Source: Atherinomorus stipes (lineage: Eukaryota > Chordata > Actinopteri > Atheriniformes > Atherinidae). From it: a stretch of DNA of 64,000 bases. Below the pieces are notes generated by a model that was not told the DNA's origin, ran no database searches, and was given only the letters and a program-made list of their open reading frames with translations. Shown in pieces: positions 1 to 64,000 of this stretch. Numbering within the stretch: the stretch's first letter is position 1; every line of letters begins with the position of its first letter. The stretch lies in assembly GCA_023101725.1 (NCBI GenBank), contig JALJCO010003521.1, positions 62,001-126,000 on the forward strand, given 5' to 3'. A program made the position numbers and the translations under genes.

Positions 1-279
1 TTATGTCATTTTCGAGTAAATTATGAACGTTTCCCACTCGGGACACTTGGATTTCATTGGACGAGCAGTATGGAGGAATATTGACAAGTTCTTTGTGGAC
101 TTTTATGGACCTTTTTCGTTCAGTTACCTGTGATCTCCATTATATGAAAGTTGGGGGAAATCGAAAAACTGTCCAATCTCCGGCTGCATTTGAGATATTA
201 AAAAAGTGCTCCAGAGTCTTCCTCAGCATGAGGGGAAGAAGAAAATGAACGCACATCATTCTGTGGGTGTAATATTCCT
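1..279 (-). mobile_element. FB foldback element, copy 1 (one arm, cut by window start)
   Basis: Matches the right-hand arm of the FB family, which recurs at 1399, 3914, 32743 and 59893. It ends in a terminal sequence complementary to AGGAATAGTACACCC and is followed by TTAA at 280-283. The other arm would lie before position 1. No coding capacity is visible; the short ORFs here are arm sequence. Confidence 0.85.
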
Positions 280-283
280 TTAA

Positions 284-963
284 ATCCTTTGGGAGCAGTA
301 AGCATAGCTGTTGTTCCCCACACACATTGCTTCTTTGGCTTAGATTTAGTTATAAAAAAAAATTTAATGAAACAGCATGGCATGTTATCGCTTGTTGTTC
401 ATCTTTGGTTATATTAACTTAATTTTCAGACCTGGTAAAAACTTAAGAATTCTTTGTTACATCATAATTATCTGTCACATTTAAAGAGGGACCTTGTGCA
501 TGCTCATAACCCACACTAAACACACAGTCCTCTGCAGCTGTAATGTGTCATAATTCATTAGCAGCAGCAACACCATCAGTCTCATCCATGGCTCTCCCTT
601 TTTCCACTGTTATCACTTTCTGGTTGCCTTAATTGGTTACAGAGGCAAAGCAGTATTAGTCACAACATGAACGCAATAAAGCCACAGAAACAATGTTTCA
701 ACCCACTCTGAATACTGATGTTAGAAAATTTCAGGAAAAAAAAAGAAACATTTACTCATAGTTAATTAGTTTGAATTGCTGGTTGACTGGATGAATCGTA
801 GGAGTGGTTGAGAAAAACCAAAAACGTCCTTCACAATCATTTCATCACAGTCATTTTTTATCAAGTTACGTATTAATCACTGGACTGTTCAAATTATTTA
901 GAAATGAAGAAATGTGATGGTTCAAATCCCAACCATCCATCGTTTATACCTGCTAGTTAAATG
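284..963. other. No gene seen
   Basis: AT-rich sequence with short homopolymers. I see no coding, RNA or clear repeat feature. Confidence 0.5.
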
Positions 964-1398
964 TAGGGGTGTGAGAAATATCTATATTGTGATATATCAC
1001 AATATTTTTTGTTACGATATCATGTCCATATTCAAAACCACTATCAATATTTTAACTAACAAAATCTCACGGGAACGCGTTATCCCATTATGAATTCTTG
1101 TGAGATCATGTTCCATCAGCATCCTTCCAGCATGTATAAAAGTCCCTGTTATCGTGGAAGAACTTCATATCCCAGCATTCCTTTCAGAGTCATGTGACTA
1201 CGGTGCAGCTGCTGCTGCTACAGACTGATTTGCTTTGAAGCTGCTTATAATATGTCTGATTTTAAGTTGGTTAAGTTACCAAGTCATTAGAGGTATTACA
1301 ATTAGCCACATCCTGGTGAATACCAAAAGCTAATCCAAAATCGATGTTTAATGTACCTTTAAAATATAATTTCTTTGATGAACTAAAGTGTAATTTAA

Positions 1399-1841
1399 AG
1401 GAATAGTACACCCACAGAATGATGTCTCTTCATTTTCTACTCACACTCATGCTGAGCAAGACTCAGGAGCACTTTGTTAATGTCTCAAATGCAGCCAGAG
1501 ATCCGGACAGGTTTTCGTTGTCCTCAAACTTTCATATCATACTTGAAACAAAAAGGTCCAAAGAAGTCCACAAAATATTGGCAATATTCCTCCAAACTGC
1601 TCATCCAATGTAATCCAAGTGTCCTGAGTTGGTAGCTTCTAGAATTTACTTGAAAATGACATCACTTAGTATATTTTCATAGCTTAAGCAGTACTACGTA
1701 CATCTTACTTCCGCAAAGCGTGCCTGTGCGAGTTCACGACACTATGGAAGCGGAGATTAAGGCCTTTCTGGATAAAAAAGAGAAAAAAAAAAAAATTTGT
1801 TAATATTAAAAAAAAAAAAAAAGAAAAAAAAAAAGGGGGAA

Positions 1842-1916
<75 letters not shown>

Positions 1917-2018
1917 AAATAAGGGGATTATTCTCTTTTTTTTATTTATTTTTTCAATTAAAGTTTTCTCGGGGGTATGTAATAAGAAGAAGAAGAGAAG
2001 AAAAAAAACAAAAAAAAT

Positions 2019-2050
<32 letters not shown>

Positions 2051-2272
2051 TTTTAAATAAAATTCATCCCTAAATTGAAAGCGCACTCAGGACACTTGGA
2101 TTACATTGGACGAGCAGTATGGAGGAACATTGCCAAGTTTTTGTGGACTTTTATGGACGTTTTTGGTTAAAGTACCGGTGAACTGCATAGTGATATAGCG
2201 ACTCCAGAGTCTTGCTCAGCATAACCGTGAGTAGAAAATGAACGCACATCTTTCTGTGGGTGTACTATTCCT
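1399..2272. mobile_element. FB foldback element, copy 2
   Basis: The left arm (1399 to about 1770) starts AGGAATAGTACACCC and the right arm (about 2076-2272) is its reverse complement. Both ends abut TTAA (1395-1398 and 2273-2276), as expected of a TTAA target duplication. Between the arms lies only A-rich low-complexity sequence. Non-autonomous, with no ORF. Confidence 0.85.
1778..2052. repeat. A-rich low-complexity stretch
   Basis: Long A runs (one of more than 60 bases) are mixed with short G and T tracts. It sits exactly at the apex between the inverted arms of FB copy 2, where other copies have a normal centre. A sequencing or assembly artefact at a hairpin tip is as likely as real sequence. 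Confidence 0.8.
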
Positions 2273-2452
2273 TTAAGTGAGTGAATCCCACCAGACACAG
2301 CATATGTATACATAGCCTTGAATACTATGCTGTAAACCCAATGTACTGTATAGTCTTGCTTATAGTGTTGCAATATATCACAATATATCGTATCACTGCT
2401 CCTGTATCGTGACACATATTCTGTCGCCAGATTCTTGCCAATAAACACCCCT

Positions 2453-3445
2453 GGTTAAGATAAGTTTCTTTAAGTTCTAGTTAAATCATTTATTTTCATT
2501 TCTGCTCATGTTTTATTTAGTTTAAAAGGAAAGTGACACAGTACAGCAGATCTTCGACTTTCTTCTTTGAGAGCAGCAGATGGCACGTCCATCCATGCAC
2601 CCCAGCTCCAGGTTGCAAGGCTACAGATTAAGAAGAAGGGAAAAATATCTACACAGCTGAGCAGAAAAATAAAGAAGAGGCTTGAAAAGCGACTGGCCTC
2701 CTCCCAGCAGCGCTAAAAGGGGTTAGCAGGTACGGTCAGAGGAGCAAACGCATACGTCTGGCCTTTGTTCCTGACTCTTTGCCTCTTAGTAAAATACACC
2801 TGAGCACATTCCCCACACAAACATGCATTTGAACAGACGCTGCAGAGCTAAACCCACCTTCATTAGTTTTCCCAGCTCCTGCTCTCTCCACCTGCTCCTT
2901 CGGGGTGATGGTTTCATTACAGGACGATCGCTGTAGTCTGAGGCCTGTGGCTAAAGATCAGCCCGAGGTCCTCCAGCTCGCTGTCAGGCTGTGGTTTGAA
3001 CAATCACACAGAAAGGTGAACAAAAAGGATTTTCCACACTAAATATTTAATATTTGGCTCAGGAATGTGTTCAGAATTAGTTTCAATTACAAATATGTCA
3101 GGAAATTCACTGTGTTGGTATTACCACTACAGAAAAAGATCTTTATTTATACTTTTCGGGGGACTGTCTTTCTTTGCTGAAAACATAATCTCACTGAGAT
3201 CATGGATTCTCCAGCTCACTTAAAAGCTAAATCAAACTAGATCAGATTTGACTGCTGAATCTAATGGAATATATCAGCACCATCAGGGTCTCCCAGCAGA
3301 GAATTACCCTACAGACAGACAAGAGAGACACGCATTCATGAACCTTTTAAAAAATCCTCTCAGCTAATTGTCAGCTTGGTCTAAAAGCAACTGGATGAAC
3401 CATGAACAGAGAGGAAAATGACTTCTTTTGAAAAGGTTTTTATGA
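2453..3445. other. No gene seen
   Basis: Mixed-composition sequence with no convincing ORF. Nothing here matches the repeat families found elsewhere in the window. Confidence 0.4.
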
Positions 3446-3736
3446 CCCAGACATCTAGGGGTAAAGGGTCTCCATACTTAGCACCATCAAATCCCCTATG
3501 ACAGGTTTATGGACTTTGCTCAGACACAAGAGCTTTCAGACTAGACACAAGTACCAAAAACACCACTGCCATGCAGCTAAAAACAGCCAACCCATTCAAG
3601 CCAGAAAGAATCAACACAGATGACCAAATTAGTCACCACCGTCTTACCAAAACACAAACAAGAATTCATCTCCCACAAAAGGAAACATGTCCTAGATGAA
3701 CCCCCATTTACGTTACACCCCAGACATCTAGGGGTA
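3446..3736. repeat. 18-bp direct repeats bounding a 255-bp segment
   Basis: CCCAGACATCTAGGGGTA occurs at 3446-3463 and again, identically, at 3719-3736. The enclosed 255 bp is C/A-rich on this strand with no recognisable element ends and no poly(A). A long target duplication around a retroposed segment would look like this, but the insert itself is unidentified. Confidence 0.6.
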
Positions 3737-3913
3737 CATAATCAACATAAGACAAAAGAAACAGAGGTGTGTAAAAATAAAGTCAACTATTTACAATAAA
3801 ACCAAACAGAAAACGCAAAAATGAGGGTGTGAACACCATCATCCAGTTTCTGGTTAACCAAAAAAAAAGCTCAAACTACACAAATAAGTCCAACATACCA
3901 CACAAAAACATAA

Positions 3914-5129
3914 AGGAATAGTACACCCACGAAATGATGTGCGTTCATTTTTTACTCATGCTGAGCAAGACTCTTGAGCACTTTTTTAACATCTCAAATG
4001 CAGCTGGAGATCGGACAGGTTGTCGTTTCCCCCCAACTCTCATTTAATGGAGGTCACCGGCGACTGAAACAAAAAGGTCCATAAAAGTCCACAAAAACTT
4101 GTCAATATTCCTCCATACTGCTCGTCCATGTCATCCAAGTCCTGAGTGGGTAGCGTCCAGAATTTACTCAAAACGACATCATTTAGTATATTTTACAGCC
4201 TAAACAGTGCTACATTGCACTTTCTGTTTGCGCATTCATGCAAGTTCACAACACTACGGAAGCTGCAGCGTTCAGCGCCTACTCTGCCGATGATGTCAGC
4301 ATAGAAAAAGAAATTTGCTGTTTACATTGTGTTAAGAGCGAACGAGCTTTGGACAAACCAGGACAAACACAAGAGGGGGTGGCTATTGATTTAAAACAAA
4401 GAAGGAAAGAAAAAGAGAAGAATCTCAGAAACTTCTGCTTCACAGATACACATCTCCTTAGTGTCTCAAGGACAAAGCTGAGGACGATGAGACAGAGGCT
4501 TCCAGGCTGCGGCTCCACGGTTGTGGAACACTCTCCCAGCCTACCGGAGAGCTCCCCAGTCTGTGGAATCTTTTAAAAAACTTTTTAAAACATTTTTATT
4601 CCGAACAGGCTTCCAATAATGTTTATTGGGTTCTTAACGTGTTTTACTGTGTTACTTTTACATTGCTTTTATTCATACCAGTGTGTGCTTTTATCTGTTT
4701 TAGCTTTTTCTTTGTAGCACTTTGTCTTCAAATGTAAAGTGCGTTATAAATAAAATACATAAATAATTTTTTTATTATTGATCTCGTCTGCCGCAGCTTC
4801 CGTAGTGTCGTGAACTTGCATGAACAGGCTAAAAGGAAGTGCAACATAGGACTGTTTAGGCTCTAAAAATATACTAAATGATGTCACTCAGGACACTTGG
4901 ATTACATTGGACGAGGAGTATGGAGGAATACTGACAAAATTTTGTGAACTTGTATGGACCTTTTTGTTTCAGTCGCCGTGTGGACTCCATTAAATGAGAG
5001 TTGGGGGAAAACGAAAACCTGTCTGATCTCTGGCTGCATTTGAGATATTAAAAAAGTGCTCCACAGTCTTGCTCATCATGAGGGTGAGAAGAAAATGATT
5101 GCACATCATTCTGTGAGTGTACTATTCCT
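3914..5129. mobile_element. FB foldback element, copy 3 (both arms)
   Basis: Both arms, each about 350 bp, are present: 3914 to about 4265 and about 4790-5129. They are inverted copies of each other. The right end is followed by TTAA (5130-5133); the left flank is ATAA, a probable one-base decay of TTAA. The centre (about 4266-4410) matches the centre of the copy at 59893. It is interrupted by an L2-type LINE tail at about 4415-4770. Confidence 0.85.
4415..4770 (+). pseudogene. L2-group LINE, 3' end fragment
   Basis: One frame reads AAPRLWNTLPAYRRAP followed by a segment with ESFKKLFKTFLFR and then a stop. This is the characteristic extreme C-terminus of L2/CR1-group reverse-transcriptase polyproteins. 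It is followed by a 3' UTR that ends in an AATAAA-rich tail near 4745-4770. The upstream part is frameshifted against this reading. It is a 5'-truncated, dead copy lying inside the centre of FB copy 3. Confidence 0.75.
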
Positions 5130-5139
5130 TTAAGATATA

Positions 5140-5360
5140 TATAGATAGATACTTTAAGTGCTTATTAGGAAATTCATTCTCTGCATTTTAACCCATCTCA
5201 GGTTGAGCCTGAGAAGAGGGCTGCTACTTAAAGCGCCTGGGGAGCAGTTGGTGGGGATTAAGGACCTTGCTCAGGGGTCCACAGTGGTTCGCCTGAGTGC
5301 CATGTCAGGGACTCAAATCCGGGTCTGCCGCACCAAAGCCCTCGGAATTACCACTACACT
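5140..5360 (-). mobile_element. tRNA-derived SINE
   Basis: On the minus strand a tRNA-like head contains GTGTAGTGGTAATTCC (box A region) and a box-B-like GGATTTGAGTCCC. The body reads AGGCGCTTTAAGTAGCAGCC and ends GAGATGGGTTAAAATGCAG plus a T/A-rich tail. The same body occurs at 25166-25325, and the same 3' part at 33970-34065. It abuts the right end of FB copy 3. Confidence 0.7.
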
Positions 5361-7146
5361 ACAAACTTCCCCCAAACCAACACAACCAAAACCAACAGAA
5401 CCAACACAAACGTACACAAGACGTAACAAAGATTCTTCACATTCAGTTTCCTCTCGCTGCGAAATGTCTTCTCTCTCTTAGCCAACATACCTGCACTTTT
5501 CTAAGAAGACACCTACAAATGGTATGAAAGCCATCTGCTCCATATTCTACTCTACAAAATCACATGATTATGCTTGATCAAACCTTGTGCTGCTCAAACT
5601 GGCCCCACTGTCTCCAGAGGGCTCACATTTTTCCTATAAATAGCAACATTTCCAGACCAAATCTGAGGTTATTTTCAGTGTGAAGAGTGACAAATGGAAC
5701 ATGGGAAAGCAAATTCCAGCAGGACGACGGTAGCTGCTCTCTGCTGGTCTGAGCAAATAGTCTTTGCTGTTTGCAGTAGACTCTCAGGCTGAAATGTACA
5801 TGCACAAAGAAAAGGAAGAAATGCTTGCGTTTGTGTGGTTAGTGGGGTCTCTGTAATTTCATTTCCCCCTAGAGTGCAGTAACAGTCCCCCATGACTGGA
5901 AATACTCAGAGAAAATCTGCTAAATGTGCTTTACTTTTAAACCAAACAGGTGAAAAGCACCATTGTGCATGGATGAGATTGCATCTTCTTTGCTTAAATA
6001 TAACGGTGACCATCAAGATCAAGACAGCTCTGAATCAGTTAAGGGCTAAAGTCTCAAGGGCAGCTACAAGAGAGAAGAGAACAAATCGATATAGAGGACA
6101 GAAAGCAAAGAGGAGGGCTTTCCATCTGGCTGCATCACTCTGTTTCGCTTCAGCTCTTTAACAGTTCCTGTCTCTGCTTTCTGGGTATGAGAGAAAGAGG
6201 CCCTCACACTTATTGATTGGTCTCATCTCAACAACAAAAATGATAGGAATTTTTGTAGAGAAATGTCTACCATCTGTGATTTTAGAGAGGAGGATATGAT
6301 AGACAGACATGATAGAAATGGGTCTTCAGAGCAGCCATGTTTGAGAGGAAACACCCCACACAAACAGCAGGCTGCTGAGCTGACATTACTGGTGGATTTT
6401 CACCATTAAAAGGTGGAAAACATCATTTTAAAGCTTCAGGATGTCTTAGGGACAACCAAAGTCAGCTGATCAGCAGATATCAGTAAGGCTGAATGAAGCA
6501 GGTCAGAAAGGAGCAGTCTGACTGAGCAAGGTCATTTATGTTCTAATAGGGTAGGAACAATTTTATAACCATATTATTATTTTTAAATCTATAATTGTAT
6601 AATCTTTTTTTATTGTTGGTTAATGTATTGACCTTTTGCATATGACGTCATGCTTGTCAGTGGAATGCTGACTCTGCTATGATGGGTGTCAAAACAACGT
6701 CAACGTCCATTAAGGTAATTGAAAACCAGACAGTTGGTAGTATCATTTTTTAGCTTTTATTTTGCTATTATTTTATTGAAAAACTGAAAAGTGGTCATTG
6801 CATGCTGCGCAGTTGGCTAAAAACAGACAGGGATGTAAACCAAACTTGGCATTTTGTTGTATATCCTTGATGATGACAGAGGAAGGCAATGTTAGCATTG
6901 CTCCTTGTTCCGGCAACAACAAACTGATAAGCATCCAGACTGTTGCAGGTTTATGTCCGCTGCAGTGTAAGGACATAAAGTTTATGACATTATGGTATAA
7001 AAGATTGGGCGTGAAAGTTGGCGATTTGATCAGATCAATAAACACAGCAGGAGGAAGAAGGGTCATGTCTAAATTAGCTGTTTTTAACTTTTGTATATAT
7101 CGCTGCTTGTGAGTCCCAACTAGATGGCCGACTTCCACTGATAAAC
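5361..7146. other. No gene seen
   Basis: No ORF with family-like sequence, no splice-bounded conserved exon and no recognisable repeat. An open frame on the minus strand at 6773-7138 shows no motif I recognise. Confidence 0.4.
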
Positions 7147-7424
7147 AGTGTGGTTCGAAAGTTTAGATACCCTCCCATTAAAGATGGAAAAAATTCAGGT
7201 GCCAGCTAAATAATGTGTCTGGTACTGTTTTGTTTTTGTTCTTTTTTCAAATTACTTTTTAAAACCACAACTCAAAATCAATGTTTTCTTTTACTTATAA
7301 GTTAGAACATTTTTATTTAATATTACTTTTTCAGTTTCTGTGTTACTTGAATTACTGTACTATTGTGAATGTAGCCCGTTCTTTCACGGGAGGGTGTCTA
7401 AACTCTCGCACCCCACTCGAGCTT
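7147..7424. mobile_element. Short inverted-repeat element, Tc1-like ends
   Basis: The left end (GTTTAGATACCCTCCC, about 7160-7175) and right end (GGGAGGGTGTCTAAAC) form imperfect inverted repeats of about 40 bp with about 200 bp of AT-rich filler. End style and size fit a Tc1/mariner MITE. There is no transposase. Confidence 0.55.
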
Positions 7425-7623
7425 GACTTGCACTAGTAGCAGCCATAGCCATACTCGTAAAACAAGTTGAAAAAAACAGTAAAAACAATCAGTCACTAAT
7501 TTTTCGCTCCATTCATTACTCCAGGCGTTCACTTCTGATATCCATCATGGCGGTCCCATGTGAATAGGTGACGTAGTTGTAAATAGTGAATAACCGTATA
7601 AGTTCAGATATTTATGGCACAAT

Positions 7624-8672
7624 TCTAATTCTTATTTTCATCCCTACGCCTACCCCCTAGCCGTTCCCCTCGGACCTATAGCGCTTGAAATGGAGTTCTA
7701 GATTCTAGATTGAATTATTCCCCTAAAAAATGGGACAACCCTTTGAAATCCTCGTGTCACCAATAATTCTCCGTGGCACAGTAAACTGACATCACGGCTG
7801 CTCCCCCCATCAATACCAGAGGTGCTTAGGTTAGCATATTTGTGCCGGGGCCTGCTCTTGGCTATGATATCACCCTACGGCAGCTACGCTACAGCAGCTG
7901 AACTTGGGTGGAAGGAGAGGGCGGGGATTTGAAGTGATGTCTGTAACATTTTAGGACTGAGGATTTTCATGAATACAAAAAGCCGATCCGTGTTGGCGAC
8001 TTCATCCATTATTATTGCTACTTCCGCCCTCAATCCCACTTTTCCTCACATACCAGTCACCTCTCAGTGGTGAGCGCACCCTCATCTGTCAAGGGGTGGT
8101 ACTGCATGTAACATCAGGAATACGTAGCACTGCAACAATGTCTACTGTACTGTGTTTGTTGTCTATGGTGTACATATACTGTATTTGTGCTTCATGTACT
8201 GTAATTAAAAAGAAAACTGGACTCGGAGCTCATTCAAAGGAGATGTGCAAAGTTATCAGCACCTTCTTCATTTCCGTCTGTAGTGTTAATGTTTTTCTGG
8301 TACAATCATAATTTGAGCTCTCAGGACATTTAGAGAAGGTGATGGGCTAAAGCTGTTGTATGTCCCTTATGATAAATAAAATATAATTCCTCGTAAAGTT
8401 TGTCTAACGTCCAACAAAAACCTCCTGTAAAAAGCATTTCTGTAATTTGTCCAGAAATCCTGCCAACTTTACAGTAAACTGACTATATAGCTTGACAGCA
8501 TCAGCAGCATTTCTTTGGCTGTTTCTACCAATTTCCTCGCTATTTTCCCTGAGTTTCGCATAAAATTGTGGTTAATATCATACCAATCGTTTTCTACTGT
8601 GCCCCTGGAAAATCTCCACAAAATGAAGGGTTTGGGCTAAGGGTAAGGGGGGAATTGGAATTCAGCCAATGA
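7624..8672 (+). mobile_element. Dispersed family R, copy 1
   Basis: Several blocks match 26325-27105. Examples are GGGACAACCCTT/TGCAAAATCCTC near 7730, AAACTGACATCA near 7785, and CGTTTTCTACTGTGCCCCTG near 8590. The ends (ATTCTAATTC near 7625 and GAATTGGAATTC near 8660) are inverted. It looks like a non-autonomous DNA element. No ORF is conserved between the two copies. Confidence 0.6.
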
Positions 8673-8869
8673 GTTTGTTCTTTTCTTTTTTTTTTTTTTG
8701 TTTTGTTTTCTTTCTTTCTAATGATGGCACATCATTTTGAACATAAAAAGTTACTGAAATCATTTATCTTATAGACAATTTTAACGGCCAAAACCATGGG
8801 AGCCGCTACGTCTGCTAGTTTCTGCTAAAGGCTTCTGGTTACCACAGTTACAGGATATTTTACACGCAA

Positions 8870-9480
8870 ATGAACAACACACACATGAAGAGCTCCCGAA
8901 CTTGATGACTGAAAACTGTTAAACACAAAAAGCGTTCTTGGACATATTGTGCTGTATGTGGCTGCAGCAGCTTGTAAAAACAATTAAATATGAACGTTGT
9001 AAGTGAACTTACCATAGGACAGCAGCTGGGCAGCTGCATGACCAACCACCTGATGCAGCCCGCAGTCTCCAACCTCTGTAGCTCAAAAAAAAAAAAAAAA
9101 AAAAAAGAAAAGAAAAAACAAATCCCTTGCAACCACTTGCTTGGTTGAACATTTGTCTTTGTGGACACTAAACTGCCATGTTTGTGTCGCTATACTCAGC
9201 CGACTGTGCCACTACGAAAACCTATGGCGTTCCTGTTTATCACCATGGACTCAACGAAGTACAAAAATATATTGCTAGTTGCAACATCAGGTCATTTTAT
9301 CATTTATCCTCCCAGTTCAGTGACAAAGCAGGTGAGGAAGTAATAAAACACATTCTTTTATAAGAAATAATTGAGAATGTTGCCATTTTAGAGAAATCAC
9401 TATTCAGTGTAAATGAATGCAGATGTTACTTGACCGGAAGCGCTTGGCAGAAATTGATTGAATGCAGAAGTAAAACAGAC
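8870..9480 (+). mobile_element. Dispersed family S, copy A
   Basis: Nearly the whole segment recurs inverted at about 56040-56705. Both copies share a coding-like stretch (plus strand here, from about 9178) with GLNEVQKYIASC and SAWQKL. On the opposite strand both share a short exon-like piece ending at a donor-like site (CCTATGGTAAG, about 9010-9020). That gives a divergent head-to-head layout. I do not recognise the protein. A poly(A) tract at 9088-9108 interrupts this copy. Confidence 0.5.
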
Positions 9481-9599
9481 ATTGTCCATGAAACTTGTCT
9501 ATAGTAATGCAACTGAATGGTCTTGTTTTTAAATTTCATTTATTTTTTCTTAATTTATTTGTTTGAAATAAAGAAGGAAGCAGATAAGGAGAAAAAAAG

Positions 9600-9645
9600 A
9601 AGTGGCTCAGGAATTGAGCCTTGTGGAATCCCACAGGAGAGCTGT
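9600..9645 (-). pseudogene. LINE reverse-transcriptase crumb
   Basis: The minus strand reads LSCGIPQGS, the finger motif preceding the YADD-type catalytic box of LINE reverse transcriptases. Nothing else of the domain is readable around it, so this is a very short relic or a chance match. Confidence 0.3.
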
Positions 9646-9803
9646 ACAAGACACAATCATCAACGATAAAACATAAACTGCTGAGTCAGATTAGACTGAA
9701 ATCAGTCCAGGGATGCCTCTTTAATGCCCACCGAGCATCACAGCTGAGAAATAACAATAATATGGTCAACGAAAGCAGTCAAATCTAAAAGCACAAAGAT
9801 AAA

Positions 9804-10091
9804 GATGCGGGCATGAAAAAGTTCCGCCTTTTTCTAACAGAAGTGGTGCAGTAATAGTGCACTATTACTGCACTATCAGTGGCTGATCGATTTGTCCCGC
9901 GATTACGTCAGCACGCACAGTGTCCAAACTTGGCATGTGGAAACGTCCGGGCATTCATTTATGCTCTGAAATCACTTCACCTGGGCATGCTGGCGTTTCT
10001 CTGTGCGATTGAATTAGCAGACAAGTCACTGATAAGTAGCTGGCAAGTGGCTGGCAGTCGGCAGAAAGGGGAGGTTTTTCATGCCCGCATC
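9804..10091. mobile_element. Small inverted-repeat element with internal palindrome
   Basis: GATGCGGGCATGAAAAA at 9804-9820 is repeated in perfect reverse complement at 10075-10091, enclosing 254 bp. Inside lies a perfect 28-bp palindrome at 9846-9873. No coding capacity; a MITE by structure, superfamily unknown. Confidence 0.6.
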
Positions 10092-11132
10092 TGTAATATC
10101 AGGATTTTAGGTAATAAAATGACTTGACACCGACATGAAGTCTCTGAACCTCTGAAACAGCACCCATCTTAAGGAAAAGTGCTTGAGTGCAGCTCAGTCA
10201 GAGCATTACATCAGATTCCCTCTGTTGGGAATTTGTATCCTAAATAATCTGAGCAAACATGACACAAACTGTCCATGAGATTATAAAACCCCCTGATTAA
10301 TATCAGGATCATCTTGTGTCCTTAAAATCTTTTGTCCTGTGGGGTTAAATACCACAAACCACATTTCAAAATATTAGAATAGTCATATGAGGTCAGTTCC
10401 AACCAAAATAGACAGACCTGCCAAAAACCGAAGCCCTGCTTCAATAAAGATGCATCTGGAAGTACTTCCCTTTGGAATTTGGAAATTAGGGACACCTGGG
10501 AATGCTGCAAAGCCCAAAAAACAAAAGAAGAAGATGGATACAAAGAAGGAGGTTAGATCAAATTAACTTTTAATCAGTTTTGAGGGGAACACAGCAGAAC
10601 ATTTAGTTGACATCTATAAAACAGGAAGGCCCATGGCAGAGACATCTAGATACCATGAGAAAGAAAGAACAAGTGAGTTGGAGGGGAAGGATAACCCCTG
10701 CCTTTTCTGTCTCATCCGTTTTACTCCCGACATTAACAAGCAGGGGTTCAGGTTCACTCCGAGCCCGAGGGGGGTCAGAGAAGTGTGCCCATGATTGGTG
10801 GGTCAACAGTTCAAGCTTCTATCATGGCAAAGGAAATCGTTCAAACTGTTCTGTCTCCATGAATAATGTTGAAGTGCCCCTGAGCAAGGTGCCAAAATAA
10901 TGTCTGCTCTAATGGAGCTTCCTGGTGGGCAGTTGAAATCTGTGCCTGAGTCATTTTAACCCCCTGCAGTGAAGGCTTTGTGTATTTGTTTTAAGATTAT
11001 TAGTGTAAATACTTGCTTTAAATGTTTTCATTGAAGTTATAATGAATATGTTTAAAGGCGTACCTCATTTATCTGTGGTACTTGATAGTTGCCAGTACTT
11101 TGCAGAAGTATTTTGCTATTTGGTAGTATCAT
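10092..11132. other. No gene seen
   Basis: No conserved coding or repeat signature recognised. The short ORFs on both strands near 10603-10900 overlap one another and show no family features. Confidence 0.4.
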
Positions 11133-11946
11133 AAGCCATTTGGTAAAATAAAAAAAAATCATTTTATTTCTCATTAATGTACACTCAGCACCCCATTTTG
11201 ACAGAAAAAAAACAAATGCCTAAATTTTTGCAATTTTATTAAAAATGAAAAACTGTAATATGACATGGTCATAAGTATTCAGACCCTTTGCAGTGACTCT
11301 CATATTTAACTCATAGGCTGTCTTTCTTCTGATCCTCCTTGAGATGGTTCTACTCCTTCATTGGAGTCCAGCTGTGTTTAATTAAAGTGATTGGACTTGA
11401 TTAGGAAAGACACACACCTGTATCAGACCTTCCAGCTCACAGTGCATGTCAGAGCAAATGAGAATCATGAGGTGGAAGGAACTGTCCAAGGAGCTCAGAG
11501 ACAGAAATGTGGCGAGGCACAGATCTGGACAAGGTTAAAAAAGAATTTCTGCAGCACTAAAGGTTCCTAAGAGCACGGTGGCCTCCATAGTCCTTAAATG
11601 GAAGAAGTTTGGGACGACCAGAACTCTTCCTAGACCCGGCCGTCCAGCCAAACTGAGCAATGGTGGGAGAAGAGCCTTGGTGAGAGAGTAAAGAAGAAGC
11701 CAAAGATCACTGTGGCTGAGCTCCAGAGATGCAGCAGGGAGATGGAGAAAGTTCCACAAAGTCAGTATCACTGCAGCCTCCACCAGTCGGGGCTTTATGG
11801 CAGAGTGGCCCGATGGAAGCCTCTCCTCAGTGCAGACATATGAAAGCCCGCATAGAGTTTGCCAAAAAACACATGAAGGACTCCCAGACTGAGAGAAATA
11901 AGATTCTCTAGTCTGATAAGACCAAGATTGAACCTTTTGGAGTTAA

Positions 11947-13123
11947 AGGAGCTGTATCATGCTTTTCAAATGTTCCAAAAGTCAAATACAGGCATTTATA
12001 AGCTAGATATGTTCCCATCGTTACTATAGAAACTAATTTGGTGTTAAATATTAGTTTTTCGATGCATCTAATTTCCAACACGGAAGTAAGATGGCTGACT
12101 GTACTGAACCACGGAGCTCTCGACCAATTGCAGCATGTTTTACGCCCATTTCATTTCATGACGTCGCCCCGGAAGAGACACTTATTCTGAAGGGTCACAG
12201 AATTGTCTGTAGCACCGGCAGCTCTCATGTGGATGTTAGTAGTAAACATTGATGGATAATTACTCCGATCGATGGGATAAAACAGACCAGCCTGTTATGG
12301 AGCTGTATGCGCTCGACCCAGAGTCTGATATGGAGTTTGAATTACACGCAGTACCACAGAAGTACCACAGAGACCCCTGACAAGTAAGTAAATTAGCGAA
12401 CAAATCATAGGCTAACAGTTAGCATTGAGCTGAGAGATGTGTTGACTCACCAGTGTTGTTGTCTGTCCATGCGCGTTTTTATAGTAGGAACTGCGTCAGG
12501 TTTCAGAAGTAATACCAGAGAAAAAAACACTTTACTGCCCGAGATTCATGAAGTTGTCAGGAGTGAAGTTCACACACAAAGTTGAGGTTTTTTTCTGCTC
12601 CTGAAGTTATAATCCAACCACTTCTGGCAAGTCGATTTATCCAGTACAACAAATACACTCCCACGCTGAACATAACCACGCTGAACGTAACTGCATTTTT
12701 CCCAACTTACTGTCCTCTAGAGCTTAAAAAAAAGAAAAAAAAAAGGAAGAAAATTCCCCTGAACTCTTGAGCAAATGTCTGTTTGCTGATGGCTGCTTGT
12801 CTCTGAGGAAATCTTCCTGCAGGTGTTAGTTTCTTCCTCAGAGAGTGTGTATAGGATTCTCTGAGTTTCTGTTCAATAGAGGGCGTCTTGCTAGATGCTG
12901 CGCATGCGTGTTTGTCACTTCGTGATTGGTGCCACGTTCATACGTAACGGGGTGGATCGTCAGTCGTTTGCAGGGAGGTAGCGCTTGGTTTAAATATTCA
13001 TGTAGATTACTCAAATATGCATGAATGAAGAAAAATAACGATTTAAATCATTTCTTGATGAGGAAATAACACACTGACATGCTGAAAAGCTCTTAAAAGT
13101 CCATTTTTCATGATAGGGCTCCT
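11947..13123. mobile_element. TTAA-target DNA element A inside Tc1
   Basis: Starts AGGAGCTGTATCATGC and ends with the inverted TCATGATAGGGCTCCT. It is flanked by TTAA at 11943-11946 and 13124-13127. Removing it with one TTAA restores the Tc1 reading across the site. TTAA targets are used by piggyBac and Kolobok elements; I cannot choose between them. A short ORF-like stretch at 12252-12380 (MDNYSDRWDKTDQP) could be the start of a lost gene. Confidence 0.8.
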
Positions 13124-13421
13124 TTAATTCTAAGCGGTATGTGTGGAGAAAACCAGGCACTGCTCATCACCTGCCCAATACTATCCCAACAGTGAAACAT
13201 GGTGGTGGCAGTATCATGCTATGGGGGTGTTTTTCAGCTGCAGGGACAGGACGACTGTCCTTCATCTTTGAAGGAAAGATGAATGTGGCCAAGTACAGAG
13301 AGATCCTGGAAGAAAACCTTTTCCAGAGTGCTCATGGCCTCAGACTGGGCCGAAGGTTCACCTTCCAACAAGACATTGGGCCTCATGCAAGAAGCATTCA
13401 TACGAACAAATTCTTTCTTAA

Positions 13422-14222
13422 AGGAGTGATGACATAGCAGTTAAAAACTAGTTTATGTTGTTGGCATTACTGCATATGTAAATACTCCAAAGAAAAAAAC
13501 GGCATTTTTTACAGCGGAGTATTGTTTTGAAACGCCAGACCTCACTTCCTCAGTAATACAGTTGGGTCTGGTGATGATATGGAGCTTTACCCGGAGACCA
13601 CGTTGACTTCATTTTGATTGGCTACACCTTATTTGGCTATGACCTTATTTGGAGAATCTAGGTCAAGCTGCGGTCGGAGTTTGCTAAAGGCTAACTGCTA
13701 GCAACATGGGCACTTCAGACAGTGAGCTACGTTTATCAGACAAGACAGCATTTAGAAAATAAATAAACTTACAGGTAATGACAAGGTTGTGGCCCCCTCC
13801 CTCAGTGTTGCTGCAGAAGTTTGCTTTTAAATCCATTTGTTTGAAAACCCAGACCTGACTACACAGAAGTAACTACTAGCTCCATACACGCAGCTGAATC
13901 AGAGGAGAGGGGGGGGGGGGGGGGGAAAGAGCGGGGAGGGGGGGGGGGGTTTATGATGGTGTTTTAGGAGAAAAAAATAAAAAAGAAAAACAAGAGAATG
14001 AAAGAACAGAGAAAAGAACAGAAAGAAGACGAATGATAGAACTACGTAGAATGATAGCCTGATGTCTGATTCAACTGTTTCTGAGCAGAGAGACAAAGCT
14101 GACAGACCATAAACAGGAACTTTGATTCTCACTCTGGACATTCACATGGCCTCATCAGTGCACAATAGATCATATTATACACCCAAAACCCCAGAAAAGT
14201 GAAATTTGATGTCATGGCACCT
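13422..14222. mobile_element. TTAA-target DNA element B, third-level nesting
   Basis: Starts AGGAGTGATGACATAG and ends with the inverted GATGTCATGGCACCT. It is flanked by TTAA at 13418-13421 and 14223-14226. It lies 44 bp inside the GGGCCTCATGC element, so it is younger than that element, which is younger than Tc1. No ORF. It contains a poly(G) stretch at 13909-13951. Confidence 0.75.
13909..13951. repeat. Poly(G) tract
   Basis: Two G runs separated by AAAGAGC and A. It could be a real slippage-prone tract or a consensus error. Confidence 0.85.
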
Positions 14223-15270
14223 TTAAATGGTTTGTAAGGGTGATTTAGCAACTCTTCTAACGGTAAGACGTGCAGTCAGTTCACTTCATGGCACCTTGGC
14301 TTTGTTATTACTCAAAATGTGGATGTTTGGCTCGGACTTTGTGAAAATTAGAGTTTCATATTTTATGTGTGTTGTATGAGAGAGATGGAGAAGGTGATAA
14401 AAGGATGACAGATGTGGTCTAGCTACACGTAGGCTTTTTTATGCAGCTGGGATGCCCCATACACCTGTGTGCGTGTGTATTAAAAGGAGATTTTGCAGAA
14501 TGTTGCGCTGTGTTGGTTGATGGAAACTCATATTAAGCATTTACATCATATGTTGCACCTCTTGGCCTCCACCAGTAGTTTTCAGTGGCTGTCTTGCTTT
14601 TGTTAGACGTCTTTTTGACACCATTATAGGATAAAATATTTTTTTTTTGTTTTACTTCTGTATCAGTGCGACCAACAGGCGACACGGCATTTACAGCTCG
14701 GCTTTTACCTCCTTTAATTAATTCTGCTGCTCAGTCAGCCGAACCTCCATCTCTGAACTAGTGAAGTTTCTCTTCATCTTCAATGCCATTTCTCTGAATG
14801 AACACCTTCTGACAAGTGTGGGAAGTCGTGTCCTTATATGGAATTATCGGAGTGTCATTTATGCAGATGTGCAATTCTCATGAACGCGCGCTCATGTACG
14901 CAGAGGTGGAACGCATCATGTTTACGAGGTTCATTTACGCAGTTATCTGAAGTTGAGTGTTTGTTGAATCTGACGTGGTGCATTCGTAGGAGCCCACGGT
15001 AGGAGAAAAAGCAAGAGAAAGATACGAAAAGAATAGGAACATGTTGCATGAGGCCCAATGACCCTCAGCACACAGCTAAAATAACAAAGAAGTGGCTTCA
15101 GAACAACTGTGGGACCATTCTGTCACAAACCATTTCTGTTTTTTTCTGTCAAGATGGAGTGCTGAGTGTACAATAATGAACAATAAAATGAACTTTTTTG
15201 ATTTTGTCAATTGGCTGCAATAAAACAGGGAAAGTTTAAAGGGGTCTGAATACTTTACGTACCCACTGTA

Positions 15271-18033
15271 TAAGAAAGAAAGAAAGAAAGAGAAAGAAAT
15301 GGGTCAGAGCAAGAAAGGCCCAGTCTCAATCTTTTTTTTTATTTTACCCATCGCCCCCTAAAATGGAACCTAAAGGGTTGAAAGTCAGCCCAGAGGTTTT
15401 CAAACTTTTTGAGCCATGATGATCTGAACGTTGCTAACTGCTAGCAGAATGATTGTTGGCAACCTGTAAACATCAGATGAGATTGCATCGCTTCCGGCAT
15501 GCAGTATTACTCTCACCATTCAATCACTCTCATTGATCAGATTACCTATTACCTTTTGAACTGACCGTCAGTCAATCTTACTACAGTATTTAAGCAGAAC
15601 TCGGTAACTTCAGCTCGGGGCTCCCCCTTTGTGGTGTCCTTTCACTATGGTAAAGTTCGTACCCCCCTACACCCCCACAGCACACAGAAATATATTCAGG
15701 GATCAGAATAGAGGAAAGACGGGTATAAGACATCTAAGCTTTTACTAACTTGTTGATGCTACTGCAGGAGTCCTGTGTCTCCTGCAGCGGGACGTTTTAT
15801 CCGCGTTTTGCGGGTAAATATGCCGTGGATTATATTTTTCTCTGGTGTTGGTGCAGGTAAGAATACGAACTTTCATTTACTTTTTGTGGACATGACAAGT
15901 GACTATTGAGCTGTGAGGCTCGGTGCTTCACCTGGCACCCAGGCAGCACAAGCTACATGAACCGAATCTTCACTCTGGTCCAGCAAAGAGTTGGTTTTGA
16001 GAGCCAGAAGCCGGTGTTTAGGTGGTGGGAGGCTAAAGAAAAAGTTTTTAGTCTGGTTCTGTCGCAAACCAGCGCTGAAAGCAGTTCGGTGGGTGGGGGA
16101 CGTTAGTGCTGTATAGCAGTTTCTGTTGTAGCAAGATCAGTGTCGCGTCTGCTCAGGCAGACTTGCAAGTGCTGCTTACGGAGCAGGGACACCGGGGGAG
16201 GCTAGGAAACATCGAATCGCTCCATAAACACTTTGTTTAGCCCCACAGGGATTCTGAAAAGCATTTGTTGAGGTGAAAAAGTTACTGAGTTCTGCTATTA
16301 GAGTGATTGATGGAATAATAGATGATTGAAAAATGTAAGGAATGCAGAGATGATTGGCGGAGATTTTTTCAGCCCCATTACTTTCACAACTGATGTATAA
16401 TAATATTCATAGATTTAAAGATTTCAGTTGATCATAGTGTATGGGGTAGTGAATCCAATTTTATTGAATATCGCAAAATTGTTGAAAGAATTATCTTCTC
16501 TAATGCCTTTAACATAACTGTGAACAGTAATATTCTATTTTGCGCAAAGGTCACATTTCACATAATTTCTTTGGTTTTTCAGTCATTGGTGCCGCAGTTT
16601 CCCATTTCTCCAGATTTTAGGCGTACGCCAGGGTCAGAACTGCCAAGATTTAGTGTCATTTTCCCACAAAGTTTGGTTTTTATAAAGCCCAAAAGTTGAC
16701 TATATTTGGTGTACATCAGTTTTTTTGTGAGATTTATAAATGAGGCCCATGAACATGAGATTGTATAAGTTTGTTTTTTGCTTTGTACATTTGTATCCTA
16801 ATATAATCAACTAGTTCCTTGAATTTCAGAATGTTAAAGTAATAAATAGTAGTAAATATATTTAATTAATATTAATATTATATGTGTTTCCACAAATCTC
16901 AATACAAAAAGTATATTAATTAATAATAGAAAATGGCTAGTGGATAATTAGAGGGGAAACTTGGGTTGTAAACAGAATTGCAATAGATTTTGACATTTTG
17001 GATTTTACGTATGTGATTTCCAGCTTAGTCACTTATCAACAACTCAAAGAAATTTGGTTTCAGTAAAAATTTCAGCATTATTTGAAGTTTCTACAAGTAT
17101 TCAAGCAATTTTTTTCTAAACATGATGCATCTTGTTTTACCAAGAAAGCCGGGCTTGTCCACAGGAACAGAAGTGGAAGCAGAAGTGGCTTCAGTATATT
17201 GTGACACTCGTGCTGAGTGCTCCGGCTACTCTCTGAACTGTGACATACTGGTTTGTGGTAAATTACTGGGGACATGAGCACAGCATGAAATCAGAACGCA
17301 GTGGCTCAAAGCATGTTAGAAAAAGAGGCCAAATATTGACATTCCCTATTTTAACAACTGTACACCCAGTGAGGGTACACGATTTTTTTTTTTTCTTTTA
17401 GAAATCTGATAGCAAGCTGTTGTTGTTTGCTACTCTACTTGTTAACATGTTGTCGAATGAAACCACACATCCACTCCCTCCCCAAACCCCTGAGAAATTA
17501 AGTAGAACAGAAATCTAAAGGATTCTAATATTTCTAAGAGTATTTGTGCAGCAGGACACTAGTCAACGCTTGATGAGCGGCAAAGTCAGTAAAGTTTATT
17601 TTATCTTCACCAAAGTAGCTTCTAACAACATCCGAAAGGAGTTGAGTCCTAATTTCATCATCCTTTTTAAAATTCAAAGAGCTGTGTAAATGGAAGAACA
17701 CAACCCAGAATCAAGCTTTGCTGAACTGGTTAAGCTCCATGTCCAACATGAAATCACAGCTGGGGCTGCTTTTATATACTGTCAGAGGAAAATGGTTTTC
17801 TGATTAAGGATATAAATGTTGTAGTTTGTACTTATATTACTCGATTACAGTACTAAACCTTCAAAAAGACAATACTCTTATTTTGAAGGTATGAAATAGT
17901 AATGGAGTATCAGATTAGCATCAGCATTTCCAGGTTTCTGAGATCTGTGAGTCAGTTTGCAGCTGCACTAAATTCTTTCTGCTACATTTAAGTTTAAACC
18001 TTTCAGATTTTTAGGTCTTATATATACGTATGT
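15271..18033. other. No gene seen; short GAAA repeat and one element end
   Basis: A GAAA-type microsatellite lies at 15274-15298. Near 16565-16748 there is a degraded element end (TTTATAAATGAGGCCC) related to the GGGCCTCATGC element. The rest shows no recognised coding or repeat structure. Confidence 0.4.
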
Positions 18034-18220
18034 TATCAGGTGAGAGGCAGGTACACCCTGGACAGTTACAGTTAATACAAGAGTTTTATTATTCAACGCC
18101 ACAGATGAAAAGGAGCAGGAAGAAGATAAACTTGTAATGCCGCCCTTTTCTGTACAAATATTTCTGTTACTGTAGGCACCAAAAGTACACCAAATCAATT
18201 ACATAGAGAAAAAGAAAAGA
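18034..18220 (-). repeat. SINE scrap plus segment shared with 38030-38160
   Basis: 18034-18064 matches the body of the SINE seen at 29521 (AGAGGCAGGTACACCCTGG). 18085-18215 is the reverse complement of about 38030-38160, including ACAAATATTTCTGT and AAAGTACACCAAATCA. At 38 kb this segment lies next to a hammerhead-like motif, so it may belong to a Penelope-type or LINE element. The motif itself is absent here. Confidence 0.5.
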
Positions 18221-18462
18221 AATATAAATCATCAACTCCATCCATCTTCCAGTGCATAAGAGCTAATTTAATCTTTTTAAAACATTTTTTAAACAGAAAA
18301 ATACTTGAGAATTCCATAATTTAACAGCTGCAACAGAAATACCCATTTGTTTTAACATTAACCGACCAAACTTGGGTTTAAAATCCATCCAGCATCTGCA
18401 ATCCTCCTCTTCTAATTCAAACAGGTTCTGTAACTGTTCTCGTAAGCTTTATGCATTATTAC

Positions 18463-18863
18463 TAGGGTTGTCAAAAAATTAATCCTAAATTAATCCTATT
18501 GTCAAACAAGAGATGTTCTTTTTAATTAGTACTGGTATATGCGGAAAATACATTAACTTTTGTTTTACAACTTAAAGGCTAAAACCAAGCTACAAATCTG
18601 GGAGTAGTCCAGGACTCAGACCTGAATTTCAGCTTCACATTAAGACAGTTGTGAAGTCAGCGTGTGAGGACGTATCAGCAACATTCTGGACTAAACTGCA
18701 GCTGTCTGAAGGACTTTAGGGAGACATGTAAGGACAGGGTTTCAGTAGTTTAGTCTACTAAAGATAAATGCAGAATTCCTGCTGAGACACCTTTCATCCT
18801 AAATGTGTTCTAGAAGTGAAAAAAGCAATGTGATTAATCAGGATTAATTTTTTGACAGCCCTA
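18463..18863. mobile_element. hAT-type MITE carrying a LINE-like core
   Basis: The ends TAGGGTTGTCAAAAAATTAA and the inverse TTAATTTTTTGACAGCCCTA are flanked by an exact 8-bp duplication ATTATTAC (18455-18462 and 18864-18871), the hAT signature. The interior (about 18575-18665) reads, with one frameshift, NLGVVQDSDLNFSF. That resembles the L2/CR1 LINE motif NLGV..DSDL.F. The MITE has either captured or been invaded by a LINE fragment. Confidence 0.8.
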
Positions 18864-18871
18864 ATTATTAC

Positions 18872-19497
18872 CAAAGTCTAAAGCTCAACTACATCCATTT
18901 TTTTCAATAAACCAGACAAAATAAAAAGTCTATTTGTATGTACTCCATACCCTATTTTGTATATTATTCTTACAGCCCTTAAAAATGGAGTAATACTGCT
19001 CTTATTAGTATTGCCCCACACAACCAAACAATACATAAAATATGGTAAAACCAGTGCAGTATGAAGCACTCTTAATATATTAGTATCCAAAATGTACTTC
19101 ATTCAAAACAAAAATGTTTTTGGCGACCTTAGATTTTATAAATGCAATATGATTTTTCAATGTGAATTTATCATCCAGCAGGACACCCAGAAACCTAACT
19201 TCATGCATTCTTTCAATGTTCACCCCATCAATATAAAAATCAATTTCCTCCTTTATTCAATTGGCAAAAACCATAAACTGAGTTTTTGTCAAATTAAGAG
19301 TTAACTTACAGTAATATAGTCAAACCATTTTTTAAGTCTCATCATTCGAACAAGTTTGCTGACAAGTATCGTCAGCAAAAAAAAAAACGAGTTGCAGTAA
19401 TTTAGAGACATCACAAATATCATTAATGTTTAAAATCAAAAGATTGGGACCCAAAACAGAACCCTGTGGAACTCCACACTTTATAATCTCATTATCA
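18872..19497 (-). pseudogene. LINE reverse-transcriptase fragment
   Basis: The minus strand shows IIKCGVPQGSVLGPN and then an ADDT catalytic box with an extra stretch before it. After a gap with frameshifts come DTNILRVLHTALVLPYF and YCLVVWGNTNKS, the usual C-terminal LINE region. No 5' half or endonuclease domain is present. The 5' side abuts a Tc1-type MITE fragment at 19498 and the 3' side abuts the hAT MITE duplication. A jockey/CR1-like clade is likely but not proven. Confidence 0.8.
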
Positions 19498-19630
19498 TTG
19501 TCATTGATTTTGAATTGTGGTTCAACAGAAATAAAAAAAACAGCACACAAAAAATAAAATAAATAAACAAGCATGATGGAGCTCTGAAGCTGAAATTTTG
19601 CTAAGCAACACTATGAGGCAATCACTAATC
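19498..19630. mobile_element. Fragment of the Tc1-like MITE seen at 57850
   Basis: Aligns to about 57970-58110, including TTGATTTTGAATTRTGG, AAATAARYAAGCATGATG and GCAATCACT. Only the inner part remains; neither terminal repeat is present. Confidence 0.65.
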
Positions 19631-19849
19631 CCGGCTCCTGATCACTGGTCCCGATCAATAACTGATCGCAGCGGTGATACTGGTATTATTACCAATCTCC
19701 TGACTAGAACACAGGAATAATTTCTGCCACCGTGGTGTTTTAATCCGACATGGTGACCATGATGAAAGACTAAATAAATCATGTAGTCTGAACCTGCAGA
19801 AGTTATCTGAGAGGATTTTCTGAAGATCAGTCACTCCTACTTTTTTTTT

Positions 19850-20042
19850 TTTTTAGGATTTTTTGGGCACTAGTGGCCTTTATACGACAGTGTATAGTGA
19901 CAGGGAGGGGGCAGAGAGAGTGGGGAGTGACATGCAGCAAGGGGACCTGGACCGGGAATTGAACCGGGGCCGACTGCGCTGAGGAACTGTAGCCTCTGTA
20001 TATGGGGCAGCTGCTCAACCAACTGAGCTAATCACCGCCCCC
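19850..20042 (-). mobile_element. tRNA-derived SINE
   Basis: The minus strand begins GGTGATTAGCTCAGTTGG (box A) and continues to CCGGTTCAATTCCCGG (box B) about 55 nt later. A C/T-rich body with CCCACTCTCTCTGCC follows, then ACTATACACTGTCG and a T/A tail. A Pol III-type promoter is expected; retroposition would depend on LINE machinery. No flanking duplication resolved. Confidence 0.75.
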
Positions 20043-20289
20043 TTCCGCTCCTATTTTAACTGTTTACTTGCATTAACGTTTTGATTTTTGTAACTGAACC
20101 AGGACTCAAAAATGATATTTCCCTGACATTTTCACGTCATAACATGACCTCATCTGCATAAAAAGTCGAGTCTTGCATGTAAAACTAAAGTTTTCTCATC
20201 CAATAATGTTTTTCCTGTGTTTTCTTGCCCCCTGGTTGCGCATGCCACTTATCCATGACAGCTTGGAAATCATCTACACTGTATATTAA

Positions 20290-20907
20290 AGGGACATTGT
20301 GTAATCGCGAGCAGCTCCCTCGTACTTTTCATGCTGCGTTCGCGTGAAACCGGGCAAACCGACGACAGCCAATGCATGTAAAGTTATCGTTGGCCTCTAT
20401 GTGAAGACGTGGTCCGTCAGTTACAGTGATATCAGTCCACATCTGATTTGATGTCATGGCGATGTCATATTGTTTTCCCTGACCCATGTTTTACCGTCTT
20501 TTGCTCAGCTTCATTGATTAAAATTACATCTGGTTTGTTACCAACGGCCGTCTGCCTGACTGCACGTGAACGCAGCATCAGTGAGACGCTGGTTTCTCCC
20601 ACTGCAGCGCGGTGACTTTACAAAGGCATTACCTCGAACTGAGCTGAAAACTCCGGTGTGTCCGGTGAGTTTCTGTGTTTTCCTACTGTCACGCTTCTTC
20701 TGAATGCAAAAACATGGCAATGCGACATGGCAGCCTCCACCGAGCCGACCCGCTCGATGTGTAAATAAATGATACGGACGGCAAATTTAGAACTTAGAGG
20801 AGCACTTCAGTTTGTTGATGGGAGTGATTACTGTTCATGAAAAAACACTTCTAACCAAATAATCAGTTTTTGTGAATAAATAACAGGAGAACTTACACAA
20901 TATCCCT
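20290..20907. mobile_element. TTAA-target MITE
   Basis: Starts AGGGACATTGTGTAA and ends TTACACAATATCCCT, with TTAA at 20286-20289 and 20908-20911. 618 bp, with no coding capacity conserved. Confidence 0.8.
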
Positions 20908-21014
20908 TTAAGGTTTCAACCAAAGTTAAGTTTACATTTCACGATTTACTAAACTCTGGTACTGCGAGGTGACCCGTTCCAATCCACGGTGTTGATGTGG
21001 AGATAGTGGAGGAC

Positions 21015-21330
21015 TCCTTATAAGGTGGTGCACACATTGACAATAAACTGGACTGGACCAGTGAGACTGATACTATCTCCAGGAAAGGTCAGAGCTGCTT
21101 CTATTTTCTGAGGTGCCTGAAGTCTTTCATCATCTATGGGATGATGCTCGGGGTGTTTTATGAGCCTGTGGCAACCAGCGCTCTCCTGGCAACAGACCAA
21201 AAGTAGCCATCGCCAACAGGCTCCATAAACAGGTCCGTAAGGCCAGCGATGTCCACTGTGATGCACTGTCAAACACCACATGAGCTCATTCCTGCCTGCA
21301 GCCGTTGACCTCTGTAATTCTACCCTCAGG
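21015..21330 (+). pseudogene. LINE C-terminal fragment (CR1/Rex1/L2-like)
   Basis: A frame from about 21038 reads IDNKLDWTSETDTISRKG, then FYFLRCLKSF and GVFYEPVATSALLA. This is the conserved 3' region after the reverse-transcriptase core of CR1-group LINEs. After a deletion the extreme C-terminus (SSFLPAAVDLCN) is recognisable in another frame near 21280. Dead, 5'-truncated and internally deleted. Confidence 0.75.
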
Positions 21331-22384
21331 GATTAATATCTGATCAGTTATTGTGTCTATTTAAATGTGCATGTTATGTTATACCCTTTTTTTTGTCTGG
21401 TTTATTTGGGCCAAAAAACTAACTTCCTTTGAATTAAATGAAACTGTAAAGGGCCAGTTTTTGGAACGTTTGAGCTCATGACCTCAAAATATAAATATTT
21501 CTCCAGCATTCAGCACTGCTGTTGAATAAATGAGGCCGTAGCAGTTATTATCCCAGCTGGGCGCCGTTCCTCCCTTCGCTTGTAATGAAAAAAAAAAAAA
21601 AAAAAAAAAGGGGAAAAAAAAGAATAAGGTGAAAGAAAAAGTCCATCAACACGCAAATGTCTGAAAATAACATACACTACGGCATCATATCTGCACTACA
21701 CTTACCCATTCACCTGCTCTATCTCCACTATCAGAGACGCAGTGTAAACACACACACTCCCGGCCAATCTCCTCCAGCCACACCTCCAAACAACCTCCTC
21801 ACCCAATGTTTCCCCTCCACTGATAGCATCTCTGTCTCCTACAGAGGAAAATGTCTCCCTCCGCTGCTTCCTTATCACAGGAACAATACAGCCAAGTGCA
21901 GTGACACAGTCACCTTATCAGCAGCACAATACACAAAAACATCACAATGCCACACATCACCGCACAAACTTGTAATACAGCTCATTCAGCTCCTGTGAAT
22001 CAAACTGCCGGCGCGATGCTGCCTTACAGCACGCATTCATGATCATGTCTGAGCCGGTTCGAGAGTCTGCTCCACATATGGCAGTAAACCACACGGCCAA
22101 AAACCGTCCCACAAATATGTATGTCCTGACTCAAAGCCATGTGATGACTGGAAGTACCTCTCCATCAATACGTCCCTCAACATATGGCTTTTAGTCCGAA
22201 TCAGGAGTAAAACCTGAAATGATCCATATTTGTAAAAGGCCAAAAGTCCAGTTTACAGTGCAGAGAGAAAGAAAACAAAGACAAGGAGAGAGTGTCTGAA
22301 CTTCCAGAAATCAGGGATTAGCAGATTGTAATTATTAGTTGAGATGTCCCATATTATCGACCTGCCGATATTCCTGCCGTAAAA
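21331..22384. other. No gene seen; A-rich run
   Basis: An A-rich stretch lies at 21588-21630. An open frame at 21657-21998 is C/A-rich and shows no motif. Confidence 0.4.
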
Positions 22385-23345
22385 CAAGAAATCCTGGAGA
22401 AACTGGACCGAATCCAGAAATTGGATCTGGAAATCCAGAAATTGGAAACAAAATTCTACAAACTGGATCTGGAAATCTAAAAACTTGAACTGGTAATCCA
22501 GAAATTGGATATGATAATTCAAAAATTGGACAAGGATATCCAAAAACTGGAAATCTATATTCAGAAACTACATCTGTAAATCCAGAATCTGGACCTGGAG
22601 ATTGACAAACATGATCAGATCATTTAGAAAGCGGACCTGGCAAACCAGAAACCAGACGACGAAATTCAGAAAGTGGATTTGGAAATCCAAAAACTGGATC
22701 TCATTATTCAGAAACTGGACCAGAAAATAAAAAAAAATTGAGAATAGAAATCCAAACAACTAGATCTGTAAACCCAAAACCTGGAGACATAAATACAAAA
22801 ATTGGATCTGGAAGTCCAGAAATTGGACCTAGAGATTCAAAAACTGGATCTGGGAGAACCAAAAACTGGACCTACAAATCCAGAAACTGTATCTGGAAAT
22901 CCAAAAACTGGACCTGAAGATCCAAAAATTGGATCTGGAAAACCAGAAACTGGACCTAGAAATCCAAAAACTGGATCTGGAACTTAAGAAATTGGACCTG
23001 CAAATCCAAAAACTAGTTGAGGTTCTGAACAAGGATATCCAAAAACTGAAAATAGATATCCAGAAACGAGATCTGGAACAAAAAAAAATGGATCTGATAA
23101 TTCAGAAACTGGACCGGGATATCCCAAAACTGGGAATAGATATCCAAAACCTAGATCTGGAAATCCCAAACCTGGAAACATAAATACAAAAACTGGATCT
23201 GAAAAAACAGAAACTGGATCTGGAAGTTCAGAAATTAGACCTACAAATTCATAAACTGGATCTGATAATTCAGAAACCAGACCTGGAAATCCAAAAACTT
23301 GAATCTGATTATTTAGAAATTGGATCAGGATATCCAGAAACTGAA
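22385..23345 (+). repeat. 21-bp minisatellite, about 46 units
   Basis: Diverged tandem units of the form CCAGAAATTGGATCTGGAAAT span nearly 1 kb. Because 21 bp is seven codons, open frames read as seven-residue repeats (KLDLEIQ in the plus strand). They are broken repeatedly by stops. I see no start context, splice sites or conserved flank, so I treat the ORFs as a by-product of the repeat. Confidence 0.9.
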
Positions 23346-23440
23346 AATAGAAGAGAGTTAATTGAACATTTTTGTCCCTTCAGGGTCCAGCTGAGTGGAC
23401 TGTAGGATGTAAAATTTAAAGTTCTTTATTGTGACCTTAA

Positions 23441-23917
23441 AGTGCTGATGACACGTTTTTGATATTTTTTTCCATGTTTTAGATCAAAATGTTCTTCATG
23501 ATGATCTATGTAACAAAACAAGCACAGCTGCATAGTTGTTACCCTAACTCATGAAAAATAAGTTTTTAATAATAAAATTCACATAAGATACTGAAAACTG
23601 TGTGTTGTGGCTGCTTGAGGTCTGACGAGGATGGATCTTTCATGGTGCGATCTGGCCACCCCTAGACGGGTCGTAACACTCAGCATCATCAAACTCTTCT
23701 GAACTGGCTGATGATCCACCACACAAACCAGTTCCAGTCCAGTGGTTCTGGAGCATCTTTCATGTTTTCCACGGCTTAGATTATACATGTAAATCAATGA
23801 GCAGACCGCAACTCCTTGTCTTGCTGATGTCACATCATGGAGGCTAGGTTTACTAGTGAAAAGCTATTTGCGCTTAGCCGAGCCTCCTAAACATCGGGTA
23901 TTTATGTTAACATTGGG
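23441..23917 (-). mobile_element. Family T, copy 1 (truncated)
   Basis: Begins AGTGCTGATGACACG after TTAA (23437-23440), as the copy at 51174-52907 does in inverse. A block around 23745-23800 (complement of ATAATCTAAGCCGTGG and GATGCTCCAGAAC) is strongly conserved with 51783-51835. The far end is lost at the SINE starting at 23918. Confidence 0.65.
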
Positions 23918-24645
23918 GGCGGCTGTGGCTCAGGTGGTAGAGCAGGTCGCCAATGATAGAAGGATCAGTGGTTCGAATCCCCATCCCCCAGCTATCTGTC
24001 GTTGTGTCCTTGGGGAAGACACTTAACCCTCCTTGCCTCCAGTGGGGGGCATCACTGGTGTATAAAAAAAAAGTTCCCAGAGTCAGAACCAGACATGGAG
24101 AAGCTGCGTTCAGCTTCTATGCTCCACATGTCTGGAACAAACTCCCAGAAAGTCTCAGATCAGCTGAAACACTTAGTTTATTTAAATCCAGGCTGAAGAC
24201 CCACCTGTTCTCAGCTGCATTTACGTAGATTTTATTCAAAAGTTAAAATCCGCACGTCTCTGTATTCTCTCTTTTTAATCTTAAATGCTTTTAATTCTGA
24301 ATCATGCTTCTAATTGTTTTTTTTGTTTTTTTTATCTCCCTTTTGCTTATAATGTTTTATGTAAAGCACTTTGAATTGTTCTGTACATGAAATGTGCTAT
24401 ACAAATAAACTTGCCTTGCCTTGCCTATAAATGCATGTGAATGTTCTGGTGGTGGTCAGAGGGGCCGTAGGCGCAAAATGGCAGCCACGCTTCCATCAGT
24501 CTGCCCCAGCGCAGCTGTGGCTACATACGTAACTTACCATCACCAAGTTTGAATGAGGAGAGAAAGAATAATGGATCTACCGTGAGCTCTTTGAGTGCCT
24601 TGAAAAGCGCAATATAAATCTAATCCATTGTTATTATTAAATACA
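23918..24645 (+). mobile_element. tRNA-derived SINE split by an L2 tail
   Basis: The head carries box A GGCTGTGGCTCAGGTGG and box B GTGGTTCGAATCCC, followed by the GTCCTTGGGGAAGACAC body. The 3' part resumes at 24426 and ends in an AGTGCCTTGAAAAGCGC tail with AATATAAAT and TTATTATTA. The gap at 24067-24425 is a LINE insertion. Confidence 0.8.
24067..24425 (+). pseudogene. L2-group LINE, 3' end fragment
   Basis: The frame reads AFSFYAPHVWNKLPESLR, then LFKSRLKTHLF and a stop. This is the L2 C-terminal signature, here intact to the end. A 3' UTR follows, ending in tandem CTTGC/TTGCC units, the usual L2 terminal microsatellite. It is flanked by TATAAA at 24061-24066 and 24426-24431. It is 5'-truncated and inserted into the SINE at 23918. 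Confidence 0.85.
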
Positions 24646-25126
24646 TGTCTAACTGCATAGAACTACTTATTTTTTCTTGTTGTATTGTTGTATGATAAAG
24701 TTTCTTGAAGTTAAGGTCATGTCATTAGTACTTTTAAGCAAATGATCTGAAAAATTTAATAAACAAAACTCATTTGTAAAAAATAACTTGTTGGGTCTTA
24801 TAAGGCTTCCCTTGGAAAAGAGATCATTGCGTCTCAATGGGACCGACCTGGTTAAATACAGCAACCTGAATGTTGATCAGCTGATATGGCTCATATCCAT
24901 CATCAATATGTTCATCAGTCTTTGCTATAATCTCCTGTCACAGGGTCTATAATCATTAATGATGATGATCACAGTTAAATCATGGAAGTGAACTTTAATT
25001 TAGTTATTTAATTTTAATGCTTTAAAGCCTGGCTGGAGCAGCTGGCATCACAGAATAAATCTCCATGGTAACTCTTTTGTGAAACCGCATCAAGGATAAG
25101 TTAAGCCAGGATAATCAGGGATAATC
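24646..25126. other. No gene seen
   Basis: AT-rich sequence, no recognised element. Confidence 0.4.
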
Positions 25127-25213
25127 GGGGGATCGAACCCGGGTCCTCCGCGCCCAAGCCCACGAGTGGTAGCGTCGTGGGCTTGGGCGCGGAGGACCCG
25201 GGTTCGATCCCCC
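25127..25213. repeat. Perfect 39-bp inverted repeat with 9-nt loop
   Basis: Arms 25127-25165 and 25175-25213 are exact reverse complements; the loop is GTGGTAGCG. The right arm is the tRNA-like head of a SINE, including box B GGGTTCGATCCC. The left arm is a duplicated, inverted copy of the same stretch. Confidence 0.9.
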
Positions 25214-25325
25214 AGGCGCTTTAAGTAGCAGCCCACTGCTCTCTGATACTCACAGTACAGAGATGGGTAAAATGCAGAGCCCTAATTTCCCCTCGGGGAT
25301 CATACTAGTATAACAAAAATAAATA
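25166..25325 (+). mobile_element. tRNA-derived SINE, internally deleted
   Basis: Starts inside the box A region (GTGGTAGCGTCGTGGGC), has box B GGGTTCGATCCC, then jumps directly to AGGCGCTTTAAGTAGCAGCC, GAGATGGGTAAAATGCAG and an AAAT-repeat tail. It is the same family as the minus-strand copy at 5140, but lacks the middle section that copy has. Its head is mirrored by the 25127 inverted repeat. Confidence 0.75.
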
Positions 25326-26324
25326 AATAAATAAAAAAATAACTGGGAAATCCGAGCTTAATTTCTCATCTTGGCTTCATAACAAAGTGCAGCTGAATGA
25401 GCAAATAATTTTAAATGAAGAGAGAAGAAAAGCAAAAATGTGACACATGAAGTAAACTAGGCTGGTGAGAAAATGAATTTAAGTTGAGAGAAGGTTGCTC
25501 AGCATTTCCATGAAAAAAAAAAAAACTATAATAAATAATTTAAAGAAACATGATTAAATGCGTCCAGTTGCCTTTGCAATCTGGATTATTTTCCCTGAAG
25601 AAAACGTGGCTTTAGGAAATTCAAATTGGCCAGTAAATTTAGGATTCTACTAGCATCTACTGTCATTCATCCTAATGACTTTTGCAGAGAGCAGCTTTTC
25701 CCATGAGCCTCAACCGCCTGGTTTCCATGTGGGGATCCAGCTGAACGGGACAGAAATGAAGCTATTTTAGCTTTTTATTTCCAAATGTGCTCAAAACAGC
25801 CACCATTTCTGTTCAGTCTTCTAAACAGCCGATAATGCCTCCTGCAGGGCACCTGCAGGTGTGTGTTTGTCTGTGAACATCTGGGAAAGAACCTCACCGA
25901 AAGATCAATTTCCCCTCTCTTGGGTGGGGGGTGTATGGAGAATCTCACTCTTCCTGTTAGTCACCGCTCCGGTTTTCCCCGGAGGAAGCTGCTGGAGATG
26001 AGCTGCCGAAATCAGTCAATACCCCACAGAACTGTAGAGAGAAGGTGATGCTTTAAAACTGTAAAGCATCCCACACAGAGCAATGCACGTTCATCCATCT
26101 GCTGAAAGTAAAAGGAAAATAGCAAAGCGTGCAACAGCTGAGATGACACACACGTTTGTGATTACAGCTTTGTGAGGACAGTCATTGACATGCATTAATA
26201 TGCATTTTAGACCCCAAATCCCAAACCATCACAACTCATTGCCTTAACCCTAACTCCAACCCTAACCAAAACCTAAATGCAACCTAAACTCTAAAAACTA
26301 ATTTTGACCCTCAAAAAAGTGTTT
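25326..26324. other. No gene seen
   Basis: No conserved coding or repeat structure recognised. A short AACCCTAAC-like stretch near 26243-26265 is too brief to be telomeric. Confidence 0.4.
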
Positions 26325-27105
26325 GGCCTAATTCCTATTTCGCCCTAGCCATTCCCCTCGGCCCTAGCACAGGGATCACCAACTCCGGACCTCTTGGGCC
26401 AGTGTCCAGAAGGTTTTCAATGTGTCCCTGCGCCAACACGCCTGACCCAAATGAATAAGTCATTGTGCAGAACTTCATTGGTCATTAGATCCATCTCATT
26501 TGAGTCAGGGGTGTTGCAGCAGGGGAATGTTGAAAACCCTCAGGATACTGGCCTAAGAGGTCCAGAGTTGGTGATCCCTGCCCTAGTACTTCCATTTCAA
26601 GTGCTAGGGATTAAATTATTCCCCTAAGAAATGGGACAACCCTGCAAAATCCTCATGCGTGACCAATGATCGTCCGTGGCGCTGTAAACTGACATCATGG
26701 CTGTTTCCGGAAGAGTTCGCAATGCCGTCTATAGCAGCAATAATGTCCCTTGCCTGAGTGATTGGATTATTTTTTGGGCTTTGGGCCGAGAAATATGAAA
26801 GTGAAAGGAAAAGAAGACGCCTTTGACTCAAGCTCAACGTTATCGTTACGTTACAGACATGAGCAGATGCACGGAACGTTACAAAACTAGCAATCTTTTT
26901 TCAAATATGTATTGAAACTAAAATACATTAAAGCGACCTTTAAATAGCCATTTTCATATTTTATTTACTGAAGAATTCTCACATTTGTGCATTCCTTTGG
27001 CAGCCGCTTTCCTCGTTATTTTGCCCGTATTTTACATGAAATTGTGGGTAACATCATACCACTCGTTTTCTACTGTGCCCCTGAAAAATCTCTATTTGGA
27101 GGGCC
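26325..27105 (+). mobile_element. Dispersed family R, copy 2
   Basis: Collinear with 7624-8672: CCATTCCCCTCGG, then GGGACAACCCTGC, AAACTGACATCATGG, CGTTTTCTACTGTGCCCC. Interrupted precisely by the hAT MITE at 26370-26580. A third, inverted fragment lies at about 33600-33715. Confidence 0.65.
26370..26580. mobile_element. hAT-type MITE
   Basis: Ends CAGGGATCACCAACTC and GAGTTGGTGATCCCTG are inverted. 8-bp flanks are CCCTAGCA (26362-26369) and CCCTAGTA (26581-26588), one mismatch. 211 bp. It is the same family as 51219-51591. Removing it restores the family R sequence. Confidence 0.85.
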
Positions 27106-27149
27106 AGATAGTCCTACTACTCCCCCTCCCCCTCGGAATATTAACAATA

Positions 27150-28150
27150 ACCTGGTTGCGCATGGCCATGTAAACACCGGCAAAAACCTGAATATTCTCC
27201 TTGGTTACTCCTTTTCTAACCTGAATATTTGGTCATGTATACGTGTATCAGAATATTCCCATTGAAAGGAATATTAAATTGTGTTCTGTGCATGTTCTAT
27301 TCGCAAGGATTCTTGGTCTTTTTTGAGCAAACTACAGGGAGTATTTGTACCAGCAATCAGACGGTACTCTGCACAGCTATCATCATGGGAACATGCATCC
27401 CGAGAGGAACTGGTGTGCAAACAGTTACCTCGCGGGGCCCCATTACTCATCTGGCAAAGTTTGGTACAGGCGTGTCATAAGAAAATTGTCATGCCAGCCG
27501 GAGTTAGTGAACATCTCAATCAATCTCTCAATCTCAAGTTTATTTATACGTATAGCACATTTATAAATGACAACAGTCGCCAAAGTGCTGAACAAGTTTG
27601 GATTAAAGCAAAATAAAAACAAGGAATAAAAGCAGCAAAAATAAAGATTTAAAAAAAAAATCATTACAACCGTTCCCACCAATCCTGACTGACACCTTCA
27701 TCCTAAATGTCCGGGGGGCTCGGGTGGAAACAGAAAGCGTGGATGTGTATGGCGCATAGCTCCGGCTCTATTCCCCATTTCCACCACACGTTCTCTCCTT
27801 CCATGACCAGCAATGGTGGGAAGTACTGCTGGTGGGTCAGTACCAGCACAGCAGCGCTAGCGAAGGACTGCAGTCCAGCCAGCCGCCTCTCGCGGTCGAG
27901 CCAACCGGCGTTTTTTTGGCTGTAATTCTGAAACTTGGCTGGCTTAACCACAGTGGCTCCGGATGGTTCATTAACCACCATCATCATGACGTTGCATCGC
28001 AGTTTGGGTCGGGATATTCCATTTGATTACAGTTATCATGTGTACAGGAGTAACTCTGTCTGCTCACGCATGGAAACGGGTTATTCCTGATCTTTCTGAA
28101 ACCAGAATATTGACCTTAACCCGAATTTTGTTGGCATGGTAACGTAGTCT
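27150..28150. mobile_element. Dispersed family U, copy 1
   Basis: The right end is inverted GACTACGTTACCATG, the left end has GGCCATGTAAACACCGG. Motifs AGAATATTCCC and GGGTTATTCCTG near both ends are mutually inverted. 27264-27380 recurs inverted at about 33124-33216. Open frames on both strands overlap and share no motif I recognise. Likely a non-autonomous DNA transposon. Confidence 0.55.
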
Positions 28151-28401
28151 ATGTCTGTCAGAACTGTGTTGTTGTTTCTAGAAAACAATTTTCCAGAGGC
28201 ACCAACCAAAGCGATGAATAAAGTTGAATCTGAATCTGTTTTCACAGATCACACCCTCCGAGGCTTCAGTCCATTTATGAAGTAATAAAACCAAAGTTCC
28301 TCTGTGTGTGATATATGCAGAAAGCTGTGTATTGACGGGCATAAACACCAACCAATGAATCTGCTGAGCACATGCCAAACACATCAAAACTCTGTGTGCG
28401 T

Positions 28402-28432
<31 letters not shown>
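28402..28432. repeat. (GT)n microsatellite
   Basis: A run of about 15 GT units; a shorter GT-rich stretch follows at 28567-28602. Confidence 0.95.
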
Positions 28433-28434
<2 letters not shown>

Positions 28435-28734
28435 GACCCCAGCCTGCTGTTGCAGCAGTTTCAATGTGCAATTACCACCGAAGATGCTCTTTTGGCCTCT
28501 GCTGAAAAAAATGTGTGATTGTAAAGCTTTTTTTCTTGCCATGTAAAGGTGTGGCCCCCCCATAACGTGTGTGTGTGCATGTAGGTGGGTGTGTGTGTGT
28601 TTGCAGACAGAATGGATGCTTCTCCAAGGAATAGCAATTTCTCTCCTCTGTGGTGAGCTGGGAGAGGGCCAGCTGTGATTGGTTTTTCCTCCACATCCCT
28701 TCATCATAATAACAACTTGATTCTGCCGTCTGTA

Positions 28735-28762
28735 GCACACACACACACACACACACACACCC
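28735..28762. repeat. (CA)n microsatellite
   Basis: About 13 CA units followed by interrupted CACACC repeats. Several apparent ORFs on the minus strand here are repeat translations. Confidence 0.95.
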
Positions 28763-28839
28763 GCACACCCGGACACACACATCCTCCCATCCTCCAGATA
28801 AAACTGTTTATCACTCCTTAAATACACACAAGCTCACTG

Positions 28840-29511
28840 CATCACTATTTATCTCTCTTTTTGGCTTTTCTCCATCTTTTCCCTCCCTCTTTCTGCTCAT
28901 GTAGACTCTCTCCGTCTTGTATTCTCATCTTTTGTCTTCTCCATCCTCCTCTGTTTTCCTGTTTTCTTCTTGTTTCTTTTTCATTACATTCCCTCATTTC
29001 CTACATCAGCGCACTGTCCGCTCTTCACCGTCTCCGTTCATCATCTTTCTCTTCTTCTCCATGCTTCCTGCTCTCCATCCCCATCCTTGCCTCAGGTGTC
29101 AGTTTGTTTCTACTTATTCAGAATGTGTGTCAAACAGCTTAACCCCGTTGCTGAAATGCAACGTGGACTCCGGATATCCTAAAGAGGCTGGACCACAGAG
29201 TCCGTTTCACTCTTCCCTAAATGTGATGAACAGCTGCTTTTCTTTCTTCTTTCATGGGACAGCGTCGCAGCCCCAGTTGCACCACCCATATTTACGCCGC
29301 TGGTGTGTGTGTGCATCTGTGTGAGTCTGTGTGTGTCAGATACTCTCCAGTACAGTAAAACTCCATTTTAAACTGTAATTTAACAAAGGATAGAAAAATG
29401 TTATAACAGAATCTGAACAGACTTTAAGTATTCCCTCCATCCATCTGTCCATCCATCCATCCTTCTGTCCGTGCATCCATGTGTTCATCATTATTCTGAT
29501 TGGTGGAAACT
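28840..29511. other. C/T-rich unique sequence, CCAT repeat
   Basis: Pyrimidine-rich with overlapping ORFs in all plus frames, a composition effect rather than coding. A CCAT microsatellite lies near 29434-29463. Confidence 0.5.
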
Positions 29512-29520
29512 AAAATATTG

Positions 29521-29926
29521 TCAGTCAGTCATCAGTCAGTCATTTTCTGTACCGCTTATCCAGTTCAGGGTCGCGGGGGTTGCTGGAGCCTATCCCAGCT
29601 ATTATCAGGCGAGAGGCAGGTACACCCTGGACAGGTCGCCAGTCTGCCGCAGGGCCAACACAGAGAGACAGACAACCATTCACGCTCACATTCATACCTA
29701 GGGGCAATTTAGAGTGATCAATTCACCTAACATGCATGTCTTTGGACTGTGGGAGGAAGCCGGAGTACCCGGAGAGAACCCACGCATACACGGGGAGAAC
29801 ATGCAAACTCCACACAGGAAGGAACTGTTGGAATTGTTCGAACCCCCTCCCCAGCTGGGAATCGAACCAGCGACCCTCTTACTGTGAGGCTGCAGTGCTA
29901 ACCACCACGCCACTGTGCAGCCCACC
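29521..29926 (-). mobile_element. Full-length tRNA-like SINE with exact 9-bp duplication
   Basis: The minus strand starts GGTGGGCTGCACAGTGGCG with box A region GTGGTGGTTAGCACTG and box B GGTTCGATTCCC. It then has the conserved body GTTTGCATGTTCTCCC, CAGTCCAAAGACATGCATG, TATCCCAGC-type sequence and a terminal TGACTGA microsatellite. Flanks AAAATATTG are exact at 29512-29520 and 29927-29935. Partial copies occur at 18034, 37560, 38456 and 54396. Confidence 0.85.
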
Positions 29927-29935
29927 AAAATATTG

Positions 29936-30924
29936 ATAATCCATAATTTATTGCAGTGTAAAATGCAGCTCTCTTGCTAACGGACATGTCGGGGCTGGAG
30001 GGCTGTCTTTATCTTTATCTCAGGACACTGTTTCATTTGTTTAATCTTTTTTAATGACTTTAATCACATTTCCTCTGCTCTTTGTCTTCCCTCCATCATC
30101 TGCTTTGCCTTCTGCAGGTCAGCCTTCTCTGCATCTCACTGCATCCAGTTATCGCAAAGTGATTTCTTAAAGGAATGATTGTTGACTCAGTTTAAAGCCA
30201 GACTGCGACTGAGAACTCCGTTCACCTGGATATTTATTCATTTATTTATCATCTGCAGTCACAGCTTTGCTGAGACCTGTAGTAATAGTGTGCGTGTGCT
30301 GGCTCACAGGGAGGGTGTTAAAGCCTATTTTGCTTCATAAATGTGAGTGATTATGGTTCGACTGTTTTGCCTCGAGGACACTTTGACAGGATCCTGAGCG
30401 GTTTGATGATGTTGATGATAATTACAGGCCAGACCGCATGCAAATAGGCAGAAGATGCTGTTTTGATGTGATCACAGAAGAATCTGTTTTGAACATTTTG
30501 TGTGTCTAGCCGTCAAGTATAAAAGCGAAGTGGCATTGAGCAGGAGGCATAAACAAGACCGAGGGAAAAATGCAGCATAAGAAGTGCTGAAGGACTTATC
30601 TCATCAGTAGGCGTACATACATTCAGGTTGAAGGCTGCTACTTTAATCTTCCCCAGGATTACATTTCTGTTCTCTACCAATAAAGTGTGACCACCAACCT
30701 GTCTGAGCTGATGCGCTGCTGCCGTGACTGAACTTCAGGCTTCTCCAGGCTTTGATCACAAGTGGAGGGGAAAAAGAAGTAAAGATTGACTGGAAAACTG
30801 ATGCAACATGTCTTCTGTTCATGCATGATTAAAAATATAAAAGATTTAAAATGATAAAAGTGATTCATGCTTCAAATGTTCAAAATATATGCAGAAGCTT
30901 CGGTCAAGCTACTTTATTATATCC
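29936..30924. other. No gene seen
   Basis: No coding or repeat feature recognised. Confidence 0.4.
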
Positions 30925-31575
30925 AGAAAATATAAACAAAACTAGAATCTGTTGCAGCTTAACATTTTTAAAGAGTTTTAAAAAAAAAGGAAGAAAGTTT
31001 CCAGTTTCCAGTTTGTTTGGGACAGTTTTGTCTGTTCTTTAATTATTCTTTTTATCTACATTTCATATTAATATTTTTTTTCTAGACAATCTACTGCAGA
31101 TACATATTTTTTTCATTAAAAACAATTTTTTTTTTCTTGAAAGACTGGAAAAAAATTCTAGAAACTAGAATCAACAATTAAAAATCAATCTTTGTTTTGT
31201 TTTGTCTTTTTTTTAGAAAGTAGAATCTGCTGCAGCTACATATTTTTCTAGGAAAAAAAATCAATCATTTTTTTTCTAGCAAACTTTTAAAAAGGAAAAT
31301 ATATATTTTTTTCTATAAAATAGAATCACCAATTTAAAATTCATCATTCATTTTCTAGAAACTAAAATCCGATGCAGCAACACATTTTTTTCTATAAAAA
31401 GAAACCACCTTTTTTTTCCAGAAAAAACTGGAACATTTTTTTTTCTAGAAACTAGAATCCACAATTCAAAATCAAACCTTTTTTCTTTTCCCAGAAACTA
31501 GAATCTGTTACAGCTTAACATTTTTAGAGGATGTTTAAGAGTTGAAAAAAAGAAAGAAAGTTTCAGAAACATGGT
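30925..31575. repeat. T-rich tandem repeat, period about 139 bp
   Basis: The unit start ACTAGAATCTG.TGCAGC recurs near 30941, 31082, 31219, 31361 and 31497. Each is followed by ACAT and a long T tract, with a second sub-motif CTAGAAACTAGAATC.ACAATT between. The first and last units resemble each other most. No coding capacity. Confidence 0.7.
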
Positions 31576-32710
31576 TCTGGAAGATTCTACAATCAGCAGA
31601 TTAACTGGTGACGGGTCAGGGTGTCAGGATTAGGTTTTGATTAGGAGGTTTTGGTGTAGTAAAAGCATTTTTTACACACTCTAGATGTTCTGGGCAATAA
31701 ATGACAGGAAAGCAGGCTTTTATTACAGTATCTAAACAAAGGATAAAATTGCAATGCATTATGTGTGCTGGTAGAAAAAGCAAAATCTCAAATCAACTCT
31801 TTGTCATTGGCAGCCAATGACAAAGAGCCCTTGCCCCTGCGAGGTGATAGTATATCCCAGTTCAGATAAGGCTGTAGGGGGAAATGTGGGTCGCCTATCT
31901 TGCTTGGCTGCAGTAAATGTAAGGAGAGAGGTAGTGGGAGCCCGCTGTGAGCCAGGGGGCTTCATTACCTGAATTTACCTCAGGTTAACACCACTTATTC
32001 TGCCGTGTGGAGGTTAAAGCCTCACTTTCTGCTGCAGGAAAGTGAGGGTTCAAGATCCAGCCACAATGGTGATGGGATTAAGAGAGAGTCAGTTGAATAT
32101 CAGGTCTGTTTCTGCTGCAGAACAGCACAGAAATATATCCAAGATTCTCTCCAGACCAGAGAATGCACCCATCTGCTCTCCCATATTTTCCTTGCCCTGG
32201 ATACAACACTAACTAGAGGCAACTATGACTTTCATTACCAACTCAAATGAGGGTTATAAGCCTCAGTGTGATGGAGAATGCCTTCTGGAACACAGCTGAA
32301 CAATAATCTGTGTGGCAGATGCACCAGAGAAGCACACAAGTCATAAAAACAAGATATCTGCCACGGGCCTTGTACTGAATCACTGCGCTAAATGAGAAAT
32401 TTATTTATAAATGAGAATTTGCTTGCTAGTGCAATCTGTGTGGATGGACTCAAATGAGATAAATGGGTGGCATCCAGTATTCCCCTCAGGGTGCCCTTGG
32501 AGTATTATTTTTGGGGATTTAGCCGATCATTTCTTGTCCTGGGTGATTTGTAATGAATGAACAAGTAGGTGAACAAGGATGAACTCGCTGAAGGACACAG
32601 ACAGAAAGACGGTTTTGAATCGCTTCACAGCTGCTTCATCTATGAACAAAGTACTCTTGGTCCCAAATATAGGATTACCACATCAGAAAACCCTGCAATC
32701 CTTACCAGTG
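31576..32710. other. No gene seen
   Basis: No coding or repeat feature recognised. Confidence 0.4.
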
Positions 32711-33216
32711 ACTACGTTTACATGCCATTAAATTTGGGTTAAAGGAGTAGTACGCCCAAGGAATGATGTGCGTTGATTTTCTATTCACCTTCATGCTGAA
32801 TCAAGACTGTGGAGCACTTTTTTAATATCTCAAATGCAGCCGGAGATTGGAGAGGTTTTCGTTTTTCCCCAACTTTCATATAATGAAGTTCACCGGCGAC
32901 TGAGCCAAAAAGGTCCATAAAAGTCCACAAAAACTTTTCAGTATTCCTCCATACTGCTCGTCCAATGTAATCCAAGTGTCCTGAGTGGGTAGCGTCTAGA
33001 ATTTACTCAAAAGGGCATCATTTAGTATATTTTACAGCTTAAACAAATTATCTAATTTTTAATAAATAATTTTAAATTAAAAAACATGTAACCTGGGCCA
33101 TTGATATATAAACTAGCAAGCTGTGCAGAGTACCGTCTGATCACTGGTACAAGTACTCCCTGTAGTTTACTCAAAAGACCAAGATCTATGCGAATAGAAC
33201 ATGCACATACCACAAT
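32711..33216. mobile_element. Family U, copy 2 (inverted fragment) split by FB
   Basis: Starts GACTACGTTTACATGCC, the U terminus. After the FB insertion it continues at about 33124-33216 as the reverse complement of 27264-27380 (TACTCCCTGTAGTTT, GCGAATAGAACATGCAC). It stops at the TTAA where family V begins. Confidence 0.6.
32743..33045 (+). mobile_element. FB foldback element, copy 4 (single arm)
   Basis: Only the left arm is present, starting AGGAGTAGTACGCCC after TTAA (32739-32742). It ends around TTTAGTATATTTTACAGC. No right arm or second TTAA follows. Confidence 0.8.
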
Positions 33217-33220
33217 TTAA

Positions 33221-33600
33221 AGGACAACTTTTTTTTTTTCAACCTAGACCTTATTTCTAAGAGTTTGTATGTTCTTATTCTCGCCGGTACAATTTCTGTA
33301 TCACTTTGACTCCTTCAGACGTACATCCATCTAATAGGAAAGCTGGGGCAGTCTCTCTATAAGGCATTATCTGCAGTAAAACTCCGTCATTTCACTAATA
33401 CTCTAAGTAGAACAAACAAAGGAACGAGTACTATTGTCCTGTGAGTTCAGATTTAGCTCTCTGTAAGTTATTGAAGGGGGGGGGGTGTTCTCTACACTCA
33501 AAAAAAGAGCAGCTCGCTACCTAGACACCAACAAACTGCAATCCGTGAAGCTGAACTCATACGACAATAGTACTCGTTCGTTGGTTCATTCTACAGCGGT
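33221..33600. mobile_element. Family V element, starts at TTAA, with internal inverted arms
   Basis: Starts AGGACAACTTTTTTTT after TTAA (33217-33220), followed by CAACCTAGACCTTATTTC. A second start of the same family lies at 33801. Internally, 33404-33450 and 33550-33596 are imperfect inverted repeats around ACGAGTACTATTGTC. The right terminus was not found. Confidence 0.5.
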
Positions 33601-33715
33601 GATGTCAATTTACTACACCATAGACGATTGTTGATGACGCATGAGGATTTTGAAGGGTTGTCCAATTTCTTAAAGGAATAGTTAGTTAGGAATTGGAATT
33701 GGGCCTACAGTATAT
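33600..33715 (-). mobile_element. Family R, fragment 3 (inverted)
   Basis: Reverse complement of the R segment near 26625-26700: GATGTCAATTTAC, CATGAGGATTTTGAAGGGTTG and TTTCTTAAAGGAATA equivalents. Confidence 0.5.
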
Positions 33716-33800
33716 GTGATACCTCCCTCCATCAGACCCACTGAGGTCAAGGTTCTGGGGAAGATCTATCCTCCATTAGACCTGTTTCCAGTGATCTTAA

Positions 33801-34068
33801 AGGATAAGCTTCTTTTTTTTTTTTTCAACCTGGACCTTATTTCCAGGAGTTTATACGTGCATTTACGCACTGGTAACATTTCTGCATCACTTTGACTCCT
33901 GTGAATGGTATTACGTTGAGTCGCCCTTCGGTGCACACGCAGTATAATGCCGGAGACGGGGCAGTCACAATATAGAGACTGCCCCTGAGATGGGTTAAAT
34001 GCAGAGAATGAATTTCCTTATTGGCACACAACCCTAATTGGGATTAATAAAGTTTATTTTAGACCCCC
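33801..34068 (+). mobile_element. Family V start fused to a SINE 3' end
   Basis: 33801-33900 repeats the V start (AGGATAAGCTTC, then CAACCTGGACCTTATTTC) after TTAA at 33797-33800. From about 33970 it becomes the 3' part of the SINE at 5140: GAGATGGGTTAAATGCAG, AATGAATTTCC, then TTGGGATTAATAAAGT. Confidence 0.5.
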
Positions 34069-34904
34069 AACACTCGCTGTCAATAAGGGTTACATAACAG
34101 ATTCTACTGTAAATACAGCAAGGAATTACCAGTTAAAGCAGGGTTCCCACTTCTTTCTTAAAGGCCTCCTTCCACTGAAAACCCATTTAACTCGCTCCTT
34201 CTGAAATACGGAGGGTTTCCCCTTGTTTACTTACACATGCTGACTTGCTAGCGTTGCGTTCCCCCCAGTCGGCTGTGCTTTCTCATCAGAGAAACAATAC
34301 GAAGAAAAGAGCGAATCGGGAACAGCCTCGCACTTCTACGTAACATTGCAAATAGCGTATCCCACGTGGGGTTTCTATCTGTCCATTGGAAGGCAGGTAA
34401 CCCTCCACTACACACTAGAAGTAAAGACGGCACGACTGTAGCTTGGGAGTTGAGAAGCTAATTAGCTAACTGTTTGTTAGCATGGCGGCACAAACTTGTT
34501 TGTCGGCTCTATTTCCTGTCTGTAACAAAATAAGAGCGGAGGGCGGAGCTTCCTTCATACACGTGATGGGAGGCAGCCAATCAGATGGATATTCATGAGA
34601 AGGACCCGGAAAAGCTGCCGTTGGACCACAAGCCTCTCTTCTAGTATACAAATACAGCTGGATACTAAGATACCAGGTTTTTTTTTAAACAGAAACGATG
34701 CAGAATGCATTCAATAATAATGGAGAACACAGAAATATTAATGAAATGACCATGGAAGTACAACTTTAAAGTTATTTTCCAGGACATTTTTCAGGTCTTC
34801 TCCAGCTGCCCCAGTACAAGTCAAGTTATCACAACATAGGCTAATAAATTTCAACCCATGCTTTTGGAGAAGTTTTCTACAATTGAAGCTTATATTTTGT
34901 ACAG
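34069..34904. other. No gene seen
   Basis: No coding or repeat feature recognised. Confidence 0.4.
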
Positions 34905-35620
34905 CAATGAAGTAGCGACAAAGTTGAGACAAAGCATATTTATGAAGCAGCAACAAAGCCAAGACAAAGCAGCGACGAAGCAGCAACGAAGCCGAGACGA
35001 AATCGTGACAAAGCAGCGAGGAAGCAGAGATGAAGCTGAGATGAAACAGTGACAAAGCAACAACAAAGCAGCAACGAAGCCGAGACGAAACAGTGACAAA
35101 GCAGGAACAAAGCAGAGATGAAGCAGTGACGAAGCGAGACGAAGCAGCGACGAAGCAGAGACGAAGCAGCAAAAAAGCAGAGATGAAGCTGAGACAAAAC
35201 ACCTGTCACAAAGCAGGAACAAAGCAGAGATGAAGCAGTGACGAAGCGAGACAAAGCAGCGACGAAGCAGAGACGAAGCAGCAATGAAGCAGAGATGAAG
35301 CTGAGACGAAACAGCGACAAAGCAGCGACGAAGCAGTGATGAAGCTGAGACAAAGCAGGAACAAAGCAGCGACAAAGCAGAGATGAAGCAGTTTCGAAGC
35401 GAGATGAAGCAGAGATGAAGCTGTGATGAAGCAGAGATGAAGCAGAGACAAAGCAGCAACGAAGCCGCGATGAAACAGAGATGAAGCAGAGACAAAGCAT
35501 CAACGAAGCAGAGATGAAGCTGAAACCAAATAGGTCACAAAGCAGCAACGAAGCCGTGACAAAGCCGCGATGAAACAGAGATGAAGCCACAACAAAGCAG
35601 AGACGAAGCAGAGGGAGGAA
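34905..35620. repeat. 12-bp minisatellite with a 112-bp higher-order repeat
   Basis: Units of the type GAAGCAGAGATG or AAAGCAGCGACG run for about 700 bp. A block starting GCAGGAACAAAGCAGAG at 35101 repeats at 35213, 112 bp on, with few changes. Because 12 is divisible by 3, both strands show long overlapping ORFs. They are artefacts of the repeat. Confidence 0.9.
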
Positions 35621-36655
35621 AAATCATTTTCCATCATTTTCCAGGTTTTCCAGGATGCGTGGGAACCCTGTAAAGGTAAGATTCAGTGTGTTTCAGTTGA
35701 TGGCATAACAAGCAGATGCAGAGGAGCTCACAGAGGACTAAACAAACGAAAACAAATCAGGTCATGACATGAATATTTTTCCACCACACAAATAAGCTGA
35801 TTTACTTGTTTTGACTTCTCTGAAGCACAGAGAGGACTCCTGCTTTATTTAAAGATGGGAGAATACAACATGTTTGACACCCTCATCTCCAGAAATGGAG
35901 GTTGTGTGCAGCAGCGACAGCAGGACACGGCATCACCATCAAACTTTGCTCTGCACCACTGCGAGGAAGCCAAATGAGCAGCATGAAAAATTCCCCCTGA
36001 ATCCAATTATTTGGGGATTGTTTCGTGTTTTTGCTTCATGCAACCTGTGGCAGCCTCTGATTACTGATGCTGCTTTCAGAGGAAGCAGGGCAGATTCATT
36101 AGGAATAATTTGTTTGTTTATGTCATCATTTAAACACAATGTGCAGAGCTGCACACCACCGTCAGGGCTGGAAAGAAATAGGCCACCCCTTAGGAATGAC
36201 TTCCATATCTGGATCTGCTGGAAAAACTGTTGGACAAGCTGTTTGGAGCTTCCACAGTTTATTTCATTTAAATTTAATGGTGCAAAATAATGGACGTTTT
36301 ATGCCGTTTACAGCTGTTTCAGAGCGGAATGGATCATGATTTTTATATTTTCTAATCATCATTTCATCTCAAGAAATCAAATAGTCCACATGAGCTGTGT
36401 GTTGCTTTGCAGCTCATTGGTTTTGTCCAGCACCTGGTAATCTGTTACCATCACCATAGAGTGGCTCAATTTACCAAGCTGTTTGCAAAATGCTATCAAG
36501 AAAATGACAAAAGAACGCTTCACCATTGCAAGGCTGTGGTATAAAGTGTGTGGTTTTGTGACATTCGATCCTAATGGAGAACAAGTTTAAGAAGCCAAAA
36601 ACAACAAACTTTCATTAAATAAACAGAAATGAAGTCCTGGGGGTGTTACACAAAT
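35621..36655. other. No gene seen
   Basis: ORFs near 35874-36339 overlap on both strands without motifs. Confidence 0.4.
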
Positions 36656-37286
36656 CAGCGATGTGTCATGATCAGAAGAGCCGGGTCTGAGAGCCGATGC
36701 TTCATAGTGAATCAGAGGAGCCAGCTCCCAGTTTTACGAGATCACAGTACTTTGTTGTGACTGGCTACTGGAGGCCATAATACCAGTCACATTTTAGCAT
36801 CTAGATTTGTACAAATATGAAAACAGAAAGAAAGGCCATGTCCCATTGCAAGTGAAGACAGGAGTTAGCTGTGAGGAGAGTGCATTGCGTTGTCTTGTAC
36901 TATAACCATGTGACACCTGAAAGTTTAATTTTGTTGTTTTATTGTATTGTGTATCTTTTCTTTACCTGCCAAGGGACTGCTGATGCTAATTAGCTTGCTA
37001 ATGATAATCCAACATGTTTAACTCTGTTGCTACATATGTTCATTGATATGTATTGTCTCTATCAAATAAACAAAAAGTTTGAAAATAGAATAAATGTGCA
37101 TAATTTTAAGGCTTCTCTTAAAAATACTGAGTGCAAAAGAAAAATTTAGCACAAAAACCATTAATTTCTTGCAAAATTAAGGTAAAATATAGGGCTGCAA
37201 ATATCTTAAATTAAGAGCCGTTCAGGAGTTCAGGAGTCGGCTCTTCTTTGGGAGCCAAACAAAAGCGCCGAACTTCCCATCACTAA
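36656..37286. mobile_element. hAT-like non-autonomous element
   Basis: The left end has CAGCGATG with AAGAGCCGGGTCTGAGAGCC. The right end is inverted AGTGATGGGAAGTTCGG preceded by GAGCCGACTCC-type repeats, a common fish hAT terminus. A clean 8-bp duplication was not resolved. Confidence 0.5.
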
Positions 37287-37559
37287 CACGTTAGCCTGGT
37301 ACACCAACCTGACTAACGCCATGTACTGTATGAGATACACTGCATGTCCCTCCGTTGGAGACTGATTTCCAAGGTGAGACGAGAGGCGGGACTAACCAAC
37401 AAATTGAACAAGAGAGAACCAATCAGAGAAACACGGAAGTGACGCAAATGTTGGCATTGTAAAAGATGATTCTTTCAACAATTTTTGCAATATTCGATGA
37501 AATAGGGTTCACTACCTACGCACTACCTTCAATTCATAAGGTATGATAAATTCATTCAT

Positions 37560-37686
37560 ACATTTATTCATTTTCCATACCGCTTATCCATGTAGGGTTG
37601 TGAGGGTTGCTGGAGCCAATCCCAGCTATGATCAGGCGAGAGGCAGGGTACTCCCTGGACAGATCACCAGTCTGTCGCAGGGGGGT
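37560..37686 (-). mobile_element. SINE fragment (29521 family)
   Basis: 3' portion only: ACCGCTTATCCATGTAGGG, GGGTTGCTGGAGCC, AGGCGAGAGGCAGG, ending at the CAGTCTGTCGCAG position. Confidence 0.8.
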
Positions 37687-37961
37687 ATGATTAATTAAAA
37701 GTTTTAAATACATACATGTCATTATACATCAGGTGGGAAAGAAATGAGGCTTAAAATCATCCACCAGTCATTTCTACATTCACAATATGTTTTGTCCAAA
37801 AATGTTTGTGAAGGAGCGCTTTCTGGATTCAGTTGTAACTCACTGGAGGTGGTCTTTGGATGGGGCAGTATGAACTGATGAGCAGCAGGAACTCTAAGCC
37901 ACTCTCCCTTAAAAAATTTAAATGACTTTATTTCTATGGCATTGTCATAATGACCTTAAAA

Positions 37962-37997
37962 TCCAACGTGTTTCAGCCCACTGGCCTTCATCAGGGA
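37962..37997 (-). ncRNA. Hammerhead ribozyme-like motif
   Basis: On the minus strand the core CTGATGA (37988-37994) and GAAAC (37970-37974) are separated by a stem-II hairpin AGGCC-AGTG-GGCT. A short stem III AC/GT with a 2-nt loop leads to the cleavage triplet GTT (37965-37967). Stem I is TCC/GGA. Hammerhead motifs are known in the terminal repeats of Penelope-like elements. The sequence downstream (to about 38160) recurs at 18085, but no PLE ORF is readable beside it. Confidence 0.6.
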
Positions 37998-38455
37998 GTC
38001 GGACTGATTTATCAGGTTCAAAGTCCTTTTTCTCTATGTAAGTGATTTGGTGTACTTTTGGTACCTGACAGAAATATTTGTACAGAAAGGGGCAGGCATT
38101 ACAAGTTTATCTTCTTCCGGCTCCTTTTCATTTGTGGTGTATAATAATAAAGCCATGTATTGTATTAATTGTAATTATGTAAACCATGAATGAAATAAAA
38201 ATCTGAACGAATGAATGAATGAAAGAAAGTGTCCATATTCACCACATATGATGGAACTTTCCATTGCATTCCACCCCTCGAAACAAAACTACTCCCCCAG
38301 GAAAAAAAAAAAAAAAAACTCCATCGGGGTTCAAACATGGATACCTAATTTCAAACAAGTCACAAAGCTTTCATATGAAACATTAAAAACCCACAATCGA
38401 GTCATGAACAGGAACATCCTTGTGTAATATAATATGATCCTTCCAAAAAGCAAGC

Positions 38456-38588
38456 AGTCAGTCAGTCATCAGTCATTTTCTGTACCGCTTATCCAGTTCA
38501 GGGTCGCGGGGGTTGCTGGAGCCCATCCCAGCTATTATCAGGCGAGAGGCGGGGTACACCCTGGACAGGTCGCCAGTCTGTCGCAGCC
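38456..38588 (-). mobile_element. SINE fragment (29521 family)
   Basis: 3' portion with the terminal CAGT repeats: ACCGCTTATCCAGTTCAGGG, GGGTTGCTGGAGCCCATCC, CCTGGACAGGTCGCCAG. Confidence 0.85.
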
Positions 38589-39902
38589 AAAAAGCAAGCA
38601 AAAAAAAATAAATGAACAAGCAAAAAAATAGAGAATTGTTCATAGCCCTTTACACATGGTTTTCAATCTTGAATTACAAACATTAAGAATTATAGGAACC
38701 CAGTTAGATACGGTTCTTCATTCAGGCCTGACTTGTTTGAAATAAAGTATCCTTGTTTGAAGCCTAATGGAGTTTTTTTTTTATTCCTGCTGCTTGTCCC
38801 GCCTCCCCGTCTTGTGCCGTTTCTTGCGACACCACGCGATGGTAAGATGGTTGTCGTGTCCGGTGCCATTCTTGTGGTGTGACCATTCGCAAGCAACAAG
38901 ACACTGTCTGATTTTATGATGCAATGTCTGTTAAAGGCATATGCCACCTCTGGGTGAAATTGAGCCTCCCCCCGCAGTCCCCTGAGTTGGACAAGTGGGC
39001 AGAAGTGTTTTCTAATCGCCCCAGTCATTCTCTGAATCTGGCAGCACTGACTTTAGCTTAGCTTAGCTTAGTTGCTGTAATCTGGCGTTTCCAACTAGCA
39101 CCACTTGGTGAAAGTTTACTAATTAACTTGAGATTTTTTCCAATTACGTTTCATGACCCGCACATTCTGATCGAGTACAAACGAGAAGCTGATTTCACAT
39201 CAAAGGACTGACTAGGCGGCATCACAAGGGGAACTATATGCTGCGGAAGTACATGCCAATCACAGGCAAAGCACTGCGGATAGTAGCAAAGGCAGCACGC
39301 ATGCGGAGCATCCCCAACTTCTGTAAACAGGGTTGCCACCGGATGTTGCGCATGCGCTCTTTAACTGAACTTGTCTTTTCAAACAGGTCGCTTCCTCACA
39401 GACTAATTGTGCCCTGGCCACATTCAGACATCAAGAAATGTTCCAGAGGACACAGCTACACTCTCCCTTCAACCCTGTCCAGAACATTTTCTTGTTCGTT
39501 CAGCCAAAACGACGTCCCACAACATTTCCACTCTTATGAAATGGAGGCTAGTAGTTACATCCCCGAGGTTAGAGAGTGGTACGCATGTGTGAATGCAAGC
39601 GGTGTAAAGGACAAAGTCCGCACTATTACCATTTTCCAGCATAAGTCTGAAAAGTGCTTCACTTGCATTTGTGACATGATGGGAGAATCTGTACCTGCTC
39701 TCTGTGGGGTCAGGACTTGGCTCTTGCACGTTGTGCTGTGGCCGGGGGGGGGGCAGTGAGTCCAGCAGGCTTGGCCTGCATATGCACTTAATTTAAAAAT
39801 TTGCTAACGGTCCCTGTTTTCTGAATTCAAGGACCCCCTCAAAAATGTAATGTTCCATCTCAAAAGGATATCCTCTCAATAAATTTCAAATTGACAAAAA
39901 CA
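38589..39902. other. No gene seen
   Basis: An open frame at 39238-39759 shows no motif, intron structure or repeat relation I can identify. A TTAGC/TTAGCTTAGC run lies near 39054-39075. Confidence 0.4.
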
Positions 39903-39904
39903 TC

Positions 39905-40081
39905 TTCTATACTGCCTCTACTGGTGCGTTCAGACCGACCGCATTTTGAGCGTCAAAGATGCTCTCGACGCTTAAAGTTGGACCCTGGTCCCGACGCTTG
40001 ACATCTGCAGTCAAAATTGCTCTTGTGAGCGGCGAGAGCGTCCATATCAGTCTGTTTTCCATTATTTCCGTTGTGTCTACG
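39905..40081. mobile_element. PIF/Harbinger left end and leader
   Basis: GGTGCGTTCAGACCGACCGC starts here, a terminal-repeat style seen in fish Harbinger elements, followed by a leader up to the transposase ATG at 40082. The matching right end was not found, so the element is truncated beyond 43745. Confidence 0.5.
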
Positions 40082-41788
40082 ATGGCGGATGAGATTGAAC
40101 AAGTGGCTTGGCTTTATTTACTCCACAAGGCTAGAGAACGACGTCAACAGGCATCTCGGCACTGCGTCTGGATTCACCAGATTGTTCAAAGGCGCTCTGA
40201 GTTTGGTGAGTAGTATCATCTACTCCAGGAGCTGTGCGCTGACGAGGGACACTTTCAGCGCTACTTTTAGCTGACCCGGGCCCAGTTTAACAGCCTGCTG
40301 TCCCGCATCGGTGCTCACATCACCTACCAGGACACCAACTACAGGCGCTCAATTTCACCTGAAGAGCGTCTGTCCATCTGTCTGCGGTAAGCGGGTCTCA
40401 AAAAATGTAGAGTCACACATTAATAATTATATTTATCTGTGGTGAAAAACATAGTTTTTCTAAACAAAATGTATACAAACACAGGGGCAACACATTTTCG
40501 TAAGTAAACGTGAAAGTATCCACTATAACCTACACCAGGAGTAAACCTGGACTGAACCAGGACCACATACATACATTTTAAAATTTCATGTTATAGGCCT
40601 AACATAACCACAAGGGCTAAAAAATAATGCACTCTATCCAATATAATACATATTATTTAATTTACGACCATTGATTTATTTTTAGATGTTATTCTATTTT
40701 ATGCTAATCTTTTTTTTTCTTCACATTTTTTTATATAATTGTAATAAATTCAAACATAAGAGGTCACATTTTTGTGAACAAGCTGGATATTTACTGTTAT
40801 GTTAGGGGGGGGGGAGGGGGGTTGCAGTTTTCTTACAACTGGTGACTCCTACCGGACCATCGCCAACCATCGCCAACAGTTTCCGGGTGGGTGTTTCAAC
40901 CATCTCCACCATCATCCCAGATGTGGTGACAGCTGTCTGGGACTGCCTGGTGGAGGAGTTTATGCCTGTGCCTGGAGCCGACGACTGGAGGTCCATCGTG
41001 GTGGAGTTTGAGGAGAGGTGGAATTTTCCTCTGTGCTGTGTGGCTCTTGATGGAAAGCATGTGAAAGTAAAGGCCCCCCCAACTCTGGCTCCCTTTTTTT
41101 CAACTATAAGGGAGACCACTCTTTGGTCCTTCTCGCCCTGGTTGATGCCAGCTACAGGTTCCGGGTGACAGATGTTGAGGGATATGGAAGAACCAGCGAT
41201 GGGGGGATCTTGGCCAACTCCACCTTTGGCCAGGCTCTGCGGGATGGCCCCCTCCATCTGCCTTCTGACCAGCATCTCCAAGGAGCTGAACACAGAAGAC
41301 CCCAGCCACATGTCTTCGTGGCAGATGAGGCCTTTCCACCGCTCCGAAACCTGATGCGGCCCTTCCCTGGACGTGGTGGCCTTACCCCAGAGCAGCGGGT
41401 GTTTAACTACCGTCTCTCCCGGGCTCGGCTGGTGGTGGAGGACGCATTTGGTCTGCTCAGTGGAGGAGGTTTCGCCGGGAGCTGGAGATCTTCCCAGAAG
41501 TAGTGTAGAAGTGAGCAAAGGCCACGTGTGTTCTCCACAACTTCATGAGAGCTTCTGCAGACGGGCAGGTACCAGCAGGGAGAGGAGCTGCAGCACAAGA
41601 GGAACCTGCTCCAGGTGTTGGGCGGATGGGAGCAAACTGCAGCCAGAGAGGCGACGGTTGCCAGAGATGCTTTCATGGCCTACTTCTGTGAAGAGGGAGT
41701 GGTTCCATGGCAGCCTGCGGAGGAGTGATGTCTTCTTCAGCACAAACCCACTACGGCTCTTTTCAGAGCCACCCATCCAAACTTGACA
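40082..41788 (+). pseudogene. HARBI1-like PIF/Harbinger transposase, decayed
   Basis: Harbinger nucleases cut at element ends with a DDE triad. Exon 1 (40082-40386) opens MADEIEQVAWLYLLHKARE, ends CICLR and has a GTAAGC donor. Two in-frame TAG codons break it (40211, 40268). Exon 2 begins after TTGCAG at 40828 with FLTTGDSYRTIAN. Triad candidates are D at 41049 (ALDGKH), D at 41144 (ALVDASYRF) and E at 41438 (VVEDAFG). A 10-bp tandem duplication (40857-40876) shifts the frame. A one-base loss near 41078 and further shifts near 41460 and 41510 follow. The C-terminus has TCVLHNFMR. It faces the MADF gene tail to tail. Confidence 0.85.
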
Positions 41789-42557
41789 GCCTAATTTCTA
41801 TATGTACTCATACATTTAATTTTCTGCAGTGGGCCAAATACTGAACCTATAGAAATAATTTAATCTAAAATTTTTCTTGCACAGTCCAAAGCTGTTTGTA
41901 TGTTGTTGTTGTTCATCTGTCTCCCGACTGTCTGCAGAAAATTGCTGCCCTACTGGTGCTGGCTCCGGCTCACGGAGGAAGGTTCATCACAAGTTAATGA
42001 TATGCACATTCAAGACTGACATTAGTTACAAGGTTAGCTTGTCATGTTCATGTCAAAATAATAATAACTTTAAGAATAAACCTTGCAGACAACTTTTTGG
42101 CTCTTGTTTATGCTTCTTTTATGGTATACATATTTTTCTTTTATTAATTAAATGACGTATTGAAAAAAATAAATATTTTGTGTGACTGAATTTTTTGAAG
42201 TTTTTCAAGTACCTTGCATTATGAGAAATATAAGCGTGGTGAGCTTCAAGTAGCAGACTAAGTCTGAAATAAAATATTTATTTAACAAATAGTATAAATA
42301 TAGAACGTTTTTAAACAGAAAAGTATAATGATAAATAAGTATGAGAAGAAAAACAGATTTAAAACTATTTACAAAATGATTTACAAATGGACATATGAAA
42401 CTATATATAGAAAATAAAAAATCTATACCCAACTATATACAAAAGGACCTTGCATGGAGGAAGCTTGGTGGAAGAGTGAGGGACAGTACGTTTCCTCTCC
42501 GGGAAAAGATGCCACCTCTTTTTGAAAAAAACAAACAAACAAAACAAACAAACAACA

Positions 42558-43745
42558 CTACATGGTAGGCTCCATTTGTTCCAAATTTAGTGTAACAGTG
42601 CCATTTTCATATAGCAATTTATGAATTAGAAATTTTGCATAATCTTTTAAATGTGGTGGCACCTTTTTCAGGAGAGGAAGGAGAAAAGGAAGTGCTCGTC
42701 GTCAGAGAGTCTTGGAGGAGCGGCTGTGGCTTTCAGGACTTCGAGCATCTGCCTCTCGAAATCCGTGGGCTCCAAGGACTCCCTCTGCCTCCTTCGGACT
42801 CTCGTCTTCGGTTGGCCTTCAGAGCACACAGTATAATGAGAGTAATGAACACTAAAAAATGTTTCACAAAAAAGTTTAGCAGCAGTTTATCTACAACATT
42901 TTGTACTGAAAAATATATTTAAAAAAACAAGCAGTATGCAACAGTTCGAAGCTGTTTTACATCATGCACAGCCAGTAAACATCAAACTATGAGGTTTCGG
43001 GGTTCTTGGGCCTTCATTAACAACATCAGACATGTCTGAACCCCTTTTTGGAGTCAGTTTGACACCCATGACCTAGATTTATATGTATATAGCTAATCTC
43101 TACACACCTGTAGATACAGCAGCAGACGGCGGTCCAGCCAGCGCATAAGAAGCAGCAGCAGACACGTCAGACCCATCCGTGTCCGGCATTTCAGCAACTG
43201 CCGGGGCGTCGGCTGTTTCTGTTATGAGTTTAAAATAAATATATATTACAAAAGCAATAACAACAAGGCAGCAAAGTGGGGAGATTAAAAAAAACAAACA
43301 CTCAATCTCAGCCTGTTCAAGTATATTTTACTGAATCACCAGACCTGCTGCTGCTTCTGGCTCCGGTGGGGGGGTCGTACCCAGCGGCCTGCTCTTCCTC
43401 GGCCCTTCCCTGCATGTTGCCTGATGTGACATCGGGCTCGAGGAAGGACAGGACCGGCAGGTACTTCCATTTCTGTACTGCTCCTGCATCTGCACCACTC
43501 TTCCTTTTGTCCTTCTCCGTCTTTATCTCCTTGGTATAAGTGTCCCTCAGGCTCTTTATGAACAAATCGATTTGTCAGCGGGACACTACGATGGCTCAGC
43601 ATTCTGCTGGACGGTTGAAGCTAGCTCATACAGGCAGGGGAATATTTACCGTAGTAAAACTTTGAAAAACTTACCCGAAATCCCATCTTCCTCACTTATT
43701 TTCCTCCACTCAAGGTCCTTTCTGTTCCTGTAACGATACCCATAG
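42558..43745 (-). pseudogene. MADF/BESS DNA-binding partner of the Harbinger transposase, decayed
   Basis: In PIF/Harbinger elements a second Myb/MADF-type protein helps the transposase enter the nucleus and bind element ends. Four minus-strand exons fit. About 43675-43745: RNRKDLEWRKISEEDGIS. 43332-43585: FIKSLRDTYTKEIKTEKDKR with KWKYLPVLSFL. 43108-43218: linker rich in A, P and D. About 42558-42818: ends in a BESS-like segment (DDEHFLFS then KKVPPHLKDYAKFLIHKLLY). A TGA at 43575-43577 and a frameshift near 42668 break it. The 5' exon is cut off by a T-rich repeat. Exon limits are inferred from GT/AG sites; the 43332/43218 junction phase does not fit well. Confidence 0.75.
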
Positions 43746-43769
43746 TAGAGCTATGAGCAAGGTCATAAT

Positions 43770-44240
43770 AGTTTTGGATTTTAAATTAGTTTCACTTTTT
43801 ATTTATTTAACTTTGACTTTTTGTTTTTTAGTTCAGTTAGTTTTAGTTTTTTGAGCAGGTTTGCTAGTTTTTAGTTTTATTTTTTTGGAAAATGCTTAAT
43901 TTTAGTTTAGTTTTATTCATTTCAGTGCTCTAAGTTTCTTTTTTTTAGTAAGTTATACAGATTTCTCTAGTGTAATATTCAAAATAATCAGAAAGTAACT
44001 CAGAGTAAAACCAGTAGAACAGAGTAAGTAGATTTTATATCAACCCCAAAGGCTTATATTAAAAAATTTACAAATTGGATGTTTGTGCAATAATTTTAGT
44101 TAGTTTAAGTTAGTTTTGTAAAGACACAATACAATTTCATTTGGTTATCTTTTCTCTTTAAATGTGATTTTTATTTCAGTTAATTTTTTTTTTTTTTCAA
44201 TTTTAGTTTTAGTTTAGTAATATTTAGATATATTTGTGGG
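43770..44240. repeat. T-rich dispersed repeat (TTAGTTTTAGTTTAG type)
   Basis: Dense TTTAGTTTAG/AGTTAGTTT motifs at both ends of a roughly 470-bp stretch, a composition common in fish interspersed DNA. It replaces the expected 5' end of the MADF gene. Confidence 0.5.
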
Positions 44241-45436
44241 TTTTAAGTGTCAAATTAAGTGTTTATCGGCTGGAAACAACAGTCTCTGTGGAAAATTGAA
44301 AAATATGTGGCCAAGCTTATAAAGAGAGTTTTTGCGTTAGAAAATGCATTTGTTTGACATTATTCAGGTGGTAATGACCGGTTAATGGGGTCTTAACGTT
44401 CAGGTAAAGACAGATAAATGAAAAAGGAATAAAATGCCAGCCTCCATTTAGTTTTTACTCTGTCACTGGGCAAAGATTGATGTTGTGGTAGAAAATTACA
44501 GAAGGTCATAGACTCTGTGTGACAAAGAATTGAACTTGAAGTGAAGGGAGAATGAAAACTTGGGGAATGTTTAATGGACACTGAGGGCTCAAAGGAAACA
44601 GATGTTGCATTCAAGGAGTCCGATTGTCTGCAGGGACATTGTGTCCCTGATGAGAACAGTTGTTGGAGGTTTGGGGAATGTTCATGAAGGTTCTTGAGGA
44701 GAACCTTGTATATCTCTGTTGGGGCATAAGTGTCGGGTCTCCAGGGAGTGTGTATGTGGTTGCCAGGAAGTCTTAAACCTGAACATTTTTATATAAATAC
44801 AGGCATCGAAGGGAGAAAAAGGACTCGTCTGCTCCTCTAATGCTCAAGGTGAATAACTGTGACACAAAGAGGTTTATATGCTTGGAAATAGATTCGATAA
44901 AAACTCTAAATCAGATGACCACACATGATGCTGCTGTTCTGTCCATGTTCCATATTCAACCTTTAACAGCTCGTTAGAAAACAGAATGCTGCGCAGAAAA
45001 TACTTTAACATTATAAAGTTGTACATGAGCATTATACACTGAAAGAAAAGATCTGTGGAATTTACAGAAAATTAATACGGACATCAGCTGCATGAAACAA
45101 AGTTAGGTTTCATCAACATAATTTTTCCTGTATATTTTTCTCAATTTGTTCATCTAGCAAACAACTATTTTAGGTTGTTTTAGAGGGTTTCCTTTCTGTT
45201 CATAGTGCAAATCTAATATGTTGATGAAACATCATTTTTTCATATGAGTATTAAGATGTTTTTTTTTCCCCAATGTTTTTTTTTACCACATTAAATTATT
45301 TCAAGTGGTAACTTTAGTAAGTAAAAAATAGAAATAATTTGAGCCAGCCTTTTTCTTAATCACATTTCTTTGAAAATATACACAAGGAAGAAAAAACTAT
45401 GCAGATTGTGCAGATTTGCTTTTACAGTGGAAAAGT
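44241..45436. other. No gene seen
   Basis: No recognised feature. Confidence 0.4.
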
Positions 45437-45949
45437 TTATTCATAAAGCTTGTTCTTTAGGACTTGCACTTTTTTTAAAAGTGTGTTCCCTTCGAGTTCC
45501 ATCACTAGTTTCTGGAGCGCTTCAAATGTGTACTCAGGCGGGTAGTTTAGATTGAGCGCATATATCAATCCAAACAGCAGTGCAGTAACTACTGCAACAC
45601 TTGGCAACTCTTGCAGCACCACCTGACCTTCCAGCACGACTCCTTTGTCTTCTGGTTGGCTGTAATCACCAGGTTTGAGGTACAGGCCAGCTGTGGTCTC
45701 CTTAATGGACTCTTCGATAATGTCATCTGCATCCTGGAGAATAGAAAGCCATAAATTTAGATTCAGTTTATAAAAAAAAAAGTGCAGTTTGGAGGTTGTT
45801 TTCTCTGAAAGGTTTAAAGGTAGTCTGGAGCAACATTTTCCAATCAGCAACTTTAAGGGATTACAGCATTCATCACCTCAAAATTAACAACGTTCATCCC
45901 TCCATCTGTTACTACATCTATTAAGGATGTTCACTTGTGAATCCCTGGA

Positions 45950-46752
45950 CAGTTTCCCACCCATCTGACCGCGGGGGGGCAGAACTAGCGGCTGAGCAGA
46001 GCTCTGCAGACAGTAGGTCCTCCTGAAACCGACACCGGCGGGGGGTGCACAGAGTGATGCGGAGTGGTGCAGGGAAAAGGGCTTAGGAATCGCCTGCCTT
46101 TTCGTCAGGTTTGATTTATGGGGTAGAGTGTTTGTTTGGGGGGCAGTGCCCCCTCTTGCCCCTGCCTGACGCCGGCCTGGTTCTCACTCAGCCGGTCAGC
46201 AGGAGCCCGGCGGAGAGCCGGAGCTGACCCCCGGCTGCAGATCCACCGCCTCCTCTCCACGCAGATTATCAGCAACATGAACGTGGGAATTTTCCTCATA
46301 CACTGAAATTCTTCCAGGAAAAACTATCGAGGAACGCTGTGAGATGACGGAATGCGTGCGATAAGGTCAAGACGCTGAAAAACCAGCAGTGCAGACGAAT
46401 GTGGGGATTTTATTTGATTATTAGTAATCAATATACATTTTTTAAATCAAAAGCTCATTTGACTTTAGCAGTTTAAATAATCTAGATTTTAGAGATGATT
46501 TTTAAGGCGACATCTTGATGCTCAGCCGACATCCCATCGTAGGACGGGCTGAGAGCAGCTGTGGAGTGGAACAATGGTGGAGATATTTAAGCATTCTTAT
46601 CAAATCCCCACGGTAGAGGTTTATTCTCTGATTAGATCGTGGGATTTCTCTGTCACCTCCCCGCGTGTATGGGGGGTGTGGTGTGGCGATGAAGGGGGGC
46701 GGGAGCTCATGTAGGCGGGCCGCACCGCCAATAACATGGTAGGGAAACACTG
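45950..46752. mobile_element. hAT-like element in the last intron of the accessory gene
   Basis: The left end CAGTTTCCCACCCATC with GACCGCGGGG and the right end inverse CCAGTGTTTCCCTACCATG with GGCGGTGCGGCC are imperfect inverted repeats, a common fish hAT terminus. No clean 8-bp duplication seen. Confidence 0.5.
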
Positions 46753-47000
46753 GATGCTGTTATGCAAGTTTTATTTCCTAAAAGAAACAAGTGCATACTT
46801 AATCATTCATTTATTTGGTCCCAGCCTGTTTCATCACTATGCTTTTTTATTTTTCATTATTCTGTTTAACAATTGGTTAATTTTCAAGACATTTTTGTTA
46901 ATTAATTTTTTCCAGTTTTAAGTTATTTCAGTGACCATAGAAGATTTTTATTTTAATATTAAAAGAGGGGTGCCAATAATTTTGTCCATGTCTGTACTTA
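46753..47000. other. AT-rich tail resembling a Tc1-type MITE end
   Basis: GGGGTGCCAATAATTTTGTCC near 46967-46987 resembles the inner end of many Tc1-like MITEs. A partner end was not identified. Confidence 0.35.
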
Positions 47001-48542
47001 TGTCTATACTTACCACATACTCTGATCAGATTTTCTGGGTCCTCATTGAGATACACACAGAGTCCCTTGATGATACAATCACAGCCAACATCAACATCAT
47101 CTTCATCCTGGTCAAAGAAAAAAGAAGTTTTGTCCTTCCTGTTGAAATACATCCACACACTATCAAATATGGACATGAAAAATTTAATTTTGCATCACCT
47201 TAGCCATGGCCTCCATGATGTGTTGAAGTCTCTTTCAAATCTGTCCTCCTCGTTTATTAAACAGATTCAGAAGTTTTCCAGAGAGCACATCCACTAGCAA
47301 GAGAAATCTTGGCTGCAGGGGTGGTAATCCATTTGAACTCTGCATTTATCTGAAAAATAGTGACAAAGTAACATTAAAAACAAATGACAGAGGAACGTTA
47401 ATAAGAAGTTCATGTCCTGCAAGGAATCTAGTACCTATTACAAATGCTCTCAAATATCAAACACTTGAAATGGTATTAATTATACAAGTAAGATAAACAC
47501 ATGACTCGCCTCATTCACTTCAAAGAGTGCCGGCCATATTGCCCTGAAATCCTGGATCATTGGTGTTTTACGGACCACTTCATATCTTCTGTATGGAAAT
47601 GTCTTTCTCCCAGCCGTTCTTTTTCTTCACATCTAAAAGAAGTTCCAATCGCACACGCTCCAGGCGTTCGTCAGATTCTCCAGTTGGGTACGGAGGGCAG
47701 TAATTTACCTCACAGCGGCGTGGCCTTTTGATAACAGAAGCAGCACTTTATTTGCCCTCTGGTTTGTGCTCCACGGAGTTCACTGGGACTTCAGGACACC
47801 CCAGCTTTCTCAACTGAGTGCAGTACATTATAAGTTTATTCTTTAGGCTTGCTTTCCAACCAGCATATCCTGTGTGGGAGCCTTCCTCAGCAAGACAAGG
47901 ATGTTTTGAGATGAGTTCCTCTCCAACAGTGTAGAACTCTTTATCAGTCACATAAACTTTATAACGAACAATTTCTTGAACAAGGCACTCTAGAATCTTC
48001 AGTTTAGGATCAGGAATGAGTAATGTCCCATTTTCCTTGCATGCTGCGTTGCCTCGCTCAGGTTTAATTTCTGCATCAAAGCTGAACTGAGGAACATGGA
48101 AGATGGTGGGCCAAAACATTCTGGAGGAAGATGAGCTGGATGTGTCAGATTCTGATGAAGACAGTATGTCTGTGTCAACACTCCCACTTGACTGGGATGA
48201 GGTTTCATTCAAGGGAGGACGGATAAAAGCAGGAGAAGCTGAAGTACAGGGGACCTCAGCACAGCGTGGGGATGAAATCTCTGCTATTGGAATAATCCGG
48301 ATTGTTCCTCTATCCTGAACTTCATCAACTGAAGTTAGATTCATGAAGTCATTGCAAAAAAGTGGATCCATAAACTGAAGCCTGAAGCTTGTCAACAGGC
48401 CACACTGTCTTTGCACCTCCTGAACAAGTTCAGCAACAGATCCAGGCAATCCATTGGGGAACATCAGTCTTTGATTGCTGTTGTCCTCCAGGATAACTTT
48501 CAGTATGGTGGGGCCTGAAATCATGGGCTGCCTCAGTCTGCA

Positions 48543-49821
48543 AAGAAGATTGAAAGACATTAAATGCACTACCTTTGTAGGAATGCTCCAGAAGTAGTTT
48601 CTTTTTACAAGAGTTAATTCTATTTCAAATCATTTCATAACATATTTTACTTAAAAAAACAAAAACAAAACTCAAAATAACAAAAAACAGTGTCCAAGAA
48701 TGACTGATATCTAGAGGTAAGGGTGGGCATAACAGTGACTTCACATGTCAAGCATAGTAATGATGGTGTAGATCAAATTCAGGTAGTGTTTACTGCATTA
48801 CAGGTAACGATTTCAAAATTGTGTATGTATGCTGTCTTCTTCTTTGGTGCTTTTAATCCTAAACCGTACTCTAGCTCCTACTAGGGTTGTAAAAATCAAT
48901 GCTCAGATGCTGATTAATTTTAAAAATTAGTATCTAGTTGTATATTAATTAGCACAGGTATCGGTATTTAAATGCCACTTTAGCATCTTCTGAGTCTCAG
49001 AAAGTATCAGCCGCCTCTGCCCTTTTAAACAGGCACTGCTGCAGGCAGCCCTTCCCTATGGCATCTCCCTGGAGGACCCATTGTTTACAGTGTACCCAAC
49101 TTAATGACTTACAGTATACCTCTTTATTAACTTTTTTGTTTTAAAAAATGACTAGCCGGTGACGTTTTTGGGTGTTATTGGAGACTCGTGCAGACTGATG
49201 TGAAGGCGCGTATCCTTTACTTTCCTCAATGAGCTGCGGCTGCTAACACAGGCACTGCCCCCATGTAGAAGCATTCGGAGCATTCGGACAGAGAGGTTCT
49301 AAGAACGAATTTCCTCTAACTACGCCTCCCGAGTTTAGTTATAAGAACTACCCTTCACCTTCAGTCTGCGTTCGTACATGAGGGAAGACCTTGTAAGGAA
49401 CCATGTGTGACGCAATCGTTGCGACAGTGACAAATTTATGCCCCGGCAGATGTAAGATAAAGCTGAGGCTTCTCATCTCTTTCATTCAAAGCTATTATAA
49501 AAGCTAGCTTACTAGCTTTCCCTCATCACGGTCATATGTATCATGTATCGAAACAGCCCCCCGTTGGAAAGCTGCTCTTCTAAGCCTTTTGTTTACATTT
49601 CGTTGAAGTACGCCCGGACACTTTAGTGGACAGACCGGGTCCACTAAACCGGGTCCGGGTTAGTTCGTTCACTAAAGTGATGCAGATTGTACTGACAAAA
49701 TTTGCAACTGTATTTGGGTTTTCCATCTCTTATATTCAAAGCTATTGTAGAAGCTAGCTTACCAGCTTTCCCTCCCTTTCCCTTGTTTACCTTTTGTTGA
49801 AGTGCACCCGGAACCTTAGTG
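48543..49821. other. Spacer with an internal 250-bp-spaced duplication
   Basis: Blocks at 49474-49640 and 49724-49830 match: ATTCAAAGCTATT, AGAAGCTAGCTTACCAGC, TTTGTTGAAGT.C.CCCGGA. A TAGGGTTGTAAAAATCAAT end near 48882 resembles the hAT MITE at 18463 but has no partner. No coding feature. Confidence 0.5.
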
Positions 49822-51173
49822 GTTCAGTGAGCCAGTTCCACTGGGAGAATACCTTCAAATATGTCGTGAGCAATGTCAGGCGGAAAACCAGTCACAACGT
49901 GAAAATGGGAGAGATATCTGGTGAAAACACAATCTCGCTTAACTCCCAGGTAATGTGTGTTGTTCTCCTTGGCTATTTGTACATGCTCTGTGTGAACCTC
50001 TTTTGATCTGAGGCAGAAGACACCAGAGGCAACACAATGAGATCTAATATCGCAACTTTTGGCCAGACGAAATCGGCAAATGTAACCCCCTGAAAAACTC
50101 TCAATGAACCCAGCGATACTGTGTGCTGCTAAATTATCAGCCACGATTCTATGCACTGTACCTGTAAGAGTTGTGCCTAATAAAGGAACATAAGACAACA
50201 TGATCCTCTTGAGTTTTGAGATCTTTTAGAAGAGGCTCTAAAATTTTTTCAAAGCCATATTCTTTTACATCATTAGTTTTGCAAAGCACAGCAAGATAAA
50301 TTGATGATAAACACGAGTGTAAACCTGGTGGGAGATTTGCTAGTATCCAATAAACTGCACAAAGTTGGTGTTTCTTTCGAGAAGTACCCAGGGGTTTGCA
50401 AACCTCAAAATCATCCACATACAAGCAAAGCGATATTCTTACTGTAACTCTTCAGCATTTAAGAAACTGTTTTCTTTAAAATGACTACCGTCTTTAATGG
50501 ATCTGTACTCATAGGATGGGTCTTAATCAGTTTCTTCCTTTCCTTTATGATTTTGGAGTTACCTTGTCAAGAATTTTTTTTCTATTTAAGATTTGCTGCA
50601 ATGATTTTAATAATGGCACATATTGGAAAGTTCTATTTTATTTTTACCATGAAGTACATAGGATACAGGTTCCACAACACTAAAATTGTCCTTGTAGTAT
50701 TTTGAAAATAAGATGATGTGCTTAGAGCCCCACCTTTTTCAATTGCTTTTATAACTGGGTTAGTTACATAAACTGCTTCAGTAATCTCAGATACTACTGA
50801 ATCCTGAACATCTAGTTTGTACTGCTTAAATATGTCAGTTAAAAACTTCTAGATAGTGGGACTGATGCAGAATTAATCAGATAATGTAGTTCTTGTAAAA
50901 AGTCATCCACTGCTGTACCTGTTACATGTACTAAATATTGCAACTTCAGTAAAGCTGCTGCAAGCTGCTGCTGAATAGAAGTTGGAAGTGTATGGTCTTG
51001 ATCAAGCTGATGATGGGAGGTACCAGATGATGTTTCCTCAACACAATCTGTGTTGTGGTCTTCAACAATTGAATGATCTACTGAAAGAGATGTTACATTA
51101 GTTGTTCTCACAATACCTGGTTTGAAATCAGAGAGAATATGAGGTGTATGTCTGCGGCTTTTATGACATTTAA

Positions 51174-52907
51174 AGTGTTGATGACATGACCTTAACTTCA
51201 AGTAACTTTGCCATACAACAGGGATCACCAGTTCCGGTCCTCGAGGGCCGGTATCCTGCAGGTATTAGGAGCTCCCCCGCTGCAACACACCTGACTCCAA
51301 TCAGTGAGCAATTAGAAAACTTTTGCAGTGCTTGATGTCAAGCTCTGCACACGTCACAATGAGTGTTGCAGCAGGGGAGCGTCTAATACCTGCAGGATCC
51401 GATCTGTTGGTTTCCTTAAAAATGGGAATATAAAAAAGGGGCGAAAATTTTCTTTTTTTTTAAAGGGGCGAGGGGGAGAATGTAAGAAAGGGGGCTATAT
51501 AAAAAAAAGGTGAAATGAAATAAAAAATAAATAAAAAAAAAAAAAAAAAAAAAGGATACCGGCCCTCGAGGACCGGAATTGGTGATCCCTGCCATACAAC
51601 AACGGACCAAGACAAAATAAGTAGTTCTGTGCAGTTAGAAGTTAATCAGACGTGTATTTACGTAAATATCCGATGTTTAGGAGGCTCGGCTAAAGGCTAA
51701 TAGCTTTTCAGTCGCGAAACGAGCCGCCATGTTGTGACGTCAGCGACTGACAGAGTTGCGGTCCGCCCATTGAGTTACATGTATAATCTAAGCCGTGGAA
51801 AACATGAAAGATGCTCCAGAACAACTAGATTGGAACTGGTTTGTGTGGTGGGATCAACAGCCAGTTCAGAAAAGTGTGATAATGCTGAGGAATTTGGGGA
51901 AATCACATTTTACAAGCTAGAACCAGAGTGGACCTGTAGCAGCTGCCTACAGTCTGTCTCCACCCTCAGGTCCACTGGTTCAGCTAAAAGCCTGCAAGAC
52001 CACACCGAGGGAACCAGAACTGTAAGGAGCGACCCGGAACAACACAAAGCAGACCCACAACTGGATGAGTTGCAGTGGTTTGACATACAGTAGATCCAGG
52101 AGTCACAGAAACGAGGCACTCGCCCCCTGTGTTAGCTCGCAGCTAACAGCAGCCGCAAGCCAGCCGTGGTAAATAATTAGCCTTTAAAAAATGAGAAGAT
52201 AACAACTTACATGTTTCCAGTCGAGTTTTAAATAGTTTCCGTTTATAAGGATGAGGATGGAGGGAAGGATGCATCTTTGGAAGCAGCTGGAGGAGATCTG
52301 TTGACCGGAGACGTTCATATAACCGAGCAGCAGCTGTCTGCTGATAGCAGGAGCTGTACGACCGATGTGATGAAGCAACGATGGATGAAAATGAATATTT
52401 CAGAGGAGATGATCTCAGAAGTCTCAACACGCTGGTGCCTGAAGTTTCAGTAAACAGATGCTCTAGACGAGCAGAGAGGTCCGGTTGCTGCCTGTTTCCC
52501 GGTGAATACAACTCAAATCTGCTTCCTCATCCTCTTCAAAATAAAATTCTGAATCTCTAGGAAACTTAAACAAACTAACACTGCACTTACGAGCTTTTAA
52601 CCATTAACTGTCAATACAATTTCAAGGCTGAGTCGTTACTGTTTTTCTGTAAAACTGGAAAAGGAGCTTAAAAACCGCAATGAAGCCACTTCAATGTTAA
52701 ATAAGCAGCGAAGAAGAGGCTCTTGCAGACGTCATATCCAGTTTCGGCTCACGGCACCACAGTCTGGTCAGATGTGCTGAAAAAGAGGCGATGTTTTCTA
52801 ATTACTCATCTATGCAGCTGTGCTTTTTTCTGTTACACAGATCATCATGAAGAACGTTTTGGTCAAAAAAACATGGCAAAAAATGTCAAAAACATGTCAT
52901 CAGCACT
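51174..52907. mobile_element. Family T, copy 2 (complete, TTAA target)
   Basis: Starts AGTGTTGATGACATG after TTAA (51170-51173) and ends CATGTCATCAGCACT before TTAA (52908-52911). It interrupts the fourth zinc finger of the transposase-like gene. The interior shares the ATAATCTAAGCCGTGG block with 23441-23917 and contains a hAT MITE. Open frames on both strands (51734-52093 plus, 52143-52511 minus) lack known motifs. Confidence 0.8.
51219..51591. mobile_element. hAT-type MITE, palindromic
   Basis: Ends CAGGGATCACCAGTTCC and GGAATTGGTGATCCCTG; 8-bp duplication CCATACAA exact at 51211-51218 and 51592-51599. Same family as 26370-26580. The arms extend further (CTCGAGGGCCGGTATCC). The apex (about 51418-51553) is A-rich low-complexity sequence. 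Confidence 0.85.
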
Positions 52908-52911
52908 TTAA

Positions 52912-53889
52912 CTCACTGGCTGCCATTCACATGTTTCCATGTTAATTGGGTTTTAATAGCTTTTTAATCTCTGGTGGAGCTTGTAGAGAGAACCAAGGGC
53001 TATCATATTTCTTTCGGTAGTTTTCATCTAATCCAGCAGATGGCGGTGTCAGACAAGCTTAAAAAAACCTACCAGGAAGTGATGCGATTCTATGATGCTT
53101 CCTGTGTTACCTTGCTACGGCTGTTAGCCCAAGAAGTGTGTGGATCTGTTGGAGGGGAGAGAACATGGCGACCGGTCGTAATGAAGCAGCAGGAGGTGGA
53201 TGAAGGAGGAAAGTTGTGGAAAAAGTGATCGGTGACAGACAGACACGATCGATCGAAGACACGATGGAAATACAGCAGCGAAGTGCGGCAGCTAAAAGTG
53301 AAAATAAGTCTACAGCACGCGGTTGTTTCCCGCAAGGGGCGTGCGTACCTAAGCTACGGTAGAGGGAGGAGGGAGTGAGGGAGGGAGGAGTAGAGAGATG
53401 TTTCTGCTTATGTTTCTGCCAAATATTATGTTGTGAAACAAACTTGTGGCTAACTTGTGGATAACTTGTGGCTTCAGCTAGTAAATAATTATTTTGCCGC
53501 CAAATCTCTTTTTTCAGTGTTGTATTTGTTGTTTCATAGAGGTAAACAGCTGTTCAGATGATGGTGTTACTAAAGTAAAAAAATATTGGCATCAAAGACA
53601 GTTTTCCACTTGAAGCAGACCTCAGCATTCAAAGCTAGTTTTGAGCTTTTGGTAGAAACAGGCATTTCACTGCAACAAACCCATGTTCTACTGCAGATTA
53701 CTAAAGAATGGAAAAAGCTAGAAAAAATGTTATGTTGATAAAGAAGAGAGTCTAGCTTTCCTTTGGACATTCAGTGTTTGTATTGGCATCGTACACAATA
53801 TTCTGTGGACCTCTCAAAATCAGTGAAAATGCTTAAAAATCCTGGCAATATGGAGCGCTCTGCTCGGAAAAGGTCTGGCAGTCAATGAG
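52912..53889. mobile_element. TTAA-target MITE abutting family T
   Basis: Starts CTCACTGGCTGCCATTCAC and ends CTGGCAGTCAATGAG, inverted, with TTAA at 52908-52911 and 53890-53893. It shares the 52908 TTAA with family T, so one element used the target duplication of the other. No ORF. Confidence 0.75.
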
Positions 53890-54395
53890 TTAAATGTTCC
53901 ATAAATACAAGTTTTGAAAGTACAACCAACAAACATACAACAAATATTCTCATTTTTCCTCAAATGAGCGTTGATATGAGCAAAATACTCCCTTTCATTC
54001 ACTAAGTTTTTGCAGGAACATATATGGCAACTGAATAGAGAGAGCTCTTTTGGAATTTGAGTCACTTGTTTAGAATGCACTCTACTTTGATGGACTATTA
54101 ATGCATTCCATGTTTCGAATGTGCACGGACAGTCTGAGTATGTACATGGATATCGGCAGGTATGCCCAAAGTGTGGATGTTTAAGTTTGTAATGGTTTAG
54201 TAATTCCAATCTACCTTGAACTGCTACAGCGCACCCTTTGCACTGCCACATACACTAGAAGAGAAAAAAAAGACTTTAATTATTCAATTGTACTGTATTT
54301 TATCATTAACATTCTCTATATTTTAACTGTTCCTTTATCTTTTGATATGTATAGCAGCTTTAAGTTCTATGAAAAGTTTTATACAAATAAAATGA

Positions 54396-54583
54396 TTATT
54401 ATCATTCATTCATTTTCTGTACATTATCCATTCCAGGGTTGCAGGGGTTGCTGGAGCCTACCCCAGCTATTATCAGGCGAGAGGCAGGGTACACCCTTTG
54501 ATCCCCTCCCCAGCTGGGAATTGAACCAGCGACCTTCTTACTGTGAGACTGTGGTGCTAAACACCACGCCATCGTGCAGCCCA
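54396..54583 (-). mobile_element. SINE, internally deleted (29521 family)
   Basis: The head (GGGCTGCACGATGGCG, box B GGTTCAATTCCC) is joined directly to the 3' body at about 54499; the middle 200 bp of the 29521 copy is missing. Confidence 0.8.
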
Positions 54584-55033
54584 AGATCATCATTATTATG
54601 ATTTTTTTGCACAGGAAGTGGGAAATTAACCAATTTAACAGTAAAGTAAATTTCAATTTAAATACTCACTACAACTACAGAGCCGTTTTAGGGGACTTCA
54701 GACTGATATGGAGGCAAATTGCTGGGTTTGAAGGAATGAACGATATCAGCAAAACATGTAGATTACAGGTTAATGATTAAACCATTTACGATTGTGTCAA
54801 AGATAGAAAAAACATTTTCAATTATGTCTTCAGGGTAAATCATCATGGTATATTAAAGAACTACGTCACTAGAAATAATTACATACAGTAAATGTACAAT
54901 CAATTGTGTTTTAGTACTTTGGATAGGGATGCATTAAAACTACACAATCATCATGTTTCATGTAAAGCAGAAAAAAATCATGTTCTACTCCTAAATGCAA
55001 TTCCCGAATGTGTTTTCCCCTTAACATTTATTC
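54584..55033. other. No gene seen
   Basis: AT-rich spacer with nothing recognised. Confidence 0.4.
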
Positions 55034-55391
55034 TAGAGATGCACCGATCCAATACCCAAATCAGATATCGGCCCTATACTGACAAATTAAATGTAACGGA
55101 TATCAGCTGAATGTGGCAGATCCAGTATTCCAATTCAGTCATTTCTGTTTTTATTAATATTATAGTAAATGCACACTTTGTTGTTTGTTAATAAATAATA
55201 TTAAGTACATTTAGATCTGTGTTCATTTGTTACCTTTTTTAACAAGGCTAAATGCTGATGTCAAGCTTGATACCTTCACTTACATGGCAAGATATGCAGT
55301 TCATTCATTAAAGAGTAGTATTGGCCGATACGCTCAGTCCAGGTATCGGTATCAAATTGGATCAGAAAAACTGGATCGGTGCATCTCTCTA
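55034..55391. mobile_element. hAT-type MITE (TAGAGATGCACCGATCC ends)
   Basis: TAGAGATGCACCGATCC is repeated inverted at the right end (GGATCGGTGCATCTCTCTA, two extra bases). Flanks ATTTATTC (55026-55033) and ATTATTTC (55392-55399) are an imperfect 8-bp duplication. The interior has ATCGG repeats (TATCGGCCC, GTATCGGTATC). Confidence 0.75.
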
Positions 55392-55456
55392 ATTATTTCC
55401 ACCCATTATGCACTTGTCATTGATTTTTGAGTTTAACTCAGCAAATGTTTAAGAAC

Positions 55457-55960
55457 TAGAGGTCGACCGATTAATCGGCACCGATAGGACGTTTTACAAA
55501 CTATCGGTATCAGCTGAACTTGGCTCCGATAGTGGCCGATGGCTGCAGTTTTTTCCACAGCGCCATGAAGCGCTGCTCTCTGATCACTGAGGGGCGGGGC
55601 TGCGCTTGGAGAGAGAGAGCGAGGGAGGGGGGTGAGCAAGAGCAGGCAGCAGGAGGACAGAAGTGGTCCAGGTGGAAATTATAACGAGTGCAGCGACATC
55701 AGTTAGTGCAATACAACCTTCACGAGTTGTAACTTAAACAACAAAACCTCCTTGGAGGAGGAAACAAGTAGCGGTTGTTCAACAAGCAGAAACCTGACTT
55801 ATATTTCAGCATAAACAGCCACTGGCATGTTTGACCACGGTGCTTGTTAAGCTAACAACGAACAGCTTAGGAACACGCTAAATGAAAGTTGTATGTAGCT
55901 GCTTTCACACTAAATTATGAATTGAATTATTATGAAATGAAATTAAAAAAAAATAAAAGG
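55457..55960. mobile_element. hAT-like element end (TAGAGGTCGACCGAT)
   Basis: Begins TAGAGGTCGACCGATTAATC with CCGATAG.. repeats near 55495-55540, a familiar fish hAT terminus. The opposite end was not located, so the end coordinate is nominal. Confidence 0.45.
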
Positions 55961-56039
55961 AAAAAAAAAAAAATGCTGCTTGGTTGAGCCTGTGTGGAAG
56001 CACCTGCTCTCTGCGCCACCTGCCCTTTACGGTTATAAC

Positions 56040-56705
56040 CGAGGCAATGTCTGTCTCTGCTTCGTTAGGTTAAGTGGAGATACATTTTACACAAAAAGCA
56101 AACGTAAATGCAAATAACATACCAAAGTCACCACACGCCATGTTTCCCAGCCCATCTAATCTTCCGTTTCTGCTACAGACAAATTCACGGACATTTCCAG
56201 TATTACTTGCACAGTCAGTCAATTTCTGCCAAGCGCTTCCAGTCGCTAATATCTGCATTCATTTACACTGAATAGTGATGTCTCTAAAATGGTAACATTC
56301 TCATTTATTTCTTATAAAAGAACATGTTTTATTACTTCCTCACCTGCTACGACACTGAACTGGATAATATGATAAAATGACCTGATGATACAACTAGCAA
56401 TATATTTTTGTACTTTGTTGAGTCCTATGGTGATAAACAGGAACGCCACAGACTTGCATAGTGGCGCAGTCGGCTGTGTGTCGATAGCGACACACACGGC
56501 AGTTTAGTATCCACGAAGACAAATGTTCATCACCGAGTCAGTGTCTGGATGATTCCTGTCAGTAGGCGTGAGTGGTGGTTACGTTGGATTTTATTTATTT
56601 TTTTAATGAAGGAGAATGCAGAGTTTGAGACAGCTGGCTGCATCGGTCACGTAGCTGCGTGGCTACCGTCCTATGGTGAGTTCGTTCAGTTTACAACGTT
56701 CATAT
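56040..56705 (-). mobile_element. Family S, copy B (inverted relative to copy A)
   Basis: Reverse complement of 8870-9480. It carries a minus-strand coding-like stretch (LNKVQKYIASC, then GSAWQKLTDCASNTGNV and a GTATGT donor near 56118). A divergent plus-strand short exon opens MKENAEFETAGCIGHVAAWL and ends at CCTATGGTGAG. The copy stops at TTAA near 56704-56708, where AGGAGTCATCACCC, another TTAA-type end, starts. Confidence 0.5.
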
Positions 56706-57847
56706 TTAAAGGAGTCATCACCCGGAAATCCCACTTTTTCAAGTTAAAACGTGTGTATTGGAACAGGACCTCAGTAAAAACGTGCCAGAAACTCCGGAAA
56801 GTGAAAGTGACTTCGTCTTTGAGTGCGGGCTCTTGCTTCTCACCAGAATCGGCCACAAGAGCGAGCGCGCTCTCCACAGTACGCAGTTTGGATTTTTTTC
56901 CCCTGATATGGGTAAATAGTGTCTGTAGGCTGATGATATCGGACATAAATGGTTTCCAAAACAAATGTTTGTCTCTGGTTTTAGTTCCGCTTGACTCGTC
57001 TCCTTGAGCCGAGTGAACCAATGCCAACAAAACCAAAGACCTCCAAGCAGACACCAGCCATCATGTCTGATTCTCACCATTTTCAGTCCCAGAAGATGGG
57101 AGTAATGATATGGGTTAGTAAAATGGGAGGATGATGATGATAGAGCTGAGAATAATAGTGGTATAAGGCAGGATTCACACGGACGAGTTGCATTAATGCT
57201 GGATGGTAGACAGGTTGATGCTTGGAACTGACAATCAGTCAGGAGATCAGGCACATGATTGGTCAGGCAATTTCATCCTGCTGGTAAGTTACGCTATCAA
57301 AGCAAATTAATGGACCCAGAATTCAATTTAGCAATGCAAGAAATCACCTTAGTCAAGGTGAATGAGAAGCAAGACCATTGATGCCTGAAATACACCCATC
57401 AGAATCCAGCTACACCAACAAAATCGGCCCTATTTTGTCTTTCTTTGCTTGTTTTTAGGTATTTTTCATGATGGAGATTAACCATGAACACTGCCTAAAG
57501 TCTGCACTGTTAATATAGTGTGCAAGTCTTCCATATACAAGGACAAAGTTTTGATTTCAAAGGTGGGGGGGACACAAGTATTATTAATAGATAAACGTAA
57601 CAAAAGTTGGAATATTCATTCATGAGCAACTTCTAATTTAAGAAGTAGTAATGACAAAAATACTGACAAATAAACTAGTTCATGTTTCTACTGCGAGTTC
57701 CTGACCAGCTCATGAACTCACTGCTGGTCGCTCACTACTATTTCTTACCAATAAAATAATGCATTCACATGTTTACAGACTTTAGTTCACCAGCCTCCAT
57801 AAAAACCTTCACCTGGCCAATTTGCCTCTGTCATCTGACAAAATATG
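56706..57847. other. TTAA-type element start; otherwise no gene seen
   Basis: AGGAGTCATCACCCGG follows TTAA, resembling the TTAA families at 11947 and 13422. No inverted right end was found. Open frames on both strands (56549-57007 plus, 56739-57254 minus) overlap and are not convincing. Confidence 0.4.
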
Positions 57848-57849
57848 TA

Positions 57850-58390
57850 CAGTCATCCTCAAAATTATTCATACCCTAAAATTAAAGAAGGGAAAAAAAT
57901 CAGTTGTCAGTGAAATAAGTTGAAATTGACAAAAGTAATAATAAATAGAAATTCGATTAAATTTGCGACATTGATTTTGAATTATGGTTTGAAAGAAATA
58001 TATAAAAACAAACACACAAAAAAATAAAATAAGTAAATAAGCATGATGTGGCTCCTGAACTAAAAATTTGTTGTGCAACACTTTGAAGCAATCACTGCAA
58101 TCAGGTGTTTTCTGTAATGTTCAAAAACACTTCTGCACCTGCTGACAGGTGTTTTGGACCAAATTTCATGGGAAAGGTGCTTTTATGTCTCTGGGATAGT
58201 TTTGTTTGTTTGTTTGTTTTTAAAATAAAAATTTTCAACTATAATTTAAAAGAAAAATGTATTTTGCTAAAATATAATGTTGTAAATATTGTTTTTTATT
58301 TATTATTAGTTTCTTAGGTTTCTTGTTATTTGAATTGTCAGTTTAGCCTCTTCTTTAGTTGGAGGGTATGAATAATTTTGAGGACGACTG
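57850..58390. mobile_element. Tc1-like MITE
   Basis: Ends CAGTCATCCTCAAAATTATT and AATAATTTTGAGGACGACTG are inverted and flanked by TA (57848-57849 and 58391-58392), the Tc1/mariner target. An internal fragment of the same family lies at 19498-19630. No transposase. Confidence 0.85.
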
Positions 58391-58392
58391 TA

Positions 58393-59888
58393 GATGCAGG
58401 TGTTTGAACTTTGAAAGCTCTGATACAGATGATCGCCTAACATTTGTGACACAATGTTTCATCTCATGATTAATGTTTATTCTTTCAACCTCACCTGTGA
58501 GCCTCCAGCATCCCTACTATCCTTCACCTGAGAAATAATATATTTATGCATGACATCAACAGTTGGACAATTTGTGGTGCAACAATCATAAATTTCTACA
58601 CGTACAGGAATAAATATGTAGTTTCACAATTCTAAGTTTGGATGCATAAAATCCTGTTTGTATAATATCTTTTCCTTTACATTATATTTATCAGCAGTGG
58701 GTCCGGGCCTGACCAGCTCCATACAATGTGGCAATAAGATTTCTTTTACAAATAAGGAAGCGATAATGAGAACAAGTCCTCTATAGAAATGAAGGAGGAT
58801 TGGCTTTATTCTTAGCATGTACTAAATAGCAAGAGATGTAGGTAACAACAACAACAGTATTCTTGTTAACGAGCTTAACATGATGTATTGGTCCGTATTA
58901 ACTAGTCATTATTTAGCTAACATTATCTGCATGGAACAGCTTCTACTTACACAGTTTGTTTGGGGGGAAAAACTGTCTGAAGTTTATTGCTGCTCTGACT
59001 GGTTAGCTGAACTTTCCTGACACCGTTCAGCAGCTCTGCTCTCCTGTCTGTGATCCACACCTGCCGGTCTAGCATGCGTGCGCTCACGGTACCTTTAAAG
59101 ACGGCTCGGAAAAAATAGTTTTGGACAGTAAAAAAAGTGCAGGGAACCAAAACGGCCTTTTGAAAAAGTGCAGGGGACATGTCCTCTGTCCCCCCCCCTC
59201 TAACATATGTCCGCGTCCATATAGTCCAGTGTTGTCAAAACTAAACCCTCAGAAATTCTGCTGGAGTCTGAATCTGTTTCCACCTCCAGTTAAAAGTGTT
59301 TTGTGTCATCAGTCTTTTCTTTCTCTGCTGTCATGAGAAACCCACACAGAAGATCAGGCTGCCTGCTTTTGTTGTCTACCTGCAGGATGTCCTGCTCATC
59401 ATTGTTGCTGTGCCCAAACATCATCGTTTATGTTCGGTGGCAGGAGACCTGAGGTGGTGCTTCACACCATCTGGCTCTCAGTGAGGATCAAACTACTTGA
59501 TTAAAGGACACAATTAACATAGAGCAGGTTTGGCTGAGTCTCCCAGCGGGGATTAATGAATGCACCCAGTCGATAATGCACACAAACACCAGGGAGCTGA
59601 ATTGTACTGTCTTAAAGAGGTGAGACAAATGGCAGGTGGAATATTTCATTCGGAGGAGGCTGAGAAGCACTGACGGTTCAGGTTCAGCACCGTCTGCTTT
59701 AACAGCAGAAACTGTCCCGAAGCTCCCTGAGGTGTGAATAAAAGAAGCAGCGACATGCAACACCAGGGGCTCCTCCTTTCTCTGATGACAGATAATCTTT
59801 AAATCTGCCTGACAGAGGCTCATCATCAGGTTTCTGGCCTCTGAATCTATTTCCAGGCAATTTTAAACATGTACTTGTTCATCAATGG
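58393..59888. other. No gene seen
   Basis: No coding or repeat feature recognised. Confidence 0.4.
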
Positions 59889-60296
59889 TTAAAGGAATAG
59901 TACACCCACAGAATGATGTGCGTTCATTTTCTACTCGCCCTCATGCTGAGCAAGACTGTGGAGCACTTTTATAATATCTCAAATGCAGCCGGAGATCGAA
60001 GTGGTTTTTGTTCTCGGCCGACGGTCATATAATGGAGTTCACCGGTGCTCAACACAAAAGGTCCATAAAAGTCCACAAAAACTTGGCAACATTCCTCCAT
60101 ACTGCTCGTCCAATGTAATCCAAGTGTCCTGAGTGGGTAGCGTCCAGAATTTATTTGAAATGACATCATTCAGTAGATTTTTATAGCTTAAACAGTCGAA
60201 CATCTAGCTCAAAAATGTTCATTGTGTCAACTTTCAAGTAGTTCCGTGTTCTCTATTAAGACATCAGTAGTGAAAAACGTAATGTTTGATTTTTAT

Positions 60297-60336
60297 CTTG
60301 ACAGTTTCGACGATCAGCTGTCGCCTTCATCAGAAG
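60297..60336 (-). ncRNA. Hammerhead ribozyme-like motif, left pseudo-LTR
   Basis: On the minus strand: CTGATGA (60327-60333), a stem-II hairpin with GGCGA pairing TCGTC, then GAAAC (60304-60308) and a GTC triplet (60300-60302). Stem I is CTT/AAG. Stem III is minimal (AC/GT around one base), as in PLE-type hammerheads that may need dimers. Cleavage is predicted after the GTC. Confidence 0.65.
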
Positions 60337-60481
60337 TTGTTGCACTGACAGCACCTGACGTGTCAGCCGGCAGTTCTTGACAGCCGGCCTGGACAGCACG
60401 CCCAGTGACGCCCTGCACGCCCAGTGACAGGTCCACCAAGCCCACACCTAATCACGTCATGGACCCGGGACAGGGGCAAGA

Positions 60482-60625
60482 GTCATCGGCACTGAGGAAA
60501 ACAAGCTCAAACGGTGGATTGAGGAGGCTGTGGAGATCAGGTAGCATGCAGATAGAGCCATGAACAGAGATGAGGGGGGCTTCAAGCTTTCCCAAGCCTG
60601 GGACCCTTTGCTTCAAAGGAAATAG
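60482..60625 (+). pseudogene. Penelope-like ORF, C-terminal remnant
   Basis: The frame reads ENKLKRWIEEAVEIR, then a TAG at 60542-60544, then HADRAMNRDEGGFKLSQAWD and a stop at 60623-60625. The pattern of a basic helix followed by AMNRDEG..LS..WD is what I know from the end of vertebrate PLE proteins, after the GIY-YIG nuclease. The catalytic reverse transcriptase and nuclease are absent. Confidence 0.7.
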
Positions 60626-60806
60626 TACGGCGGGGGAGCAGTACGCTCGGTGGTGGACAGGACTATCGGGCTTGCCTCCCCATACCATCGAGGTGTGGCG
60701 TGGTGGACCCCATGAGTCAGTCAACGCGTCAACGTCACTGGACGTGCCGTCCTGGCCGGCTGTCAAGATCTGCCGGCTGACACATCAGGCGCTGTCAGAG
60801 GAACAA

Positions 60807-60846
60807 CTTCTGATGAAGGCGACAGCTGATCGCTGAAACTGTCAAG
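60807..60846 (+). ncRNA. Hammerhead ribozyme-like motif, right pseudo-LTR
   Basis: CTGATGA (60810-60816), stem II GGCGA/TCGC with a bulge and a closing A-T pair, GAAAC (60835-60839), triplet GTC (60841-60843), stem I CTT (60807-60809)/AAG (60844-60846). It is the same motif as 60297-60336 in opposite orientation, with a one-base change in stem II. Confidence 0.65.
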
Positions 60847-61491
60847 GTAAAAAATCAAACCTTACGTTTTTCACTATTGGTGTCTGAGTAGAGAACATGG
60901 AACTACTAGTACTACATCTAGCTGCCGCGAAGCGTGCCCTTGCGAGTTTACAATACTCTAAAAGTAACAGCAGATGAGATCACACGTTATCTATTTTTTT
61001 CTTTGTTTTAAATCAACAGCCAACCCCTCTTGTGTTTGTCCGCAGCTCGTTCACTCTTAGCACAATGTAAACAGCAAATTTCTTCTTCTATGCTTAAATT
61101 ATTGGCAAAGTAGGCGCTGAAGCTGCAGCTTCCGTAGTGTTGTGAACTTGCACAAATGCCAAATGGAAAGTGTTATGTACTACTGTTTAGGCTATAAAAA
61201 TATGCTAAGTGATGTCATTTTGTGTGAAATCTGGACGCTACCCACTCAGGACACTTGGATTACATTGGATGAGCAGTATGGAGGAAGATTGACAAGTTTT
61301 TGTGGACTTCTATGGACCTTTTAGGCTCAGTCGCCGGTGAACTCCATATTATGAAATTTGCGGGGGAAAACGAAAACCTGTCGGATCTCCGACTGCATTC
61401 AAGACATTAAAAAAGTGCCCCACAGTCTTGCTCAGCTTGAGGGTGAGTAGAAATAGAAGGCACATCATTCTGTAGGTGTACTTTCCTTTAA

Positions 61492-62154
61492 CAAACAGAT
61501 CAAAATTTCCTAACTCGGCTCAGCACTACAACTGTCCTCTTCATAGAAGTTCACATTCGGATCAACAGGCTGCTGTGTGTGTTAGATTTATCTTCTGTTT
61601 GGCCTGGTGATGCTTTGTGTCATATAGCACACAGCTTGTCACCAGGCCTCTGCAGAGCTGAGTGACATGCACATGAGGTATTTTGGATGTGTTGGAGAAG
61701 GGATGGATCTAAAACTTGCAGAATTGTTGCTCTCGAGCTACCCCTGGGCTAAAGGTTAGCATTGAGATGGCGATATGGTTTTACCAAAGACTGTAAAAAA
61801 AAAAAAAAAAGACTAGTATTCGTTCACGTCTGAAGAGCTGAAGAGTTGATGCTCTTTTATAAGCATCAACTCCCTTCTTGGCAGTCCCTAGTTGTTCCAC
61901 TGGAAACAGGAAGGTACAGACCTGATTATCAGATGATTGTGTGTTTTCAGGTGCACAAAGTTAGGCACGTCAGCTAACGCTAACCTACTAACGCCAGCTG
62001 TTAGTCTGCATCATTGAAGTGTCGGTGTTGGGCCAAAATGTGATCATCATCCAAAGACTGATTAAACAGCCACGGGAGCGGTGTAGAGTGTAGCTGCAGT
62101 TTGGAAGCCAGAGGCGTGTCGTTAAGTGGGGGGTGTGGTGTACTGATGTTACTA
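61492..62154. other. No gene seen
   Basis: Short A run at 61796-61810; otherwise unremarkable. Confidence 0.4.
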
Positions 62155-62159
62155 CTGTG

Positions 62160-62255
62160 GCAAGGTACGCAATAGAGGGCCCGGGTGGGCTTTGAACCCC
62201 AGACTCCCGGGTGAAAGTCATGCACGCTGACCATTCAGCCAAAGGGACATCCCTG
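62160..62255 (-). mobile_element. tRNA-Glu-like SINE head or tRNA pseudogene
   Basis: The minus strand reads TCCCTTTGGCTGAATGGTCA (box A), an anticodon loop CTTTCAC (TTC, Glu) and GGGGTTCAAAGCCC (box B). The acceptor stem does not close properly and the 3' side continues into other sequence. A functional tRNA is therefore unlikely; a SINE head or pseudogene fits better. Confidence 0.55.
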
Positions 62256-62454
62256 TGGCCAAGTAGCCAGGGCACATGATCAGTCGGAGGCATAGTGACA
62301 GGACCATCAACTGCCACACTACCCAACACCACCACCACACCCGTGAGAGCACGCTAAAATCTAACCCTGGCCCATAACCTTTTCCCTAACCACCACCCAC
62401 CCACTACACAACACAACACGCAGCTATTTAATCAGTTTTTGGCAGACGATCACC

Positions 62455-62885
62455 AACAATCAATCACTTTATTTATCCCCAAAGGGGCAATTAAAAGGCA
62501 CATAGAGTAGCAATAAGCAAAACAGAATAAAATAAATAAATAGCAGAACAACTCAGCACACACAATAAGAATCCAAACAATCAGTGCCTGAGATGAGTGC
62601 ACATTAATGCTTGGAGGTACAGTATACTAAGCCCTATGGACTGAGGCGAGGGACAGAGTTCAAGGGCTGGATGGAGCTGGGCACAAAGGGGGCTTTCCTT
62701 CTCTGTGTTTTACAACAGACACAGCGCAGTCTCCACCCTGATCACAACCACTCAAAAACAGATTGAAGGACATGGGACGGGTCTCGTAGGATCTTGATGG
62801 CTAGTCTGGTGGACATTTGGTCACAGAGGGCAGGCAGCGGTCTAACCGGCTGTCCTCTTAGAGCACACACGAGTTAGTCTTAGGA
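62455..62885 (-). pseudogene. LINE 3' end fragment (CR1/Rex-like)
   Basis: The minus strand has LAIKILRDPSHVLQSVFEWL near 62770-62820, then RKAPLCPAPSS. These match the C-terminal LINE pattern IL.DPSHPLH.....LPSG and K.SF.P. A 3' UTR follows, ending CCCCTTTGGGGATAAATAAAG at about 62470. 5'-truncated and frameshifted. Confidence 0.6.
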
Positions 62886-64000
62886 GCTGTCATCGGTCCT
62901 GAACACTGACAGTGGAACCAACAGACACAGGAACAGGTACGGATAAATGCCTGGTAAAACACCATCAGGATTTTGGGAGGAAACATGCTACAAACAAACG
63001 TCCTACCTTGTTTTATTATAAAGTTCAGCCCTTCATCCTGGTGAATCGAGCCAGTTCAACTGGCCCGGAAGTGGAAATCCACAAACTCGACAAGTTCAAG
63101 AAACCGAAACACGAAGCATGATAATCCCCCATTGTGTTTATCCTCAGTGACACAGTTCACACCAGGACTTGGAGTGGATTTTTTTTAACAGGTAACTTGC
63201 AGAGATAAATGCTATTAAAGTAGCAAAAAGACTAAATGTTTTACCACTGGTTAGAGCAGGTGAAGGAGGGTCTAACATTACCTGCTCTGATTGGTTTAAC
63301 GGACCAATTCCCCTCTTGTTATGGATCACCTAAATCCATTCAGGCGCAGGATTTATTTTCCCATGATGACTGTTGGTGTAAACAAGGTCCTGCTTATTGT
63401 ACACTTACTGCACGTCACACATTTCATTTTAATGGTTTTAAGAAATGTCATGACTTCTGCCAAGAAAACGAGTCCTTCAAGCAAACAGAAATTTTAAATT
63501 TCAGGTGTTGCCTAGCAACATGTTAGACAGAAATGAGTTTCCATGAATATCTGTTACGATAAATGAATGGATACTTGGGGAATCAAATGAATCAGAAGCC
63601 TAAAGCAGCAATTATGAGATGAAATATTTAATATTTCCTGGGAACATTTTACAGTTTAAAATAAGACAAACAAGAAAACATGTGGTGTGACTGAAACACA
63701 CAACGCACTGGAGAAACAGAGTAAAGTGGAGATATTTGCTGTGAAATGTAGTGAAAAGAAAAAGTATCCATAACTAAATCTTTGGGAAAGTACAAATAGA
63801 TGAAAATCATACTTAAGTAAAATAACAAAGTACTTGTACTTCCTTACATTCAGCTACAGGATTTTAAGTTCCACAACATGTGTGATAATTACCAGCTGAG
63901 CATTTTCATGGTTTAACGTAATAATGGAGTATTTTCTAGTGTCGTGAACATGGTGACTGTGTCTCAACCTGTTTTACAGACATGGAGGTTGTGAAAAGTT
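62886..64000. other. No gene seen
   Basis: No coding or repeat feature recognised; open frames at 62912-63121 and 63236-63526 lack motifs. Confidence 0.4.

What the first reader, a model, noticed from the sequence alone, without database searches (positions are those of the whole stretch)
60210..60913. Compact Penelope-like insertion with two opposed hammerhead motifs and a 10-bp target duplication
The whole insertion is delimited by ACATCTAGCT. It has inverted pseudo-LTRs, each carrying a hammerhead core with stem I, and only the ORF end between them. Such a 704-bp unit would be a natural non-autonomous PLE able to make ribozyme-processed RNA from either strand. It is nested in FB copy 5.
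Basis: partly seen in the sequence, partly recalled or inferred. Interest (0 to 1): 0.75.

Follow-up and report, generated by a model that had tools for sequence, protein, structure and literature searches.

The report
Short, dead-end Penelope retrotransposon copy
A fish-like genome carries a 704-base, two-sided stub of a known kind of jumping gene (a Penelope-like element) with a small ribozyme motif on each side, in opposite directions; it looks like an ordinary by-product of insertion rather than a new mobile element, though its two ends show how such elements are copied into DNA.

Summary
Window 60210-60913 is an insertion flanked by ACATCTAGCT inside a foldback repeat; none of 29 paralogues holds it and 26 of 29 align through the site. 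Its arms are head-to-head Penelope-like (PLE) pseudo-LTRs, about 90% complementary, each with a hammerhead core; the pattern occurs twice in the window, in 0 of 100 shuffles. Only the ORF end lies between.

The interpretation largely fails. None of 14 other matches crosses the internal junction, so no amplified deletion derivative is seen. Smaller two-armed inserts (193-300 bp) with other junctions occur elsewhere. The ribozymes are opposed: one per strand, predicted to pair with the antisense arm. Both ends lie past the cut sites, so the template was uncut there.

Best explanation: a dead-on-arrival PLE insertion made by two target-primed reverse transcriptions from the two known kinds of internal start site. 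One regularity: the 19 independent two-armed inserts classifiable at both ends (8 of them chosen on coordinates showing this) each have one long (tail) and one short end; 7 more were unclassifiable. Architecture, tail and start sites are published.

The parts
60200..60209 (.). left target-site duplicate ACATCTAGCT (AGCT also equals the usual end of the PLE tail: 4-nt microhomology)
60210..60449 (-). left pseudo-LTR arm, inverted (short cDNA arm), 240 nt
60210..60236 (-). 27-nt 'tail': extension of the left arm to the distal reverse-transcription start site
   Evidence: absent from the right arm; 23 of 44 arms compared end in this class
60300..60333 (-). hammerhead core on the minus strand, CTGATGA..GAAACTGTC; predicted cut between 60300 and 60299
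   Evidence: stem II 5 bp
60450..60625 (+). [quoted passage not shown] the junction 60449/60450 was found in no other match
60626..60907 (+). 3' untranslated part and right pseudo-LTR arm, short end class
60810..60843 (+). hammerhead core on the plus strand; predicted cut between 60843 and 60844
   Evidence: stem II 5 bp incl. a G-U pair
60908..60913 (.). AGTACT: probably target DNA (extended duplicate) rather than PLE
   Evidence: several foldback paralogues read ..AAACAGTACTACATCTAGCT..
60914..60923 (.). right target-site duplicate ACATCTAGCT
59888..60203 (+). left arm of the host foldback repeat
61175..61492 (-). right arm of the host foldback repeat

Best explanation
A dead-on-arrival insertion of a Penelope-like retrotransposon. 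An uncleaved PLE RNA (or two such RNAs), containing an ORF end, a pseudo-LTR with hammerhead and the start of the next unit, was reverse-transcribed from both sides of a staggered break in a foldback repeat. One target strand started at the distal site (tail, left end) and made about 240 nt; the other started at the proximal site (right end) and made about 460 nt. The two cDNAs were joined blunt at 60449/60450, giving head-to-head arms, only the ORF end between them, and a 10-bp (perhaps 16-bp) duplication. Shown: the anatomy, the empty site, the two end classes, no second copy of the junction. Inferred: dual target-primed priming and the joining. The hammerheads are passengers inherited from the pseudo-LTR.
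For: Empty site: 0 of 29 foldback paralogues hold the insert, 26 align through. 643 candidate places for the unit in the genome, 40 scored, 111 matches. No other match crosses the junction: 0 of 14. 41 of 44 pseudo-LTR arms (from 28 of 29 loci) end at one of two sites (23 tail, 18 short), both 3' of the ribozyme cut. All 11 independent inverted pairs classifiable at both ends in the first set, and the 8 fetched in a second set because their coordinates showed it, are one tail plus one short. Two-armed inserts of 193-300 bp with other junctions; 5 of the 8 fetched share 10-15 bp at their flanks. Frangieh 2024 (PMC11167929, main text read): an anole PLE cleaves and extends both target strands, starts internally at two sites that bound the tail, and does not need its hammerhead for insertion in vitro. 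Arkhipova 2013 (PMC3846280, passages seen): truncated PLE copies with inverted pLTRs, 8-10 bp duplications, and a 31-bp tail on one of the inverted pLTRs.
Against: No direct evidence of priming; a later internal deletion in this one copy cannot be excluded. Frangieh 2024 saw no difference in start site between strands in vitro, which the one-of-each pattern would not predict without further coupling. One arm (L019) ends 4 nt before the ribozyme cut and one 5' end (L076, R395) lies exactly at cut+1, so rare use of cleaved RNA is not excluded. 7 further pairs could not be classified at one end, and places without a fetched locus were not classified. The duplicated 10 bp are 6 of 10 A/T, not a strongly AT-rich site as reported for PLEs.
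Confidence: 0.8

Rival explanations
1. A longer PLE insertion with inverted pseudo-LTRs lost its interior later by deletion; the present unit is a deletion remnant.
For: Arkhipova 2013 (PMC3846280, passages) describes such a copy with a microhomology-mediated internal deletion; longer inverted copies exist here (L003, L011, L036).
Against: The junction has no shared base with the ORF sequence of the 11 copies printed; short two-armed inserts with different interiors exist, down to 193 bp, so short products occur repeatedly.
Confidence: 0.12
2. Snap-back self-priming: one cDNA folded back and copied itself, giving the head-to-head arms (the model favoured by Arkhipova 2013).
For: Head-to-head arms are what that model predicts on an antisense template (PMC3846280, discussion passages). 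Over 11 pairs the two arms of one insert are on average closer (90.7%) than arms of different loci (86.4%, 935 comparisons), and in L030, L037 and L072 they share many private variants, which self-priming also predicts.
Against: The two arms end at different start sites. In the window copy they are 89.8% identical over 128 columns; arms of other loci are closer (partner ranks 10th and 11th), and of 8 and 7 non-consensus sites only 1 is shared. Sharing in other pairs is equally explained by two cDNAs from one RNA.
Confidence: 0.05
3. A non-autonomous PLE family: a self-contained unit mobilised in trans and processed by its ribozymes on either strand.
For: Both cores are intact, as in 20 of 44 hand-listed arms by a strict pattern; duplication present.
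Against: No other match with this junction (the search scores best candidates only). Opposed, not direct-repeat, ribozymes. The antisense arm sequesters the core in silico. Both ends lie beyond the cut sites.
Confidence: 0.03

Closest known systems
Endonuclease-containing Penelope-like elements with inverted pseudo-LTRs and a tail (Adineta vaga Pen2/Pen2a and others; PMC3846280, passages seen)
   Same: Head-to-head pLTRs, truncated copies, 8-10 bp duplications, a 31-bp tail on one inverted pLTR
   Different: Here in a fish-like genome; this copy has only the ORF end, and arms that differ by about 10%
Poseidon PAc of Anolis carolinensis (PMC11167929, main text read)
   Same: Hammerhead near the pLTR/ORF start, two internal RT start sites bounding the tail, both target strands primed
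   Different: In PAc the ORF begins at stem II and runs on; in the window copy the frame from the ATG inside the core stops after 24 codons (left) or 7 (right). No biochemistry here
Metazoan retrozymes with type I hammerheads (PMC7229834: abstract, one results section and passages seen)
   Same: Small non-coding units with type I hammerheads
   Different: Retrozymes are direct tandem repeats that yield RNA circles; here the ribozymes are opposed and no amplified copies of the unit were found
Minimal hammerheads in PLEs, reported to cleave as dimers (Cervera & De la Pena 2014; Luense et al. 2017; recalled, texts not held)
   Same: Very short stem III, core at the pLTR
   Different: Activity not tested here

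Membership tests
Penelope-like element (PLE) | ORF with RT and GIY-YIG endonuclease | tested here: inconclusive
   The window copy keeps only the ORF end; its two pieces give no Pfam hit. Relative L008 has a GIY-YIG stretch at E=8.3e-4, 20 bits, under the 22.6-bit cut-off; a second L008 piece gave no RT domain, only weak unrelated hits. The 259-aa L008 ORF has 165 relatives, 120 listed, many with PF26215, some with PF01541 or PF00078.
Penelope-like element (PLE) | Pseudo-LTRs in direct or inverted arrangement | tested here: met
   Inverted arms
Penelope-like element (PLE) | Tail of about 30 nt, optional, on one pseudo-LTR | tested here: met
   27 nt on the left arm only
Penelope-like element (PLE) | Short target-site duplication | tested here: met
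   10 bp exact; insert absent from 29 of 29 paralogues, 26 aligning through the site
Hammerhead ribozyme, minimal type I | Conserved core CUGANGA...GAAA...NUH with stem II | tested here: met
   in 38 arms 92.3% of cells pair, without covariation beyond shuffles
Hammerhead ribozyme, minimal type I | Score with an Rfam hammerhead model | tested here: not met
   No hammerhead family at E up to 10. The motif is therefore called hammerhead-like, activity unproven; that such models miss minimal forms is my expectation, not tested
Hammerhead ribozyme, minimal type I | Self-cleavage | not testable with these tools
   needs an in vitro assay
Retrozyme | Hammerheads in direct repeats giving unit-length RNA | tested here: not met
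   One core per strand
Amplified non-autonomous element | Several copies sharing the internal breakpoint | tested here: not met
   0 of 14 other matches cross the junction

The most novel reading that the evidence does not exclude
PLE integration in vivo obligatorily uses both internal reverse-transcription start sites, one on each strand of the target break. Every two-ended insertion would therefore have exactly one tail and one short end, and hammerhead cleavage of the template would play no part in making inserts. This would replace the self-priming model for inverted pseudo-LTRs.
Probability: 0.5. Interest if true: 0.55.

Novelty: new member of a known kind. Interest (0 to 1): 0.3.

Why it matters
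The copy itself is ordinary. As a set, this genome's short PLE inserts are a natural record of how the element starts copying: two fixed start sites, seemingly one per target strand, on RNA mostly not cut by its ribozyme. That makes two open points testable, namely how inverted pseudo-LTRs arise and what, if anything, the PLE hammerhead does.

Tried and rejected

Control caveats: the first set (11 pairs) came from a query with both arms; 11 of the 40 loci held were second cuts of the same places and were dropped, and matches under 20 nt and the L010 array were dropped. L005 and L006 repeat the insertion of L003 and count once. Unclassifiable in the first set: L010, L019, L020, L027. The one search list shows 11 pairs besides the window; the 8 fetched were chosen because their coordinates showed one long and one short end; C5738, C2284 and C6781:868463 were left out because the partner match stops elsewhere. 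No pair that I looked at in either list had two tails or two short ends. The 44 arms are a hand list of arms reaching the core (a few begin inside it), not the 44.

Full report
What is there. The window lies in a 1.18-Gb genome, G000:C1824:62001-126000; named protein relatives of its PLE include fish (Neoarius, Alosa, Mugilogobius, Nothobranchius), so I call it fish-like. At 60200-60923 two copies of ACATCTAGCT flank a 704-bp insert. The insert has head-to-head arms: left 60210-60449 inverted, right ending at 60907. Between them is the end of an ORF (60450-60625) with an in-frame stop at 60542-60544. A strict hammerhead pattern is met once on each strand, 60300-60333 (-) and 60810-60843 (+), against 0 in 100 shuffles. 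Rfam has no hammerhead hit at E up to 10; the motif's stem III is 2 bp with a 1-nt loop and its stem I 3 bp.

The insertion is real. The host is a foldback repeat with arms 59888-60203 and 61175-61492; its loop sequence has 3133 candidate places in the genome, 40 scored, 30 fetched. Of the 29 fetched paralogues besides the window's own, none has a PLE match, and 26 align on both sides of the site (12 nt left, the 10 nt, 12 nt right); L043 misses the threshold by one base, L052 is diverged and L054 deleted there. The common reading is ..AAACAGTNNNACATCTAGCTGCCGCGAAG... The right flank AGTACTACATCTAGCT agrees with the repeat 6 nt further than the 10-bp duplicate, while the left copy reads AGTCGAACATCTAGCT, so the duplication may be 16 bp with 3 mismatches. 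In many other PLE copies the tail ends in ..TTTTTGAGCT, so the AGCT at the left junction is 4 nt of microhomology between target and template.

The element. The 724-bp query has 111 matches in the 40 candidates scored out of 643. A relative (L008) carries a GIY-YIG stretch (20 bits, cut-off 22.6); another L008 piece gave no RT domain. The 259-aa ORF has 165 protein relatives, 120 listed, many with PF26215 and some with GIY-YIG or RVT_1 domains. With inverted pseudo-LTRs, tail, hammerhead and duplication I file it as a PLE, the domain test being inconclusive for this copy.

Not an amplified unit. A query across the internal junction (60400-60500) gave 14 matches besides the window (15 of 15 candidates scored); all begin on the ORF side (query 51-54) and none crosses. 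The junction is blunt: of 11 copies printed, 10 read AAC and L002 TAC just before the shared ORF sequence, this one CCT.

How the ends fall. I used 29 loci (11 of the 40 held were second cuts of the same places); 28 gave pseudo-LTR arms. Of 44 arms, 23 end at the tail site, 18 at the short site, 1 within 6 nt of the ribozyme cut (L019) and 2 elsewhere; L003, L005 and L006 repeat one insertion. Both sites lie 3' of the cut (by about 64 and 90 nt on the left-arm reference), so the RNA copied had not been cut there. Of 15 independent loci with head-to-head arms, 11 can be classified at both ends and all 11 are one tail plus one short; L010, L019, L020 and L027 cannot be classified at one end. The window copy is among the 11: tail left, short right. 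Eight small inserts of 193-300 bp (extent of the matches) fetched from the list are also one tail plus one short, but they were picked on coordinates from 11 non-window pairs, the other 3 having a partner that stops elsewhere. In these pairs I saw none with two tails or two short ends; places without a fetched locus were not classified. If each end chose at random the chance of 11 of 11 is at most 0.5^11 = 5e-4. Five of the eight small inserts share 10-15 bp at their flanks (L072, L073, L075, L076, L078); L071, L074 and L077 show no clear duplication.

Mechanism. Frangieh et al. 2024 (PMC11167929, main-text section read in full) report that an anole PLE protein cleaves and extends both target strands, starts reverse transcription at two internal sites that bound the tail, needs no hammerhead cleavage for insertion in vitro, and that the hammerhead cuts only with protein. 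They saw no start-site difference between strands. Arkhipova et al. 2013 (PMC3846280, passages) describe inverted pseudo-LTRs, truncated copies, 8-10 bp duplications and a tail on one of the inverted pseudo-LTRs, and favour self-priming. The manual-curation guide (PMC8969392, passages) also lists inverted pLTRs and short 3' extensions as PLE peculiarities. The window copy fits two target-primed cDNAs, one from each start site, joined in the middle. Self-priming fits less well: the two arms end at different sites, share 1 of 8 and 7 non-consensus positions, and several arms of other loci are closer to each than its partner. On the other side, over 11 pairs the arms of one insert are closer on average (90.7%) than arms of different loci (86.4%), and in L030 and L072 they share 7 of 9/8 and 5 of 6/7 such positions: one RNA served both ends there, by two primings or by self-priming.

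The ribozymes. Both window cores keep a 5-bp stem II. In 38 arms the drawn structure pairs in 92.3% of cells, with no covariation beyond shuffles. In the 704-nt transcript of either strand the core and cut-triplet bases pair more than 100 nt away with probability 0.996 or more, and the stem II pairs have probability 0.0; the plus strand folds far more stably than 20 shuffles (z = -28.5). One sense core per strand cannot release a unit RNA. So processing from either strand is not supported, though cleavage was not tested and folding during transcription was not modelled.

Known or new. The architecture, the tail, the hammerhead and the start sites are in print. Listings of searches for Penelope-like with hammerhead and ribozyme, hammerhead with Penelope and dimers, Penelope-like with inverted, tail, truncated, pseudo-LTR, Penelope with teleost and hammerhead, Penelope with twin priming (3 papers, none about PLE priming by title), Penelope with inverted pLTR and tail and Penelope with both strands and pLTR from 2020 showed, by titles and abstract starts, no paper counting end classes per insert; the library lacks most subscription journals. 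The copy is a new member of a known kind; the one-tail-one-short count is the part worth following.

Noticed in passing
L010:1868-3404: A tandem array of 33-bp units (45 copies, running to the end of the fetched stretch) made from the 3' half of the PLE hammerhead (AGCTGATCGCCGAAACTGTCACGGAAAAGTCAA): a satellite born from the ribozyme region.
   Followed up: partly
L014:1862-2002, L024:1471-1547, L036:601-726: In three inserts with different flanks one of the two arms lacks nearly the same stretch (left-arm reference about 88-184) that holds the whole hammerhead, with slightly differing breakpoints; template jumping over an RNA structure or repeated deletion.
   Followed up: partly
window 59888-61492 and copies at 3-283, 1395-2276, 3911-5133, 32737-33045: Foldback repeat family with several copies in the window and 3133 candidate places in the genome for its loop; the outer end reads TTAAAGGAATAGTACACCC, which recalls TTAA-flanked DNA transposons (label from memory).
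   Followed up: partly
window 41750-41795: Histone 3' UTR stem-loop match (35 bits, cut-off 34). The ORFs listed beside it do not look like histones; one (40842-41168) looks like a Harbinger-type transposase piece (by eye, not searched). Probably a remnant or chance.
   Followed up: partly
L003, L005, L006: One PLE insertion (CTCTTTTAAGAAG, 13 bp, shared at both flanks in L003 and L005, with one changed base in the left copy of L006) on three contigs: segmental duplication or unmerged haplotypes.
   Followed up: no
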